Assembly (NCBI GenBank): GCA_944390575.1
Contig: CALXQJ010000005.1
Location: 1-64,000 of the forward strand
Source: an uncultured Spirochaetota bacterium
GTDB lineage: Bacteria > Spirochaetota > Brachyspiria > Brachyspirales > Brachyspiraceae
Direction of reading: 5' to 3'
Length of the DNA: 64,000 nucleotides
Shown here in pieces: positions 1-64,000 of the stretch. Position 1 is the first letter of the stretch. The number at the start of each line of letters is the position of its first letter. The notes under the pieces are model-generated. The model ran no database searches. It saw only the letters and a list, made by a program, of their open reading frames with translations, and was not told the origin of the DNA. The position numbers were made by a program, and so were the translations under genes.

Positions 1-1
1 A

Positions 2-1069
2 AATTCTGATAGTTTAGAAACTGTCAATAATACTTCAGAAGACTTATCGAATTCATCAGAAGAGAAAGAATATAGTAGAGAAGATATTAATATGATAAAT
101 GATTATTTAAATCAGGAAGATTTAGATGTTAATAGTTTATCATCAGATAATAACTCATCAGAAGAAGTATTGAATAGAGAAGATATAGTATCAGAAGGTA
201 TAGAAGAGCCTTTAGATAGTGATAATAATACAGAATTAGAAATTGCTACTATTGATGATGACTTAGTAGAAGTAGAAGAAGTTCCAGTGAATTTAGAAGA
301 ATATCCTAACTTTATGGCATCTGAAAGAGAGAGTAAAGCAGATGAAGTATTAGATGATAATATTAATACTGATGAAAGTACTAGTACTGAAGATACGAAC
401 AGCACTATTGATGATGATTTAGTAGAAATAGAGGAGACTCCTGTAAATTTAGAAGAGTATCCTAATTTTATGGCTAGTGAAAGAGAGGAGAATACAGAAG
501 ATAATTCTGACAGTGTTTTAGATATTGTAAATAATATAGAAGATGAAAATAGAAAAAAAATAGATGATATTAATAAGTCTATTAGAGAAATAAAATCTAT
601 GGAAAGCATAGATACAATAGATGTTGATAATATAGTAAATGATAGTAGTATAAAAAAAGAAGATAGTACTCTTGAAATTCCAGATGAGGTTGAAGCTGAG
701 GTGGATGAAGAGTTTACTTTAGAAAATAATAATACTGTATCTGTTTTACATAAAAATTATAATATAGATTATAATAGAATAATTAGTGCTTTTTCTAAGG
801 ATGAAGATTTTAATGGAGAGCTTAAGCAAATAGATTTAGATTATGCTAAACAGTTGTATGAAGTTGAAAATGTTAATAATGTTAATAGTACAAAGTGTTG
901 TTGTAGTGATTTACTTAGTTTAGAGGCTGGTGATATTTCTAAGTTTATAAGTTTATTTTCATATTTTACTAGCATAATAGATAAAATGCCTGATGATGTA
1001 AAAAAAGAGTTTGCAAAGACTCATTATTATGATATGTATTCTACTTTACTTAAGAAATTTGATTTTTAA
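2..1069 (+). CDS. Acidic repeat protein of unknown function, 5' end outside window
   Basis: The reading frame is open from base 2, so the ATG at 92 is only an internal methionine and the true start lies upstream of the window. About 355 residues are visible. The first two thirds are extremely rich in Asp, Glu, Ser and Asn and probably disordered. They contain a 28-residue segment present twice. The last ~110 residues are less biased, look folded and helical, and contain a Cys-Cys-Cys run followed by a Ser-Asp. I do not recognise a family. Similar acidic low-complexity stretches occur in two membrane proteins at 49.6-54.2 kb, so it may belong to the same kind of tethered or scaffold protein, but that is inference. 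It lies 35 bases upstream of the U32 gene on the same strand and may share its transcript. Confidence 0.75.
   Translation, partial: NSDSLETVNNTSEDLSNSSEEKEYSREDINMINDYLNQEDLDVNSLSSDNNSSEEVLNREDIVSEGIEEPLDSDNNTELEIATIDDDLVEVEEVPVNLEEYPNFMASERESKADEVLDDNINTDESTSTEDTNSTIDDDLVEIEETPVNLEEYPNFMASEREENTEDNSDSVLDIVNNIEDENRKKIDDINKSIREIKSMESIDTIDVDNIVNDSSIKKEDSTLEIPDEVEAEVDEEFTLENNNTVSVLHKNYNIDYNRIISAFSKDEDFNGELKQIDLDYAKQLYEVENVNNVNSTKCCCSDLLSLEAGDISKFISLFSYFTSIIDKMPDDVKKEFAKTHYYDMYSTLLKKFDF
248..487 (+). repeat. Two in-frame copies of an 84-bp coding repeat
   Basis: Bases 248-331 and 404-487 encode near-identical 28-residue segments. Each begins TIDDDLVE and ends EEYPNFMASERE. The copies differ mainly by synonymous changes and a few conservative substitutions, so the duplication is old enough to have drifted at DNA level while the peptide was kept. 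This suggests selection on the peptide, perhaps as a binding motif. Confidence 0.85.
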
Positions 1070-1104
1070 TTTATTCTATTTGTCTTTTACTGAAATAAAA
1101 ATAT

Positions 1105-3276
1105 ATGTTATATAATAATAAAAAAATAGAATTACTTGCTCCTGTTGGAGATGAGCGTGGACTTAGGGCTGCTATTAATTCTGGTGCGGATGCTGTTTAT
1201 TTTGGTGGTAAAGCATTTAATGCTAGAGTTGGGGCTGCTGAGAATTTTGATAATTTAGAGAATCATATAGAGTATGCAAAGCTTCGCAATGTTAATGTAT
1301 TTATTACCTTTAATACTCTTATTTATAATGATGAGGTAGATAGAGTTATTCCTTTAATAAAAAATATTTATAATGCTGGTGCTGATGCGATTATTATTCA
1401 AGATTTGGGTATTATAGATATTGTTCGAAATAATATTAATATATCTATGCATGCTTCTACTCAGATGTCTTGTAATAATAGTGATAGTGTTAGATTCTTA
1501 AAGGGTCTTGGTTTTGAGAGGGTTGTACTTGCCCGTGAAATGAGTTTTTCTGATATTAAGCTTATACGAGAAAATGTAGGTGATATTGAACTTGAAACTT
1601 TTGTGCACGGGGCATTGTGCGTTAGTTTTTCTGGACAATGTGCATATTCATACTTACATGGTGGAAGAAGTGCAAATAGAGGATCTTGTGCACAACCTTG
1701 TAGAATGGAATATACTGGAGGAAAAACTGATTATCCTTTAAGTACAAAAGATTTAATGACTATTGATATTATTCCAGATTTATTAAATAGTGGTATAACT
1801 TCTTTTAAAATAGAAGGTCGTGCTAAGAGAAGTGAGTATGTTGCTATTACTACATCTATTTATAGACGTGCTTTGGATTTAGCTATAGAAAATAAAGATA
1901 TTCCTGTTGAAAAGTTTAGAGAGAGTTTGATAAAGATTTTTAATAGGGGTGGATTTTCTCAGGGGTATTATTATAATTCTAAAGATATTTTTGAAAATTA
2001 TAAGCCTAGTCATAGTGGTGAAGAGATTGGTGAAGTTGTATCTTATAAGAAGAATAAGATATATATAAAAGCCCATACAGAACTTAATGTTTATGATGGT
2101 ATATCTATTGGAGAGAGTGGTAAGGTTGGAATGGAGATTTCTGATCTTTATAAAGATGGTATTAGAGTTGAGCGTGCTAAGGGTAATTTAAGTTTTAGTT
2201 CTATTTTAAAAGATGTTTATGTAGGTGATAAGGTTTATCGTACAACAGATAGAATACAGATGAACTATGCTAATGAAATTATAGAAAAAAATAGTTTTAA
2301 GCATTTACTTTCTTTGGATTGTATTATAGATAATAAAATAAAATTGACAGTAAGTAGTAGATGTGACAGCAGATTTAATGGTATAGAATATATTTCTGAA
2401 TATAATGTTCAAGAAGCTAAAAAGTCTATTACTACAGAAGAAGATATATTATCATCACTTTCTAAAACGGGTAATACTGTATTTGAGTTTGAAAATATTA
2501 ATATTGATATTAGATTTAATAATCCTTTTATTCCTGTAAAAATATTAAATGAGGCAAGGCGTTTTATTATTGAAAAGATGGAAAATATTCTTTTACAAAA
2601 AAGGGTATTTGAGTATGATAAAACTTTATATAATCAAAAAATATCTTATCCTAATTTAGATTTAAAAGTATTAATTCTAAATGATATTTCAAAATTTGAA
2701 GGAATTGATACTTCTAATTATGATAAGGTTATATATTTTCCTAAAGAGTATAGTTTGGATATTATAGATTTATTTGACAGTGGTAGGATAGATGGAGTTA
2801 TATTACCTCATGTTACTTTTGATAAAGATTTAGAAGTTGTAAAAAATATAGTTACTCTTAGAAAAGATATGATAGTTGTATGTAATAATTTAGGGCATAT
2901 AGAGGCTTTTAGAGATACTAATATAGTTTGGGCTGGTATTGGTATGAATGCTATTAATAATTATACTGTAGACTTTTTATATAAAATTGGATGTAGTGTT
3001 GTATTTTCTGCCATAGAGGCTGGTAAAAGACTTAAAAATACATTGTCTATTCGTAGAGGATTTATACCTACTATGAATTTTACATTTTGTCCTAAAAGTA
3101 TGTCTGTAGGATGTAATAATTGTATGGATAAAGATATTATAGACAGTAAGGGTAATATAGTTATTTTTGATTGTGTTAGAATGCATAATAAAACTAGTTA
3201 TATTTTAGAAAATATTAAAAATAAAGATGGAAATATTGATATAGTATATAATTATAGCTTGGGTAGAGCGAAATAA
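1105..3276 (+). CDS. U32 family Fe-S protein, RlhA-like (23S rRNA hydroxylase type)
   Basis: A 723-residue protein of the U32 'peptidase/collagenase-like' family. The N-terminal TIM-barrel domain starts with the family motif ELLAPVGD and the GADAVYFGG block. The four cysteines expected for an iron-sulfur cluster are present at about residues 172, 179, 195 and 199, in the HGALC, SGQCAYS and RGSCAQPCR motifs. The long C-terminal half fits the extra domain (DUF3656 type) of the larger members such as E. coli RlhA, which hydroxylates C2501 of 23S rRNA using prephenate-derived input. Members of this family also include TrhP (tRNA) and UbiU/UbiV, so the RNA-modification role is a family-level inference. 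There is no evident Shine-Dalgarno sequence. The gene ends at a hairpin shared with the convergent beta-lactamase gene. Confidence 0.9.
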   Translation: MLYNNKKIELLAPVGDERGLRAAINSGADAVYFGGKAFNARVGAAENFDNLENHIEYAKLRNVNVFITFNTLIYNDEVDRVIPLIKNIYNAGADAIIIQDLGIIDIVRNNINISMHASTQMSCNNSDSVRFLKGLGFERVVLAREMSFSDIKLIRENVGDIELETFVHGALCVSFSGQCAYSYLHGGRSANRGSCAQPCRMEYTGGKTDYPLSTKDLMTIDIIPDLLNSGITSFKIEGRAKRSEYVAITTSIYRRALDLAIENKDIPVEKFRESLIKIFNRGGFSQGYYYNSKDIFENYKPSHSGEEIGEVVSYKKNKIYIKAHTELNVYDGISIGESGKVGMEISDLYKDGIRVERAKGNLSFSSILKDVYVGDKVYRTTDRIQMNYANEIIEKNSFKHLLSLDCIIDNKIKLTVSSRCDSRFNGIEYISEYNVQEAKKSITTEEDILSSLSKTGNTVFEFENINIDIRFNNPFIPVKILNEARRFIIEKMENILLQKRVFEYDKTLYNQKISYPNLDLKVLILNDISKFEGIDTSNYDKVIYFPKEYSLDIIDLFDSGRIDGVILPHVTFDKDLEVVKNIVTLRKDMIVVCNNLGHIEAFRDTNIVWAGIGMNAINNYTVDFLYKIGCSVVFSAIEAGKRLKNTLSIRRGFIPTMNFTFCPKSMSVGCNNCMDKDIIDSKGNIVIFDCVRMHNKTSYILENIKNKDGNIDIVYNYSLGRAK

Positions 3277-3289
3277 TATTTTTTATACA

Positions 3290-3311
3290 CCTAAATATAT
3301 TATTATTTAGG
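3290..3311. terminator. Bidirectional intrinsic terminator
   Basis: CCTAAAT at 3290-3296 pairs with ATTTAGG at 3305-3311. A T-rich run follows on one side (a run of A on the other), so it can end transcripts from both the U32 gene and the convergent beta-lactamase gene. Confidence 0.7.
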
Positions 3312-3328
3312 CATATAAAAAATAAGTA

Positions 3329-4120
3329 TTAATTATTTATTAATGCATCTAAACATAGTTTTGATATATTAATTCTTTTTTCTAAATATGATGAATCTAT
3401 ATTATCAATATTTAGTGCGAATATATATTTATTGTTTTTAGTGCTTGCAAATCCAATAAACCAGCCTATAGATTCATTATTATAATCAGTAAGTCCAGTT
3501 TTTCCATATAGAGTATATTTATCTGTATCTTCTAATTTTATTATATCAATTACACTTTCTTGAATATCATTTGAAAATGGTAATTCTTTTTTTACTAACT
3601 TTGTTAATAGCTCTACTTGTTCTATAGCACTTATTTCAAGAGGTCCTTCAAGCCAAAAAGTATCTATTTTTTCTCCTATATTTTTATTTCCAAATTCAAG
3701 CTTTTCTATATATTTTTTCATATTTTCAAGCCCAACTTTTTTTGCTATATATTTATATGCAGGAACTTGAGAAACTTTAATAGCATATCTTAAATTTGAG
3801 TTTGTAGCCCAAGACTCTAAAAATACTTTCTCTCCATTATAAGTATAAAATATTTCATCAACATCATTTACAACTTTAGAGTCTAAAGCTATTAAGCTAT
3901 TAAAAATTTTAAAAGTAGAAGCAGGATAATATCTTTTTTCTGCTCTTTCTTTATTGTATATAGTATATTTATTATGATTTAAATCATAAAATACAAAAGT
4001 GCCATTTATATTATTTGTATTAAAAATATTTTCAATTATTTTTTCTTTTTCTAAAGTATCTTCTTTTTTATTACACGAGATTATTACTATAATAAATAAA
4101 AATAAAAAAAGTTTTTTCAT
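3329..4120 (-). CDS. Class D (OXA-type) beta-lactamase, OXA-63-like group
   Basis: A 263-residue serine beta-lactamase that hydrolyses beta-lactams in the periplasm. The N-terminus is a lipoprotein-type signal with Cys16 after IIS. Class D landmarks are in order: STFK at 68-71 (Ser68 nucleophile, Lys71 carbamylated in the family), SQV at 117-119, FGN at 143-145 in place of the usual YGN, Trp156 that stabilises the carbamyl-lysine, and KTG at 207-209. The FGN variant and the overall sequence resemble the OXA-63 group described from Brachyspira, but it appears to be a clearly divergent member. It is a single gene with its own promoter (TTGAAA, 16 nt, TATAAT) and a GGAG ribosome site 10 nt before the ATG, with no integrase, integron site or insertion sequence near it. 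It therefore looks chromosomal and intrinsic. Confidence 0.95.
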   Translation of the reverse strand: MKKLFLFLFIIVIISCNKKEDTLEKEKIIENIFNTNNINGTFVFYDLNHNKYTIYNKERAEKRYYPASTFKIFNSLIALDSKVVNDVDEIFYTYNGEKVFLESWATNSNLRYAIKVSQVPAYKYIAKKVGLENMKKYIEKLEFGNKNIGEKIDTFWLEGPLEISAIEQVELLTKLVKKELPFSNDIQESVIDIIKLEDTDKYTLYGKTGLTDYNNESIGWFIGFASTKNNKYIFALNIDNIDSSYLEKRINISKLCLDALINN

Positions 4121-4156
4121 TATTAGTTTACTCCATAAATAATAAAGTTGTTTAGC

Positions 4157-4184
4157 ATTATAGCAATAATAATTTTATTTTCAA
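4157..4184 (-). promoter_or_regulatory. Promoter of the OXA beta-lactamase gene
   Basis: On the minus strand a -35 box TTGAAA (4179-4184) and a consensus -10 box TATAAT (4157-4162) are separated by 16 nt. The start codon lies 37 nt further down, with GGAG between. Confidence 0.75.
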
Positions 4185-4197
4185 TAAAAAAATATCC

Positions 4198-4215
4198 TAT
4201 CTTAAATTTAAGATA
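4198..4215 (-). terminator. Probable terminator downstream of the hcp remnant
   Basis: A perfect 18-bp palindrome, TATCTTAAATTTAAGATA, lies 40 nt beyond the hcp stop. On the minus strand it is followed by GGATA and then seven T. The loop would be very small, so the fold is less certain than the T run. Confidence 0.5.
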
Positions 4216-4254
4216 AGCTCCTATTTAATTTATATTAAATTGATGATAACTATA

Positions 4255-5721
4255 TTAAGCTATTAAATTAAACTTATTCAAATCATCATCAACATTAGAT
4301 ATGCCAGAAAGATTAAATTTCTCAACTAATATATCTACAACATTCTTAGATAAGAATCCAGGAATTGTTGGTCCAAGATGAATATTTTTTACTCCTAAGT
4401 ATAATAAAGAAAGTAAAACAATAACAGCTTTCTGTTCATACCAAGCTATATTATATACTATAGGTAAATCATTAATATCTTGTAGTCCAAACATATCTTT
4501 TAATGCAAGAGCAATAACTACAAGAGAGTAAGAGTCATTACATTGACCAGCATCTAATACACGAGGTATACCATTAATATCACCTAAGTCCAATTTGTTA
4601 TATCTATATTTAGCACATCCTGCTGTTAATATTACAGTATCTTTAGGTAGTTTTTTTGCAAACTCTGTATAATAATCTCTTTCTTTGTGTCTACCATCAC
4701 ATCCACCAAGAACTATAAATCTCTTAATAGCTCCACTCTTAACAGCTTCTGCTATTTTATCTTTTAATTCTAAAACCTGATTATGAGCAAATCCTCCAAC
4801 AATATAACCACTTTCTATTTCTATAGGAGGCTTACATTTTTTAGCATGTTCTATAATAGGTGTAAAGTCCTTATTATTAGGATCATCACTGTCTATATGT
4901 TTGATACCTTCAAAACCAGCAGCACCTGTAGTATAAACTCTATCTTTATAACTATCTAATGGTGGTACTATACAGTTTGTAGTCATAAGTATAGGTCCAT
5001 TAAAACTTTCAAATTCTTTTTTCTGTTCCCACCAAGCATTACCATAATTTCCTACAAAGTGAGAATATTTCTTTAATTCAGGGTAATAGTGTGCAGGTAA
5101 CATTTCAGAGTGTGTGTAAATATCAACACCACTTCCTTCACTTTGCTTTAATAAAATTTCCATATCTTTTAAATCATGACCAGATACTAATATACCAGGA
5201 TTTTTTCCAACACCAATATTAACCTTAGTCATAACAGGATTTCCATAAGTAGAAGTATTAGCCTTATCTAATAAAGCCATACCATCAACTCCATACTTAC
5301 CAGTTTCTAATACTAATAATTCATTTAAATCTGCATCATCTCTTAATGTAGTATCTAAAGCTCTCTGTATAAAAGCATCAATATCATCATTCTCATATTT
5401 AAGCATATTTGCATGCTTCATATATGCACTTAAACCCTTAATACCATATATTACAGTCTCTTTTAAACTTCTAATATCTTCATTCTTCTCTTCAAGTACA
5501 CCAACCTTAAAAGATTTATTATCAATATCACTCTTATTTGCTGGCTTCCATAAAGATTCTTCTAAAATTAATGATTTATCTTTTACTCTTTCAGCTAATT
5601 TGTGACATAAGTCTGTAGTATATTCTATTCTTCTATAAAATACTTCTTTATCAAAATTTGCATTAGTTATAGTTGTAAATAAGTTGAAAGTAACATTGTG
5701 ATTTGTAGTTTTGTTAAATTG
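4255..5721 (-). pseudogene. hcp: Hydroxylamine reductase / hybrid-cluster protein gene lacking its 5' end
   Basis: The frame encodes the hybrid-cluster part of Hcp (prismane protein), which handles NO or hydroxylamine stress. Recognisable ligand motifs are VSGHDL (His), THSE (Glu), [21 protein letters not shown] and AGQCNDSYS. Upstream of the first ATG (5419-5421) the same frame continues for 100 codons that still match Hcp: TTITNANFD, then the block ending in YGIKGLSAY. It stops at a TGA at 5722-5724. That upstream stretch has no ATG, GTG or TTG. The family's N-terminal segment with the four-cysteine Fe-S motif and the first helix bundle (about 60-80 residues) is missing. Translation from the internal ATG would give a 388-residue fragment. 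I call it a 5'-deleted pseudogene. An assembly error is the alternative. Confidence 0.8.
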
Positions 5722-5737
5722 TCAATATCAATTTAAC
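5713..5737. repeat. Inverted repeat at the deletion edge of hcp
   Basis: GTTAAATTG (5713-5721) and CAATTTAAC (5729-5737) are perfect 9-bp arms around a 7-nt centre. One arm lies inside the surviving hcp frame and the other in non-coding DNA just beyond it. It could be an old operator of hcp or a sequence linked to the deletion. Confidence 0.55.
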
Positions 5738-5766
5738 ATAATTTTTATTTTTTTATAAAAAATATA

Positions 5767-6249
5767 TTATTGTATTTCTCTAAGTGTAGATAAGATAGAG
5801 TTAGTATAGTCTATATTTATTGAAGATGTATTGAATGATGCTATTATACATTTATGAAAATATTTATTTGTTTCTATAGTATAGAGGAAGTAATTAATAC
5901 TATCATCTGGAAATATATTAATTATAGCATTATTTTGTCCGAGTTTTGTTTTATTTTGCTTTATAATATTATTATTTATAGATAGTATAGTATGATTATT
6001 ATATTCTTCTAATGATATATCATCATCTTTTTTTTCTGAGTATATTATTAAATATATATTTTTTTCTTTATTTACAAGTTCTAAGTTTGAGTTGTTATTA
6101 TTATTTTCTATATCCCAACTATTATTAATATATAGCCTAAAGTTTTTATCATAAGTTTTAATAGATTTTTTATGATACTTTTTGTATAAAAAATATCCTG
6201 CTACTATTAGAGTTGTTGCTGTAAATATTAGTGTATTTTTTTTATTCAT
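5767..6249 (-). CDS. Small membrane-anchored protein of unknown function
   Basis: A 160-residue protein with a short basic N-terminus, one hydrophobic segment at about residues 6-20, and a Lys-rich stop-transfer stretch, so it is probably anchored with the rest outside the cytoplasm. The exported part alternates strands and polar turns, includes an Asn-rich stretch (about 49-54), and ends with TNSILSTLREI. That pattern recalls small PsbP/DUF1795-like domains, which often end in a similar helix, but I see no decisive motif. It lies between the hcp remnant and the divergent GTPase gene. Confidence 0.65.
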   Translation of the reverse strand: MNKKNTLIFTATTLIVAGYFLYKKYHKKSIKTYDKNFRLYINNSWDIENNNNNSNLELVNKEKNIYLIIYSEKKDDDISLEEYNNHTILSINNNIIKQNKTKLGQNNAIINIFPDDSINYFLYTIETNKYFHKCIIASFNTSSINIDYTNSILSTLREIQ

Positions 6250-6329
6250 AATAAATCAAATTTTATACTATTTATAAGTTTATTCAAAAAACTATAAAAG
6301 TCTATAAATATTTTTCGTAAAAATATAAA

Positions 6330-6357
6330 TTGATTTTTAATTTTTTATTGCTATAAT
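6330..6357 (+). promoter_or_regulatory. Promoter of the COG0523 GTPase gene
   Basis: TTGATT at 6330-6335 and TATAAT at 6352-6357 with a 16-nt spacer. The start codon is 38 nt beyond the -10 box. The same TTGATT -35 form recurs before several other genes in the window. Confidence 0.7.
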
Positions 6358-6395
6358 TTTGATGTTTATAAAAATTAAATATATATTGGAATTTT

Positions 6396-7340
6396 ATGAA
6401 AGTATTAATAGTTTCAGGTTTTTTAGGTGCTGGTAAAACTACTCTTATTAAAGAGATGGCTAATAAGACTAAAAGAGATTTTGTCGTAATGGAAAATGAG
6501 TATGGGGATGTGGATATTGATTCTACTCTTCTTAAAGATGAGGGAATGAATATTTGGGAGCTTACTGAGGGGTGTGTATGCTGTAGTATGAAAAAGGATT
6601 TTGCTTCTTCAATACTTACAATATCAAATTCATTAGATCCTGAATATTTAATAGTAGAACCTACAGGTGTGGCAAAATTAAGTAATATAATAAATAATAT
6701 AAAACAAATAGAATATGAAAAAATAGTATTATTAAAACCTATAACTATTATAGATGGTAATGCTTTTGATACTTTTATTAAGAATTATAATGATATTTAT
6801 GTAGATCAATTATTAAATAGTTCTCGTATAATAATATCAAAAATGGAGAATAAGGATAATATAGAGAGAGAAGAGCTAATAAAAAAGATAGAAAAAATAT
6901 TTAATGATAATAATGTTTCATTTTCAAATGTAGAAATTATAGAAGATCATTATACTCATAAAGAAAAAGAGTGGTGGGAATCTATATTAAAGTCTTATTT
7001 AGATGATAAGTATGAGGCTATTTTTAGAGAATCAGACTTAGATGATATGCCAGAATCTATAAGTATGAAAGGATGTGATATAGAAAATGAATATGTGTTT
7101 ATGATGTTATTAGAACAACTTGTTAGAGGTCGTTTTGGTTCTATAGCACGTTCTAAGGGTTTTATAAAGTGTAGAGATAATATTTTGAAGTATGATGTTG
7201 TTGGTGGTAATTATGCTATTACTGGATGTGAGAATACTCAAAATGAAGAGGGCGAAATAGTTTTTATTGGTAAGAATATCAATAGAAAATTATTAAGAGA
7301 AATTTTCCAACCTGTGTATAGAGATAATATTAAAAATTAA
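6396..7340 (+). CDS. COG0523 (CobW/YjiA/ZNG) family metal-related GTPase
   Basis: A 314-residue P-loop GTPase. Walker A is GFLGAGKT at residues 8-15, and the metal-binding CxCC motif of the family is C60-V-C62-C63. The EPTG block after the switch region is also present. The C-terminal ~100 residues fit the CobW C-terminal domain (RSKGFIKC). Family members deliver or sense zinc, cobalt or iron for client metalloproteins. Which metal applies here cannot be told: no cobalamin, nitrile hydratase or Zur-type neighbour is present. It has its own promoter and ends directly against the MATE gene, with adjoining stop codons at 7340/7341 and no spacer. Confidence 0.9.
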   Translation: MKVLIVSGFLGAGKTTLIKEMANKTKRDFVVMENEYGDVDIDSTLLKDEGMNIWELTEGCVCCSMKKDFASSILTISNSLDPEYLIVEPTGVAKLSNIINNIKQIEYEKIVLLKPITIIDGNAFDTFIKNYNDIYVDQLLNSSRIIISKMENKDNIEREELIKKIEKIFNDNNVSFSNVEIIEDHYTHKEKEWWESILKSYLDDKYEAIFRESDLDDMPESISMKGCDIENEYVFMMLLEQLVRGRFGSIARSKGFIKCRDNILKYDVVGGNYAITGCENTQNEEGEIVFIGKNINRKLLREIFQPVYRDNIKN

Positions 7341-9197
7341 TTATTTATCTAATTTATTTCTTTTCTCTTCTAAAGCTCTCCTACGCTCTTGAAATTCTTT
7401 TCTTTTTTCTTCAAGCTCTTTTCTTCTTTCTTCTCTAAGTTTTATTCTATTTTCACGTCTTTCTTCTATATACTTTTTATGCTCTAATCTTCTTTTTTCT
7501 TTTTCTTTTCTTTTGTGATTTTTTTCTATTAATCTTTCTCTATGTTCTTCTAACTTTTGTCTTTTAATATTTTCTATTTTTTCTTTTAATATTTCTCTAT
7601 TTTTATTATGTTCTTCTTCTCTTTTAATAGCTCTTTCTTCTTTTTCTAATTTTCTTTTTTCTTTTTCATCTGATGTTTTTGTATTACTGAATATATTTAC
7701 TTTTTCTATTTTATTAGATATTTTTGCTTTTATATCATTTTTATTGTCTTTTCTTGTACCAATTTTATGCGGAAAAATTTTAGCTCCTAATTGATCTATA
7801 AATAGTTTTGTTTTAAGCATCATTAAATTATCAGTTTCAATATTAAGAACAGATTTCCAAGGAGTTTTAATAATAATAATTAAAGATATAATTCCAGCTA
7901 ATGTATTAGAAAATAAATTACCCCAGAAAACAGACCAATATCCTAAAGTAGATGTAGTAGCAAGTATAAATAAGAATCTAAACAACCATATTCTAAGTAC
8001 ACTTGTTATAAGTGGTATACGAGTGCGTCCTAATCCTATTAAGGCTCCATTTATAATCATAGTAACAGCAAATCCCAAAATAGATAATATAAATACAGGA
8101 AGTCCACCATTAGCTACATTTAATACTTCATTATCTCTTGTAAATAGTATAGTAATATGTGGTGAAAGAGGAATCATAATGATTATAAGTACAATAGAAA
8201 GTATAATACCCATAGTGAGTGCAGTATAACAAGACTTTCTTGCCTTGTCTGGATAGTTTGCCCCTATATTCATACTAACCATAGTAGTAAGTGCCTGACC
8301 AAATGCTGTTGGTAAATTAAAACAAATAGCTGTTATATTTGTTACTATTCCCTGAGCATTAAGTATAGCAGGACCATATTTCTCAACCTCACTATTAATT
8401 AAGAAAAAACCAAAATTAGCAAGGGCCGTAGTGAGCATAGATGGAACACCTATAACCATTACTTCTTTTATAATACCCCAATCAAATTTGAATCCCTTTA
8501 GAGTTAATTTATCCTCACTATTTTTTATAAATAAATCATAAAACATCCAAGTTGTAACAAGTATATAAGTAGAAAAAGAAGATAATACACTTCCAATAAC
8601 ACCCATTCTAAATAAGAAAATATATAAGAAGTTAAATATTATCTTAAAAATAACTAAAAATACTATACGTATAAAAGTAGCTTCAGGCTTACCATTTGCA
8701 TTTTTTATACCATTATAAATAGCAGCCATAAAATTCATAGGTATAACAAAAGAGTATAAACTTAAATATGTATATACATTTTCTTTTATTCCCTCATGTA
8801 AATTAGAAGATACTAATATACTAACAATATATAAAATAGGACTCATAGAAAGTCCCATAAGGGCAGCAAAAACAACTATTTGAGTAGATACCTTTTTAGC
8901 ATTTTTAAAATCTCCAATACCATTATATTGCCCTACTATAGCCATAGCAGATACACCCAAACCTTGAGATAATGCAGTCATTATCTGTATAATAGGGTCA
9001 GAAAATACAACACTACTTGCTACTAATCTACCAGCTAAATTATTTAGAAAAAGTCCATCTATAACAGGAAGTATTGATACTACAACATTCATAAGTAGTA
9101 TTGGTATTGATAGCATCATTAATGTATTTAATATAGGACCGTGTAGAATTAAATCTCTTCTTGCTTCTGTGGATTGGCTTTTAAAAAAATTAGGCAT
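7341..9197 (-). CDS. MATE family multidrug/Na+ antiporter with a charged C-terminal tail
   Basis: 618 residues, while MATE proteins are usually about 450. Residues ~25-450 carry about twelve membrane helices in two halves, with typical features such as the P-I-L start, the SQGLGVSAMAIVGQ block and the second-half GQAL segment. After about residue 490 comes a cytoplasmic tail of roughly 125 residues made almost only of Lys, Glu and Arg with heptad-like spacing, predicted to form a long single helix or coiled coil. This tail is not part of the transporter family and its role is unknown. The 3' end abuts the GTPase gene stop. The start at 9197 follows a GTCAAACCT-type leader with no strong ribosome site. 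Confidence 0.9.
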   Translation of the reverse strand: MPNFFKSQSTEARRDLILHGPILNTLMMLSIPILLMNVVVSILPVIDGLFLNNLAGRLVASSVVFSDPIIQIMTALSQGLGVSAMAIVGQYNGIGDFKNAKKVSTQIVVFAALMGLSMSPILYIVSILVSSNLHEGIKENVYTYLSLYSFVIPMNFMAAIYNGIKNANGKPEATFIRIVFLVIFKIIFNFLYIFLFRMGVIGSVLSSFSTYILVTTWMFYDLFIKNSEDKLTLKGFKFDWGIIKEVMVIGVPSMLTTALANFGFFLINSEVEKYGPAILNAQGIVTNITAICFNLPTAFGQALTTMVSMNIGANYPDKARKSCYTALTMGIILSIVLIIIMIPLSPHITILFTRDNEVLNVANGGLPVFILSILGFAVTMIINGALIGLGRTRIPLITSVLRIWLFRFLFILATTSTLGYWSVFWGNLFSNTLAGIISLIIIIKTPWKSVLNIETDNLMMLKTKLFIDQLGAKIFPHKIGTRKDNKNDIKAKISNKIEKVNIFSNTKTSDEKEKRKLEKEERAIKREEEHNKNREILKEKIENIKRQKLEEHRERLIEKNHKRKEKEKRRLEHKKYIEERRENRIKLREERRKELEEKRKEFQERRRALEEKRNKLDK

Positions 9198-9367
9198 AGG
9201 TTTGACTCTTATAAAGTTATATGTTTTATTAATTATATCATTAAGAATAAACTTTTAAATATATTTTTTTTATTTAATTTGATTTTTTATTATAAACTTG
9301 CGGAATTTTAAACTTTATTATACTATTAGCTGGAATATAAAATTTTTTAGGATTAACTTAATAGTCT

Positions 9368-10954
9368 ATGATAAAGAAAGTAGTTTTTAAAGAAATTCAA
9401 AATGCTGTTTTAAAATATTTAGAAAGTATCAATGAGAATATAGATAATATTAATTCTCTTATTGAAATTTCATATTGTGTTGATGATAAGTTTGGAGACT
9501 ATGCTTCTCCTATTGCTATGAAACTTGCTAAGGGGCTTAAAAAAAATCCTTTTGATATTGCAAACTCTATTATAGAAAAAATTAATACTAATATATTTGA
9601 TAAAGTAGAAGTTGCACGCCCTGGTTTTATTAATATGACTTTATCTAAAGACTATATTAATAGTTCTATTAATAATTTATTAAAAGATGATAATTATGGT
9701 AGAAACACTGTAGAAGAAAAAGAAAATATTTTAATAGAATATGTTAGTGCAAATCCTACAGGACCACTTCATATAGGGCATGGTAGATGGGCTGCTATTG
9801 GCTCTACACTTTCTAATGTTCTTAAGTATGTTGGGCATAATGTTTATCAGGAATTTTATGTTAATGATGCTGGTGAGCAAATTACTAAATTAAATGAGAG
9901 TGTAAAGGCTGTAAAAGAGGGGCGTGATATTCCTGAGGATGGTTATCATGGTTCTTATATAAAAGATATTGCTTCTATAGATGGGGAGCCTAAGAATATT
10001 ATTCTTGATATGCAAAAGAAACTATTAGAAAAATTTGGTGCTAATATGGATAATTATGCTTCTGAGCTTGCTATAAGAGAAAGTGGTGAGCTTGAAGCTA
10101 CTATGGAGTTTTTGAAGAAATCTGATTTATTATTTGAAGAAGATAATGCTTTATGGTTTAAGAGTACTTTATTTGGAGATGACAAAGATAGAGTTGTTAA
10201 AAAGAGTAATGGTAGCTATACTTATTTTGCTCCTGATATTACATATCATAAAACAAAGGTTGATAGGGGATATAATACTTTAATAGATATATTAGGTGCG
10301 GATCATCATGGATATGTACCTCGTATTACTGCTGCTGTACGTGCTGTTAGTAATGATAGTGCTACTTTAAAGGTTATACTTGGACAGTTGGTGAGATTAT
10401 TTAGGGGTAAAGAATTAGTTAGAATGAGTAAGAGAACTGGGGATATGATTAGCCTTGAAGAGGTTATAGATGAGATTGGAGTTGATTCTACTCGTTATTT
10501 TCTTCTTATGCGTTCTTATTCTTCTTCTCTTGATTTTGACTTGGAGCTTGCTAAAAAAAGAGATAATGATAATCCTGTTTATTATGTACAGTATGCTTAT
10601 GCAAGAATATGTAATATATTTTTTAAGCTACAAGAGAAAAATATGACTTATGATGATGGTATAGATTTTGATATTACTGATATATCAAATGAAACTACTT
10701 TAAAACTTGCTAAGATGATTTTAAGATTTCCTGATGAAGTATATGAGTGTTCTAAGTCTCTTGAAGTTTATACATTGCTTAGCTATATGTATGAGGTTTC
10801 TTCTGCATTACATAAGTTTTATTATGAGAATATAGTATTAGATGATGATGATAATATTCGTAATCAAAGATTAAAATTAGTTAATGCTGTAAAGAAAGTT
10901 CTTGGAATTTGTTTTGATATTATAGGTATTACAAAATTAGAGAAGATGTGGTAG
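9368..10954 (+). CDS. argS: Arginyl-tRNA synthetase
   Basis: 528 residues, class I aminoacyl-tRNA synthetase charging tRNA-Arg. The N-terminal Add-1 domain is followed by the catalytic Rossmann fold with [12 protein letters not shown] (HIGH motif) and the KMSK-type loop RMSKRTG. The C-terminal anticodon-binding DALR domain ends in the typical GI..LEKMW. The length is slightly short of the common 550-580. The start ATG gives an N-terminus that matches the family. It is a single transcription unit ended by a strong hairpin. Confidence 0.97.
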
Positions 10955-10992
10955 CTACTATAGATAATATTATTATATATTATCTATAGTAG
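10955..10992. terminator. Strong intrinsic terminator after argS
   Basis: Perfect 14-bp arms at 10955-10968 and 10979-10992 (CTACTATAGATAAT and its complement) begin right after the argS stop codon and are followed by five T. It lies between convergent genes and may serve both. Confidence 0.9.
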
Positions 10993-11014
10993 TTTTTATT
11001 ATCTATTTTTTATA

Positions 11015-12328
11015 TTATTTATTATCTGCATACCAATCTATATTACGAGTAAAATACATTGCAAATGCTATGATAGTAAATAGTCCTAATGTACCAACAA
11101 GTAGAGCATAGTCTGTTAATTGTAGTATACCAAATAGAAATATATACATTAATGATTCTACTACTGATATAATTATAGTGTATTTTTTATGTTTTATAAT
11201 ATAGCCTATATATATTGATGTTAATGCTGTAACCATTATAGTACTTATTAGGTAGCTTATATTGAAATTTAAGTGTTCTGATATTGCAAGTAATAGTAGG
11301 TAGAATATAACATTAGATAATCCTATTAAAATATATTGAATAGGATGAACTCTAATACCAGAAATCACTTCGCATAAGAATAATACTAAAAATGGTATAA
11401 ATATAAAAAGAATTGCATATTTAATACTTCTTAATGTTTTATTATAATTATCATTTAGAAGTAAGAATGATATTTTAATATTATCATTATCTGAGTATTC
11501 TTTATCACTTGTGAAATACTTGCTAAATGAAGTATTAAATCCTGCTATAAACCACTTTGCAATAAATCCATTTTTTGATACTTCTCTCTCTACTGGTAGA
11601 AAGTTACCTATAAAGCTTGGATCTTTCCATTTTGATGATATAGATATATTATTTTCTGTTGCTAGAGCTTTTATATTAATAGAGTTTCCACCTTGTATAT
11701 TTAATTCTGTTTTAAAGTTAAACCCATTTATCAAATTTTCTTTATATATTTTATATATAAACTTATTATGAAAGAATTTTATATTTATAGAGTCGGCCTT
11801 GTCATAGTATATAAGCTCAGTATTATCACTTAAAAGTATTTTAGGTAATTTTAATAAACTCTTTTTATTTCTTATTCCAACTAATAATACAGCCTCATCA
11901 TACAAAATTGTATTATCACTTTCTGTTATACTATTAAAAAACTCAGAGTTATAAGCAGAAAACTTTCCATCAACCTTTAGTACAGAATTATAAATAGGAG
12001 CTTTAAATATTCCTCTACTTAAAACAGAAGTTTCAACATCTCCAGAAATATTATATTCTTCAGGTGTATAGAATATATAGTCCTTTTTATAGCTATTACT
12101 ATAAAACTTTAAATATGGAATTGCAATTACAATACCTTCTATTTCAGTATTAAACCCTAAAGGAGAGATGATAGAATCAATAGCTTCTTCTTTATAAGTT
12201 AGTCTTTCAGATATAACTTCTGTAATCATATTAATAGGTATTAATAATAAAAGTGTTAATATACATATTATTAATATTTTAAATCCAAAAGTTTTTGTTA
12301 TATTACCAAAGTTATTTTTTGCTATCAT
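11015..12328 (-). CDS. CreD family inner-membrane protein
   Basis: 437 residues matching the CreD (Cet) family: an N-terminal membrane helix followed by LLIPINMITEVISER, then a long periplasmic domain with the family's VPY-like IPYL and the RGIFKAPIYN block, then five or so membrane helices at the C-terminus. In enterobacteria CreD is induced by the CreBC two-component system and its loss affects envelope stress and colicin tolerance. No CreB or CreC is present here. The molecular function is not established. It is transcribed alone, divergent from the oxidoreductase gene. Confidence 0.85.
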   Translation of the reverse strand: MIAKNNFGNITKTFGFKILIICILTLLLLIPINMITEVISERLTYKEEAIDSIISPLGFNTEIEGIVIAIPYLKFYSNSYKKDYIFYTPEEYNISGDVETSVLSRGIFKAPIYNSVLKVDGKFSAYNSEFFNSITESDNTILYDEAVLLVGIRNKKSLLKLPKILLSDNTELIYYDKADSINIKFFHNKFIYKIYKENLINGFNFKTELNIQGGNSINIKALATENNISISSKWKDPSFIGNFLPVEREVSKNGFIAKWFIAGFNTSFSKYFTSDKEYSDNDNIKISFLLLNDNYNKTLRSIKYAILFIFIPFLVLFLCEVISGIRVHPIQYILIGLSNVIFYLLLLAISEHLNFNISYLISTIMVTALTSIYIGYIIKHKKYTIIISVVESLMYIFLFGILQLTDYALLVGTLGLFTIIAFAMYFTRNIDWYADNK

Positions 12329-12351
12329 TTGAATTTCCTTTTTTTAATAAT

Positions 12352-12379
12352 TTGATTTTTGATGTTTTATTAATATAAT
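12352..12379 (+). promoter_or_regulatory. Promoter of the Gfo/Idh/MocA oxidoreductase gene
   Basis: TTGATT (12352-12357), 16-nt spacer, TATAAT (12374-12379). The start codon is 56 nt beyond. It lies in the short divergent region shared with the CreD-like gene. Confidence 0.7.
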
Positions 12380-12435
12380 TATTATAATAAACAATATTAA
12401 AAATGCAATATAAGTATTAATATTAGGAATTATAT

Positions 12436-13524
12436 ATGATTAAAGAAAAAATTAAGTATGCTATAACTGGTTGTGGATATTTTGCAAAAGATATTATTAG
12501 AATATTAAAACATAATAATATAGATATAGTTGCAGTTACTTCTCCAAATAATGGTGAAGATTTTGCTAATGATATGGGTATTAAATATTTTAAGACTAAA
12601 GAAGAGATGTTTGATAATGTAGATTTTGATGCCTTGATAGTTTCATCTCCAAACTATGTACATTATGATGATGTTATTTTTGCTGCAAGAAATAAGAAAC
12701 ATATTTTCTGTGAGAAGCCTATTGCTTTATCTTATTCTCATACTAAAGATATGATAGATGAGTGCAAGAAAAATAATGTATCATTTATGGCAGGGCATAT
12801 ATTATACTTTATGAATGGGGTAAGAAAAGCAAAAGAGTTTATAAGGGATGGTAGAATAGGGGAACTTATATTTTGTCATGCTGAGAGAACTGGTTTTGAA
12901 GAGAAAAAGGATAAAGTAAGCTGGAAAAAGATGCAAAAGTATTCTGGTGGTCATTTATTTCATCATATACATGAGATAGATTTAATTCAGTCTATACTTG
13001 GAGATGCCAAAAGTGTTTATACTATTGGTGGAAATATTTGTCATAATGGTGAAGGATATGGTGATGAAGATGATACTTTATTTTTATCTTTGAAGTTTGA
13101 TAATAATAGATTTGCTACTATGCAGTATGGGTCTTCTTTTCATTTTGCTAAACATTTTGTTACTATAAATGGTACTGGTGGTGCTATTGAGCTTAATTTT
13201 ACTGATGCTAAAGGAACTCTTAAAACTAAAGATGGTATAGAGTATTTTTCTCTTGGGGATAATGAAGAAGAAGATAAAGAGAGAAGAGAGATTTATAATA
13301 ATATAAATGGAGGTATTATGTATGGAAATCCTAATACATTACCTCCTAAATGGCTTACTGCAATTTTAAGTAGAGAGTTATTATATTTTGATAATTATCT
13401 TAAAACAGGTAATATTGATGATGAATATAAAAAACTCTTTAATGGTACTGCTGCTATAAGCTCTGTCAAAACAGCTGAGTGTGCTCTTAAGTCACTAAGA
13501 GAAAATAAAGTTGTAGAAATATAA
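12436..13524 (+). CDS. Gfo/Idh/MocA family NAD(P)-dependent oxidoreductase
   Basis: 362 residues. The N-terminal Rossmann domain starts with the dinucleotide loop ITGCGYFAKD, followed by the family motif CEKPIALS at about residues 93-100, whose Lys is catalytic in the family. The C-terminal alpha/beta domain contains GGHLFHHIHEIDL, with the conserved D-x-x-x-H-like substrate site, and ends in a long helix. Relatives oxidise or reduce sugars, inositols or nucleotide sugars, so the substrate cannot be named. There is no sugar transport or catabolic neighbour. It ends 4 nt before the convergent lipoprotein gene. Confidence 0.88.
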   Translation: MIKEKIKYAITGCGYFAKDIIRILKHNNIDIVAVTSPNNGEDFANDMGIKYFKTKEEMFDNVDFDALIVSSPNYVHYDDVIFAARNKKHIFCEKPIALSYSHTKDMIDECKKNNVSFMAGHILYFMNGVRKAKEFIRDGRIGELIFCHAERTGFEEKKDKVSWKKMQKYSGGHLFHHIHEIDLIQSILGDAKSVYTIGGNICHNGEGYGDEDDTLFLSLKFDNNRFATMQYGSSFHFAKHFVTINGTGGAIELNFTDAKGTLKTKDGIEYFSLGDNEEEDKERREIYNNINGGIMYGNPNTLPPKWLTAILSRELLYFDNYLKTGNIDDEYKKLFNGTAAISSVKTAECALKSLRENKVVEI

Positions 13525-13528
13525 AATA

Positions 13529-14296
13529 CTACTTTTTTCTTCTCATATAACCATTATACTTAATATTTTTTTGAGTAGAGTTGTCATAAAAGTTAATATT
13601 TGCATATATAGTATTATCATCAACTAATATTAATAGTATTGGAAATGACTCTAATGAGTATTCTGCATCACTTTCTAAGTATAAATATCTACTATTATCT
13701 GAATATTGACTTAAGTATATATTATCAGTTTCTATATCATCTGAATATAGTTTTATACTAAAATCTTCTTTTTCTACTACTTCCATAGATATATCAGATT
13801 TTTCTATAGCTTCAAATATACCTACAAACTTATTAGATTTATAATTATTATATGTTGTATAATTAGTTTTATTTGCTATAAGCCCAACTACAACATAGTC
13901 TCCATCTAATGTAGTTGTTTTTAATGTTTCTATATCATTAAAATCTATAATTACACTTTCTTCTGAACTACCTACATATTCATAATAAACTTTTTTCTCT
14001 AAGAAATTATTATTAATTCTAAATTTTTCATAATACTTTATAGTATTATTAGTATTAGATGATGAATTATAATCAAAATTAGATAGATAATAATAGTAAA
14101 TATCATTATCATAAATACCAGCAAAATAGTATTTTATTTCATTACTATTTCCATCTAAAATATTATTTTTATCATCAAAAATTAAATTAGAGTCTTCAGC
14201 TATTAAAAAACTATTTTTAGTAATTTTATTAAACTCTTTTTCTTTATTGTAAGAACAACTATAAATAAACAATAATATTAATAATAACACTCTCAT
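13529..14296 (-). CDS. Lipoprotein of unknown function
   Basis: 255 residues. A short hydrophobic signal ends in FIYSC, with Cys14 as probable lipidation site. The mature part is very rich in Asp, Asn, Tyr and Ser and predicted mostly beta. No family is recognised. It resembles the many species-specific surface lipoproteins of spirochaetes. It faces the oxidoreductase gene head-on with almost no spacer. Confidence 0.7.
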   Translation of the reverse strand: MRVLLLILLFIYSCSYNKEKEFNKITKNSFLIAEDSNLIFDDKNNILDGNSNEIKYYFAGIYDNDIYYYYLSNFDYNSSSNTNNTIKYYEKFRINNNFLEKKVYYEYVGSSEESVIIDFNDIETLKTTTLDGDYVVVGLIANKTNYTTYNNYKSNKFVGIFEAIEKSDISMEVVEKEDFSIKLYSDDIETDNIYLSQYSDNSRYLYLESDAEYSLESFPILLILVDDNTIYANINFYDNSTQKNIKYNGYMRRKK

Positions 14297-14399
14297 AATA
14301 ATAAACTCCTAAAAAAGCAATTATAAGTCACTTAATATATTATACTTCAAATAAAAATATATATAAACTAATTTATTTATAAAAAAATAGAAAATATAT

Positions 14400-14428
14400 T
14401 TGATTTTTTTTTATTAATGTAGTAAAAT
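14400..14428 (+). promoter_or_regulatory. Promoter of tRNA-Leu
   Basis: TTGATT (14400-14405), 17-nt spacer, TAAAAT (14423-14428), placing the transcription start about 6 nt before the mature tRNA. Confidence 0.65.
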
Positions 14429-14440
14429 ATTATTCAATTA

Positions 14441-14525
14441 GCTCGGGTGATGAAATTGGTAGACATAGCAGATTTAAAATCTGCTGACCCTTGCGGTCGT
14501 GCCGGTTCAAGTCCGGCCCCGAGCA
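14441..14525 (+). tRNA. tRNA-Leu (anticodon UAA)
   Basis: 85 nt. The acceptor stem GCTCGGG (14441-14447) pairs with CCCGAGC (14518-14524), with discriminator A at 14525. The anticodon stem GCAGA/TCTGC encloses TTTAAAA with anticodon TAA. A long variable arm (TGACCCTTGCGGTCGT) follows, as expected for a class II tRNA-Leu, and the T arm GCCGG/CCGGC encloses TTCAAGT. The 3' CCA is not encoded. It is the only tRNA in the window. Confidence 0.97.
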
Positions 14526-14543
14526 AAGGTTTTTCTACTAATT

Positions 14544-14747
14544 ATGATTAATAATCACGATAAACTCTCAAAACAAAATCTGATAATTCTATTCATAGGC
14601 TTAGTTTTATTTGCCATTAGTTTTTTATTTATATACTTAGTAGGTGAGCATCCTGAAGGTTTTATGGGTTTCTTAGCTCCTCTTACTATGCTTGTAGGGA
14701 TTATTATTATAACTATTGGTTTCTTATATAAAAAAAATGATAAATAA
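14544..14747 (+). CDS. Small two-helix membrane protein
   Basis: 67 residues starting at the ATG at 14544. The same frame is open through the end of the tRNA, but a start there would overlap the tRNA and is unlikely. Two hydrophobic segments (about 12-31 and 41-60) are joined by GEHPEGFMGF, and the C-terminus is Lys-rich. No family is recognised. It starts 18 nt after the tRNA and is probably read from the same promoter, or from one inside the tRNA region. Confidence 0.6.
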   Translation: MINNHDKLSKQNLIILFIGLVLFAISFLFIYLVGEHPEGFMGFLAPLTMLVGIIIITIGFLYKKNDK

Positions 14748-14820
14748 TACTAAATAGATTTTTATTTGTTTTATTGTATAATAATAAACCAAAACTATTC
14801 TTATAGGGATTATTGTTATA

Positions 14821-15807
14821 ATGGTTTTAGTTGCTCCATATTTCCTATTTTTATTATTATTAATACCTATTATTGTTTTTATTTATATAAAGACTAGAAA
14901 AAATTCTCTATATTCAATAAAGCATCCAAGAGTAAGTATGTCTAATGAGCTTAAGTCTAAGTATTATGCTAAAGATATACCATTTATTCTTACTATGATA
15001 GCACTTACTTCTTCTATTATAGCACTTGCAAGACCTGCTAAAGTAGATACATCAGCAAATATTAATGGAAATGGAATATATATATCACTGGTAATAGATG
15101 TTTCACCCTCTATGCTTGCTGAAGATATGACTCCTACAAGATTAGAGGCTTCAAAGAAGGTTATTATAGATTTTATCAAAAAAAGAAATTATGATAAAAT
15201 TAGTTTAGTATCATTTGCTCTTCGTTCTACTGTTATATCTCCAGCTACTTTTGATTATAAGACTTTAGAAAATGAGGTTCGTAATATTCAGATAGATAAA
15301 AATGGTTCTACTTCTATAGGGCTTGGTATTGCTACTGCTGTTGATATGCTTAGAAGTGTCAAAGAGGATAATGAAAAAGTTATTATTCTACTTACAGATG
15401 GAGAGAATAATTCTGGAGAAATTGATCCTACATTAGCTTCACAAATAGCAGCAGATTTTAATATAAAAATATATACTATAGGTATTGGAGATGCTAGTGG
15501 AAGTAGTGCTTGGGTTACTTATGATGATGCTAATTATGGAAAGAGAAGAATAAGAACTACATTTACATTAAATGAAAAGTCACTAATAGATATAGCAAAA
15601 ACTACAGGTGGCAGATATTTTAATGCTAAAACAAGCTCTGCTCTTGATAATGTTTATAGTACTATAGATAAACTTGAGAAGAAACCTATATTAGATGATT
15701 CTAATGTGAAGTATGATGATAGTTATAAAATATTTATCTTAATAGCTATTATTTGTTTGGTATTAAGTATTATACTTTCTACTACTAAGTTTTTGATAAT
15801 ACCATAA
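14821..15807 (+). CDS. BatA-like von Willebrand factor A membrane protein
   Basis: 328 residues. Two N-terminal membrane helices (about 6-22 and 53-71) precede the RPAKVD segment typical of BatA. A VWA domain follows with the metal-ion-dependent adhesion site DVSPS at 93-97 and LLTDGENNSG as the second conserved block. A C-terminal helix lies at about 305-322. BatA proteins normally sit in a moxR-batABCD cluster linked to aerotolerance or envelope stress. Here no MoxR, DUF58, BatB or TPR partner is adjacent, which is unusual. A promoter TAGATT, 16 nt, TATAAT (14755-14782) lies upstream. The next gene follows after 27 nt. Confidence 0.87.
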   Translation: MVLVAPYFLFLLLLIPIIVFIYIKTRKNSLYSIKHPRVSMSNELKSKYYAKDIPFILTMIALTSSIIALARPAKVDTSANINGNGIYISLVIDVSPSMLAEDMTPTRLEASKKVIIDFIKKRNYDKISLVSFALRSTVISPATFDYKTLENEVRNIQIDKNGSTSIGLGIATAVDMLRSVKEDNEKVIILLTDGENNSGEIDPTLASQIAADFNIKIYTIGIGDASGSSAWVTYDDANYGKRRIRTTFTLNEKSLIDIAKTTGGRYFNAKTSSALDNVYSTIDKLEKKPILDDSNVKYDDSYKIFILIAIICLVLSIILSTTKFLIIP

Positions 15808-15834
15808 TAATATATTATTATAAAGGAGTATATT

Positions 15835-16713
15835 ATGAGTATTTTAGAGAAAATAATAGATGAAAAATATATAGGAAAAGAAGAAAATCCTATAAAGATT
15901 GAAGATATATTAAATGTTGCATATAGTCAAAAAATTAATAAGATTAAAAATGAAGTATTATTAATAATAGATCCTCAAAGAGATTTTATAGATTCTAAAA
16001 AAGGTAGTTTAGCTGTTGAGGGTGCTGTTAATGATATTAATAATATAATACATTTTATTTATGATAATTTAGAGAGTTTATCTAATATTTATATAACACT
16101 TGATACACACTATTATGACTCTATATTTTTTCAATCTTTTTGGAAAAATAATAATGATTATGTATCTCCTTTTACAGAAGTTACATTAGAAAAAATAGAA
16201 AATAAAGAGATTATTCCAGTAGTTGATAAAGATTTACAAATAGAATATGTAAAACAATTAAAAAAACAGGGTAGTAAGAATCTAACAATATGGCCTTATC
16301 ATTGTTTATATGCTACTGATGGATGGCTTATAGAAAAACAGCTTTCTAATATACTTTATTTTTTTGAGGCTGTTAGCGGTGTTAATACTCAAAAGATTAT
16401 TAAGGGTACTTATAAATTTACTGAAATGTATGGAGCTATTAATCCTGAGGTTATTAGTGATAATAATTATAATATTGAGTGGGTAAAAAATATTGCTAAT
16501 TATGACAAAATATATGTTTGTGGAGAGGCTAAAGATTATTGTGTTTATACTACTATAAGACAGTTTTGTGAGATTTATAAAGATAATAAAGAGATTACAA
16601 AAAAGATTTATATGATGATGAATTGTAGCAGTAGTATTATAAGTGAAGAGAATAGTTTAAATATGTACAATGAGCTTGTAGAAAAATATTCTATAAATCT
16701 AATTAATATATAA
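15835..16713 (+). CDS. Isochorismatase/nicotinamidase-like hydrolase
   Basis: 292 residues with the cysteine hydrolase triad of the family: Asp46 in IIDPQRDF, a Lys in the IIKGTYKF segment, and the nucleophile Cys in GEAKDYCVYT. The metal-binding region of nicotinamidases is recognisable in DTHYYDSIFF and WPYHCLYATDGW. Nicotinamidases convert nicotinamide to nicotinate for NAD salvage. The protein is longer than PncA (~200) because of a 35-residue N-terminal extension and insertions, so another amide substrate is possible. A clear AAGGAG site lies 6 nt before the ATG. It probably forms a unit with the BatA-like gene. Confidence 0.82.
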   Translation: MSILEKIIDEKYIGKEENPIKIEDILNVAYSQKINKIKNEVLLIIDPQRDFIDSKKGSLAVEGAVNDINNIIHFIYDNLESLSNIYITLDTHYYDSIFFQSFWKNNNDYVSPFTEVTLEKIENKEIIPVVDKDLQIEYVKQLKKQGSKNLTIWPYHCLYATDGWLIEKQLSNILYFFEAVSGVNTQKIIKGTYKFTEMYGAINPEVISDNNYNIEWVKNIANYDKIYVCGEAKDYCVYTTIRQFCEIYKDNKEITKKIYMMMNCSSSIISEENSLNMYNELVEKYSINLINI

Positions 16714-16719
16714 ATAATA

Positions 16720-16748
16720 TTGATTTTTGTTTTTTTAATGATTATACT
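16720..16748 (+). promoter_or_regulatory. Promoter of pyrR
   Basis: TTGATT (16720-16725), 17-nt spacer, TATACT (16743-16748), 30 nt before the start codon. No PyrR-binding attenuator hairpin is visible in the short leader. Confidence 0.7.
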
Positions 16749-16778
16749 ATATTAAAAAAATAAGGTATTTATTTAATT

Positions 16779-17306
16779 ATGAGAGTTTTATTAAAATCAG
16801 AAGAATATATTAAAGTATTACAGAGACTTGCAGCTGAAATTATAGAAAAAGAGGATTTATCTTCACTTTCTATAGTTGGTATTAGAAGAAGGGGTGATTT
16901 TTTAGGTATTCGCTTAAAAAATATAATAGATGAGAAAGAAGGTGTTAATATACCTCTTGGAGCTATAGATATTAATCTTTATAGAGATGATTTAACACAA
17001 GTATCAGAAGAGGCACAAGTAAAGAATACAGATATTCCTTTTGATATTACAGGTAAAAGTATTTTGCTTGTAGATGATGTATTATATACAGGTAGAACAA
17101 TAAGAGCAGCTTTAAATGCTTTATTTGAGTATGGACGTCCGAAGAAAGTGTCATTATTAGTTTTAGTAGATAGATTTGGTCGAGAGCTTCCTTTTTATGC
17201 CAATTATGTTGGTATATCATTAAATGTTGCAGAGGAGCAGTATATTGCAGTTAAGATGGTAGAGTTAGAAGGTGAAGATATAGTTATTTTGAAGGATAGA
17301 AAATAA
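16779..17306 (+). CDS. pyrR: PyrR bifunctional regulator / uracil phosphoribosyltransferase
   Basis: 175 residues, full length for the family. The PRPP-binding loop LLVDDVLYTGRTIRAAL is typical of PyrR, as are the VLVDRFGRELP block and the N-terminal GIRRRGDFL. In Gram-positive bacteria PyrR attenuates pyr operons by binding leader RNA and has weak UPRTase activity. No pyr genes adjoin it here, so its regulatory targets, if any, are elsewhere. Confidence 0.93.
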   Translation: MRVLLKSEEYIKVLQRLAAEIIEKEDLSSLSIVGIRRRGDFLGIRLKNIIDEKEGVNIPLGAIDINLYRDDLTQVSEEAQVKNTDIPFDITGKSILLVDDVLYTGRTIRAALNALFEYGRPKKVSLLVLVDRFGRELPFYANYVGISLNVAEEQYIAVKMVELEGEDIVILKDRK

Positions 17307-17338
17307 ATAAAAAATAATTTTGTGCTACTAAATAACAG

Positions 17339-17371
17339 CTCCCAAGCATATTATTACTTGTTGCTTGGGAG
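17339..17371 (+). terminator. Intrinsic terminator after pyrR
   Basis: CTCCCAAGCA (17339-17348) pairs with TGCTTGGGAG (17362-17371), followed by TTATTTTTTT on the plus strand. The T run is only on this side, so it ends pyrR rather than the convergent gene. Confidence 0.85.
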
Positions 17372-17379
17372 TTATTTTT

Positions 17380-18354
17380 TTAGTTTATATTATTAAATAT
17401 ATTTGTATTAATAAAATTAGAAACTATATCATTTTTAGATTTATGGTCAGGATTTATTACTTTGTTAACATTTTTTATAAAGTCATTAAACTGATTATTT
17501 TGAGTTAATTTATTCATAGTGTCTATATCTAAATAGTTTCTTTTTTTAGCTGAAATTATTATCTCAGAATCTTCTGGGCTTGTATAGTTTAAATATATTA
17601 CACCAACTCCAAAAGATTGATTTAGCCTTTTTATTTCTTCTATAAGTTCAGCATCATTAACATCTATTTCCATAGCAACAAGCCAAGCCTCATTAGCCCA
17701 AGATGAATTTGATACAGCTTGAAAATAATATTCTATTAAATTACTTAATGTTATTTGTAATTTCAGTTCATAAGCATATATTTCAACTGTAGGTAAGTTA
17801 ATATTATTAAATAATTCTAAAATATTTTCATTAATGTTTTCTCTAAAAGTAACCCCTACAATATCAGGTGTTCCCCATTTCATTTTTCCTTTTTGTTGTG
17901 TAGTAGTTGAGTTTGCATTTATAGTTTTAGAATATATTTTCATTGTATGTAAATATTTACTTAAAGGTATATGCAAATCTTCTTCTTTTACTTTAATATT
18001 TTTAATATTAGTATTTATTGATATTTCTGTTTTTTCTTTTTCTTCAATTTCTTCTTCAATATTGTTTTCTATACTATTATTTAGAATATGTTCTTTTTCT
18101 CTTAAGAAAAATTTTCCTCTACCTACTTTTATAAATGTAGAATTATTTGTATTATATTTTATATCTATATATATTTTAGCACCTAAACTTGCATCAGGAG
18201 TTTGACTAATTTTAAAGTCTGGATTTTCTTTTCTAAAAGTCTCTTCTAATTCTTTATCATATTCTTTTTCACATGCTTTTTGCCAAATTTCTTTTGTACT
18301 TAATGGAATATCACTATCTTCTAAAATTTTAATAGCTATTTCTTTATAAGTCAT
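17380..18354 (-). CDS. HARE-HTH protein with a nuclease-like C-terminal domain
   Basis: 324 residues in two parts. Residues 1-88 are a winged-helix HARE-HTH domain: it begins MTYKEIAIKILEDS, then PLSTKEIWQ, and ends FIKVGRGKFFL. A charged linker follows (~90-125). Residues ~158-300 contain WGTPDIVGV (163-164 PD), then E191, then E196-L-K198, and YYFQAVSNSSWANEAWLVA, spaced like the PD-(D/E)XK restriction-endonuclease core (catalytic D, ExK, and a Gln-containing helix). HARE-HTH domains in bacteria are known to be joined to restriction-type nucleases and are thought to recognise modified DNA. The nuclease assignment here is inferred from motifs. It is the last gene of a minus-strand run after thiL (27-nt gap). 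Confidence 0.75.
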   Translation of the reverse strand: MTYKEIAIKILEDSDIPLSTKEIWQKACEKEYDKELEETFRKENPDFKISQTPDASLGAKIYIDIKYNTNNSTFIKVGRGKFFLREKEHILNNSIENNIEEEIEEKEKTEISINTNIKNIKVKEEDLHIPLSKYLHTMKIYSKTINANSTTTQQKGKMKWGTPDIVGVTFRENINENILELFNNINLPTVEIYAYELKLQITLSNLIEYYFQAVSNSSWANEAWLVAMEIDVNDAELIEEIKRLNQSFGVGVIYLNYTSPEDSEIIISAKKRNYLDIDTMNKLTQNNQFNDFIKNVNKVINPDHKSKNDIVSNFINTNIFNNIN

Positions 18355-18381
18355 AAAATACTCCTATATTTATTATGATAC

Positions 18382-19344
18382 TTATCTATGCTGATATCCT
18401 AAAACATTGAAGTTTACTTTATTACCATTACTATCTATAAAAAGAACTCTATTAGATGAATTATAAGAATTAAGGACTTTACCTATACGTATTATATTAT
18501 TATCATCATCTATTTTTTTAGAGCTTGTAAATAAAATAGCATAATCTTCACCACCTGTAAGTATAGACTTAAGTATATCTTTTTTATTATTAGATGTGGC
18601 ATATTCACTATTTACTAAAGCCCAGTTTGAGTTCTCCCAAATTTCTATTTGTACATTAGAGGCAGTAGCTATATGATTAGCTTCTTGTAGCAGACCATCA
18701 CTAACATCAATCGCAGAACTTACAGAATACTTATTTAAAATATTTTGCCATTCTTTTACAAAAAGTTTTGGTCTTAAATGAGATTGTACAACCTTATCAT
18801 TAATATCAAATTTTCCACTCATTAATTTTTTTAATCCCAAATCACTCTCTCCAAGAGTACCTAAAACATAAAGATTATCTCCAACCTGTGCATTACTTCT
18901 TAATACAGCCTTATTTTTATTGATAATACCAACTAATGTAATAGAAATAAAAAAAGAATCTTTAGAAGATGTAAGATCGCCTCCAGAGACTTCTATATTA
19001 TAATGACTAGAAGCATCTAAAAGACCTTTATAAAACATCATAATATTTTCTTCTCTAATACGTGAAGGTATAGATAAAGATATAAACATACTCTTAGGAG
19101 CTCCACCCTTACATATTATATCACTAATATTTACCTGAGCAGATTTATAGCCTATATCATAAAATGTACAATACTTCAAATCAAAATGTATATTTTCTAC
19201 TAAAGCATCTGTAGTGATTAGAATATCTCTTTCATTACTCATATTTTTTAATACAGCACAATCATCTCCTATATTGAGATTATTGCTTCTATCATTCATG
19301 CTAGTTAATCTTTTAATTTTGTCTATAATATTAAACTCTTCCAT
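18382..19344 (-). CDS. thiL: Thiamine-monophosphate kinase
   Basis: 320 residues. ThiL phosphorylates thiamine monophosphate to the active cofactor thiamine pyrophosphate. The PurM-like fold is shown by NIGDDCAVL near residue 26, ITTDALVENIHF, the SDIICKGGAP block, and later DVSDGL and TGGEDYAILF. Length is normal. No other thiamine biosynthesis gene and no TPP riboswitch are adjacent. It sits between the YfcC carrier and the HARE-HTH gene on the same strand. Confidence 0.94.
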   Translation of the reverse strand: MEEFNIIDKIKRLTSMNDRSNNLNIGDDCAVLKNMSNERDILITTDALVENIHFDLKYCTFYDIGYKSAQVNISDIICKGGAPKSMFISLSIPSRIREENIMMFYKGLLDASSHYNIEVSGGDLTSSKDSFFISITLVGIINKNKAVLRSNAQVGDNLYVLGTLGESDLGLKKLMSGKFDINDKVVQSHLRPKLFVKEWQNILNKYSVSSAIDVSDGLLQEANHIATASNVQIEIWENSNWALVNSEYATSNNKKDILKSILTGGEDYAILFTSSKKIDDDNNIIRIGKVLNSYNSSNRVLFIDSNGNKVNFNVLGYQHR

Positions 19345-19421
19345 AAATATAAATCCATTAAATAGTTATTTTGATTATTATCATACAAAAAAATCATAAT
19401 TTGTAAATATTATTTTTATTT

Positions 19422-20921
19422 TTATGAAAAATTAACTTGTATAAGTAGCATAATAATAGCAAGTATAATTAGCATAAAAATGAAAGGCATAATAAGTTTA
19501 AGCCATTTATTATAAGTTACATTAACAAGTGCAAGAGAAGCTAATATAAGTCCAGTAGGTGTAATGAAAGCCATTAACCCTTGTCCATATATATAAGCCG
19601 ATATAATAGCATCTCTATTAATTCCAACAGTGTCAGCAAGAGGAGCCATTATTGGTATAGAAAATACTGCAAGCCCAGATGTAGAAGGTATAAAAAATCC
19701 TAATATAATATATACAAAAAATATTAAAACTATAAATATATTCTTATCTACATTACTTAGTAAATTAGAAAAGAAATAAAGTATAGTATCAGAAGTCATA
19801 CCATCTTCTAATACAATATTAATACTACGAGCAACACCAATAATAAGTGCTACACCAAGTAAATCAGCAGCCCCTATAATAAATTGATTAACAAATTCTT
19901 TTTCTCCAATACCAGAAAAAATAGCCAAAATAAATGAAACAACCAAAAATAATGCAGTCATCTCATTAAACCACCAACCCTTAGCAGATACTCCATAAAC
20001 TAAAATAAGAAAGCTTAAAATAAAAATAAGAAGTAAAAATTTAAATCTAAGAGTAAGTGCAGGAGCATCTCCTTTTATATGAAACTTCTTTGTAAATTCC
20101 TCTCTTTGATCATACACCAAAGATTTAGTAGGATCTTTTTTCACTTTTTTAGCATATATTAAAACATATATAATAGTAAGAATAGTTCCAAGAATATATG
20201 ATATAGTTCTAAAATTAAGTCCATCTGTAAAACTAATTCCAGCTACATTTGATGCTATCACCATAGAAAAAGGGTTGATAGTAGCAAACATAGTACCTAT
20301 ACAAGAAGCCATATAAACAGTAGCAATACATACTAATGCATCATATCCTGCAACTAAAAATATAGGTACTAATATAGGGTATAATGCAATAGTCTCTTCT
20401 GCAAGACCAAATGTAGTACCTCCTAATGATATGATTATAGCAATAAAAATTATAAGTAGAAATTCTTTTCCCTTAGTAGCCTTAGATAATGCAAATATAC
20501 CAGCATTAAAAGCACCAACATAATTCATAATACCAATAATACCACCAAGTATAAAAACAAATAATGCTATATCTATTGTGTCATATACCCCTTGAATAGG
20601 TGCTAATAAAAATTCTTTAAATCCTTGTGGATTTTGCTCTACTTGTTTGTATGTATTGGGAATAGATACTGCTTTATATATACTACCATCTAAGAATTTA
20701 TTTATACTTGTAGTTACTCCAATAGAGTTTAACATTTCTTGAGTTGCTTCTACTTGAGATTTGTTTCCACTAGTGTCTGTAATAATTAGCATATTAGAAG
20801 AAGAGTCGTATGTTAATTTAGAATAAAGTCCAGCTGGTATAATATATGTAAGTATACACGCTATAGCTAATACTATAAATAAAACGGTAAACACATTTGG
20901 AAATGATAATTTTTTTTTCAT
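19422..20921 (-). CDS. YfcC/DcuC-like (basic amino acid or C4-dicarboxylate) membrane carrier
   Basis: 499 residues with about twelve membrane helices. The start KKKLSFPNVFTVLFIVLAIA and the helices with IGIMNYVGAF, GGTTFGLAEETIALYPI and PSTSGLAVFSIPIMAPL are characteristic of the YfcC family, whose members include arginine/ornithine antiporter-like and peptide-linked carriers. Residues ~45-110 form a loop outside the membrane. Substrate is not determined, but the gene lies 34 nt downstream of pepD on the same strand. A role in moving amino acids or peptides handled by the dipeptidase is a reasonable inference. Confidence 0.88.
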   Translation of the reverse strand: MKKKLSFPNVFTVLFIVLAIACILTYIIPAGLYSKLTYDSSSNMLIITDTSGNKSQVEATQEMLNSIGVTTSINKFLDGSIYKAVSIPNTYKQVEQNPQGFKEFLLAPIQGVYDTIDIALFVFILGGIIGIMNYVGAFNAGIFALSKATKGKEFLLIIFIAIIISLGGTTFGLAEETIALYPILVPIFLVAGYDALVCIATVYMASCIGTMFATINPFSMVIASNVAGISFTDGLNFRTISYILGTILTIIYVLIYAKKVKKDPTKSLVYDQREEFTKKFHIKGDAPALTLRFKFLLLIFILSFLILVYGVSAKGWWFNEMTALFLVVSFILAIFSGIGEKEFVNQFIIGAADLLGVALIIGVARSINIVLEDGMTSDTILYFFSNLLSNVDKNIFIVLIFFVYIILGFFIPSTSGLAVFSIPIMAPLADTVGINRDAIISAYIYGQGLMAFITPTGLILASLALVNVTYNKWLKLIMPFIFMLIILAIIMLLIQVNFS

Positions 20922-20954
20922 ATTAGTATCCTTTATTTTTTTATAATAATTATA

Positions 20955-22376
20955 TTATTTAATATGTGATAATAGTTTTTTTAAATATTCCCAAGTTCTC
21001 TCTACAGATGCCTTATTAAAATATTCTTCTGTAGTATGAACATTAAAAATATCAGGACCAAAACTTACAATGTCTGCATCTGGTATTAGTTGTTTTAGTA
21101 TACCACATTCAAGCCCTGCATGTACTGATGTTATTATAGGTTCTCTACCACTAAAGTCTTTATATGTTTCTTTTATAATTTCTATTATTTTAGAATTTTT
21201 CTCAAATTTCCAAGAAGGATATGGAGCAGTATCTTCTACTTCTGCATTTGTTCTTTTTGCAATAATTTTTATTTTATTATTTATTTCTTCCAATAAACTC
21301 TCTTCAGCACTTCTAATAGAAACTATAACTTCTATTTTATTATTAAACTCTCTAATAACACCAATATTTAAACTACTTTTAACAAGACCTTTAAGTTCAT
21401 CATTATTATACATATACTCAACGCCATAAGGAATAGCCATTAAGAAATCTATAATATCATTTGATAAATCTTTAGAAAAAGTTTCTTTTATATTATGAAC
21501 TTCTTCTATATTAATTTTTATATCACTATCTTCAAAAGAATATTCATTTTTAATATTTTTATATAGCTTATTTATTATATTTTCTACATCTTCTTTATTG
21601 TTAGTATGAATAATACATTCTGAATATGTAGCTATAGCATTATCTTTAGAGCCTCCTTCAATACTAATTATACTTATATACTCTCTAATACTATATAATA
21701 TACGAGCAAGTATTTTTATTGCATTAGCTCTTTGTTTATTTATTTCCATTCCAGAATGTCCGCCTTTAAGTCCAGAAATAGAAATTTTTAAATTGCTTCC
21801 ATTATCATTAATATTTTCTTTTTTTATATTAAATCTAATAATAGGAGTTATACCTCCAGCGGAACTTACAATAAATACATTCTCTTCTTCACCATCTATA
21901 TTTAGTATAATCTTCCCAGATAGATTTTTACTTTTTAAAGATAAAGCTCCACTCATATCAGTTTCTTCAGAAGATGTGCATAATAATTCTATTTTAGGAT
22001 GTTCTATATTATTAGAATCTAATAATGCAAGCCCATAAGCTATAGCAATACCATTATCAGCTCCAAGTGTTGTATTATTTGCTCTAACAATATCATTATC
22101 TTCTATTATTTCTATAGGGTCTGTATTGAAGTTATGATTAGAGTCTTTAGTCTTTACACAAACCATATCTGTATGCCCTTGTATAATTACAGTTGGTGCA
22201 TTTTTATATTTTTCTGTAGCTTCTTTTTTTATAATAACATTAAATGAGCTATCTTGATGTACTTCTAAGTTTCTTTCTTTAGCCCAATTAACTAAAAAGT
22301 TGCTAATTTCTTTTTCATTTCCAGATTCTCTTGGAATAGAACTTATAGCCCTAAACCATCTCATAACTTCTAACAT
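20955..22376 (-). CDS. pepD: Aminoacyl-histidine dipeptidase (PepD, M20 family)
   Basis: 473 residues. The metal-binding motifs of M20 peptidases are IQGHTDMV (His), TTLGADNGIA (bridging Asp), TSSEETDMSG (catalytic Glu and ligand Glu) and, near the C-terminus, HAGLECG, with a final HTTEE ligand region. The inserted lid domain follows GGHSGM. The N-terminus SSIPRESGNEK is typical of PepD. The enzyme splits dipeptides in the cytoplasm. It probably starts the minus-strand unit pepD-yfcC(-thiL). Confidence 0.94.
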   Translation of the reverse strand: MLEVMRWFRAISSIPRESGNEKEISNFLVNWAKERNLEVHQDSSFNVIIKKEATEKYKNAPTVIIQGHTDMVCVKTKDSNHNFNTDPIEIIEDNDIVRANNTTLGADNGIAIAYGLALLDSNNIEHPKIELLCTSSEETDMSGALSLKSKNLSGKIILNIDGEEENVFIVSSAGGITPIIRFNIKKENINDNGSNLKISISGLKGGHSGMEINKQRANAIKILARILYSIREYISIISIEGGSKDNAIATYSECIIHTNNKEDVENIINKLYKNIKNEYSFEDSDIKINIEEVHNIKETFSKDLSNDIIDFLMAIPYGVEYMYNNDELKGLVKSSLNIGVIREFNNKIEVIVSIRSAEESLLEEINNKIKIIAKRTNAEVEDTAPYPSWKFEKNSKIIEIIKETYKDFSGREPIITSVHAGLECGILKQLIPDADIVSFGPDIFNVHTTEEYFNKASVERTWEYLKKLLSHIK

Positions 22377-22449
22377 ATTATAAAATCCTTATAAAATATT
22401 TTATTCATATATATTATATAGATTATAATAATACTTTAAAAAATAAAAA

Positions 22450-22475
22450 AGCCCCATTTTATATATAATGAGACT
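22450..22475 (-). terminator. Terminator after secF
   Basis: Read on the minus strand, AGTCTCATT and AATGGGGCT form a 9-bp stem with two G-U pairs followed by six T. The G-U pairs form only in the minus-strand RNA, which fits termination of yajC-secD-secF 33 nt after secF. Confidence 0.75.
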
Positions 22476-22507
22476 TTTTTTATTTATTATTTATTTTTAA
22501 TAATAAT

Positions 22508-23407
22508 TTATTTTTTTCCTTTCATAAATAATATTAAAAGCCCAGAGGCAATAAAGTTACTAGCATAAGTTCCAATTACAACACCAATAAAGAACGTAAA
22601 AGCAAAGTCGTGTAGAATATTACCACCCCAAATAAGTATAGCTCCAGCAGCAAGAAGTGTAGATAAACTTGTAATAACAGTTCTACCAACAACACTATTT
22701 AAACTGATATTTACTATTTCTTTGAAAGGCTTATTCTCTGAGTAATTTTCTCTAATTCTATCAAATACAACTATTATATCATTTATAGTATATCCAATAA
22801 GTGTTAACATAGAAGATAATACTAAAACAGAAAACTCTTTATTTAGTAGTAACAACACTCCAAATACTATAACAATATTGTGTATAAGTGTAATAATAGC
22901 AGGAAGGGCATATCTAGAATTAAATCTTATAGTAATATAGATCATAATAATAATCCAAGATACTATAATAAGTAAGAAAGCAAGCTTTAAATTATCAGCA
23001 GAAACAACACCAGATATAATATTACTACCAATAAGTAAAACCTTATCCTTTCCATAAGTATTGTATAATACCTCTAAAGCCTTATCAGATTCTTCATTAG
23101 AACCTTTAAATCTTAGTAGAAAAGAGTTTATATTTTTCTCACCTTCTAATTCCTGTATATTAATACTACCAAAGTCTTTATATAACTCTCTTATAGTTGC
23201 AATATTAATAACATCATCATTATCTATCTTAACATTAAGTTCTACACCACCAGCAAAATCTATACCCATATTTATAGTATTATTTGAAACTTTACTAATA
23301 AATAAAACTATAGAAATAATAAATAGTATAGTAGAAATAACAGCAGCAATAGGTATAAACTTAACAAATGGAATTTTATTTTTTATCATATCATTCATAG
23401 TTCTCAT
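22508..23407 (-). CDS. secF: Protein translocase subunit SecF
   Basis: 299 residues, six membrane helices with a periplasmic loop after the first. Diagnostic segments are GIDFAGGVELNVKI, the ITIRFNSRYALPAIITLIHN helix, GYTINDIIVVFDRIREN and GRTVITSLSTLLA. SecF works with SecD to drive late steps of protein export using the proton gradient. It starts 10 nt after secD. Confidence 0.96.
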   Translation of the reverse strand: MRTMNDMIKNKIPFVKFIPIAAVISTILFIISIVLFISKVSNNTINMGIDFAGGVELNVKIDNDDVINIATIRELYKDFGSINIQELEGEKNINSFLLRFKGSNEESDKALEVLYNTYGKDKVLLIGSNIISGVVSADNLKLAFLLIIVSWIIIMIYITIRFNSRYALPAIITLIHNIVIVFGVLLLLNKEFSVLVLSSMLTLIGYTINDIIVVFDRIRENYSENKPFKEIVNISLNSVVGRTVITSLSTLLAAGAILIWGGNILHDFAFTFFIGVVIGTYASNFIASGLLILFMKGKK

Positions 23408-23416
23408 TAATCCTTT

Positions 23417-24928
23417 TTAAATAAATAAAAATCCAGCCTTTTTTACAAGTTTTAATCTTATAATCTCTTCATAGATATATCTTGTAATAAATACTGCTGT
23501 AAATAGGTTTATTAAAATACCAAAGAATAATGTAATAGAGAATCCTTGTACAGGACCGCTACCAAATATCCATAGTATTAATGAAACTATCATAGTTGTT
23601 ATATTAGAGTCGAATATAGTAGCAAAAGCTCTATCATATCCAGATATAATAGCATCAGCTACATTTGTCTTTATTTTTAATTCTTCTTTAATACGTTCAA
23701 ATATAATAACATTAGCATCTACTGCCATACCTATAGTAAGAATTAATCCTGCAATACCAGGAAGTGTAAGAGTAAATCTTAAAGGAGAAAGTACTGCAAT
23801 AATTAAAATAACATTCACAAGCATAGCAATAGTAGAAAATACTCCAGATAGTCTATAAACCGCTATCATAAAAATAGAAACTAAAATAGTAGCCATAAGT
23901 AGTGCTTTAGAACCAGCAGCTACAGAGTCGGCACCTATTGATTGTCCAACAACTTCTTCTTCTACAATGCTTACATTAATAGGTAAAGCCCCTTCTTTAA
24001 GAATACGAGCTAAGTCTTGTGCTTCTTCCAAGCTAAAACCACCACTTATAACACCACGTCCACCTCTAATTTCTTGATTGATATTAGGTGCAGAAATAAC
24101 CTTATCATCTAGTACAATAGCAAGTGCTCTATTAACATTTTTAGCAGTAACCTCAGCAAATTGTAAAGCCCCTTCATTATTAAGTTCAAACTCAACAACA
24201 ACTTCACCAAACTCCCCACTGCTAACTTGAGCATTAATTAAAGCATTTCCCTCAAGTGAAGGCTCTTTATTTATAAATATAGGTATACCTCTAATTCTTC
24301 TTCCAAAATCATCTTTTTCATTATAAAAATATACCTGCTTATCATATTCAGGTATTTTAGCAGTGTTTGTAAATACACCAAGTAATAAGTCATTTGTAGT
24401 AATAGTAGCAGAAGCCTCAGAGTCTACTAAGTTAAAAGTTAAAGCTCCCTGACTTAATACTACACTTTTAATTCTATCAGGATCTCTTGCCCCTGGTAAT
24501 TCTACAACAACTCTATCTTCACCTTGCTTTCGTATGCCAACTTCACTAACACCAAATTGATTTATTCTACCTCTAAGTCTTGTAATAAGCCTTTCCATAG
24601 CATCAATTTTTTCTTCTTCAGTTAATGAAGATACATTTCTATCAATTCTATTAGCATACTCATTAAAGTCAGCCTGTAGAACTATTCTAATACCACCTTG
24701 TAAATCTAATCCCAAATTTACAGCTTCTCTTCTTAAACGCTTAATTTTTTGTACATTATCTATTTGCTCTTTAGTATATCCCTTTGCAATCATCTCATCT
24801 AGAGATAAATTACTCTCTTCTTTTTTTTCTTCAGAAGTTAGGAAATACCATTTAACAGTAGGAGTAATAAACCACCCCATAATAACAAGCCCTATGATAA
24901 TAAAGGCAAGTCTCAAATTATGACTCAT
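23417..24928 (-). CDS. secD: Protein translocase subunit SecD
   Basis: 503 residues. The N-terminal membrane helix is followed by the large periplasmic region beginning LGLDLQGGIRIVLQ, with RGRINQFGVSE and VVELPGARDPDRI. The C-terminal six-helix part carries GLILTIGMAVDANVIIFERIKEE and TTMIVSLILWIFGSGPVQGF. Length is normal for a SecD separate from SecF. It lies 40 nt after yajC. Confidence 0.97.
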   Translation of the reverse strand: MSHNLRLAFIIIGLVIMGWFITPTVKWYFLTSEEKKEESNLSLDEMIAKGYTKEQIDNVQKIKRLRREAVNLGLDLQGGIRIVLQADFNEYANRIDRNVSSLTEEEKIDAMERLITRLRGRINQFGVSEVGIRKQGEDRVVVELPGARDPDRIKSVVLSQGALTFNLVDSEASATITTNDLLLGVFTNTAKIPEYDKQVYFYNEKDDFGRRIRGIPIFINKEPSLEGNALINAQVSSGEFGEVVVEFELNNEGALQFAEVTAKNVNRALAIVLDDKVISAPNINQEIRGGRGVISGGFSLEEAQDLARILKEGALPINVSIVEEEVVGQSIGADSVAAGSKALLMATILVSIFMIAVYRLSGVFSTIAMLVNVILIIAVLSPLRFTLTLPGIAGLILTIGMAVDANVIIFERIKEELKIKTNVADAIISGYDRAFATIFDSNITTMIVSLILWIFGSGPVQGFSITLFFGILINLFTAVFITRYIYEEIIRLKLVKKAGFLFI

Positions 24929-24968
24929 ATACTTTTCCTAATTATATTTTTGATATTTATAAAGAAAA

Positions 24969-25394
24969 TTATTCCGACTTCTTCTCTTCTTCTTTTTGAG
25001 CTTTTTCTAAGTCTTCTTTAATTTTATTAGATTCTTCTTTTTTGTTTTCTTTTTTATTTTCAGTAGTAGCAGCATTTAACTGTTCTTCAGTTACTACCGC
25101 AGATATAGAAGATTTTATAATTTCTATTTTAGTATTTTCTCCAAGTTTTACAACAGCAATTCTACCACCATCTTTATCAGCAAAATATTCAGCTATTATT
25201 CCTCCAGCAATTATAACCTTATCTCCTTTTTTTACATTTGCTATAGCTTGTGCTAATTTCTTTTGTTGTTGTCTTTGAGGTCTTATTAATAAGAAATAAA
25301 ATATAGCAAATATTGCAACCATCATACCTATAGATACTAATGGGTTTCCTGCTTGAGCTTGTGTTCCTTGTGCGTATAATGTAGCTGTAAACAT
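24969..25394 (-). CDS. yajC: YajC, accessory subunit of the Sec translocase
   Basis: 141 residues. One membrane helix (about 22-41) is followed by the YajC signature LLIRPQRQQQKK and VKKGDKVIIAGG. The C-terminal 35 residues are an added Lys/Glu tail not usual in the family. A GAGG ribosome site lies 7 nt before the ATG, and an excellent promoter lies 42 nt upstream. It heads the yajC-secD-secF operon. Confidence 0.95.
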   Translation of the reverse strand: MFTATLYAQGTQAQAGNPLVSIGMMVAIFAIFYFLLIRPQRQQQKKLAQAIANVKKGDKVIIAGGIIAEYFADKDGGRIAVVKLGENTKIEIIKSSISAVVTEEQLNAATTENKKENKKEESNKIKEDLEKAQKEEEKKSE

Positions 25395-25435
25395 ATTATT
25401 CCTCGCTTATAAAATTTAAATTTTAACAGTTAGTA

Positions 25436-25464
25436 ATATTATCAATAATCCATATTTATGTCAA
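25436..25464 (-). promoter_or_regulatory. Promoter of the yajC-secD-secF operon
   Basis: Minus strand: consensus TTGACA (25459-25464), 17-nt spacer, TAATAT (25436-25441). It lies downstream of the terminator at 25524-25544, so the sec operon does not depend on any transcript from further upstream. Confidence 0.85.
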
Positions 25465-25523
25465 TTATTTTACTATAATATATAAGTAGATATATTGATT
25501 AAAAAACTGTTTTATAAAAATAA

Positions 25524-25544
25524 AGAGGCATATAAAATGCCTCT
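25524..25544. terminator. Intrinsic terminator with no assigned gene
   Basis: AGAGGCA (25524-25530) and TGCCTCT (25538-25544) with a 7-nt loop, T-rich on both sides. Neither neighbour needs it: yajC starts downstream on the minus strand and the plus-strand gene begins 300 nt away. It suggests a short transcript ending here. Confidence 0.75.
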
Positions 25545-25712
25545 TTTTATGTTAAGTGTTATACCTTATATAATTAATTTGGTTTTTCATTATCTCTATG
25601 TTTGTTAAAGTACCATCCTCTTTGTAGATGAGTTGTAGAGAATCTTCCTATTACTATATTTTAAATACTTAAATTATACTTATATTATTCTAAATTTATT
25701 ACAAAAAATCAA
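25545..25712 (-). other. Unassigned stretch, possible small RNA or gene remnant
   Basis: The gap from 25395 to 25840 holds the sec promoter, the terminator above and this segment. A possible minus-strand promoter, TTGATT (25707-25712), 17 nt, AATAAT (25684-25689), would give a transcript of about 150 nt ending at the terminator. Within it one minus-strand frame stays open for 28 codons and ends RGWYFNKHRDNEKPN then TAA (25574-25576), a composition unlike random AT-rich DNA, but it has no start codon. It may be a small RNA or the degraded 3' end of a lost gene. The rest, 25713-25840, shows only AT-rich upstream DNA. Confidence 0.35.
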
Positions 25713-25840
25713 TACTTAAATGTAAATAAAAATAGAATTTATGAAAAAAAATTATATATAATATAGATATAGAAAAATATAGCATATTATGATATACTTT
25801 ACGGAATTGTGAAAATTATAATTTAAGGTATGATGCAATT

Positions 25841-28800
25841 ATGAAGAAAAATAATAAGGAAAAGACAACTTCAAATAAAAAAGAAGTGAAAACAAATATG
25901 CTAATGAAACTATTTAGTAGTGAAGAGGAGCCTATATATAAAAAATATAAAATAGTTCCCTATCATATTTCAAAGATAGACTATATATTTTCATTTGTAG
26001 CATTTTTATTCACGTTTTTGCTTTACTTTTTTACATTAACACCATCTCTATCAGCAGGTGATAATGGAGAGCTTACAACGGCAGCATATTTCTTAGGTGT
26101 AGGGCATGCTCCTGGATATCCATTTTATACTTTAATGAGTAAGCTATTTACATATATTCCATTTGGTAATATAGCTTGGAGAACTAATTTATTTTCTGCT
26201 TTTTGTGCTTCTATTTCTATTATATTTTTCTATTTTATTATGGTTAAGGTATTGGGTATGAATCGTATAGAAAGAGGTTTTTCTCCTATAGTACAGATTC
26301 CTGCTTTACTTTCTTGTATTATTTTTACTATATCAGATAATATGTGGGCACAGGCTACTATGGCAGAAGTTTATAGTTTGAATATACTTCAAACTGCTTC
26401 TATGCTTTTAATTGTAGTATATTGGTTTGAGTCTGTGTGGAAACATTCAGAAGATAGTGTTCCATATTATGGTACTCGATACTTAATGGCATTTGGTTTT
26501 CTTTATGGTGTATCTCTTGCAAACCACCATATAACTCTTCCTTTTGCATTTGCACCTTTATTTTTTATTGCACTTACTTTATTTTTTATACATAAAGATA
26601 GATATATTCAGAATATAGAAACTTCATTTATTTCTATATTTGTATTTTTGTTTTTGCTACTTGTAGGAGGTTTTGGATATTATAGATTTATAATGAATTA
26701 TGAGGCATATTTATATTTTCCTCCTGGAGTAGCTTCTAATGATTCATTTTTTTCTATTATATTTAAGCCTTTATTAGACTTTAATATAATGAATGATATA
26801 TTAAAGGCACTTGCTAATGGTTCTTATTTGCGTCCTGATATGTTTGGACAATTAAAGGTTCCATATTATCCTACTCTTTATAAGGGGTTATTTTTAGTAT
26901 TTTGGCCTTTATTTGTGGTTGTTGCTTGGTGTTTAATTTATAGATATGTTTTATGTAGAATTGATAAGTTTAATAATGACAATGATTATATTACTGGAAT
27001 ATCTATTGCATATTATCAGATGCTACTTATGCTTGCAGTTGGAGTTATGATATATGCTTATATGCCTATAAGAGCAAGAGCTTTACCTCCTCTAAACTGG
27101 GGGCAATTAAATGAGCCTAGTGGTTGGGAGAATTTGAGTTATTTATTTAGTATGATACATCGTAAGCAGTATGGAGCTTCTGGTAATGATGTGCCTGCAA
27201 GTTTTATACTTCATCCAGAGCAGGTTGTAGCTTTATTTAATATATTCAAAACTCAGCTTACTATACTTGGTGTATTATTATTTATACCAGGTCTTTTTCA
27301 GATATTTAAGAAAAATAAGTTTGTTGGATATTTTGCTGTATTTGGACTACTTAGCTTCTCTGTAGGTCTTATGGCATATACTAATCCACCTCCATCTGTT
27401 AGAACTTTATCATTTGTAGAAGTATTTTTCCTTCCAGCTACATTATACTTTATTGTTATAATGGGTTTTGGTATACAGTTTTATATGGAGTATGTTAATT
27501 CTAATATAAAAAATATAATAAATAAAGAATATACTGATACACCAACATCATTTAATAAAAATCATATAATATCATCAGTAGTTCTTCTTGCTATTATAAT
27601 ACCTATGTTTATTTTTAACTTTAAGCGTAATAATAATTCAAAGGATTATAGCAATCATGACTATTCGTATAATATGATGAACTCACTTCCTGATAATGCT
27701 ATATTTGCTACTGAGGGTGGAGACAATCAGGTATTTGGACTTGTTTATTATACTATGGTAGAGCGTCGTCGTCCTGATTTGAAGGTTTATGACCAAAAGG
27801 GTAATGTTTTTGAGCGTGTTTATGGAAACCTAATGAAAACTGATGGACGCTGGCTTGGAGGTATATCTGATGCTGTTGATATGGATTTTATAGAATCTGG
27901 TCGTCCTTATTATATGGCTTGGCGTCGTCAGGGTCTTGAGAAACTTGGAGATTATTATTTTAAGGCTTATGGTCTTGTATTTAAGGTACAGCCTATTAAG
28001 TATGCTTTGGTTGATGAGCTTGAGTTTTTTAAAGAGCTTACTGTTAATGATTATAAAGATATAGCTAAAGAACATTTAAAAAGAGATTATGAAAATAGTA
28101 AGATTGCAAATGATATTAATGCACTTCTTGATGAGGGCTTAATTTCTACTGTTAGAAAAGATTCTTATAATGGAAATGAGGTATTAACATTTAATAAGAT
28201 GTATGAACTTCCTTTCCCCGAGCTTAAAACTGAAGAGGATTATTGGAATAGTTATAAGATACAGGGAGATCCTAAGGATATTGCTAATTATGATTTTTTA
28301 ACTCGTGAAATATTTGTTAGTTCTTATGGTCTTGCTAAGATTGATATGTATAATAGAAAGATTAAGATGTATGAGAAATTGATAGCTCTTATGGGTGATA
28401 GAGATATTTATGCTAATGGTATCACAAAAGAAGATGCTAATAAACAAATAGAAGAGTATAAAAAATTAAAGTATGAAGAAGAAGATAGAATGCTTACTAT
28501 TGGTTTTGATATGTCTAATGTTTATTTTGCAGTTGGTAATAATGCTATTTTAGATGGTAATTATGAGCGTGCTGCTACTATGTATGAAAAACTTATAGAG
28601 CTTGAAAAGTTAATTTATCCTGCATATTTTAATCTAACAGCTTCTTATGAATATATAGCTCGTTCTAAGGATACACCTTATGAGAAAGAGGCTGAGTATT
28701 TAAATAAAGCTAAAGCTACATTATTACGTGCAGAGAAAACTTTTTATAGAGGAAAAGGTGGCGGAATAGGTTTAGAGCAGAACTCTACTTATAATCAAAT

Positions 28801-29428
28801 TAAACAATTTGAAAATAGAATAGATACTCAATTAAAAACTACAAGAAAGCAAGCTGATGAGTTTAGAAATATTGCTATCAAAGAGGATACTTTTGATAGT
28901 TATTCTTCTTATGCTAATTATATATATCAAAATAGACAAGATTTAGATGAGACTATTTGGGCTAAGATAGAGGCTAAGAAGAGAGCTAAAAATACTAGTC
29001 AAATGCTTGCTATTAATAAAGAGCTTATTGTACTTTATGCTAATAGTTCTGATATTGACAATGCTATTAGAATAGTTAATGAAACTTTAGCTATGAATGG
29101 GCTTACAGCGGATGATAGACGTGGTATTGAGTTTGATTTGGCTAATATTTATCTTAATAGAAAGATGTATGAAGATGCTTTGGCTATATATAACAAATAT
29201 ACTAATAATATAAATCAAGATGGTGCTTTTGCTTTATATGCTATTGGACATATATACATAGAACAGAATATGATAGTTGAGGCTTTGAATATTTATGATA
29301 AATTTGTACGTGATATGTCTGAACTTGCTAAGACTAATAATGTTGTGGCACAGTTTAAGCAGGATGTTGAAAATAGACGTGTACAAATTATACAATATTT
29401 AAGCTCTATTGGTGCTAATAGAAATTAA
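25841..29428 (+). CDS. DUF2723 membrane glycosyltransferase-like protein with C-terminal TPRs
   Basis: 1195 residues. After a Lys-rich N-terminus come about ten membrane helices of the DUF2723 type. The diagnostic first loop is GDNGELTTAAYFLGVGHAPG at about residues 75-94, where the acidic residue after the first helix is thought to be catalytic, as in GT-C (protein O-mannosyltransferase-like) enzymes. After about residue 600 a soluble extracytoplasmic part follows, with TPR-like helical repeats (for example DGNYERAATMYEKL and MYEDALAIYNKY) to the C-terminus. Family knowledge suggests transfer of a sugar from a lipid carrier to protein or glycan outside the membrane. The acceptor is unknown and the TPRs may bind it. 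It ends at a strong hairpin. Confidence 0.85.
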   Translation: MKKNNKEKTTSNKKEVKTNMLMKLFSSEEEPIYKKYKIVPYHISKIDYIFSFVAFLFTFLLYFFTLTPSLSAGDNGELTTAAYFLGVGHAPGYPFYTLMSKLFTYIPFGNIAWRTNLFSAFCASISIIFFYFIMVKVLGMNRIERGFSPIVQIPALLSCIIFTISDNMWAQATMAEVYSLNILQTASMLLIVVYWFESVWKHSEDSVPYYGTRYLMAFGFLYGVSLANHHITLPFAFAPLFFIALTLFFIHKDRYIQNIETSFISIFVFLFLLLVGGFGYYRFIMNYEAYLYFPPGVASNDSFFSIIFKPLLDFNIMNDILKALANGSYLRPDMFGQLKVPYYPTLYKGLFLVFWPLFVVVAWCLIYRYVLCRIDKFNNDNDYITGISIAYYQMLLMLAVGVMIYAYMPIRARALPPLNWGQLNEPSGWENLSYLFSMIHRKQYGASGNDVPASFILHPEQVVALFNIFKTQLTILGVLLFIPGLFQIFKKNKFVGYFAVFGLLSFSVGLMAYTNPPPSVRTLSFVEVFFLPATLYFIVIMGFGIQFYMEYVNSNIKNIINKEYTDTPTSFNKNHIISSVVLLAIIIPMFIFNFKRNNNSKDYSNHDYSYNMMNSLPDNAIFATEGGDNQVFGLVYYTMVERRRPDLKVYDQKGNVFERVYGNLMKTDGRWLGGISDAVDMDFIESGRPYYMAWRRQGLEKLGDYYFKAYGLVFKVQPIKYALVDELEFFKELTVNDYKDIAKEHLKRDYENSKIANDINALLDEGLISTVRKDSYNGNEVLTFNKMYELPFPELKTEEDYWNSYKIQGDPKDIANYDFLTREIFVSSYGLAKIDMYNRKIKMYEKLIALMGDRDIYANGITKEDANKQIEEYKKLKYEEEDRMLTIGFDMSNVYFAVGNNAILDGNYERAATMYEKLIELEKLIYPAYFNLTASYEYIARSKDTPYEKEAEYLNKAKATLLRAEKTFYRGKGGGIGLEQNSTYNQIKQFENRIDTQLKTTRKQADEFRNIAIKEDTFDSYSSYANYIYQNRQDLDETIWAKIEAKKRAKNTSQMLAINKELIVLYANSSDIDNAIRIVNETLAMNGLTADDRRGIEFDLANIYLNRKMYEDALAIYNKYTNNINQDGAFALYAIGHIYIEQNMIVEALNIYDKFVRDMSELAKTNNVVAQFKQDVENRRVQIIQYLSSIGANRN

Positions 29429-29453
29429 TATTTAATTTTTTATTGATTTTATA

Positions 29454-29494
29454 AAAGAGTTTGTTTTTTATTTATTTTAAGAAACAGACTCTTT
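29454..29494 (+). terminator. Terminator after the DUF2723 gene
   Basis: AAAGAGTTTGTTT and AAACAGACTCTTT form a 13-bp stem with one G-U pair, followed by ATATTTTT. It also shows that the next gene must begin downstream of it. Confidence 0.8.
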
Positions 29495-29598
29495 ATATTT
29501 TTAAAGTATTATATGATATAAATACTTTTAATAGTTGTATTTTTTTTATGAAAGTTTACACTTATAAAAGTATACGATTATATAAGGATTTTTTATTT

Positions 29599-30939
29599 AT
29601 GACTAAAAATTTTCTTGCGAATAAAAAAGTTTTCATTTTTGATACGAATGTTATTCTACATGACTTTAAGTCTATATTTTCATTTGAAGAGACTAATATT
29701 GTAATTCCTATTACTGTATTAGAGGAGATAGATAAGTTTAAGAAAGGTTCTGATACTATTAACTTTAATGCTCGTGAGTTTATACGAGAACTTGATACTA
29801 TTTCAGAAAAGTGTGATAGTTCTAAGGAAGACTTATTCTATAGGGGAGTATTATTACGTAATAGAAGTAAGCTTTTTATTTATGTTGGTAAAGATGAGAG
29901 TGATGATTTTAGAGAGATATTTTCTGAAAAAACTCCAGATCATAAAATTATATTTTGTGGTTTTGCTATAAAAAAGGAAAATTATAGAGTAGTTCTCATT
30001 ACAAAAGATATTAATATGAGAATGAAAGCTAAAAGCTTGGGTATTGAAACTCAAGATTATAATACAGATAAAATAGAACAAATTTCTTCACTTTTTACAG
30101 GTATAGAAACTATTTCTGGAAAGAATGCCAAAGATTTTGTTGCTACTCTAAAAGAGAAAAATCAAATACCTATTAATACAAAGAAATATCCAAATACTTA
30201 TTTTTATTATAAGTTTAATGATGAAAGAGTTATAGGTAAATATAAAAAGCAAGAAAAATCTATTTTTTATGTAGATAGTGAGAATATTAATGCTTATGGA
30301 ATAAAACCTCGTAATGATGAGCAGGCTATAGCATTAGATGCTTTGCTTGATAATTCTCTCCCACTTGTAACTATTATGGGTAAAGCTGGTACCGGTAAGA
30401 CACTTCTTGCTTTGGCTGCTGCTTTGGAGAAGCGTAGAGATTATAGACAAATTTTACTTTCACGCCCTGTTGTTGCTTTATCTGATAAGGATTTAGGTTA
30501 TTTACCAGGTGATGTTAATAGTAAATTAGATCCTTATATGCAACCTTTATTTGATAATTTATCTGTTATTCAGCATATAAACTCAGAAGAGTCTGATAAT
30601 AGTAAAAATATCAAAAAAATGCTTGAGAATGAAAAGATAGTTATTTCTCCTCTTGCATATATTAGAGGTCGCAGTTTAAATAGAGTTTATTTAATAGTAG
30701 ATGAGGCACAAAACCTTACACCGCACGAAATAAAAACTATTATTACAAGAGCAGGTGAAGGTACTAAAATAGTTCTTACAGGAGATATACATCAGATAGA
30801 CTCTCCTTATCTTGATGAACGTAATAATGGTCTTACTTATTTGATAGATAGAACTAAGGCTGAAGTATTAAGTGCTTCTGTTACTTTAGAAAAGGGAGAG
30901 AGGTCAAAACTTTCTGAAATGGCTGCTAATATTTTATAG
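29599..30939 (+). CDS. PIN-PhoH fusion protein (PhoH2-like ATPase/RNase)
   Basis: 446 residues from the ATG at 29599. A longer frame opens at 29461, but that start lies inside a terminator hairpin. The ATG at 29599 has AAGGA 10 nt upstream. The N-terminal PIN domain begins KKVFIFDTNVILHDF, with acidic metal ligands. The C-terminal PhoH ATPase has Walker A GKAGTGKT and Walker B LIVDEAQNLTPHE, then LTGDIHQID. Such PIN-PhoH proteins act as sequence-specific RNA helicase-ribonucleases in actinobacteria. A role in RNA turnover or stress is likely here. Followed 9 nt later by a lipoprotein gene. Confidence 0.9.
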   Translation: MTKNFLANKKVFIFDTNVILHDFKSIFSFEETNIVIPITVLEEIDKFKKGSDTINFNAREFIRELDTISEKCDSSKEDLFYRGVLLRNRSKLFIYVGKDESDDFREIFSEKTPDHKIIFCGFAIKKENYRVVLITKDINMRMKAKSLGIETQDYNTDKIEQISSLFTGIETISGKNAKDFVATLKEKNQIPINTKKYPNTYFYYKFNDERVIGKYKKQEKSIFYVDSENINAYGIKPRNDEQAIALDALLDNSLPLVTIMGKAGTGKTLLALAAALEKRRDYRQILLSRPVVALSDKDLGYLPGDVNSKLDPYMQPLFDNLSVIQHINSEESDNSKNIKKMLENEKIVISPLAYIRGRSLNRVYLIVDEAQNLTPHEIKTIITRAGEGTKIVLTGDIHQIDSPYLDERNNGLTYLIDRTKAEVLSASVTLEKGERSKLSEMAANIL

Positions 30940-30948
30940 GATTTTATT

Positions 30949-31437
30949 ATGATAAAGAAAAATATACTTTTATTTTTTATTTCTATTTTTTTATTTTCTT
31001 GTGCTACAACTCCAGAACAAGAAAATGAAAGAAATAGAGCATTTGCTAAGAAATATACCCCAGAGTATAAAACTATAGATAGAAAAGTAAGAGAAGTTAG
31101 TGTTAATGGTGTTGTATTAGAACTTACATTGGATGTTAATAATAAACGCTCTTTTCCTATTCCAGTAGATACTTGGACTTTAGAGCTTATTGATAGGCAT
31201 AGTAATAAAGTATTTGCTGTTATTAAAGATGAAGGTGGTTTTATTATTCCTGCAAAATCTAATGTTAAGAAAAAGGCAGTTTTAAAAGCTAAATACTCAG
31301 ACGTATTTCAAACTGCTTTTAATTATTTGAAAAATAAAGATATTATGTGTATATCACGCTATACCATTACATATACTATTCTTGGTATTAAGAATACTTT
31401 TTCTTATTCTGAGCTTATTAAGTTTACAGATTTGTAA
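30949..31437 (+). CDS. Lipoprotein with LEA14/WHy-like domain
   Basis: 162 residues. The signal ends in FLFSC with Cys18 as lipidation site. The mature part contains VNGVVLELTLDVNNKRSFPIPVDTW, reduced here to its pattern: a beta strand, then N-x-R-S-F-P-I-P. This is typical of the LEA-2 (WHy) fold of small water-stress-like lipoproteins. It is probably co-transcribed with the PhoH gene. Function unknown; family call moderately sure. Confidence 0.65.
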   Translation: MIKKNILLFFISIFLFSCATTPEQENERNRAFAKKYTPEYKTIDRKVREVSVNGVVLELTLDVNNKRSFPIPVDTWTLELIDRHSNKVFAVIKDEGGFIIPAKSNVKKKAVLKAKYSDVFQTAFNYLKNKDIMCISRYTITYTILGIKNTFSYSELIKFTDL

Positions 31438-31473
31438 AAAATATATATTTTTTACAATAAAAGTATATTTTTC

Positions 31474-31513
31474 TTACAAATTACTTGACAATATTTTGTA
31501 AATATATTATATT
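31474..31513 (+). promoter_or_regulatory. Promoter with operator-like inverted repeat, PepSY-like gene cluster
   Basis: TTGACA (31485-31490), 17-nt spacer, TATATT (31508-31513). Arms TTACAAA (31474-31480) and TTTGTAA (31495-31501) form an inverted repeat centred on the -35 box, a placement where a bound dimeric protein would block RNA polymerase. No regulator gene is adjacent. Confidence 0.7.
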
Positions 31514-31558
31514 ATAATTGTAAAGAAAAAAAATATATAAATAAGGGGTAATAAGAAA

Positions 31559-31810
31559 ATGAAGAAAGTATTTCTATCTTTGATAATCGTTATTTCTTTA
31601 ACTTCTAGTGCTTTATTTGCAGATTGGTATATACCTTTAGATAAGGTGCCTAAGGCTGTTATTAGCACTGCAAAGAATACTTATCCTGATGCAGAGATTT
31701 GGGCTGTAGAGATGGAGAGTTATAATGTTTATGAAGTTAAGATGAGTAATATGATGCAGCTATATATATCTTCTACTGGTCAATTACTTGGTCAGCAGTT
31801 TGATGATTAA
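31559..31810 (+). CDS. Secreted PepSY-like (DUF2874) protein, one domain
   Basis: 83 residues. A signal peptide ends after ALFA, and the mature protein begins DWYIPLDKVPKAV. It matches the small PepSY-like (PF11396) unit: a helix followed by YPDAEIWAVEME, then strands ending TGQLLGQQFDD. Such periplasmic domains are thought to bind peptides, ligands or haem-like targets, but their function is not settled. An AAGGGG site lies 10 nt before the ATG. It is the first of three related genes in tandem. Confidence 0.8.
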   Translation: MKKVFLSLIIVISLTSSALFADWYIPLDKVPKAVISTAKNTYPDAEIWAVEMESYNVYEVKMSNMMQLYISSTGQLLGQQFDD

Positions 31811-31847
31811 ATAAATATATTAAATAAATTTTAAGGAATTTTTAATT

Positions 31848-32276
31848 ATGAAAAAAATTTTAGTATTATTTAGCGTATTTAGTGTTTTAAGTTATTCTAC
31901 ACTTTTTGCTGATTGGATTATAGATCCTGCTACTTTACCTGCTAAGGCTAAGAGTTTTGTTGCTAGCACTTTTCCTGATGCACAGATATGGAAGGCTGAG
32001 CGTGATGGAGGCAAATTTGATGTTAAGCTTTCTAATGGGGTTGATATAGATTTTTCAGTTTCAGGTGATTGGATAAAGATAGACGCTGAGTATATTGCTA
32101 TACCTATGAATGTTTTACCTAATGCTGTTGCAAGTTCTATAAAGAGTAAGTATCCTGAGGCTTCTGTTATTGAGGTTGAGAAGAATTTTGGGAACTTTAA
32201 GATTAAGTTAAATAACTTTATGGAACTTTATATGTCAGCTAATGGTCAGATAGTTGCACAGAAGTGGGATGATTAA
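31848..32276 (+). CDS. Secreted PepSY-like (DUF2874) protein, two domains
   Basis: 142 residues: signal peptide to about residue 20 (LFA-DW), then two tandem units. The first is ATLPAKAKSFVASTFPDAQIW with its strands, the second VLPNAVASSIKSKYPEASVI ending NGQIVAQKWDD. The second unit is close to the neighbouring single-domain protein, so the gene arose by duplication. It follows the first gene by 37 nt and ends at a perfect terminator. Confidence 0.8.
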   Translation: MKKILVLFSVFSVLSYSTLFADWIIDPATLPAKAKSFVASTFPDAQIWKAERDGGKFDVKLSNGVDIDFSVSGDWIKIDAEYIAIPMNVLPNAVASSIKSKYPEASVIEVEKNFGNFKIKLNNFMELYMSANGQIVAQKWDD

Positions 32277-32297
32277 TATATAGTTGTTAGAATAATA

Positions 32298-32333
32298 AAC
32301 AATGTATTTGTATATTTTTACAAGTACATTGTT
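32298..32333 (+). terminator. Intrinsic terminator after the PepSY-like genes
   Basis: AACAATGTA (32298-32306) pairs with TACATTGTT (32325-32333), extended by TTGTA/TACAA inside, and followed by TTTTC. Confidence 0.9.
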
Positions 32334-32369
32334 TTTTCTATTTTTAGTATATAAGGTTTATATATTAAA

Positions 32370-32398
32370 TTGACTTTTTAAATAAAATATTATATATT
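32370..32398 (+). promoter_or_regulatory. Promoter of the decayed PepSY copy, possibly now serving tgt
   Basis: TTGACT (32370-32375), 17-nt spacer, TATATT (32393-32398), the same layout as the promoter of the intact cluster. No terminator is seen between it and tgt. Confidence 0.55.
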
Positions 32399-32408
32399 CG
32401 TAGTATAG

Positions 32409-32627
32409 TACTTTTGATTTATTTTCACTTACAAGTCTATTTTTACTGCAGTTATAATATATTTTAGTAGGTATATAAAAAAAGATAATTATGAAGTATT
32501 TTATCCTAATGCACTTATTATTGAGACTGAGAAGAGTTTTGGTAATTATAAGATTAAGTTAAATAATTTTATAGAGATGTATATAGGTCCAAGTGGTCAG
32601 TTTCTTGGTCAGAAGTTTGATGATTAA
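32409..32627 (+). pseudogene. Remnant of a third PepSY-like gene
   Basis: The frame from 32409 to the TAA at 32625 encodes a run ending FGNYKIKLNNFIEMYIG and GQFLGQKFDD, plainly homologous to the end of the two-domain protein upstream (FGNFKIKLNNFMELYMS). There is no start codon, no signal peptide, and the helix part is scrambled. It is a decaying tandem copy. It occupies most of the 370-nt gap before tgt. Confidence 0.8.
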
Positions 32628-33779
<1,152 letters not shown>

Positions 33780-33815
33780 AGCAAAATTTATTTTTTTGTA
33801 TAAAATTTTGTATTT

Positions 33816-34637
33816 ATGGCAAGTATATATCAAGATACTATAGATAAGTATTCCGCTATTTTAGAGGAAGATTCTCATAATATAAGAGCATTATTAATAT
33901 TAGCACGTATTGCTATTAAAGAAGGTAGAGTTCAAGAGGGTGTAGACTATTATACTAAAATATTTGATATAGATAGTGATCATCCTGAGGCTTTATATAT
34001 GATAGGCTTTATTAGTATGATTAATAAGGATAATGATAAAGCTAAGGAAAAATTTCTACGTTTGATAAGAATTAATAAGGCTAATCCATTTATATATGAG
34101 TATATGAGTTTTTTAGATTTTTCAAGTCGTGCTAAGTATTTAGAACTTGCTATAGAGATTAATGAGAAACTTAGTATACGAAAGAAAGATTATGGTAGAT
34201 ATAGCTATATTGCATTTAAGGCTTATTTATGGGGTGAGTATAAACTTGCTTTGAGATATGCTGAACTTGCTTATAATGCTAATGCTACTAATACTATTAG
34301 TAATTTGCTTGGTTGTATTTATTATAAATTAGAAGATTATGATAATGCTCTATCATATTTTTATTCTGTTAGTTTGGATCTTAAAAATTCTAATTTGTTT
34401 ACTTTGTCTAATATATCTTCTTGTTTTAAACAGAAAAAGAGTATCAATTTAGCAGTACGTTATTTGAATAAGGCTTTAGATGTAAATGATACTAATAAGT
34501 TTGTTTATTATAGCTTGGGATATATTTATGCTAATATACTTGAAGAGAAAGACTTAGCTTTAAAGAATTTAAATAGGGCTTTAGAGATAGACAGCAATTA
34601 TATGCAGGCTATGCATGCTAAATTGTTGTTAAATTAA
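33816..34637 (+). CDS. Tetratricopeptide repeat protein
   Basis: 273 residues made of about seven TPR units, from residue 3 (YQDTIDKYSAIL) through the last repeat LALKNLNRALEIDSNYMQA. There is no signal peptide, so it should be cytoplasmic. TPR proteins bind partner proteins, and none can be named. It sits 36 nt after tgt on the same strand. Confidence 0.82.
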   Translation: MASIYQDTIDKYSAILEEDSHNIRALLILARIAIKEGRVQEGVDYYTKIFDIDSDHPEALYMIGFISMINKDNDKAKEKFLRLIRINKANPFIYEYMSFLDFSSRAKYLELAIEINEKLSIRKKDYGRYSYIAFKAYLWGEYKLALRYAELAYNANATNTISNLLGCIYYKLEDYDNALSYFYSVSLDLKNSNLFTLSNISSCFKQKKSINLAVRYLNKALDVNDTNKFVYYSLGYIYANILEEKDLALKNLNRALEIDSNYMQAMHAKLLLN

Positions 34638-34638
34638 A

Positions 34639-34667
34639 TTGATTTAAAATCTAATTAAATTTATAAT
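34639..34667 (+). promoter_or_regulatory. Promoter before the 505-residue protein gene
   Basis: TTGATT (34639-34644), 17-nt spacer, TATAAT (34662-34667). The start codon is 43 nt beyond. Confidence 0.7.
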
Positions 34668-34710
34668 ATATTATGTTTATCTTTAAATATTATATTGGAG
34701 ATTGTTTTAA

Positions 34711-36228
34711 GTGAACTTTGTAGATTATGTTAAGTATAATTTTTTGAATATGAGAACTCCAGATTTAGTGGAGAAAATGCGTACACAAGAGTATGCTACT
34801 AAAATTGCTAATCAAAAATATATGTTTGTAGATCTTAAAGCTAAAACTTTAACAGAAACTTTTGCTAAGTATATTTTTGAAATTTACAAGGTTGTAGGAC
34901 CATTAATTAATTCTCTTAGAGAAGAATTTGTTATTAAAGATGGTAAACAGTTCTCTTATTATTTGATAGAAGTTTCTTTTACAAATGAGGTAAAAGAGCT
35001 TTATGCTACTTTAAATAAAGATTATATGTTGAGTAAAATAGATACTGGAGTTAATCCTAATACTGTTTTTAATGAGGTAAAAAGTAATTTTGTAAAGTTT
35101 AAAAAGTATGTTAGTGGGGAGAATGCTAAAGAAACTAATTTAATTTTTAATATACTAAAAGATTTCTCTGCTATAGCAAGATTTGACTTTTTCTTATTTT
35201 TAAGAGCTTTTTGTACTTCTTTTGTAGATGGGGCATATAATTCAAATCCTACATTCAAGCCTACATCTAATGTTCAGGTGGTTGATGATTTGATAAAGCT
35301 TGATGAGGCTATTCAAAATATAATGGTAAAAAAAGAATTAGTTACGGCATTAAATACATTTTGTAAGTATAGTGGTATACCAGAGATACCAGAGAAGAAT
35401 ATGAAAGCACTTCTTACAAGAATTAAATATTTACAAACACCTGGTGTATTAAGCAATATTATTATATTTTTCCTTAGAGATTTTACATATAAGCCTCATA
35501 GTAGCTATTCTAATGTTAATATATTTGTAAATTATATTACTGATTTTACTAAGAACTTAAAAAATGATATGGATAGTATAATTAGCAATATAAAGAGTAA
35601 TAAAATTTCTACTATAAGAAATAATATATTTAGTGGTATAGAGATTTTAAAACTTAGCAATGTTAATGAAGATAAAAATGAACAACTTCAGAAGTTTGAT
35701 TGTGAATATTTTACTTGTGTAGAGCCTTTACAGTATATTAAAACTTTTGTTATTGAAATGTTTGATATGGATCATAAAGATGCTTTAAATGATATGTTTG
35801 TTGGACTTGAGTTTGTTAGCAAAGAAAGAAATTCTCAAGGTCTTGATGCTTTCTACACCTTAAGCGATTCTAAAGAAGAAATACAAATGTTTGATACTAT
35901 GTTAAGCCCTGAGACAGAGGCTTGTAAAAAATTAATGGGCTGGATTTTAACAAAAAATAAAGCTAATGCAAATAGAGACTTGATAGATGGTTTAGTTAAG
36001 AAGATAGATGAAGAGGGCAATAAGATTGTACTTAGCGTTTATAATGCTTTGATTGATATTACTACTTTGCTTAAAGGGATTGTTGATGATTGTGCTACTG
36101 GTAGTAAAGTTGAAATATCTAATCCTAATAAATGTGCTACCTTACAGAAGTTTAGCGTTGAGAAGGGAAGAAGTATTTTATCTATTTTTGAAGAGTTTAT
36201 TTCTTTGCTTAAGAATTTTGTTAGATAA
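34711..36228 (+). CDS. Conserved spirochaete-type protein of unknown function
   Basis: 505 residues from a GTG start, supported by TTGGAG 11-15 nt upstream. Largely helical, without signal peptide or clear membrane segments apart from a hydrophobic stretch near 158-170 (FFLFLRAFC). Sequence style (long helical, spirochaete-specific) suggests a DUF5312-like family, but I cannot confirm that. It is 20 nt upstream of a flippase-like membrane protein and may be in the same operon. Confidence 0.7.
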   Translation: MNFVDYVKYNFLNMRTPDLVEKMRTQEYATKIANQKYMFVDLKAKTLTETFAKYIFEIYKVVGPLINSLREEFVIKDGKQFSYYLIEVSFTNEVKELYATLNKDYMLSKIDTGVNPNTVFNEVKSNFVKFKKYVSGENAKETNLIFNILKDFSAIARFDFFLFLRAFCTSFVDGAYNSNPTFKPTSNVQVVDDLIKLDEAIQNIMVKKELVTALNTFCKYSGIPEIPEKNMKALLTRIKYLQTPGVLSNIIIFFLRDFTYKPHSSYSNVNIFVNYITDFTKNLKNDMDSIISNIKSNKISTIRNNIFSGIEILKLSNVNEDKNEQLQKFDCEYFTCVEPLQYIKTFVIEMFDMDHKDALNDMFVGLEFVSKERNSQGLDAFYTLSDSKEEIQMFDTMLSPETEACKKLMGWILTKNKANANRDLIDGLVKKIDEEGNKIVLSVYNALIDITTLLKGIVDDCATGSKVEISNPNKCATLQKFSVEKGRSILSIFEEFISLLKNFVR

Positions 36229-36248
36229 AATAATATGGTTTGTTTTTT

Positions 36249-37229
36249 ATGAAAAAGAATATACAAATAATTTTAGGAATTGTTATAACTATAATTTCTC
36301 TATATTTTGCTTTTAAGGGTATAGACTATAAAGAGACTATAGAGATTATTAAAAATGTAGATGTATTAAAAGTAGCTTTTGCTTTTATTATAGGTACTGC
36401 TTTTATTGTTGTTAGAGCTTTGAGGTGGGAGTGTTTTATTCCTACAGATAGGCCTATAAGGAAGTGGGTTATTATATCTGCAGCTTATATTGGATATATG
36501 GCAAGCAATGTTCTTCCTGCTAAATTGGGAGAAGTTGTACGTGCTTATGTTCTTGGAGAAAAAGAGGATTTAAAAAAGTCGGCTATTTTTGCTTCTGTTG
36601 TATCTGAGAGACTTTTTGATTGTTTAACAGGTGTTGTTATTCTTTCTATTTCTTTAATATTTATTGAAAATCTACCAAGTACAGTATCAAAGGCTGCTTT
36701 AATATTATTGGCTTTTACTGTTGTGGGTATTATCATTTTAGTTGTTTTAAGTAAAAATAAGATAATGGCTCATAAAATATTTCATAAAGTTTTTTCTATA
36801 CTACCTCAAAATATTGCAAATAAGCTTATAGATTTCTCTTGTAACTTTATAGATGGTATAGGTATGAAAACTTCACCTTTATATATTTTCTTATTATTTT
36901 TCTATACTATTCTCTATTTAGCAGGACAGGTTTTTGCTATAAATCTACTTCTTTCAGCATTTTCTATAAAGTCTTCTCTTATTATAGGGTTATTTATGTT
37001 TGCTGTTAGCGGTTTTGGTTTTGCTGTTCCTTCTGCACCTTCTGGTATTGGTCCTTTTGAATGGGCTATTATTTTTGGTCTTTCACTTGTTGGTGTTGAT
37101 AAGGCTTTAGCTGCTCCTTATGCTTTAGTTTATCATTTACTTGGCATTGTACCTGTTAGTATAGTTGGTGCTATATGTTTATTTTCTCTTGGTATAAACT
37201 TAAAGGCTGCTACTAAGAGTGATAAGTGA
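36249..37229 (+). CDS. UPF0104 / lysylphosphatidylglycerol synthase-type transmembrane protein
   Basis: 326 residues from ATG 36249. A TTG 9 nt earlier is a less likely start. About eight membrane helices. The family motifs are RALRWECFIP, YMASNVLPAKLGEVVRAYVLG (typical of the AglD/MprF-like flippase domain), SVVSERLFDCLTG and PSAPSGIGPFEW. Relatives flip or transfer lipid-linked groups. The lysyl-transferase domain of MprF is absent, so a lipid flippase or unknown role is most likely. Confidence 0.85.
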   Translation: MKKNIQIILGIVITIISLYFAFKGIDYKETIEIIKNVDVLKVAFAFIIGTAFIVVRALRWECFIPTDRPIRKWVIISAAYIGYMASNVLPAKLGEVVRAYVLGEKEDLKKSAIFASVVSERLFDCLTGVVILSISLIFIENLPSTVSKAALILLAFTVVGIIILVVLSKNKIMAHKIFHKVFSILPQNIANKLIDFSCNFIDGIGMKTSPLYIFLLFFYTILYLAGQVFAINLLLSAFSIKSSLIIGLFMFAVSGFGFAVPSAPSGIGPFEWAIIFGLSLVGVDKALAAPYALVYHLLGIVPVSIVGAICLFSLGINLKAATKSDK

Positions 37230-37289
37230 TTATTTTCTTATATTTACTTATTAATAATATTTAAAAAAATCCTATCCGATAATGTATCT

Positions 37290-37568
37290 ATGTTTAGAAT
37301 AGATATTATATTTAGAGGTCGCGTTCAGGGTGTTGGCTTTAGGGCTTTTGTAAAGGAAGTTGCTGATGATATGTCTATTTGTGGCAGGGTTTGGAATAAT
37401 TATGATGGCTCTCTACAGCTTGTGGCATATATAGATACTAAAGCTGATATAGATTTATTTGTAGATAGAGTAAAATCTGGACCTGAGATGGCTACTGTTA
37501 AGGAATATTCTATATCTATTACTCCGTCTGATCCTTATATTGAGAATTTTTTTGAAGTTGTTGATTAG
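37290..37568 (+). CDS. Acylphosphatase
   Basis: 92 residues, the normal size. The family signature is complete: GRVQGVGFRAF holds the phosphate-binding loop and catalytic Arg, and VWNNYDGSLQ holds the catalytic Asn. It hydrolyses acyl phosphates in the cytoplasm. It is placed 16 nt before the LysM protein gene. Confidence 0.95.
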   Translation: MFRIDIIFRGRVQGVGFRAFVKEVADDMSICGRVWNNYDGSLQLVAYIDTKADIDLFVDRVKSGPEMATVKEYSISITPSDPYIENFFEVVD

Positions 37569-37584
37569 GTTATAATTATTTTTT

Positions 37585-39498
37585 ATGAAAAGGATAGGTG
37601 TATACAGCTCTATTTTAGGAACTTTGTCTTCTACGGTTCTTTTTTCTAATTATATAGATTATACAGTAAAAAGCGGGGACACTTTATTTGGTATAGCTTT
37701 TTCTTATGATATGACTGCAAATGAATTTTTAAAAGTTAATAATATAAAAGACCCTGATTCTTATAAGCTTAAAGTCGGTGAAAAATTAAAAGTTAAAGAT
37801 AAAGAATATAAACTATTTTTTGATTCTAAGACAAAAACTTTTAGTCTTAATGAAGTTTCTCAAAAGTCTTATAAAAACTATACAGTTAAAAATGGTGATA
37901 CTTTACTTGATATTGCATATAAACATGGTATGAGTGCTACTGAGTTTTCGGATATTAATAATATAAAAGATTTTAAAACTTATAATTTGAAAGTTGGTGA
38001 AGTATTAAAGGTTGCTAATGTGGATGAAAAGAGTAATAATACTTCAAATACTTCTACTGTAAAACCTAATACTGCAAAACCTAATAGTAATGATGATTTT
38101 GAAAGAGTTCCTTATAAAGTAAAAAGTGGTGATACTCTTTATGGTATTGCTTTTGCTAATGGTATGACTGCAAATGAGTTTTTAGCTTTTAATGGTATAG
38201 AGAGTAGTAAGGACTATAAGCTTTATGTTGGTCAGACTTTATATATAAAAAAGAAGAAAGATAGCAGTAATGATGCTTCTTCATCATCTAATAAGACAGA
38301 TAGTATAAAAAGAGATACTGTTAATTATAGAGTGCAAACTGGTGATACTCTTTATGGTATAGCTTTTGAGAATAATATGTCTGTTAATGATTTTTTGAAA
38401 ATTAATAATATAGAAGATCCTCTAAAATATAATTTAAGAGTTGGTGAAACATTAAAAGTATATGCTAACACATCAAAACCTAATAATTCTGTAGTTAATC
38501 AGAATAATACAGGTAAAAGCCAAAAAGTATCAAAAAATATTGTAGATTATAAAGTAAAAAGTGGAGATACACTTCTTGGTATTGCTTTTGCAAACTCTAT
38601 GACATTATCTGAAGTTTTAAAGCTTAATGCTATTACAGAAAAACATAATCTTAAAATTGGAGAAAATATTAAGGTATATCAAAAAGTTGATATTAAATTA
38701 AATAGTGGTTCTTCAGATATAGTTAGTGCTAATGCTAATTCTAAACGCGATTATATTAAGCTTAAAGATTATAAAGTAAAAAGTGGTGATACATTAAGCG
38801 AGATAGCTGAAGATTTTGGTATGGATTTAGTTGATCTTTACTCTATTAATAATATTACTGATAAGTATGTACTTAAAGTTGGTGATGTATTAAAGGTTTA
38901 TGATGAGGATGAAATTAAAACTATTGTTGTTGAGTCTAATTATAAAGTAAAAAGTGGAGACACTCTATATTCTATTGCTCGAAATCATAGTATGAGTATT
39001 AATGAGTTATTAGAAGTTAATAAAATTAAAGATATTAATAGTTATAAATTACTTGTAGGTAATACTATAAAGGTTACTACTATTAAGAAGCAATCAAAAA
39101 GAGAAACTCGCAGTTTACCAGATGCATCTTTTTCTTGGCCTTATAGAGGTAGTATTGTATCTAAGTATGGTGTTGATTCTGAGAAATTATCTAATAGGGG
39201 TATTCGTATATCTGCTAAGGTTGGTGATAATGTTCTTGCTGCTGATGAGGGTGTTGTTGAGTATGCTGATAATATAAGAGGTTTTGGTTTTGTTGTTATT
39301 CTTAAGCATAGAAATGGGTATAATACTTCTTATGCTAATTTATCAAAGCTTAATGTTAAGCTTGGTGATATTGTTAAGAAGGGAGAGAGTTTAGGAGCTA
39401 TTGGCAGTTCTCCTCTGACTAAGAAAGATGAGTTGTATTTTAAAGTTTCTTATTTAGGTTACCCTGTTGATCCTGTAAAACTTCTTCCTGAGGGTTAA
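37585..39498 (+). CDS. Seven-LysM protein with degenerate M23 (LytM) domain
   Basis: 637 residues. After a signal peptide (about 1-21) come seven LysM peptidoglycan-binding repeats starting near residues 25, 98, 176, 247, 321, 394 and 452, each of the type Y-K-V-K-S-G-D-T-L. They are joined by Ser/Asn/Lys linkers. Residues ~510-637 have the LytM/M23 fold (SWPYRGSIVSKYG, then GDNVLAADEGVVEYA). The zinc ligands are lost: HxGxD is NRGIRI, the HxH region reads YANLS, and the last motif is ELYFK. It therefore should not cut peptidoglycan. Like EnvC or NlpD it probably activates an amidase during cell separation. Function is inferred. Confidence 0.88.
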   Translation: MKRIGVYSSILGTLSSTVLFSNYIDYTVKSGDTLFGIAFSYDMTANEFLKVNNIKDPDSYKLKVGEKLKVKDKEYKLFFDSKTKTFSLNEVSQKSYKNYTVKNGDTLLDIAYKHGMSATEFSDINNIKDFKTYNLKVGEVLKVANVDEKSNNTSNTSTVKPNTAKPNSNDDFERVPYKVKSGDTLYGIAFANGMTANEFLAFNGIESSKDYKLYVGQTLYIKKKKDSSNDASSSSNKTDSIKRDTVNYRVQTGDTLYGIAFENNMSVNDFLKINNIEDPLKYNLRVGETLKVYANTSKPNNSVVNQNNTGKSQKVSKNIVDYKVKSGDTLLGIAFANSMTLSEVLKLNAITEKHNLKIGENIKVYQKVDIKLNSGSSDIVSANANSKRDYIKLKDYKVKSGDTLSEIAEDFGMDLVDLYSINNITDKYVLKVGDVLKVYDEDEIKTIVVESNYKVKSGDTLYSIARNHSMSINELLEVNKIKDINSYKLLVGNTIKVTTIKKQSKRETRSLPDASFSWPYRGSIVSKYGVDSEKLSNRGIRISAKVGDNVLAADEGVVEYADNIRGFGFVVILKHRNGYNTSYANLSKLNVKLGDIVKKGESLGAIGSSPLTKKDELYFKVSYLGYPVDPVKLLPEG

Positions 39499-39573
39499 AT
39501 TTTTATAATATTGCTTTTTTTGAGTACGATTGATATAATAATTTTTAATTTTTTATTAGGAAATAATGTATAA

Positions 39574-42435
39574 ATGTATATTAAGAATCTTAATTTACAC
39601 GGATTCAAGTCTTTTGCCATAGAAACTAATATAGAGTTTAATGACGGTGTTACTGTTGTTCTTGGACCTAATGGTATTGGAAAGAGTAATATAGTAGAGG
39701 CTTTTTTATGGGTTATGGGAGAACAATCTGCTAGTAAATTAAGAATAGATAGTGCTAAGGGGCTTGAGTCTGTAATTTTTCATGGTACTGATAATAGAAA
39801 GCCATCTTCTTTGGCACAGGTTGCTCTTACGCTTGATAATTCTTCTAAGTGGATTAAAAAATATGAAGATAAAGATGAGATAGTTGTCACTCGTAAGTAT
39901 TATAGAAAGGGATTATCCGAATATTTTATTAATAATGAACAGGTGCGACTAAAAGATATAGTTGATATGTTTTTAGATACTGGTTTGGGTAAGAATGCTT
40001 ATTCTGTTATTAAACAAGGTACTGTATCTGATATTGCTAAACAGAAACCTGAAGAGCGTAGAAGTATTATTGAGAATGCTGCTGGTATTAGTAAGTATTT
40101 AGAGCGTAGACGTGAGGCTACTAAAAAACTTGAGGATTCTGAAAAGAATTTAGATAGTGTTAAAATTGAAATAAAGAATGCTGAAAAACAATATAAAACT
40201 CTAAAAGAACAGGCAAGTCGTACTGAAAAATATTATTCTCTTATAGATGAAAAGAAAAAGATTAATATTAGCATTAATGTTAATCATATTAAAAAATTAA
40301 AAATTACTTTGGATGATTATAATAAAAACTTAGAAGATCTTAGTTCTAAGAAAATAGAACTTGAAAAAGAGTTGGAAAATTTAGATAATCAAAAAAAACA
40401 GGAAATATTGAAGTTTGAGGAGACTCGTTCTTTATCTATAGAGTTAGATAAGCAAGTTTCTTTAATAGATACTGAATTAACTCATACTTCAAAAATGTCT
40501 AATCAATTAAAAATACAATTAGAAAATAAATCAAAAGAAAAAGAAGAAACTATAAATAGAAAAAATACTCTATCAAAAAGAATAGATGAAGATAAAAATC
40601 AAATTTTAGAGCTTGAAAAGAATATAGAAGGTATAGTAGAAAGCATTGCTATTGCACTTAAAGAAGAAGCTACAGAGCAAAATAATATAGTAATAGAAAA
40701 TCAAAAGCAGGCTGTATTAAATGATGAAGCTTCACTTCTAACTCAGGAAAATCAAGTATCTTCAGAGAAGATTACAGAAGCTCGCGAGAGACAATTAGAG
40801 GTTATAAATAAAATTATCACTGAAATTGATGCTAAGAAGAAAGATATTATGGGAAATAGCTTTTATCAGAATATTGGAAAGCATGAAAGTGATATTGATA
40901 TTGGTTTTTCTAATTTATTAAACTCTATTAATTCTAAGAGAAATACTATTAATGATTTTGAGTCTGATGGTGTTTTGAGTATATTTAATGAGTTTAATTT
41001 TAATACTTTGTCTGAGTATGTTAAGAGTTTAAAGGAGAGTTTAGACTCTGAGTTTAATGATGCTAGTTTTTTAGAGAATATTTTTAAGGAATATACTAAG
41101 ATAAAAGATCCTTTTGTTGATTTACTTTTTGATAAAGAAGGTACATATATGCAAAAGGAGACTATTGATAGAGAAATAGAAGACTTAGAAAATTATATAA
41201 AAAAGAATTTAGAGCGTATTGAAGAGATTAATAGAGAGATAAAAATTTCTAATGATAATATTGCAAGAGCAAACTCTAACCTTACAAGTTTAACTATTTC
41301 AAAGGCTAAATTTGAAAGTAATAAGAAGGCTTTTGAAACTAATAAGGATATGATTGAGCGTGGTATTAAGATGGTTGAGGAGGAGTTTTCTACTTTAGAG
41401 GAGAAAATAAATAAGCTTGATGATGAGTATAAGGCTTTGAATGAGGAGTTTAAGCAAAATCTTTCACATTTTAAAGAGCTTGAATCTAAAAAGAAAAAAA
41501 TAGAGTCTGAGGCTAAATCTAAGTTTAATGAGATAAAAAAGGTTGAGTCTGCTTTATCAAATTTTGAGGTAAGTCAATCTAAGCACCTTAAAAGACTTAA
41601 TGAAACTAATGAGAGTATTACAAGAATTAGTGAAAGAGTTAATCAGGCTAATGATAAGATTAATGATATATATACAAACTTTTATGAAAACTATGCTCTT
41701 AATTTAAAAGAATATGAAGAGAAAACAGAAAAACTTATAGATGAAGAAGTTGCTAAAAATAAGCTTAATACACTTAATGATAAAATAAAAGCACTTGGCT
41801 CTATTAATGAAATGGCTTTAGATGAATATCAAGATGCTAAAAATAGATTTGAATTCTTAACTAAACAAAAAGAAGATTTAGAGAAATCTAAAGAAGAAAT
41901 ATTAAAAATTATAGTAGATGCAAACAAAAAAGCTGGAGAGGATTTTCTTAAAACTTTTAATGAGATAAATCAAAAGTTTTCTGAGACTTTTAAGATATTA
42001 TTTGGTGGTGGTAATGCTGGTCTTAAAATACAAGATGAGACAGATTTGCTTAATAGCCCTATAGATATTTTTGCTCAGCCTCCTGGTAAAAAGATGGAGA
42101 ATATTATTTCTTATTCTGGGGGTGAGCTTACTATGACTGGTCTTGCTCTTGTTTTTGCTATATTTTTATATCGTCCTAGTCCTTTTTGTATTTTGGATGA
42201 GGTGGATGCTGCACTTGATGGAGCTAATATTATTCGTTATAAGAATATGGTAAAAAGTCTTGCTGATAAAACTCAATTTTTAATTATTACTCATGATGAG
42301 GTTTCTGCTACTATTGCTGATGCTTATTATGGTATTACTGCTGAAGAGAAGGGTGTTTCTAAGATATTTACAGTTAAAGTTAATGATGATGGTAGTGTTA
42401 ATAATAGTGGTGAGAAAGTTGTTACAGGAGATTAA
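39574..42435 (+). CDS. smc: Chromosome segregation protein SMC (short form)
   Basis: 953 residues. Walker A is GPNGIGKS at 31-38. The C-terminal head has the signature SYSGGELTMTGLAL and Walker B FCILDEVDAALDGAN, and the N-terminus NLHGFKSFA is typical. Long coiled coils occupy about 170-370 and 540-790. It is shorter than usual bacterial SMCs (about 1150-1200). The middle (about 430-530), where the hinge should be, lacks the glycine-rich pattern of canonical hinges. Short SMCs of the P115 type are known from some spirochaetes and mycoplasmas. It should compact and segregate the chromosome with ScpAB, which are not in this window. The gene ends 3 nt before the convergent mgtC-like gene. Confidence 0.92.
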   Translation: MYIKNLNLHGFKSFAIETNIEFNDGVTVVLGPNGIGKSNIVEAFLWVMGEQSASKLRIDSAKGLESVIFHGTDNRKPSSLAQVALTLDNSSKWIKKYEDKDEIVVTRKYYRKGLSEYFINNEQVRLKDIVDMFLDTGLGKNAYSVIKQGTVSDIAKQKPEERRSIIENAAGISKYLERRREATKKLEDSEKNLDSVKIEIKNAEKQYKTLKEQASRTEKYYSLIDEKKKINISINVNHIKKLKITLDDYNKNLEDLSSKKIELEKELENLDNQKKQEILKFEETRSLSIELDKQVSLIDTELTHTSKMSNQLKIQLENKSKEKEETINRKNTLSKRIDEDKNQILELEKNIEGIVESIAIALKEEATEQNNIVIENQKQAVLNDEASLLTQENQVSSEKITEARERQLEVINKIITEIDAKKKDIMGNSFYQNIGKHESDIDIGFSNLLNSINSKRNTINDFESDGVLSIFNEFNFNTLSEYVKSLKESLDSEFNDASFLENIFKEYTKIKDPFVDLLFDKEGTYMQKETIDREIEDLENYIKKNLERIEEINREIKISNDNIARANSNLTSLTISKAKFESNKKAFETNKDMIERGIKMVEEEFSTLEEKINKLDDEYKALNEEFKQNLSHFKELESKKKKIESEAKSKFNEIKKVESALSNFEVSQSKHLKRLNETNESITRISERVNQANDKINDIYTNFYENYALNLKEYEEKTEKLIDEEVAKNKLNTLNDKIKALGSINEMALDEYQDAKNRFEFLTKQKEDLEKSKEEILKIIVDANKKAGEDFLKTFNEINQKFSETFKILFGGGNAGLKIQDETDLLNSPIDIFAQPPGKKMENIISYSGGELTMTGLALVFAIFLYRPSPFCILDEVDAALDGANIIRYKNMVKSLADKTQFLIITHDEVSATIADAYYGITAEEKGVSKIFTVKVNDDGSVNNSGEKVVTGD

Positions 42436-42438
42436 TTT

Positions 42439-43188
42439 TTAATCTTCTTTCATATTATTTAGCACTTTTATTATATTTACATTTATACTTTTAAATATTT
42501 TTTCTACATTTTGATAGTCTATTTCTGGAACATATATGTGAATCTTTTTTACAATATTTGGTGCTGTATCATCAGTATTACTTTTCCAGCCTATTATTTT
42601 TAAATGTAATATTCTTATAGCAAACTTTTCAAGTTCTGCTTCCAAATCTATCTTTACAGGTACTTCTATTATATAATACATAGAGTTCTTTTTATTTGTA
42701 ATAATATATGGTAATTTATAAATATATGTACTACAAAATATACAAATACCACCTATAGCAGATAATACCCACTGTCCAGATCCTATTACTATACCAAGAC
42801 AAGCAGTAGTCCATACAATAGCGGCTGTTGTAATACCATATAGTTTTCCTCTGTTTTGTATAATCATACCAGCACCTAAAAAACCTATACCTGATACTAT
42901 TTGTGCTGTTATTCTATTATAGTCGGGTATTCTATATAGTAGTTCACTTTTGAGATTTACCAAGTTAAAATTTTGAAGTATAATACTTTTAGCAAATACT
43001 TCCTCATAGCAAGAAAGTAAAGCAGCACCCATACATACAATAGATGTAGTTCTACTTCCTATTGGTTTTTTATGATGTGCTCTTTCCATACCTATAAAAA
43101 TACCCATAAAGTAGGCTACTAATATTCTTGTTGTTATTTCTATTATATTATAGTCTGCTATTATATGTTTTATTGTAGAGTCGTGCAT
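42439..43188 (-). CDS. MgtC/SapB family membrane protein
   Basis: 249 residues. The N-terminal domain has about five membrane helices with ILVAYFMGIFIGMERAHHKKPIGSRTTSIVCMGAA, shown by its core GMERAHHKKPIGSRTT, which is the MgtC signature, then RITAQIVSGIGFLGAGMI. The last ~90 residues form a soluble ACT-like domain. MgtC proteins help growth in low magnesium or acid and can affect ATP synthase, but many homologues have unknown roles. Confidence 0.9.
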   Translation of the reverse strand: MHDSTIKHIIADYNIIEITTRILVAYFMGIFIGMERAHHKKPIGSRTTSIVCMGAALLSCYEEVFAKSIILQNFNLVNLKSELLYRIPDYNRITAQIVSGIGFLGAGMIIQNRGKLYGITTAAIVWTTACLGIVIGSGQWVLSAIGGICIFCSTYIYKLPYIITNKKNSMYYIIEVPVKIDLEAELEKFAIRILHLKIIGWKSNTDDTAPNIVKKIHIYVPEIDYQNVEKIFKSINVNIIKVLNNMKED

Positions 43189-43240
43189 ATATTTATATTT
43201 TTTTCTTTATTTTAGCTTATATATTTTATATTAGTTTTTA

Positions 43241-44905
43241 TTAAAAGTAAATATTTATAAGAGAGTTCATATTTATTATACTTATTGGCTTTATTCTGTT
43301 TGTTGTTTTTTCTAATACTATGAATCTATTTTTATCTATTTCTGAGTTTTTATAGTTTTTTATATATTCTATTGAAGTTACTATATTTTTTCTTATATAT
43401 AAATTTATAATTTGATTATTTATATCTATAATATCAAAGTATAGTATTTTTTTTTCTTTATTATATTTTATATTTTTTAATTCTATAAACTCTAATATAA
43501 ATATATTGTATGATTTTTTATTATTATAAAAGTAGTTATAGTTTATATTTTTATTATCTATGGTAAATAGCTCTTTATTTGTAGTTTTTATATTTTTTAT
43601 AAAATTATAATTTATTCTATCTGTAAGCTCTATAATAGTATTTTTTGAAGAGGATATTTTATTGTTATTATTAATTTTGGGATTTTTAAATTTTATATTA
43701 TGTTTTGATAATTCTTCTATTGATGAGTTAAAGTGATTTTTTGATGTGTATATTTTGTTTATATCATCAAATGAGTCTTTATAGAATGTTGGAGATACTG
43801 TAGAGTATGTATATATTTCTTTGTTTTCTAAATTATATAAATATGTACTTATACCATAATAGCCACTAGATGTAATAAATGGACTTGCACCTAATGAGAT
43901 TAGGTTTATATCGCTTTGTTCTTTATATGTGCTTCTTACTTCTCCTATTATACTATTTATTTCTTTATAATTATTTTCTTCTTTTAATTGTTTTATTAGT
44001 TTTATAGTGTTATATAGTTTTGATATTGTACGAAAAGAATACACTTTATTAAAATATGATTTTTTTAATATCATAGATTCTATATTATTGTATAAGCTTC
44101 TCACAAGTTTTGATATTTCTGGAAAATTATTTACTTGTAATTTTGTTGCTATTTTTTCTAATTTATAAATATCATTATCATTATAAGAATATATTCCTTT
44201 ATTAAAAATATCTTCTATGATGTTGTTTAATATATATAATATATTAATATCAATATCATCTTTTTGAGAATATAAATATTTATCTATATTTTCTAAAGAA
44301 TTATTTATTAATTTGTATTTTAGTATTGCCATTATTTTATGAGTACATAATGACTTTATATCATTATCTTCACAGCTACAAATAGATTTTTCAATAGAGT
44401 TTGTATTTGTAAAATATATTGTATATTCTTTTGTATATGCTTTTATACTGTTTTCATTTTCATCAAAGGTTATATTATCTTTTTCAAAGTTTTCTACTGC
44501 ATATTTAAAATTTTTTTTATTTGATATTTTAATAATATCTTCTATATTGATGTCTATTATTTCTTTGTAGTATTTATTTTGTGTTTGATTATTTTCTTTT
44601 TCATTATTATTTGTGTTTTCTATATAGTTTTTATTAATATATAAAATACTTATTACTATATGCTTACAAAAGTTGTTAGAAGGGCAAGAGCATTGAAATT
44701 TTTTTATATCTTTATCTAATACTACTTTTATATTTTCATTTAATGATAATTCAATACTATCATCAGATATATTTATAATTTTTATATAAAAAAAGTTATT
44801 TTCTAAATCTTTAACACTTCTTTTGTATATTCCATTATTTGTTTTTGATATTAGAAAGTTTTCATCTTTATAGTATTTATCAATATATTCTAATATTGTA
44901 CTCAT
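43241..44905 (-). CDS. Protein with two SWIM zinc-finger motifs
   Basis: 554 residues. Two CxC-x(n)-CxH SWIM motifs are exact: C72-x-C74, C80-x-H82 (QCSCPSNNFCKH) and C176-x-C178, C187-x-H189 (CSCEDNDIKSLCTH). The rest is Asn-, Ile- and Lys-rich, helical from 200 to 330 and beta-rich at the end, with no nuclease, helicase or transposase motif. SWIM domains bind DNA or proteins and usually accompany SNF2 helicases or occur in DNA repair complexes. No helicase gene adjoins this one. A cytoplasmic nucleic-acid-binding role is plausible. Confidence 0.78.
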   Translation of the reverse strand: MSTILEYIDKYYKDENFLISKTNNGIYKRSVKDLENNFFYIKIINISDDSIELSLNENIKVVLDKDIKKFQCSCPSNNFCKHIVISILYINKNYIENTNNNEKENNQTQNKYYKEIIDINIEDIIKISNKKNFKYAVENFEKDNITFDENENSIKAYTKEYTIYFTNTNSIEKSICSCEDNDIKSLCTHKIMAILKYKLINNSLENIDKYLYSQKDDIDINILYILNNIIEDIFNKGIYSYNDNDIYKLEKIATKLQVNNFPEISKLVRSLYNNIESMILKKSYFNKVYSFRTISKLYNTIKLIKQLKEENNYKEINSIIGEVRSTYKEQSDINLISLGASPFITSSGYYGISTYLYNLENKEIYTYSTVSPTFYKDSFDDINKIYTSKNHFNSSIEELSKHNIKFKNPKINNNNKISSSKNTIIELTDRINYNFIKNIKTTNKELFTIDNKNINYNYFYNNKKSYNIFILEFIELKNIKYNKEKKILYFDIIDINNQIINLYIRKNIVTSIEYIKNYKNSEIDKNRFIVLEKTTNRIKPISIINMNSLINIYF

Positions 44906-45060
44906 AATTTTGTATTATATTTTATTATTCTCATTTGTTCAAATATGAACTATATATGCTCTAAGAATTCTTGGGAAGAGCTTAAATACTGGTATATAGC
45001 AGATTAATAATATTTTTTGTTTTATTGGCTCAAATAGTATTTTTCATATTATTTGGGCCT

Positions 45061-46375
45061 TTATTCTATATTTTCTTTTTGTATCAAAACCCGAGCGAAT
45101 GCTTCTTTTCCATCATAATATGGTGTATATCTTTTCTCATAAACAATTTTATATCCTAATTCTAAAATTCCATTTAATATAGCATTGGCAGATATTCCAA
45201 AAGGTTTATTGTAGTTGCTTGGAATATAAGAATTGTCAACTATTAACATACCATCATCATCAAATTTTTTATATTTTTCAGGTATTTCTTCAAGAGGTAT
45301 TATTTTTAATCTTTTATATTGTGGGCGATTTATCACTTCTAAATTTGTAAACCAATTACCAGTTGCCCTTATTAATTCTTTTTTATAGTTCAGATACCAA
45401 TAAACACTATTATATCCACCCCATACCTGTTTGTTTATAAAGTATTTAATATATGCTGTATTTATACAATTAGTGATATTTGAAATTATTAAGAATTTTT
45501 TACCACTATTTATAACTATATCCCAATAGTCTATAGCTCTTGAAAAAGGAGGATTGGTGCATACTATATCAGCTTCTTCTTTTAGTATTTTTAATGATAA
45601 ATCATCATCAAAAGAACCAGTTATAGCCTTTTGGAGCATTTATAAGTTCATTAGCCCCTTCTTTTGTAAAAATATAGCCCTTAGCACCAGCATTAAATAA
45701 ATCTACTTGTCCGCTATAATGAGTACATATAAGTTTTTTTAATTTTAGTCTTAAAAAGTTTTTTATAAAATATAATGCAAAAGCAGAAGAATCTTTTTCT
45801 GTTCTGCTTTCACCCACAGCATCATCACAGTTGCAAAACACACATTTATTTTCCCAAATTTCTATAGGATACATTTCTATTTCTTTTTCAACATCTTCAT
45901 AACGAGTATAAAACTCATCATTTTTAACTTTTTGAGCTCTTTTCATAACATCTCTAAAAGTTATGCCTCTCTCTTCAAGAGTGGGTGTTGTTTTCTTTAC
46001 GTATTTTACAATTGTCTTTTTTTCTTCCTTTATAAATATTTCTTCTATAAAATTAGGATGTGATTTTATAAAAGAAACATACATATCAAACAAAGCTTTA
46101 TTATAAAAATACATTTCACGTCTGTCTTGTTCTCTTAAATGAGGAAAATTGTTTTTTATATCATTTTCTATTTCTCGCATATTTTTTACTTTAGCTGTAA
46201 AAAGATAGCAAAAAACATTATCCTTAGATTTTCCAGTAGTGGAATTATATTCTTTTAAACGTCTTTCAAGATTATCTGTAATTCCTATTTTACATTTTGT
46301 AAGCTCTAAAGATGATTGCACTATATATAGATACTCTTTTTTATAAGTCTTATTGTTGATTTTAGATTTTGGCAT
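45061..46375 (-). pseudogene. EcoRI-type adenine DNA methyltransferase fused to a GIY-YIG-like domain, frameshifted
   Basis: Two overlapping frames make one protein of about 430 residues. The first (46375 to 45608, 255 residues) begins with a GIY-YIG/T5orf172-like domain: KEYLYIVQSS, KIGITDNLERRLKEYN (YIG-like and catalytic Arg), MREIENDI and EMYFYN. Then comes the start of an M.EcoRI-family methyltransferase: KNDEFYTRYEDVEKEI, CVFCNCDDAV and LKLKKLICTHYSG. It runs into a stop after an out-of-frame tail. The second frame (45639 to 45061, 192 residues) continues the same enzyme with GSFDDD, ADIVCTNPPFS (catalytic NPPF) and the C-terminal part. The shift lies near CCAAAAGG at about 45628-45640. 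It could be a real disruption, a phase-variable site or a sequencing error. Promoter and AGGACAT ribosome site are intact. Confidence 0.8.
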
Positions 46376-46401
46376 TAAAATATGTCCTAAATATATTTTT
46401 T

Positions 46402-46433
46402 AAGTATTATAAGATAATACTTATAAGTTTCAA
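46402..46433 (-). promoter_or_regulatory. Promoter of the methyltransferase gene with inverted repeat
   Basis: Minus strand: TTGAAA (46428-46433), 16-nt spacer, TATAAT (46406-46411). AAGTATTAT (46402-46410) and ATAATACTT (46414-46422) are perfect arms 3 nt apart, covering the -10 box. Such an operator would allow repression, as in self-controlled restriction-modification genes. Confidence 0.65.
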
Positions 46434-46647
46434 GTTAAGAACATAATCACTTTTATGTAAAGATGATAATATGTCATTTTTACTTATCAATAAAACTTCT
46501 ACTATAATAAACATATTTTTTGTATATACTCCTTTTAAGTTCTCAAAATTCGTAAAAATAGTTATTATTAGCTATATACATTTTTCTAAATTATATTAAA
46601 TTTCTATAATCGAAAATTAGTTCTTATATCACATTGGAGTTTTGATT

Positions 46648-47616
46648 ATGAAAAGAGCATTTATAAAAAATATATCATATTATGTTCCAGAGAAAGTATT
46701 AACTAATGAGTATTTTGAGAGCATTTTAGATACAAATGATGAGTGGATTAAAACACGTACAGGAATAGAGACACGTCGTATGGCAAAGTCGGATGAAACA
46801 ATTTTTGATATGGGAATTAGTGCAGTTCGCAATTTAGAAAATAAGGGTGTAGATTTAAAAGAAGTTGATGCTATTTTAGTGCCTACAGTTACTAAAGATT
46901 ATATTTTTCCTTCTATGGCAGGTCAGCTTCAAAATGCTTTGGGGCTAAAGAATTGTTTTGCTTTTGATTTATCTGCTGCTTGTTCTGGATATGTATATGC
47001 ATTAAATACTGCTACATCTTTAATAGAGAGTGGTCAGTGTAAAAATGTTTTGATAGTTAGTGCTGAAAAGCTTACTAAAGATATTAATTGGAAAGATAGA
47101 GGTACTGCTATTTTATTTGGTGATGCTGCTACTGCTTCTCTTATAAGTTGTAGAGAGGATGGAAAAGGCATTATAGGTATGCATATGCAAAGTGAAGTAG
47201 ATATGAGTATTAAACTTAATGGAGGTAGTTTTCTTCCAATAGATGCTAATAATGTAGATTCTCCAGATTATAAAATATATATGGATGGTTCTGAGACTTT
47301 TAAGCGAGCTGTTACAGAGTTTTCAAATTCTATAGATAAGGTTCTTGAAACATCAGGAAAAACTATGTCTGATATTACTTATTTTGTACCACATCAGGCT
47401 AATCTTAGAATTATGCAGGCTGTTGCTAAGAGAATAGGGCTTTCTTCTGATAAAGTTCCTGTTATTTTAGATAAGTTTGGTAATTGTTCTTCTTCATCTA
47501 TAGGGCTTGCTTTGGCCGATTCTTTGGATAATAATAAAATTAATGATGGGGATTTAGTATGTCTCACTGCTTTTGGTGGAGGCTTTACTTGGGGGTCTAC
47601 ATTAATGATTTGGTAA
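46648..47616 (+). CDS. fabH: Beta-ketoacyl-ACP synthase III, copy 1
   Basis: 322 residues from ATG 46648 (GGAG 9-12 nt upstream). It condenses acetyl-CoA or a branched acyl-CoA with malonyl-ACP to start fatty-acid synthesis. Catalytic Cys is in DLSAACSGYVYAL, His in FVPHQANLRI and Asn in FGNCSSSS. The N-terminal block TNDEWIKTRTGIETRRMA is typical. A paralogue of nearly equal length lies 9 kb downstream. Neither is next to other fab genes. It has a strong terminator. Confidence 0.93.
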   Translation: MKRAFIKNISYYVPEKVLTNEYFESILDTNDEWIKTRTGIETRRMAKSDETIFDMGISAVRNLENKGVDLKEVDAILVPTVTKDYIFPSMAGQLQNALGLKNCFAFDLSAACSGYVYALNTATSLIESGQCKNVLIVSAEKLTKDINWKDRGTAILFGDAATASLISCREDGKGIIGMHMQSEVDMSIKLNGGSFLPIDANNVDSPDYKIYMDGSETFKRAVTEFSNSIDKVLETSGKTMSDITYFVPHQANLRIMQAVAKRIGLSSDKVPVILDKFGNCSSSSIGLALADSLDNNKINDGDLVCLTAFGGGFTWGSTLMIW

Positions 47617-47650
47617 AATTTATAGTTTTATATATTAAAAGTGTTTTTTT

Positions 47651-47680
47651 AGAGTGATTAATTGTATATTTAATCACTCT
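47651..47680 (+). terminator. Intrinsic terminator after fabH copy 1
   Basis: AGAGTGATTAA and TTAATCACTCT are perfect 11-bp arms with an 8-nt loop, followed by TTTTTTA. Confidence 0.92.
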
Positions 47681-47786
47681 TTTTTATATATAAAAACACT
47701 ATTATTTTTAATAAAGTCTATACTGTAAACTTTTTGTATAGTATAATCAAACTAATATTAAAAATCAATGTAAATAATATCATTTT

Positions 47787-47890
47787 TTGATATTTTATAT
47801 TGACAATTAGTATAATTTAGTGTATTTTTGTAGTAGTAATTCCGAACATACTTATGTGTTTGGAGTTGTTCTCTTTAGGTAGAGAAGAAA
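47787..47890 (+). promoter_or_regulatory. Promoter and structured leader of a lipoprotein gene
   Basis: TTGATA (47787-47792), 18-nt spacer, TATAAT (47811-47816), giving a leader of about 80 nt. The leader can form two hairpins: TCCGAACATA/TGTGTTTGGA (47841-47864, with G-U pairs) and TTCTCT/AGAGAA (47869-47886). The start codon at 47906 lies 20 nt beyond. This is an unusually structured leader for this genome, where leaders are mostly unfolded AT-rich DNA. Confidence 0.55.
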
Positions 47891-47905
47891 TGTAGAGCGA
47901 GTTAT

Positions 47906-48307
47906 ATGATAAAAAAAATACTACTATCAATATCTTTTCTTATTTTATTAATTTCTTGTAGCACAGACCCTAAAACAATTATAGGCACTTATGATTCTCG
48001 AGATGGTAGATTAAAGATGAATATATCAGATAATGGCGAAGTTTCTTTTTCTTCTACATATACTACAGCAGAAGGTTCTTTAGAGAATATCTTTATTAGT
48101 ATGTCTAATACTCGTTTGTCACCTTGGAATGTGAGTGATGTATTTTATAATGATAATTACTCAGCTACAGGTATATATGGTTCTACAAATATATATTTAG
48201 ATTTTGACTTTGATAATAAAACTAGCATTATAGAATGTGAGTTAGAAATAAAAGGTGGTCTTCCACAATATTATGATACTACTATAGTCTTTAATAAGAA
48301 TAAGTAG
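47906..48307 (+). CDS. Small lipoprotein of unknown function
   Basis: 133 residues. The signal ends in LLISCS with the lipidation Cys at position 18. The mature part begins TDPKTIIGTYDSRDG and is predicted to be all beta, like a small lipocalin-type or META-like barrel that measures 'deviation' from a template (IGTYDS...). I do not recognise a family. It has its own promoter and structured leader. Confidence 0.7.
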   Translation: MIKKILLSISFLILLISCSTDPKTIIGTYDSRDGRLKMNISDNGEVSFSSTYTTAEGSLENIFISMSNTRLSPWNVSDVFYNDNYSATGIYGSTNIYLDFDFDNKTSIIECELEIKGGLPQYYDTTIVFNKNK

Positions 48308-48388
48308 TTTTTTAGTTTACAATTATATTTTTAGAATACTTTAAGTTCTAAGAGTATATAAAAAATAAAATGAAAAAGGAGCGAAAAT

Positions 48389-49447
48389 ATGAAGGGTTTT
48401 GCTATGCTAAAAATAGGTGAAACTGGTTGGGTAGAAAAGGAGAGACCAGCTTGTGGACCTACAGATGCGATTGTTAAGCCATTAGCAGTAGCTATTTGTA
48501 CTTCTGATATTCACACTATCGGAGGAGCTATTGGTGAAAGACACAATATGATTTTAGGTCATGAGGTTTGTGGTGAAATAGATGAGGTTGGTTCTTTAGT
48601 TAAGGATTTTAAAAAGGGTGATAAAGTATTAATTACAGCTATTACTCCAGATTGGAGCTCTGTAGAGGCTCAGGGTGGTTATCCTATGCATTCTGGTGGT
48701 ATGTTAAATGGTTGGAAGTTTTCTAATGCTAAAGACGGAGTATTCTCAGAGTATTTCCATGTTAATGATGCAGATGGTAACCTTTCTTTACTTCCAGAAG
48801 GTATGACACCAGAAGAGGCTTGTATGTTATCAGATATGGTTCCTACAGGTTTCCATGGAGCAGAGTTAGCAGATATTCAGTATGGTGATAGTGTATTAGT
48901 TATTGGTATTGGACCTGTAGGTTTAATGTCAGTAGCAGGTGCTTCTTTAAGAGGAGCTTCAAGAATTATTGCTGTAGGTACTCGTCCTAAGTGTATTGAA
49001 GTTGCTAAACTTTATGGTGCTAATGAGTTCTTAAGCTATAAGAATGGTCCTATTGATGAGCAAGTATTAAAAATGACTAATGGTAAAGGTGTTGATAAAG
49101 TAATTATTGCTGGTGGTGGAGTTGAGACTTTCTCTGAAGCTATTAAGTGTTTAAAAGCTGGTGGTAAGATAGGAAATGTTAACTACTTAGGTGAAGGTGA
49201 TAATGTATTATTACCAAGACTTGAGTGGGGTGTAGGTATGGGTCATAAGACTGTATTTGGTGGTTTAATGCCTGGTGGTAGATTACGCTCTGAGAAATTA
49301 GGTTCTTTAGTTTCTTCTGGTAGATTAGATGTTAAGCCTTTAATTACTCATGTTTATCATGGTTGGGATGAGCTTCCTCAGGCTGTTAAAATTATGGGTG
49401 AAAAACCTGCTGATTTAATTAAGCCTGTTGTTGTATTCTATAAGTAA
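48389..49447 (+). CDS. NADP-dependent secondary alcohol dehydrogenase, clostridial type
   Basis: 352 residues, a zinc-dependent medium-chain dehydrogenase very similar in sequence to the secondary alcohol dehydrogenase of Clostridium beijerinckii. Catalytic zinc ligands are Cys37 (AICTSDIH), His58 (LGHE) and an Asp in LSDMVPTGFHGAE. The cofactor loop GIGPVGLMSV and the following GTRP, with Arg for the NADP phosphate, suggest NADP(H). It interconverts ketones or aldehydes and alcohols during fermentation. The cytoplasmic gene has the strongest ribosome site seen here (AAGGAG, 7 nt spacing), which suggests high expression. Lateral transfer from clostridia is plausible. Confidence 0.93.
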   Translation: MKGFAMLKIGETGWVEKERPACGPTDAIVKPLAVAICTSDIHTIGGAIGERHNMILGHEVCGEIDEVGSLVKDFKKGDKVLITAITPDWSSVEAQGGYPMHSGGMLNGWKFSNAKDGVFSEYFHVNDADGNLSLLPEGMTPEEACMLSDMVPTGFHGAELADIQYGDSVLVIGIGPVGLMSVAGASLRGASRIIAVGTRPKCIEVAKLYGANEFLSYKNGPIDEQVLKMTNGKGVDKVIIAGGGVETFSEAIKCLKAGGKIGNVNYLGEGDNVLLPRLEWGVGMGHKTVFGGLMPGGRLRSEKLGSLVSSGRLDVKPLITHVYHGWDELPQAVKIMGEKPADLIKPVVVFYK

Positions 49448-49472
49448 TTATAGTTATATAGTCTATTATATT

Positions 49473-49504
49473 CCAGTAAGCATTATATTTATAATGTTTA
49501 CTGG
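49473..49504 (+). terminator. Intrinsic terminator after the alcohol dehydrogenase gene
   Basis: CCAGTAAGCATTAT pairs with ATAATGTTTACTGG (one G-U pair), followed by TTTATTTTTT. Confidence 0.9.
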
Positions 49505-49592
49505 TTTATTTTTTATATACTTTTTTAATATTAAAATAAAATCTTTTTATTCCGATAAAATTCATTAGTTTATTAAGGTATCTATATTTTGT

Positions 49593-51743
49593 ATGAATGA
49601 AAATAACGAAAATAATGAGAATAATGAAAATAATCAGCACAAGTTTCTAAAAACTGTATTAAGTATTATTATTTCTTTTTTAATGATTTTTATAGTAGCA
49701 TTATTTGTACGTAGTATTAGTAATTCTATTTTGCCAAAAGATAATAAATTAGCTTTGCTTGTCAATGACTATTTAGATATGATGAGTATAATGACTGAAA
49801 AAATTGCTGTTGGTATGCGTATAAAGAGAAATAGTGTATCTGAATATCAGGTTAATTTAATAACGCAGTCTATTTCTGATTATGTTGGATATAGTTTGTA
49901 TCAAGCTTCATCTGTTGTTAAAGATTATGATCCTAATGCTAAATATACAGATAGAGATTTAGAAAAGTATAAAACAGAATATTATAAAATGACTTTAGAA
50001 AATCCTTATTTAAGAGGGCTTAGTGTATTTACTACAGATGGTAAGATGCGTATTAATTTGTATTTACCACAGGCTAAATCTTGGCCTTTAGAGTTGCAGG
50101 AAAATTTGATTAAAGATATTAAAGATAAGGGTTCTTTAGTTTTAAATGCTACTAATGAAAATACTTTTTATATAATGGAATATATTAAAAATAAGTATGG
50201 AGAATTGATAGTTGCTACTCGTAATGACTATTCTTATGTCTCTGATATAGCAACTTATTATCAGGTTGCAGATAAGAGACTTTATGTTAGCGATTCTCGA
50301 GATTTGGTTTATAGTGTTAAGGAATCTATTGGGGATAATAATTTAGATAAAGTTTCAAGTGTTATTAATAAATTTGCTTTTTATAAAAGACAACCTAGTT
50401 TTGTAGTTAGTGATTCTCTTTCTGTGTCTCTTGTTGGGAAAGAATATCCTAATTATTTTGAACTTGTTGTTCTTGCTGTTACTGCATTACTTATTTTGAT
50501 GTTTCAGTTTATACTCAATGGAGTGTTATATTTTATTAAGCATATATTAAATCTTGTTAATAATAAGGCTTATGTGTATTCTCTTCATAAGGATAAAGGC
50601 ACTATAAAAGATACTATTATGGATGAGTCTTTGGTAAATTCTGAGTTGCCAGAAGCTACTCCTCAAGAAGATATGCCTCCTATTATACAAAAATTACATT
50701 ATAAAATACCTGAAGAGTATGCTACTAGTATGCAGGATAATAAGGATAAAAGATTTAGTATTAAAGATAAAATAATTAATGTGATTACACTTATAAAGAG
50801 TGAGATTGAGAGAAGTAAAGCTAATAAAACTGCTTTGGATGAAGAGATTAATGCTTTAGAAGAAGAGCTTTCTTCTTTGGAGAGTATGAATAATGATAAT
50901 AGTGAAGAGATTATAAATAAAGAGTCTACTAGTATTTCTGAAAATAATAATGATCTTGATAGTATAGTTGATACTGATGGTATTATAGAGGCTCATTCTT
51001 CTATTGAAGCTATAGATAGTGTTGAGAATGTTGATAGTTCTGATAATATTGTTAAAAAAATTGAGAATACTGAGGATGAGTATAAGTTTGATGAGGGTGT
51101 ATCTTATTATAACTATCCTACTGATGATACTATAGATTATAAAAATGTTGTAGAAGATAGTATTGATGATATTAAGGAAGAGAAAGTTCTTGTAGAAGAT
51201 AAAAATATTATAGAAGAAGTTAAAAAAGAAGAGGTATATAATAATGATATGCCTTATTATAATACTGAATCTTTATCTGATTTAGAGTATATTGATAATA
51301 ATAAAAATGATGTAGTAGATACAATAATAGAAGAAAAAGAGGAAGTATTAAGCGATTATGCTTCTATTAATAATGATGAGTTAATAAAAACTTTTGATGA
51401 TAATAAAGTAAGTGATAATAATGATTATATTGATGACTTAGATAATCTAAAAGCAGACACTTATTCTACTTTCAAAGATGATATTTTTGAAAAGAAAATA
51501 GTAAAAAATGATATATTATCATCATATAGCAAGGAAGAAAATAAAACATTCAAAACTTCTAATACTTCAATTTTAGATTCTTATTCATCTACTTCTTCTA
51601 ATAATAATGCTCAAAATAGAAAGATAGATACTTCTAATACAGAAGATGTATTTGCTGCTTTTGATAAAATGCTTTCAAGTATTATTAGCAAGGCAGAAGA
51701 GGATGCTAAAAAAAGTATAGGCAATAGAAGTTCTGATAAGTAG
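49593..51743 (+). CDS. Sensor-like membrane protein with long acidic cytoplasmic tail
   Basis: 716 residues. After four Glu-Asn-Asn repeats (residues 3-14) comes a membrane helix at about 20-39, an extracytoplasmic domain to about 285 that looks like a small Cache-type sensor (LRGLSVFTTDGKMRINL, then YIMEYIKNKYGELIVATRN), and a second helix to about 315. The remaining ~400 residues are acidic, Asn/Asp/Glu/Ser-rich and probably disordered, ending with a short helical stretch (FAAFDKMLSSIISKAEEDA). No kinase, methyl-accepting or cyclase domain is present. The next gene encodes a protein of the same layout. A link to signalling is inferred only. Confidence 0.7.
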   Translation: MNENNENNENNENNQHKFLKTVLSIIISFLMIFIVALFVRSISNSILPKDNKLALLVNDYLDMMSIMTEKIAVGMRIKRNSVSEYQVNLITQSISDYVGYSLYQASSVVKDYDPNAKYTDRDLEKYKTEYYKMTLENPYLRGLSVFTTDGKMRINLYLPQAKSWPLELQENLIKDIKDKGSLVLNATNENTFYIMEYIKNKYGELIVATRNDYSYVSDIATYYQVADKRLYVSDSRDLVYSVKESIGDNNLDKVSSVINKFAFYKRQPSFVVSDSLSVSLVGKEYPNYFELVVLAVTALLILMFQFILNGVLYFIKHILNLVNNKAYVYSLHKDKGTIKDTIMDESLVNSELPEATPQEDMPPIIQKLHYKIPEEYATSMQDNKDKRFSIKDKIINVITLIKSEIERSKANKTALDEEINALEEELSSLESMNNDNSEEIINKESTSISENNNDLDSIVDTDGIIEAHSSIEAIDSVENVDSSDNIVKKIENTEDEYKFDEGVSYYNYPTDDTIDYKNVVEDSIDDIKEEKVLVEDKNIIEEVKKEEVYNNDMPYYNTESLSDLEYIDNNKNDVVDTIIEEKEEVLSDYASINNDELIKTFDDNKVSDNNDYIDDLDNLKADTYSTFKDDIFEKKIVKNDILSSYSKEENKTFKTSNTSILDSYSSTSSNNNAQNRKIDTSNTEDVFAAFDKMLSSIISKAEEDAKKSIGNRSSDK
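49596..49634 (+). repeat. Short tandem repeat coding for Glu-Asn-Asn units
   Basis: Four 9-bp units of the type GAAAATAAT, with third-position changes, right after the start codon. Changes in copy number would keep the frame, so the N-terminus could vary in length. Confidence 0.8.
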
Positions 51744-51776
51744 AAGTTTTTATTTGTTTTTTTATTATAAAGGGTT

Positions 51777-54242
51777 TTGATTATGTATGAAAAAAAATCT
51801 ACATTGATATTTCCTATAATAGCTCTTTTAATTAATGCTATTATTATTGCTTTATTTATAGCTTATGTTTTTGGACTTAAAAGAGATGCTTTTGATGTTA
51901 GCATTAAAAATATAGATAGAAATTTTCTTATTACTGAAAATAGCCTTAAAAATGTGATAAGAGATTATGATAGAAGACTTGATAAGATTATAGAAAGTTA
52001 TCCTTTTGCATCTTTTTTACAGAGAGTTGTAGTTGATGGTCTTAATAAGGATGAACAGGAAAAGATTATTAATATATTTAAAAGTGGTAACTTTACATTT
52101 GATACTATAACTTTATATTTAGCAGATGGTTCTACAGTATTCTCTTCACCAGAGCGTTCTAGATCTATAAATGTTAATAATATCAATCAAAGATCTTTAG
52201 CTTATTTTACTAAGGATTATGAGGGGCTTTATTTTGTTAAGACTATTGAAAATGAGCGTGGTATACGAATTGGATATATAGTTGCTAGTGTTTTTAAACG
52301 TATTTTTGAGAATACTTTTTATAATTTGAATTTTGTTGTACTTCCTAATGGTGTTATATTTTATAATCCTTCTATAGATATTAATAGTATAGCAAGAGAT
52401 AGACTTTCACTTGCTTTAGAAGAATCTAAGTCTAATTCGGCTACTTTAGAGGTTGATGGTTCTTCATATATATTATATTCTAGTGATATTAGTGGTATAC
52501 ACAATTTATCTATTGGTATATTAGATCTTGATGTTCCTATTGCACAAAAATATTTGAAATATATTCTACTTGCTATTTTGTCTATTTCTTTTATATTCTT
52601 GCTTTCTACTGTTCTTGTTGAGAGACATAAGCTTGTACGGGAGGCTGAAGAGTATATTGATGAGCCTGAGGAAGATTATAATATTAGTAATATAGGTAGT
52701 GTTAATGAAGCTATTGATGATGATATAGATTTACTTACTTATGATGAGATAGAACTTGATGAAATGTTCTCTAATGATAAGGTTGAGAAAAATATTATTG
52801 TAGATGATACTAAAGATGATGCTGTTCCAAATTTGGATGATGTATTAGCTGAAGAAGAGGATGATGACAAACTTATTATAGATGATGAAATAGTGCTTGA
52901 TGATATTGATGAGACTATAGAGACTACTGAAGAAAGTGAAGTTCCTACTTTGGATTCTATACTTGATGATTATAATGAGATATTAGAGGGTAGTAGTAGT
53001 AATGATGATAGTGTATTAAATTTGGATAATTTAGATAATTTAGATGAGGCTTTAGAAAAAGTAGAGAGTGTTTTAAATGATATAGATAATTATCATAATT
53101 CTTCTGGAAGTGATTTAGAAGAAGATGATGATAATAAAATTAAGTTTGATGATTTGGATACTATACTACCAGATGAGTCTGAGCTTGAGGATAGTGGTGA
53201 GGAAGAGAATAAGATAGTTGTAGATGATTTGGATGGTATAATTGATTCAGTTGATGATGCTTCTGATAATGAAGATGGTATAGAGAATGAAGATAGTATA
53301 GAGAATGAAGATAGTATAGAGAATGAAGATAGTATAGAGAATGAAGATAGTATAGAGAATGAAGAAAGTATAGAGAATGAAGAAAGTATAGAGAATGAAG
53401 AAACTCATAGCGAAGAAGATGATATTATTGAAGATATAAAAGATGATGAAGAACTTGATGATAATAAGACACTTGAAGAAGAGTCAAATGATGATATAAT
53501 TAACGATAATATAACAGAAGAAATTGAAGACGTGGAGGATATTTTGATTAGTCATGGTTCTATTATTGAGGATGAAATAAATAAGAAAGAAGAGGATTAT
53601 TTTTCTTCTCCAGATGCTTTTAATATTGCTATTAATAATGATTTTTTAGATACATCTGATGATATTTTGAGTTCGGATTCTATTCAGGATGGATATGATG
53701 AGAATGAGGTTGTGAAAAAAGCTAATGAGAATGATACTTTTGATACAGCAGATTTAATAGATGATGAGCTTTATAATCCTGAAGAAATGCCTTCTAATAT
53801 TAGTGATACTGAAAGAAAAGTTAGAGATGGACTTACTGCTACTTGGAGAGGTGTATTAAATGCTGTACGTGGTAAGAAGTTTATAGATAAGAGTATGAAT
53901 GATATGATTGAGTTTATTAATGGAAATACAAGTTTTGATATGGATCATTCTGCTTTACTTTCTCTTAATGAAGATAATAATATTTATGAACTTAAAGAAT
54001 CAAATAATTTATCTGATGAGACTAAATCTAAGCTACAAATAGATGCTGAAGAGCCTTTATTTAAAAAGATTTTATCTCATAATAAAACTTTATATATATC
54101 AGATCCTTTTAGTTCTGATTCTATAAAATCTAAATTTAATCATAATGATATATCAAATATATCACATATGATTATAATTCCTATAAATACAGAAGACAAT
54201 AAAATAAAGTCATTCTTTATTGGATTTTCTTCTAATAAATAA
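51777..54242 (+). CDS. Sensor-like membrane protein with acidic repeats and a GAF-like C-terminus
   Basis: 821 residues (a second codon 6 nt later, ATG 51783, is also possible). A membrane helix at about 8-29 is followed by a Cache-like extracytoplasmic domain (IITLYLADGSTVFSSPER type motif, FKRIFENTFYNLNFVVLPNG) and a second helix at about 260-282. Then come ~400 acidic residues with a sixfold to sevenfold repeat IENE(D/E)S, and at the C-terminus about 170 residues (from SDTERKVRDG) that resemble a GAF-type ligand-binding fold ending MIIIPINTEDNKIKSFFIGF. There is no catalytic output. It is 33 nt downstream of the related protein and probably a partner. Confidence 0.7.
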   Translation: MIMYEKKSTLIFPIIALLINAIIIALFIAYVFGLKRDAFDVSIKNIDRNFLITENSLKNVIRDYDRRLDKIIESYPFASFLQRVVVDGLNKDEQEKIINIFKSGNFTFDTITLYLADGSTVFSSPERSRSINVNNINQRSLAYFTKDYEGLYFVKTIENERGIRIGYIVASVFKRIFENTFYNLNFVVLPNGVIFYNPSIDINSIARDRLSLALEESKSNSATLEVDGSSYILYSSDISGIHNLSIGILDLDVPIAQKYLKYILLAILSISFIFLLSTVLVERHKLVREAEEYIDEPEEDYNISNIGSVNEAIDDDIDLLTYDEIELDEMFSNDKVEKNIIVDDTKDDAVPNLDDVLAEEEDDDKLIIDDEIVLDDIDETIETTEESEVPTLDSILDDYNEILEGSSSNDDSVLNLDNLDNLDEALEKVESVLNDIDNYHNSSGSDLEEDDDNKIKFDDLDTILPDESELEDSGEEENKIVVDDLDGIIDSVDDASDNEDGIENEDSIENEDSIENEDSIENEDSIENEESIENEESIENEETHSEEDDIIEDIKDDEELDDNKTLEEESNDDIINDNITEEIEDVEDILISHGSIIEDEINKKEEDYFSSPDAFNIAINNDFLDTSDDILSSDSIQDGYDENEVVKKANENDTFDTADLIDDELYNPEEMPSNISDTERKVRDGLTATWRGVLNAVRGKKFIDKSMNDMIEFINGNTSFDMDHSALLSLNEDNNIYELKESNNLSDETKSKLQIDAEEPLFKKILSHNKTLYISDPFSSDSIKSKFNHNDISNISHMIIIPINTEDNKIKSFFIGFSSNK
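53280..53405 (+). repeat. 18-bp coding minisatellite, seven units
   Basis: Seven consecutive 18-bp units of the form ATAGAGAATGAAGATAGT. The first units are identical, and the last three carry GAAAGT instead of GATAGT. They encode IENE(D/E)S. High identity points to recent slippage, so copy number may differ between strains without breaking the frame. Confidence 0.92.
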
Positions 54243-54259
54243 GTAAATAGGTTTTAATA

Positions 54260-54526
54260 ATGGAATATTTAGTAGTAGTTGTTACTTTTATCATCATTGC
54301 TTTGTTAGTGAGTTTAATTTTCTCTAAAATGCTTCATATAAAAGTATTTGGAGGTTTTGTGATGATGTTTATAGTATCTACTGTGGGTGCTTTATTAGGT
54401 TCTTATTATTTACCAAGAATTAGTAATATATTAGAGTTTATAAAAGTAAATGTTCCATATAGTATTTTAGGTGCTATTTTCTTGATTATAGTTCTTTATA
54501 TATTTACACCAAAATCTATTAAGTGA
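54260..54526 (+). CDS. Small membrane protein with three helices
   Basis: 88 residues with hydrophobic helices at about 3-22, 30-50 and 65-83, glycine-rich in the middle (KVFGGFVMMFIVSTVGALLG). The pattern resembles the GlsB/YeaQ/YmgE transglycosylase-associated family, but without its full signature. It lies 17 nt after the sensor-like gene and 10 nt before map, so it is in the same unit. Confidence 0.65.
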   Translation: MEYLVVVVTFIIIALLVSLIFSKMLHIKVFGGFVMMFIVSTVGALLGSYYLPRISNILEFIKVNVPYSILGAIFLIIVLYIFTPKSIK

Positions 54527-54536
54527 TTATTATTTT

Positions 54537-55334
54537 ATGTTTATAAATGAAACCTCAACTATAGTAAAGCCTACGGTTAAGACTAAAGAAGCTATTTATA
54601 ATATTAAAAAGGCTGCTACTATTTCTCATAAGGCTATAGATTTGGCATTTAAGTATTGTTCGGTTGGGGTTGATACTTATTTTATAAATAAAAAAATAGA
54701 AGATTTTATTTTAAGTCAAAATGCTACTCCTGCAAATTTGGAAGTTGAAAATTATGGTTTTGCTTCAAGTATATCTGTTGGCAGTGAAATAGCTCATAGT
54801 ATTCCAAGAAAAAATAATATATTAAACTCTGGTATGCCTGTATGTGTAGATGTTGGAGTTAATTATAATGGGTATTATGCTGATTGTGCTCGTACTATTA
54901 TAGTAAAAAATAAAGTTGGTATGAGTAGTATTACAAATAAAGAAGCTCCGAGATTAATTTCTTCTTGTAAGAAGGCTCTTGAGTATGGTATACAAAAACT
55001 AAAGCCTAATGTTTATTTAAGTGAGTATGGTAGGGCTGTAGAAAAGAAAGTTTCTGAGTATGGATATTATATTTTTAAGTCATTAACTGGTCATGGAGTG
55101 GGCTATAAGTATCATGAATCTCCATATATTTTTAATTTTTATCATAAGAGTAATGATATAGTATTAGAGCCTAATATGGTTTTTGCTTTTGAGCTTATGA
55201 TAACTAATGGTTCTGATAAGTATATTACTTCTGATGATGGGTGGACTTTAAAGAGTGTTGATAATTCCCTCTCAGCTCATTTTGAGTATACTGTTTTGAT
55301 AACAGATAATGGAGCTGAGATACTTGGGATTTAA
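54537..55334 (+). CDS. map: Methionine aminopeptidase
   Basis: 265 residues, type I size without an N-terminal zinc finger. It removes N-terminal Met from new proteins. The five metal ligands are recognisable: Asp in VCVDVGVNYNGYYADCART (two Asp), His in LTGHGVGYKYHESPY, Glu in VFAFELM and Glu in SAHFEYTVLI. The substrate-site His is in SEIAHSIP. The sequence is more divergent than usual (for example AHSIP instead of HGIP), so a paralogue is possible elsewhere. Its stop codon overlaps that of the convergent MBL-fold gene by 4 nt. Confidence 0.9.
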   Translation: MFINETSTIVKPTVKTKEAIYNIKKAATISHKAIDLAFKYCSVGVDTYFINKKIEDFILSQNATPANLEVENYGFASSISVGSEIAHSIPRKNNILNSGMPVCVDVGVNYNGYYADCARTIIVKNKVGMSSITNKEAPRLISSCKKALEYGIQKLKPNVYLSEYGRAVEKKVSEYGYYIFKSLTGHGVGYKYHESPYIFNFYHKSNDIVLEPNMVFAFELMITNGSDKYITSDDGWTLKSVDNSLSAHFEYTVLITDNGAEILGI

Positions 55335-56206
55335 ATTTCTATGAATGTATTTTCTTTTGCAAATGCTAAGTTTAGATTTATATTTTCTTTTTTTAGATAT
55401 GCTAAGAATTTATGATGTATTAATTTAAGTTGTTCATCTGTTCTTTCTTGATTATGATGATGTATTACTGTATATGGCACATTTGAGTCTATTGCTAATT
55501 GTATGGCATCGTTAAAAGTAGAATGTCCCCATCCTATATGTTTTTCATACTCTGTTTTTGTATATTCACCTTCTACTATTAGAAGATCTGCTCCTCTTAT
55601 ATAGTCTACTAATCTAGCGTGCAATAGATCTGCATTATAATGTTTTAGAGTTGGATGTACTATATGAAGTCTTTTTTTATATGGTTCATGATCTGTTAAA
55701 TATACTATTACTTTATTATTTGAAGTTATTTTATATGACAATGTATAGCAAGAATGATTTACCCATAATGCTTCTATAGTCATATTTCCAAAGTTTATTT
55801 TTTTACCCTCATAAAACTCTTCAAAGTCTACTTTTGCTGCGAATTGTTCTAAGTTTATAGGAAAATAGTCTTTTGCTAATATATTGTTTATAGTATTATA
55901 CATTTCTACAGATGATTCTTTTGGTCCATATATAGTAAACTTATATTCACTAGAGTAAAAAGGAATAAAAAAAGGAATTCCTATAATATGATCCCAATGA
56001 AAATGAGTAAGTAATATAATGCTTTCTTTTTTTTGAGATTCTAAAGCATATTTATTAAGGTTTTTAATACCACTACCAGCATCTAAAATAATATAATTCT
56101 CTTCATCATCTATTATCTGTATACAAGATGTATTTCCACCATATTCAGAAAAACTACTTCCTGGTGTTGGAATAGAACCTCTACTACCTAAAAATTTTAT
56201 TTTCAT
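55331..56206 (-). CDS. Metallo-beta-lactamase fold hydrolase
   Basis: 291 residues, MBL fold of the RNase Z/phosphodiesterase/PqqB side of the family. It begins KIKFLGSRGSIPTPG and has the metal motif THFHWDH at about residues 72-78, with further ligands in NHSC, LTDHE and the final HHHNQE. It lacks penicillinase features, so it is not a resistance enzyme. It is probably a phosphodiesterase or nuclease, substrate unknown. Its promoter side faces the fabH2 control region, and it overlaps the map stop at its 3' end. Confidence 0.85.
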   Translation of the reverse strand: MKIKFLGSRGSIPTPGSSFSEYGGNTSCIQIIDDEENYIILDAGSGIKNLNKYALESQKKESIILLTHFHWDHIIGIPFFIPFYSSEYKFTIYGPKESSVEMYNTINNILAKDYFPINLEQFAAKVDFEEFYEGKKINFGNMTIEALWVNHSCYTLSYKITSNNKVIVYLTDHEPYKKRLHIVHPTLKHYNADLLHARLVDYIRGADLLIVEGEYTKTEYEKHIGWGHSTFNDAIQLAIDSNVPYTVIHHHNQERTDEQLKLIHHKFLAYLKKENINLNLAFAKENTFIEI

Positions 56207-56301
56207 ATAACCTCTTTACAAAACTATATTTAAAAAATAATAATTTTTTTACAAAAAACAATTATATATTATAATTAATATAATTGGTATTTTTTTATTA
56301 A

Positions 56302-56346
56302 AATATGTTAACATATTGACAAAAGATAATATAATTGTTATCTTTT
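56302..56346 (+). promoter_or_regulatory. fabH2 promoter with two operator-like palindromes
   Basis: TTAACA (56308-56313), 16-nt spacer, TATAAT (56330-56335) form a good promoter. A perfect 16-bp palindrome AATATGTTAACATATT (56302-56317) covers the -35 box. Perfect arms AAAAGATAA (56321-56329) and TTATCTTTT (56338-56346) bracket the -10 box. A second possible -35 box TTGACA lies at 56316-56321. It fits neither the FapR nor the FabT consensus that I know. Confidence 0.7.
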
Positions 56347-56401
56347 AATAACTAAGTATTATACTAATTAATATTTATTTTACTATTTTTAAGAGCATAT
56401 T

Positions 56402-57376
56402 ATGAGAGCATATATAAAAGAATTGTCACTATATTTACCAGATAATATAGTAACAAATTATGACTTAGAAAAGAAATTAGATACAAATAATGATTGGATA
56501 GTAACAAGAACTGGAATTAATGAAAGAAGAATGGCAGAAAGTGATGAGAGTTCTGCTGATATGGCTATAAAAGCTGTTTATAATCTAATAAAGAAGGGTG
56601 TTTCTTTGGAGGATGTGGATGCTATAATTGTAGCTACTTCTACAAAGGCATATTCTTTTCCTTCAACGGCTGGTATTATACAAAAAGAGTTTAAAATAAA
56701 AAATTCTTGTCTTTCCTTTGATATTTCAGCTGCTTGTGCTGGATATATATATGCATTAAATACAGCCACTTCTTTAATAGAATCTTCTGAGTGTAATAAG
56801 GTTTTGATTATAGCTTCTGAGAAGTGTAGTGATATACTTAATTGGGGAGATAGAAGCACTGCTATTTTATTTGGTGATGGTGTTAGTGTTGCATTATTAG
56901 AGGCTACTGAAGATAATAAGGGTATTATATCAAGTGATACAGGTGCTGAGTCTAATGAAGATATACTTATTATAAGAGGTGGTGGAAGTGTATGCCCTAT
57001 GACAGAAGAAAATATAGATGAGAGACCTAATACTATACAAATGATTGGACCTGAAGTTTTTAAAAAAGCTGTTACTACTTTTGAACATACTATTTCAAAA
57101 ACATTAAAAGAAGCAAATATTGATATTAAAGACTTATCACTTATTATTACTCATCAGGCTAATACAAGAATTATGTCTGCTGTTGGAAAGAGTTTAGGTT
57201 TAGAGTTTGATAAGTTTTATATTAATATAGAAAAATATGGTAATACTTCTGCTGCTTCTGTGGGTATTGCTTTTACTGAGGCTTATGAGAGTGGAGCTAT
57301 TAAAAGTGGAGATTATGTTTTACTTACTGCTTTTGGAGCTGGACTTACTTGGGGATCTACTTTAATTAAATTTTAG
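56402..57376 (+). CDS. fabH: Beta-ketoacyl-ACP synthase III, copy 2
   Basis: 324 residues, collinear with copy 1 throughout. Catalytic Cys is in FDISAACAGYIYAL, His in IITHQANTRI and Asn in YGNTSAAS. It initiates fatty-acid chains like copy 1, perhaps with another primer (acetyl versus branched acyl-CoA). Differences in the middle loops fit altered substrate choice. It has a distinctive promoter with two inverted repeats and is followed after 15 nt by hpt. Confidence 0.92.
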   Translation: MRAYIKELSLYLPDNIVTNYDLEKKLDTNNDWIVTRTGINERRMAESDESSADMAIKAVYNLIKKGVSLEDVDAIIVATSTKAYSFPSTAGIIQKEFKIKNSCLSFDISAACAGYIYALNTATSLIESSECNKVLIIASEKCSDILNWGDRSTAILFGDGVSVALLEATEDNKGIISSDTGAESNEDILIIRGGGSVCPMTEENIDERPNTIQMIGPEVFKKAVTTFEHTISKTLKEANIDIKDLSLIITHQANTRIMSAVGKSLGLEFDKFYINIEKYGNTSAASVGIAFTEAYESGAIKSGDYVLLTAFGAGLTWGSTLIKF

Positions 57377-57391
57377 ATTAGGATATAAATA

Positions 57392-57922
57392 ATGGCTAAA
57401 AAAGAAAATGGTATTAGTAGTGTTTTAATTAATGAGAGTGATATAGAAGAAAGAGTTAAGTATTTAGCTAAAAAAATATCTGATGATTATAGAAATAATG
57501 ATAATCCACCTTGTCTTATTGCTCTTTTGAAGGGTTCTTTTGTTTTTATGTCAGATTTATGTAGATATATTGACATAGAAATTGAAGTTGATTTTATGTC
57601 TGTTTCTAGTTATGGTAATGAGAAGGTAGGTGCTGAAGTTAAGATTTTAAAGGATGTTGATATATCTCTTTCTGGTAAAGATGTTATTATAGTAGAGGAT
57701 ATTATTGATAGTGGTTTTACTTTAAATAAGATATGTGAGCTTCTTAATACTAGGGATTTATCATCTTTAAAAATATGTACCTTACTTAATAAACCTTCTA
57801 GGAGAAAAGTTGATATAAAAATAGATTATAATGGTTTTGATATTGAAGATTTATTTGTTGTAGGGTATGGAATAGATTATGCTGAAAAATTTAGAAATTT
57901 ACCATATATAGCGGTTGTATAA
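57392..57922 (+). CDS. hpt: Hypoxanthine phosphoribosyltransferase
   Basis: 176 residues. The PRPP motif is VIIVEDIIDSGFTL, and the LLKGSFVFMSDL and VDFMSVSSYG blocks belong to purine PRTases. YGIDYAEKFRNLPYIAV at the C-terminus is the HPRT ending, quoted here by its core GIDYAEKFRNLP. It salvages hypoxanthine and guanine using PRPP. Downstream of fabH2 and 12 nt upstream of a lipoprotein gene. Confidence 0.95.
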   Translation: MAKKENGISSVLINESDIEERVKYLAKKISDDYRNNDNPPCLIALLKGSFVFMSDLCRYIDIEIEVDFMSVSSYGNEKVGAEVKILKDVDISLSGKDVIIVEDIIDSGFTLNKICELLNTRDLSSLKICTLLNKPSRRKVDIKIDYNGFDIEDLFVVGYGIDYAEKFRNLPYIAVV

Positions 57923-57934
57923 AAGGTGATGTTT

Positions 57935-58525
57935 ATGAAAACACTATTAAATATTTTGTTTGTTTTATTTTTTACATTGTCTTGTAAACTTCAAATAGGA
58001 ACTTTAAACTCTGTTTTAGATATATATTTAGATGCATCAGATGATGTTAGTAAGAATATTATAAGTCCAGCTACTACTACAGTATTATTAGAAACTACAG
58101 CTACATCATTAATTTCTTCTACTGCTAAGTTTGATATTAAAGTTAGAGGGTTTGATGCTTCAAGGCTTACACTTGATGATACTAAAGGAAAGGTTAAAGC
58201 TTTTGTACAAAAGGTAGAAGGTATTAAGCATATTGATTCTCAAACTAATTCTTTAGTTTATACTAGCTCTGTTGCTGGAAATATAAAGCCTGTAGATTTA
58301 GATGATATAGGTCTTATTCCTCCTGCTTCGTTTAGTCTTTCTTTAGATAGGCCTAATACCATATCTTTTACGGCTAATGATAGTTTGATGGATAGATTAA
58401 GAAAAAAAATTACTTTTGTTGGTGATGTTGGTGTTTTGAAAGTTACTTTAGAGTGTTATGATAATAATAAAGAAAAACTTTCTTATACGATTGATTTATT
58501 TATTGTTGTAAGGCGTACGGCTTAA
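57935..58525 (+). CDS. Lipoprotein, first of a paralogous pair
   Basis: 196 residues from ATG 57935, chosen because AAAAGG lies 8 nt upstream. GTG 57926 and ATG 57929 upstream are less likely. The signal ends in FTLSC. The mature protein is beta-rich with long Thr/Ser stretches (PATTTVLLETTATSLISSTA) and ends TIDLFIVVRRTA. It aligns over its length with the next gene's product (DIYLDASDDVSK/DISLDVSDIQTA, VLKVTLECYDN/ILKLVLEFIDN). Unknown function, probably on a membrane surface. Confidence 0.75.
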   Translation: MKTLLNILFVLFFTLSCKLQIGTLNSVLDIYLDASDDVSKNIISPATTTVLLETTATSLISSTAKFDIKVRGFDASRLTLDDTKGKVKAFVQKVEGIKHIDSQTNSLVYTSSVAGNIKPVDLDDIGLIPPASFSLSLDRPNTISFTANDSLMDRLRKKITFVGDVGVLKVTLECYDNNKEKLSYTIDLFIVVRRTA

Positions 58526-58552
58526 GTATATATTTTGAGGTTTTTATTTTAT

Positions 58553-59167
58553 ATGAAAAAATATATAATATTATTATTTTTATTTATTATTTCTTGCTCT
58601 AAGCAAATTAGAATTAGTGATGAGAATAAGGGTTTAAATTATAAAAAAGAAGTTGTTGATATATCTTTAGATGTTTCTGATATACAAACAGCAAATTTAC
58701 TCACATCAGAAAATACTACAAGTATAATAGATATTTTATCAAATTCTATTTCAGATGATTCAAATAGTTTTAGTGTTAAGTTGATAGGATTAGATTTTTC
58801 TAAGATGACTATAGCTTATAATGCTAATAGTGTTAATGTTGCTTTAAAAAATATATCTGGCTTATCAGATTCTTATGTTGAGAATAATAGTTTTTTTAAG
58901 AGTTATGATAATCTTTTTAAGGCTGTAGATCTATCTATGTTGCGTACTATTCCTCTTGATTCTATTACTCCTATTATGATATCAAATAGCTATCTTATTT
59001 TAAGAGTTGAAGACAGTATAGCTAATATTCTAAAGTCTAGGCTTAATTCAAATAATAAGTTGGGAATATTAAAATTAGTTTTAGAGTTTATAGATAATAG
59101 TGATTCTAAATTATCTAAGACTATAGATATTTATGTTTTGGTTAAGAGAGTTATAGAAAGTAATTAA
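58553..59167 (+). CDS. Lipoprotein, second of a paralogous pair
   Basis: 204 residues from ATG 58553 (GAGG 12 nt upstream). A TTG start 18 nt earlier would spoil the signal sequence. The signal ends in FIISCSK. The body follows its neighbour: DVSLDVSDI-like start, FSVKLIGLDFSKMTIAY in the middle, GILKLVLEFIDNSDSKLSKT near the end. The two genes are a tandem duplication that has diverged strongly. Confidence 0.75.
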   Translation: MKKYIILLFLFIISCSKQIRISDENKGLNYKKEVVDISLDVSDIQTANLLTSENTTSIIDILSNSISDDSNSFSVKLIGLDFSKMTIAYNANSVNVALKNISGLSDSYVENNSFFKSYDNLFKAVDLSMLRTIPLDSITPIMISNSYLILRVEDSIANILKSRLNSNNKLGILKLVLEFIDNSDSKLSKTIDIYVLVKRVIESN

Positions 59168-59176
59168 AGAATAGTA

Positions 59177-60595
59177 ATGAAGAATATAATAATAATAGGT
59201 GCTGGTATTGCAGGTGAGATGCTTGCTAATGAAATAGAGTATAAGTATATTTTAGACTATAATATACTTTGTTTTTTAGATGATGATAAGAGTAAGAAAG
59301 TAGTAGCAAATAAGGAAGTTCTTGGCTGTATTAAAGATATTTATAGGGTTTTAGATTTTTATGCTAATAATAATATTAAAGTTGATGAGATAATCATTGC
59401 TATTCCCACTTTAAAGCAAAAAGAATTATTAGAAGTATTAAATATAGTATCTAAAACTAAAATAAGGCATAAAATAGTTCCTTGTATTTTTGAGATTATA
59501 AAAGGTAATTTTTCATTAAAAGATATTAGAAATATAGAACCTTCCGATTTACTTGGACGTGAGGAAGTTGGTTTTGATGAGTCTGATGTTTATGATTTTT
59601 ATAGAGATAAAGTTGTTCTTGTTACAGGTGGTGGTGGCTCTATAGGCTCTGAAATAGTTAGACAACTTTTAACTCTTCCTGTTTCTCTTGTACTTGCTTT
59701 GGATAATTCTGAGAGTGCTATTCATACACTTCTTATGAGTGTGCACTCTAATGATAGAAAAAATCTAAAATATATAATAGCAAATTTATTAGACAGTGTA
59801 AAAATAGAAAATATATTAAAGCACTATAAAGTAGATATAATTTTTCACGCAGCAGCACATAAACATCTTCCATTTATGGAGGAATATCCAGAAGAAGCTA
59901 TTAAAAACAATATATTAGCTACAGAGAATATTTCTCTACTTTCAATAAAACATAATGTAAAACATTTTGTATTTGTTTCTACAGATAAAGCAGTTCGCCC
60001 AACATCATTAATGGGAGCATCAAAGAGAATATGTGAGCGTATTATAACTTCATTATCTTTTGAGCAACATACTACTTCTTTTAGACTTACAAGGTTTGGT
60101 AATGTACTTGGAAGTAGTGGTAGTGTTATACCTGTGTTTGAGCGTCAGATTAGAGAGGGTAGAGCTATTACAGTTACACATCCTGAAATGGTTCGTTTTT
60201 TTATGTCTATTAGAGAGGCTGCACGTTTGGTTATAAAATCTTGTACTTTAGAAAATGGTGTAATATTTACTCTTGATATGGGTAAGCCTGTTCGTATTTT
60301 AGATTTGGCTTATAATATGCTTAAAATGTATGGGCTTACAGAAGAAGATATTCCTATTGTTTTTACTGGTATTAGAGAAGGTGAAAAGCTTTATGAAGAG
60401 ATATTAATGGAAGATGAAACATTGATAGAGTCTAAATATAAAAAATTATTTATTGCAGAAGATAAAACAACACAATTATCTGCAGTAGAAAGAAAAAATA
60501 TGATAGAAGAGTTTCGTTTATCTTCTTTGAGTTTTGATTGTAAAGATAAGATAAAATCTTTAATGCGTAAGTATATAGAAGAATATAGTGGATAA
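59177..60595 (+). CDS. Nucleotide-sugar 4,6-dehydratase/epimerase of the CapD/WbpM type, short form
   Basis: 472 residues. Residues 1-130 form a Rossmann/CoA-binding-like domain (IIIGAGIAGEMLANE). From about 150 the extended SDR domain has VTGGGGSIGSEIVRQL for NAD(P). The catalytic set is S-T-D-K-A-V-R-P-T-S and MGASKR, with Met and Lys where most SDRs have Tyr and Lys. This is the form known for WbpM-type enzymes. The four N-terminal membrane helices of full-length CapD/WbpM are missing, so it is soluble. It makes a UDP-4-keto sugar for surface glycans or glycoprotein modification. It follows the lipoprotein pair by 9 nt. Confidence 0.87.
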   Translation: MKNIIIIGAGIAGEMLANEIEYKYILDYNILCFLDDDKSKKVVANKEVLGCIKDIYRVLDFYANNNIKVDEIIIAIPTLKQKELLEVLNIVSKTKIRHKIVPCIFEIIKGNFSLKDIRNIEPSDLLGREEVGFDESDVYDFYRDKVVLVTGGGGSIGSEIVRQLLTLPVSLVLALDNSESAIHTLLMSVHSNDRKNLKYIIANLLDSVKIENILKHYKVDIIFHAAAHKHLPFMEEYPEEAIKNNILATENISLLSIKHNVKHFVFVSTDKAVRPTSLMGASKRICERIITSLSFEQHTTSFRLTRFGNVLGSSGSVIPVFERQIREGRAITVTHPEMVRFFMSIREAARLVIKSCTLENGVIFTLDMGKPVRILDLAYNMLKMYGLTEEDIPIVFTGIREGEKLYEEILMEDETLIESKYKKLFIAEDKTTQLSAVERKNMIEEFRLSSLSFDCKDKIKSLMRKYIEEYSG

Positions 60596-60750
60596 AATTT
60601 TTTATATTTCTTTTTGTAATATATAAGGGAACTTTTTGTTGTATATAAACGTCTAAATAATTAAAAATCCGTATTTTATTTTGTTTTATAGAAATTGAAA
60701 AATAATTTAAAATACTTATAATTTATACTCAAAATATTACTGGATTTTTT

Positions 60751-62043
60751 ATGATTAAGAGATATACAAGAAAATGTATGGAGCATCTTTGGAATTTGGA
60801 AAATGAATTTCAAAAAATGCTTGATGTTGAGATAGCCACTTGTGAAGTTATGTGTGAGCTTGGTGAGATACCAAAAGATGTTTTAAATAATATAAAGGAG
60901 AAAGCAAGTTTTACAGTAGAGCGTATTCAAGAGATAGAAAAAGATACCAATCATGATATTATAGCATTTGTATCTACTGTACAAGAAAATGTTGGAGAGG
61001 GTGGCGAGTATATACATAAAGGGCTTACTTCATCCGATGTAAAAGACACTGCATTAGCATTATTAATGCGAGAGTCTGCGGATATTATATTAGAAGAATT
61101 AAAAAAGCTATCTGTTGTATTATTGAAGAAAGCTAAAGAGTATAAATATACACCTTGTATAGGTAGAACTCACGGTATACATGCCGAGCCTATGACTTTT
61201 GGGCTTAAATTTATTTTATGGTATGAAGATACTTTAAGAAATATAGAGAGAATAGAAAAAGCAAGAAAAATAGTATCTGTTGGGAAACTTTCTGGAGCAG
61301 TAGGTACATATAGTAATATTAACCCTCAAGTAGAAGAACTTGTTATGCAAAAATTAGGGCTTGATTTTGATAAGGTATCTACACAAATTATTCAAAGAGA
61401 TAGACATGCAGAATATTTAACTTCTCTTGCAATAGTAGCAAGCTCATTAGAAAAAATAGCTACAGAGATACGTGCTTTACAAAGAACAGAGATAAGAGAG
61501 TGTGAAGAATATTTTTCAAAAAAACAAAAAGGTTCTTCTGCTATGCCTCATAAGAGAAACCCTATTACTTGTGAGAGAATATCTGGCTTGGCACGTATAG
61601 TTCGTGGTAATGCTCTTGCTTCTTTAGAGAATATTGCTCTTTGGCACGAGAGGGATATTAGTCATTCTTCTGTTGAGAGAGTTATACTACCTGATTCTAC
61701 TATTATTGTTGATTATTGTACTAATAAGCTTACTGAGTTAATAGATAATTTATTAGTTTATCCTGATAATATGATTAAAAATATAGACAATACTGGTGGA
61801 TTAATTTTTAGTCAGAGAATATTAATTAGTTTAGTAAATAGGAATGTACCTCGAGATGATGCTTATATTTGGGTTCAGAGAAATGCTATGAAGAAATGGA
61901 TTAACAATGAGGATTTTAGAGATAATATTAAAAAGGATGAAGATATAAGAAAGTATTTAGATGAAAAAGAGATAGAAGATTGTTTTAATTATGATTATTA
62001 TTTAAGACATATTGATTTTATAATGAATAGATTTAATATTTGA
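60751..62043 (+). CDS. purB: Adenylosuccinate lyase
   Basis: 430 residues. It acts twice in purine synthesis, releasing fumarate from SAICAR and from adenylosuccinate. The lyase signature GSSAMPHKRNPI (catalytic Ser loop) and GRTHGIHAEP (catalytic His) are present, as is the TSSDVKDTA loop. Length is typical. The 155-nt gap before it contains AT-rich upstream DNA but no riboswitch that I can recognise. Its end overlaps the first bases before the tolC-like gene leader. Confidence 0.95.
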   Translation: MIKRYTRKCMEHLWNLENEFQKMLDVEIATCEVMCELGEIPKDVLNNIKEKASFTVERIQEIEKDTNHDIIAFVSTVQENVGEGGEYIHKGLTSSDVKDTALALLMRESADIILEELKKLSVVLLKKAKEYKYTPCIGRTHGIHAEPMTFGLKFILWYEDTLRNIERIEKARKIVSVGKLSGAVGTYSNINPQVEELVMQKLGLDFDKVSTQIIQRDRHAEYLTSLAIVASSLEKIATEIRALQRTEIRECEEYFSKKQKGSSAMPHKRNPITCERISGLARIVRGNALASLENIALWHERDISHSSVERVILPDSTIIVDYCTNKLTELIDNLLVYPDNMIKNIDNTGGLIFSQRILISLVNRNVPRDDAYIWVQRNAMKKWINNEDFRDNIKKDEDIRKYLDEKEIEDCFNYDYYLRHIDFIMNRFNI

Positions 62044-62066
62044 TAATTGCTATTGGAGGTTGTAAG

Positions 62067-63509
62067 TTGAGATACTTTTTATCTTTGTTATTTATTATAA
62101 GTTTTATGCTTTATGGTGAAGATACTAATACATTAATAGAGTCTACAAATATTCAATATACTACTACTAACGATATAGTGAATAATTCTACAAATGATAC
62201 AAATACTTTTATAACAAATGATTTAGTCATTGTTGATAATACTTTGTATATAAACTTAGAAGATGCTTTAAGACTTGCTTTAGAAAATGATAAGCAATTA
62301 AAACAAGCAGAGTATGATGTTAGAATAGCTCAAGCACAGAAAGATGGTACATTTTCTGATATATTTTTACCACAGCTTAGTATTAGTGGAGGAGTAAACT
62401 TAAAAGAGCCTACAGAGTATCAAGGTACGGGAATAGACTCTAGTATTGATAATTATTCTGCTACGGCTACTCTTTCTAAGCAATTATTTTCTGGTTTTAG
62501 AAATTTAAACTTAGATAAAGCACAAGCATTAAATCTACAAATGAAAAAAGATACATATTATGATATGAAAAAAAATGTAGATATTAATACAATGCTTAGT
62601 TTTTATAATACCTTTATAGCTAAAGAAAATTATAATGTATATAGACAGTCTCAAAGAAATTATAGTAATAGAATGAACTATACATATATTCAATATAGAA
62701 ATGGTCAAGTATCAGAATATGATTATTTAACATCAAAAGTTCAATATGAAAATACTAAGCCTCAATTGATAAAGTTAAGTAACCAGTACCAAACATTAAA
62801 ATTAACTTTTTTACGACAAATAGGGGTAACAAATCTACCTTATGATGTTGAGATAGTAGGTAATATTTTGGATGCTACAAATATTACATTACCTCCAAAT
62901 CTTTCAGAAGATGATTTAATTACTATTATAATGCGTAATAATATAGATATAAAAAATATGGCAAGCAATTTAGAAATGTTAGAGTATAATAGAAGAGTTG
63001 CTTCTAGCTATTTATGGCCTACTATTACCGGTAGTGCTAATGTTGGTATATCTACAGTAGATAAAGTTACTTCTACAGGTTTAAATACTTATAAGAAAGA
63101 GAGAGATTCCGACTTTACTTGGGGAGTAAGTTTTACTCTTAATTATTCTCTAGATTCTCTTCTTCCATTTTCATCTACAGCAAAAAAAGCAGAAGAAGCA
63201 GAACTTAATATAAAAAAATTAGAAGTAAGTTATGATGAGCTTAGGGATAATATAGAAGTTAATAGCAGAGATTTGATATCACTTGCAAATTCTCAAGCCC
63301 TAACCTTAGATTCACAAGCAGAAAATGCAAAAACAGCAGCATACGCACTTCAAATGGCAGAACGTCAATATAGAGGTGGTAGTATATCTCAACTTGAAGT
63401 TCAAGATGCAGAGATTAATTATTTAAATGCTCAATTATCATATTTACAAGCTATTTATGATTATTTCTCAAGCACACTTCAAGTATTAAAACTTTTAAGT
63501 ATTCAGTAA
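62067..63509 (+). CDS. TolC-like outer-membrane efflux protein
   Basis: 480 residues from a TTG start at 62067. Its strong ribosome site GGAGGT at 62055-62060 decides this start over others in the same frame. A signal peptide (LRYFLSLLFIISFMLYG) is followed by a spacer, then the two halves of the OEP/TolC family: LEDALRLALENDKQLKQAEYDVRIAQAQKDG in outline at about 75-105, and later EVQDAEINYLNAQLSYLQAIYDY near the end (quoted by its core EVQDAEINYLNAQ). It forms a trimeric channel through the outer membrane for efflux or secretion. The membrane-fusion protein gene follows after 19 nt. Confidence 0.92.
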   Translation: MRYFLSLLFIISFMLYGEDTNTLIESTNIQYTTTNDIVNNSTNDTNTFITNDLVIVDNTLYINLEDALRLALENDKQLKQAEYDVRIAQAQKDGTFSDIFLPQLSISGGVNLKEPTEYQGTGIDSSIDNYSATATLSKQLFSGFRNLNLDKAQALNLQMKKDTYYDMKKNVDINTMLSFYNTFIAKENYNVYRQSQRNYSNRMNYTYIQYRNGQVSEYDYLTSKVQYENTKPQLIKLSNQYQTLKLTFLRQIGVTNLPYDVEIVGNILDATNITLPPNLSEDDLITIIMRNNIDIKNMASNLEMLEYNRRVASSYLWPTITGSANVGISTVDKVTSTGLNTYKKERDSDFTWGVSFTLNYSLDSLLPFSSTAKKAEEAELNIKKLEVSYDELRDNIEVNSRDLISLANSQALTLDSQAENAKTAAYALQMAERQYRGGSISQLEVQDAEINYLNAQLSYLQAIYDYFSSTLQVLKLLSIQ

Positions 63510-63528
63510 ATATAGGAGATTATAAATT

Positions 63529-64000
63529 ATGTACTCAATAAGAAAACAAAATACTTATATAATTATTTTATTGGTATTATGTATGATATTTCTTTCTTGT
63601 AAGAAAAATAAAAAATCTGCGTCAAGAAGAGAAAGTGCTATAAGTGTATTAGTGGCATCCCCTATAAAGCAGTCTTTGGATGAATACTTAAACTTATCTG
63701 CAGAGATAAAGGCTACTAGGGAGGTAGAGGTTTCTGCTGATGTTTCTGGTAGAGTTGCTAATATTTTAAGATATGAGGGTAGTTTTGTAGGAAGAGGAGA
63801 GACTATTGCATTAATAGATAGATTTGTTATAGGAGCTAATTATTCTTATGCTCCAGCAAGAAGCTCTATAGCAGGATATGTTACAAAAACTTATGTTCCT
63901 GTTGGTGCTTCTGTTTCTGCTAGCACTCCTATTGCAAATGTTGCTGATATTCGTGAGCTTGAAGTTGAGATACAAGTTCCTGAGAGATCTGTAGCTGATA
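63529..64000 (+). CDS. Membrane-fusion (periplasmic adaptor) protein of an RND efflux system, 3' end outside window
   Basis: The first 157 codons are visible. A lipoprotein signal ends in FLSCKK. The mature start is followed by VSADVSGRVANILRYEGSFV, reduced to its core VSGRV..I...EG..V, the lipoyl/biotinyl-like half motif of MFPs. VGRGETIALID, then IAGYVTKTYVPVGASV, the second half motif, and the beginning of the barrel domain follow. TAGGAGA lies 10 nt before the ATG. With the TolC-like gene it forms the start of an efflux operon, and the RND pump gene is expected beyond 64000. Confidence 0.9.
   Translation, partial: MYSIRKQNTYIIILLVLCMIFLSCKKNKKSASRRESAISVLVASPIKQSLDEYLNLSAEIKATREVEVSADVSGRVANILRYEGSFVGRGETIALIDRFVIGANYSYAPARSSIAGYVTKTYVPVGASVSASTPIANVADIRELEVEIQVPERSVAD

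What the first reader, a model, noticed from the sequence alone, without database searches (positions are those of the whole stretch)
45061..46375. GIY-YIG-like domain fused to an EcoRI-type adenine methyltransferase, interrupted by one frameshift
Seen: two frames overlapping by 32 nt together give one M.EcoRI-family enzyme (CNCDD, TNPPF) preceded by a KIGIT..LERRLKEYN domain of GIY-YIG/T5orf172 type. Known: EcoRI-type MTases usually stand next to a separate endonuclease; GIY-YIG domains are nucleases. Inference: a nuclease-methyltransferase fusion could be a single-gene modification or defence element, now broken or switched off. The promoter with an inverted repeat over its -10 box is intact, as expected for a recently lost or phase-variable gene.
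Basis: partly seen in the sequence, partly recalled or inferred. Interest (0 to 1): 0.7.

Follow-up and report, generated by a model that had tools for sequence, protein, structure and literature searches.

The report
Nuclease–methyltransferase fusion gene, locally broken
A roughly 430-residue gene that joins a DNA-cutting domain to a DNA-marking enzyme, probably a one-gene restriction-modification system that moves between distantly related gut bacteria, is present in this Brachyspira genome as a single copy broken by one frameshift, while intact copies exist in relatives.

Summary
On the minus strand, 46375..45608 encodes a T5orf172/GIY-YIG domain plus the first part of an EcoRI-type adenine methyltransferase; 45639..45061 encodes the rest in another frame. 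Five other Brachyspira genomes, Helicobacter, gut Alphaproteobacteria, Fibrobacterota, Treponema/Spirochaetaceae and a prophage contig carry the same fusion, mostly as one open frame of about 430 aa. The fusion is a real conserved family; the window copy is a broken member.

All GIY-YIG catalytic columns are conserved, with the Lys variant known from R.Hpy188I. No partner gene recurs; in two Brachyspira the bare 1.3-kb gene sits exactly between two core genes that are adjacent elsewhere. One homologue lies in a complete IS1595-type transposon, a second between matching terminal repeats, two in prophages. One MAG holds 11 copies. Methyltransferase-only relatives nest inside the fused clade; many copies are broken.

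Best reading: a compact one-chain restriction-modification enzyme working like type IIC/IIG but with a GIY-YIG nuclease. Activity and recognition site are not shown. The local frameshift is recent or an assembly error; it is not at a repeat, so phase variation is not supported here, although two homologues carry poly-C/G tracts that put their start codon out of frame.

The parts
45608..46375 (-). Piece 1 of the broken gene: start codon, GIY-YIG/T5orf172 domain, linker, first part of the EcoRI-type methyltransferase (motif CNCDD)
   Evidence: ORF; Pfam T5orf172, MUG113, EcoRI_methylase; 77-81% identity to intact homologues
46061..46336 (-). GIY-YIG/T5orf172 nuclease domain (about 92 aa)
   Evidence: Pfam; alignment A2, catalytic columns Y4, K16, R26, Y30, E57 in 30/30 and N79 in 29/30 sequences; predicted strands and helices in the order E-E-H-E-H
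45695..45946 (-). N-terminal part of the EcoRI-type methyltransferase domain
   Evidence: PF13651 positions 2-76, E 7.2e-21
45608..45640 (-). Site of the frame break (the two open frames overlap here); no simple repeat, longest run 4-5 bases
   Evidence: only frameshift-like pair found in the 24 kb of window DNA that could be compared with relatives
45061..45639 (-). Piece 2: rest of the methyltransferase (catalytic motif TNPPF and presumed recognition part), other frame
   Evidence: PF13651 positions 124-284, E 2.9e-17; 67-73% identity to intact homologues
46406..46433 (-). Promoter-like site TTGAAA-16-TATAAT
   Evidence: 11 of 12 consensus matches; inferred function
46401..46423 (-). Inverted repeat TAAGTATTATCTTATAATACTTA over the -10 box
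   Evidence: not seen in relatives
46384..46388 (-). Shine-Dalgarno-like AGGAC, 8 nt before the start codon
   Evidence: sequence; the same motif is expanded to 11 tandem copies in homologue L018
45027..45059 (.). Terminator-like stem-loop directly after the stop codon
   Evidence: 14 pairs, scored on the + strand; inferred function

Best explanation
The gene belongs to a family of compact one-chain restriction-modification enzymes. The C-terminal EcoRI-type (NPPF) module would read a DNA site and methylate adenine on host DNA; the N-terminal GIY-YIG domain, held by that module at the same site, would nick or cut DNA in which the site is unmethylated. Two molecules, or two nicks, would be needed for a double-strand break. 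One gene of about 1.3 kb with its own promoter is thus a full self/non-self system, and it spreads as a bare gene, in IS1595-type transposons and in prophages. In the window the gene is broken inside the methyltransferase: piece 1 would keep the nuclease fold but lose the NPPF motif and the presumed recognition part, so neither activity is expected. Shown: the fusion, its conservation, catalytic residues, lack of a partner gene, mobility, the frameshift. Inferred: both activities, site specificity, coupling of the domains.
For: Conserved fusion across Spirochaetota, Helicobacter, Alphaproteobacteria, Fibrobacterota. Nuclease catalytic columns 30/30 or 29/30, the set Y, K, R, Y, E matching R.Hpy188I Y63, K73, R84, Y88, E149 (PMC2630997). 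Methyltransferase motifs CNCDD and TNPPF invariant. The domain order, nuclease then NPPF methyltransferase, is that of type IIC enzymes (PMC4081073). No recurrent neighbour; flanks are housekeeping genes such as Hsp70, flagellin, RF3, ExbD, LigA, MatE. Bare-gene insertion with empty sites in G002, G008, G010, G020. Transposon with 24-bp terminal repeats and 8-bp target duplication in L017; prophage genes beside L018 and L099. Methyltransferase-only members nest in the fused clade, and one lies directly behind a fused copy in L144, as some type IIC enzymes have an extra methyltransferase. An engineered GIY-YIG REase-methyltransferase fusion (RM.Eco29kI) is active in both respects and restricts phage (PMC3039593).
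Against: No enzymatic evidence. No carrier-specific avoidance of GAATTC (O/E 0.77 and 0.75 in carriers, 0.38 in a non-carrier), so the site is unknown. Fold matches of the nuclease domain are weak (best Slx1 6sei, E 0.08, probability 0.93). Breaks downstream of an intact nuclease domain are common, so the nuclease part alone is not lethal; this fits dependence on the C-terminal module but also fits an inactive nuclease. Eleven copies in one genome have no clear hypervariable recognition block.
Confidence: 0.6

Rival explanations
1. The enzyme is a methyltransferase only (epigenetic or anti-restriction). The GIY-YIG-like domain is kept for DNA binding or targeting and does not cut.
For: Methyltransferase-only relatives exist; the nuclease fragment alone is tolerated in many broken copies; copies in prophages could protect phage DNA; poly-C/G tracts at the start of L016 and L019 recall regulatory phase-variable methyltransferases.
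Against: The catalytic Tyr, Lys, Arg, Tyr and Glu columns are invariant in 30 sequences with 54-81% identity to the window domain, which a binding-only domain would not need.
Confidence: 0.25
2. The nuclease domain mainly serves mobility, like a homing endonuclease, with the methyltransferase protecting the insertion sites. The gene is a selfish mobile gene more than a defence system.
For: Sporadic distribution; exact bare-gene insertion between core genes; 11 divergent copies in one genome and up to three on one 17-kb contig; T5orf172 domains are common in phages (Pfam name; PMC10448857 listed).
Against: Flanks differ widely between loci, so there is no common homing site; two copies move by a transposase instead. 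Homing endonucleases do not carry methyltransferases (established knowledge).
Confidence: 0.1
3. The frameshift in the window is a sequencing or assembly error and the gene is intact in the organism.
For: Both pieces show strong purifying selection (dN/dS 0.12-0.17, as between intact relatives); no stop or second lesion; no reads or second genome of this species available.
Against: It is the only frameshift-like pair in about 24 kb of window DNA that could be compared; the break is not in a long homopolymer; broken copies are frequent in the family, mostly in Helicobacter.
Confidence: 0.3
4. Programmed frameshifting or local phase variation joins the two pieces.
For: Two overlapping frames; other family members carry poly-C8, poly-G9 or a pentanucleotide repeat near the start.
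Against: Intact relatives have one continuous frame through this region; no repeat at the break; the repeats in relatives are at the start of the gene, not here.
Confidence: 0.04

Closest known systems
Type IIC/IIG restriction-modification enzymes (MmeI, Eco57I, BcgI)
   Same: One chain with an N-terminal nuclease followed by an NPPF/Y/W adenine methyltransferase; some act without a separate methyltransferase, others have one beside them (PMC4081073)
   Different: Their nuclease is PD-(D/E)XK; here it is GIY-YIG/T5orf172. From general knowledge they are 900-1000 aa, here about 430. AdoMet stimulation and cleavage at a distance are untested here.
M.EcoRI and the EcoRI system (PF13651)
   Same: Methyltransferase family, motifs CNCDD and TNPPF
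   Different: EcoRI has a separate endonuclease gene; none is found here. Recognition of GAATTC is not supported.
R.Hpy188I and R.Eco29kI (GIY-YIG restriction endonucleases)
   Same: GIY-YIG fold by sequence and by predicted strand-helix order; Hpy188I has the same Lys in the YIG half-motif and Tyr four residues after Arg (PMC2630997)
   Different: They are separate endonuclease proteins; here the domain is fused and of the T5orf172/MUG113 branch. R.Hpy188I has Gln where this family has Asn.
RM.Eco29kI, engineered fusion
   Same: GIY-YIG REase joined to a methyltransferase, both activities retained (PMC3039593)
   Different: Man-made, with an m5C methyltransferase of another family.
DnmA-YeeB-YeeC and OspHL35III/DrdVI-type systems
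   Same: A T5orf172/GIY-YIG nuclease works with an adenine methyltransferase (PMC9973331, PMC4752239, PMC4996451)
   Different: Separate genes with a helicase/translocase; MmeI-like, not EcoRI-like, methyltransferase.
COG4123 methyltransferase-Slx1-like GIY-YIG fusions of Lactobacillales
   Same: GIY-YIG and an NPPY methyltransferase in one protein (PMC1564403)
   Different: Reverse order, Slx1 branch; the methyltransferase is not a restriction enzyme.

Membership tests
EcoRI-type adenine methyltransferase (PF13651) | Match above the curated cut-off over the domain | tested here: met
   75.3 and 63.5 bits in the two pieces, cut-off 26.4
EcoRI-type adenine methyltransferase (PF13651) | AdoMet motif and NPPF catalytic motif | tested here: met
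   CNCDD and TNPPF invariant in 20 homologues; in the window they sit in different frames
EcoRI-type adenine methyltransferase (PF13651) | Recognition of GAATTC | tested here: inconclusive
   No carrier-specific avoidance; methylation not measurable here
GIY-YIG superfamily, T5orf172/MUG113 branch | Profile match above the cut-off | tested here: met
   T5orf172 39.3 bits (cut-off 20), MUG113 37.8 (22.3); generic GIY-YIG 17.8, below 22.6
GIY-YIG superfamily, T5orf172/MUG113 branch | Catalytic Tyr, Tyr/Lys, Arg, His/Tyr, Glu, Asn | tested here: met
   Columns 4, 16, 26, 30, 57 invariant, 79 in 29 of 30; compared with R.Hpy188I in PMC2630997
GIY-YIG superfamily, T5orf172/MUG113 branch | Fold | tested here: inconclusive
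   Predicted E-E-H-E-H order; Foldseek best hit Slx1 6sei, probability 0.93 but E 0.08; HIGLE, Slx1 and UPF0213 among the top 11
Type IIC/IIG restriction-modification | Nuclease and NPPF-type methyltransferase in one chain, nuclease first | tested here: met
   intact homologues
Type IIC/IIG restriction-modification | PD-(D/E)XK nuclease (majority of the group) | tested here: not met
   The domain is T5orf172/GIY-YIG
Type IIC/IIG restriction-modification | Both activities, AdoMet effect, cleavage near an unmethylated site | not testable with these tools
   needs purified protein
Two-gene type II system | Separate endonuclease gene beside the methyltransferase | tested here: not met
   No recurrent neighbour in 25 loci; bare-gene insertion
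Phase-variable gene (window copy) | Simple repeat at the break or promoter | tested here: not met
   Longest runs 4-5 bases at the break; no repeat upstream
IS1595-type transposon cargo (window copy) | Transposase and terminal repeats around the gene | tested here: not met
   No terminal repeat in the window, no such transposase in 26 Brachyspira genomes; met for homologue L017

The most novel reading that the evidence does not exclude
A previously undescribed class of minimal one-gene restriction-modification systems (about 430 aa, 1.3 kb): GIY-YIG nuclease fused to an EcoRI-type methyltransferase, shared across at least four phyla, carried as cargo by IS1595-type transposons and prophages or inserted as a bare gene, and expanded to 11 divergent copies in one termite-gut bacterium.
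Probability: 0.5. Interest if true: 0.65.

Novelty: new variant of a known kind. Interest (0 to 1): 0.5.

Why it matters
If active, this would be among the smallest self-contained restriction-modification systems, natural proof that a GIY-YIG nuclease can be coupled to an EcoRI-type reader in one chain, and a mobile single-gene barrier shared by spirochaetes, helicobacters and rumen bacteria. It would predict new methylation motifs in strains that carry intact copies. The frequent breakage and the repeat tracts suggest that hosts gain and lose it often. For the window itself the consequence is modest: one broken accessory gene.

Tried and rejected
GAATTC or other palindrome avoidance as a clue to the recognition site: carriers 0.77 and 0.75, non-carrier 0.38; no carrier-specific signal. 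PDB by sequence: no hit for either piece or the profile. The SWIM-domain gene (43241-44905) and the FabH-like gene (46642-47616) as partners: rejected, both occur in all 26 Brachyspira. The 403-aa gene behind the G001/G003 copies as a partner: rejected, core gene in 25 of 26 genomes. Transposon ends around the window copy: none; the ...TATATAGTTC... at about 44945 is too weak. Phages and plasmids: only the methyltransferase half matches. Paralogue block identity to locate the recognition part: no clear hypervariable block. Programmed frameshift: rejected because relatives have one frame.

Full report
What is there. The minus strand of 45061-46375 holds two open frames that overlap by 32 nt. 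Piece 1 (46375..45608, 255 aa) carries T5orf172 and MUG113 matches above their cut-offs and the start of the EcoRI_methylase family; piece 2 (45639..45061, 192 aa) carries the rest. A promoter-like site (46433..46406, 11 of 12) with an inverted repeat over the -10 box and a terminator-like stem right after the stop make it a self-contained unit.

Relatives. Six of 26 Brachyspira genomes have the gene, 20 lack it; in the five others the two pieces are one open frame. The same fusion occurs in Alphaproteobacteria, Fibrobacteraceae, a Chitinivibrionia MAG, Treponema/Spirochaetaceae, many Helicobacter and a prophage contig. In a sample of 393 genomes of the phylum only 8 carry it. In the tree of the methyltransferase part the fused proteins form one clade, separated by long, fully supported branches from ordinary EcoRI-type enzymes. 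Three Brachyspira copies group near rumen Alphaproteobacteria and Fibrobacteraceae, two others elsewhere; one or two entries into Brachyspira are possible because deep forks are weak. Methyltransferase-only members (L169, L148, L144b) nest inside the clade, so nuclease loss after fusion is the simplest reading; L144b lies directly behind a fused gene.

Nuclease domain. In 30 sequences the columns Y4, K16, G18, R26, Y30, N31 and E57 are invariant and N79 is kept in 29. R.Hpy188I uses Y63, K73, R84, Y88, E149 and Q169, with the same Lys for Tyr in the YIG half-motif (PMC2630997). AlphaFold gives the strand-strand-helix-strand-helix order of GIY-YIG domains at moderate confidence (mean pLDDT 72); Foldseek ranks Slx1 first but with E 0.08, so the fold match supports and does not prove the assignment.

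Single gene. Neighbours of 25 loci share no recurrent partner; where identified they are ordinary genes (Hsp70, flagellin, RF3, MatE, ExbD, LigA, iron alcohol dehydrogenase). In G001 and G003 the gene sits between an M23 peptidase gene and a 391-403 aa core gene; in G002, G008, G010 and G020 these two genes are adjacent, so the insert is essentially the gene itself. In Helicobacter bilis it sits between an exbD-type gene and ligA with 9-26 nt to spare.

Mobility. L017 (Alphaproteobacteria) is a complete transposon: IS1595-type transposase and the fused gene between perfect 24-bp inverted repeats GGGAACTATATACAATGCTAACCA, flanked by the 8-bp duplication GAACAAAT. L019 (Fibrobacteraceae) has the same arrangement with its own perfect 24-bp repeats that share GGGAACTATATAC, without a visible duplication. 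L018 lies beside terminase genes and L099 beside an integrase and a neck protein gene. No such transposase was found in 26 Brachyspira genomes and no ends around the window copy.

Switching and decay. L016 and L019 have poly-C8 and poly-G9 tracts between an ATG and the domain, and that ATG is out of frame in both; L018 has the Shine-Dalgarno-like AGGAC expanded to 11 tandem copies and no in-frame ATG, GTG or TTG. This is the usual look of phase-variable genes, but no length variation was observed. Broken copies are frequent: in Helicobacter about half of the copies are interrupted or partial. In nearly all broken copies that still have their start, the first piece keeps the whole nuclease domain, so the nuclease alone is not lethal; cutting probably needs the C-terminal module, or the nuclease is inactive.

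The local lesion. There is no repeat at the break. dN/dS against intact relatives is 0.12-0.17 in both pieces, the same as among intact genes, and no other frameshift pair was found in the 24 kb that could be compared. The break is therefore recent or an error; without reads the two cannot be separated.

Function. By anatomy this works like a type IIC/IIG enzyme: nuclease first, NPPF methyltransferase after it, one chain, no partner (PMC4081073). An engineered GIY-YIG-methyltransferase fusion has both activities and restricts phage (PMC3039593), so the design is feasible. Activity, site and coupling remain inferred; the GAATTC avoidance test was negative. In the papers searched no natural GIY-YIG-EcoRI-type fusion was described; this library omits most subscription journals, and REBASE could not be consulted.

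Noticed in passing
L017:3784-7316: Complete IS1595-type transposon with 24-bp terminal inverted repeats and the 8-bp target duplication GAACAAAT, carrying the intact fused gene as cargo; inserted inside a repeat-rich gene.
   Followed up: yes
L019:4804-7644: Second IS1595-type element with perfect 24-bp ends in another phylum; the fused gene starts behind a poly-G9 tract that puts its ATG out of frame.
   Followed up: partly
L018:5898-5960: AGGAC repeated 11 times at the place of the Shine-Dalgarno site in a Brachyspira prophage copy; no normal in-frame start codon.
   Followed up: partly
G032 (L024, L028, L031, L240-L244): Eleven copies of the fused gene, 67-85% identical to each other, in one termite-gut Chitinivibrionia MAG; three on one 17.5-kb contig.
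   Followed up: partly
L144:1495-3562 (G034): Fused gene directly followed by a methyltransferase-only paralogue.
   Followed up: partly
L100:5001-5882: Viral contig with a methyltransferase 53% identical to the family over its methyltransferase part but without the nuclease domain.
   Followed up: no
L098:3883-5155 (G003): A second, distant EcoRI-type methyltransferase in a Brachyspira genome that also has the fused gene.
   Followed up: no
window 43241-44905: SWIM zinc-finger protein with GC down to 17.5%, fast-evolving (44-49% identity) yet present in all 26 Brachyspira genomes.
   Followed up: no
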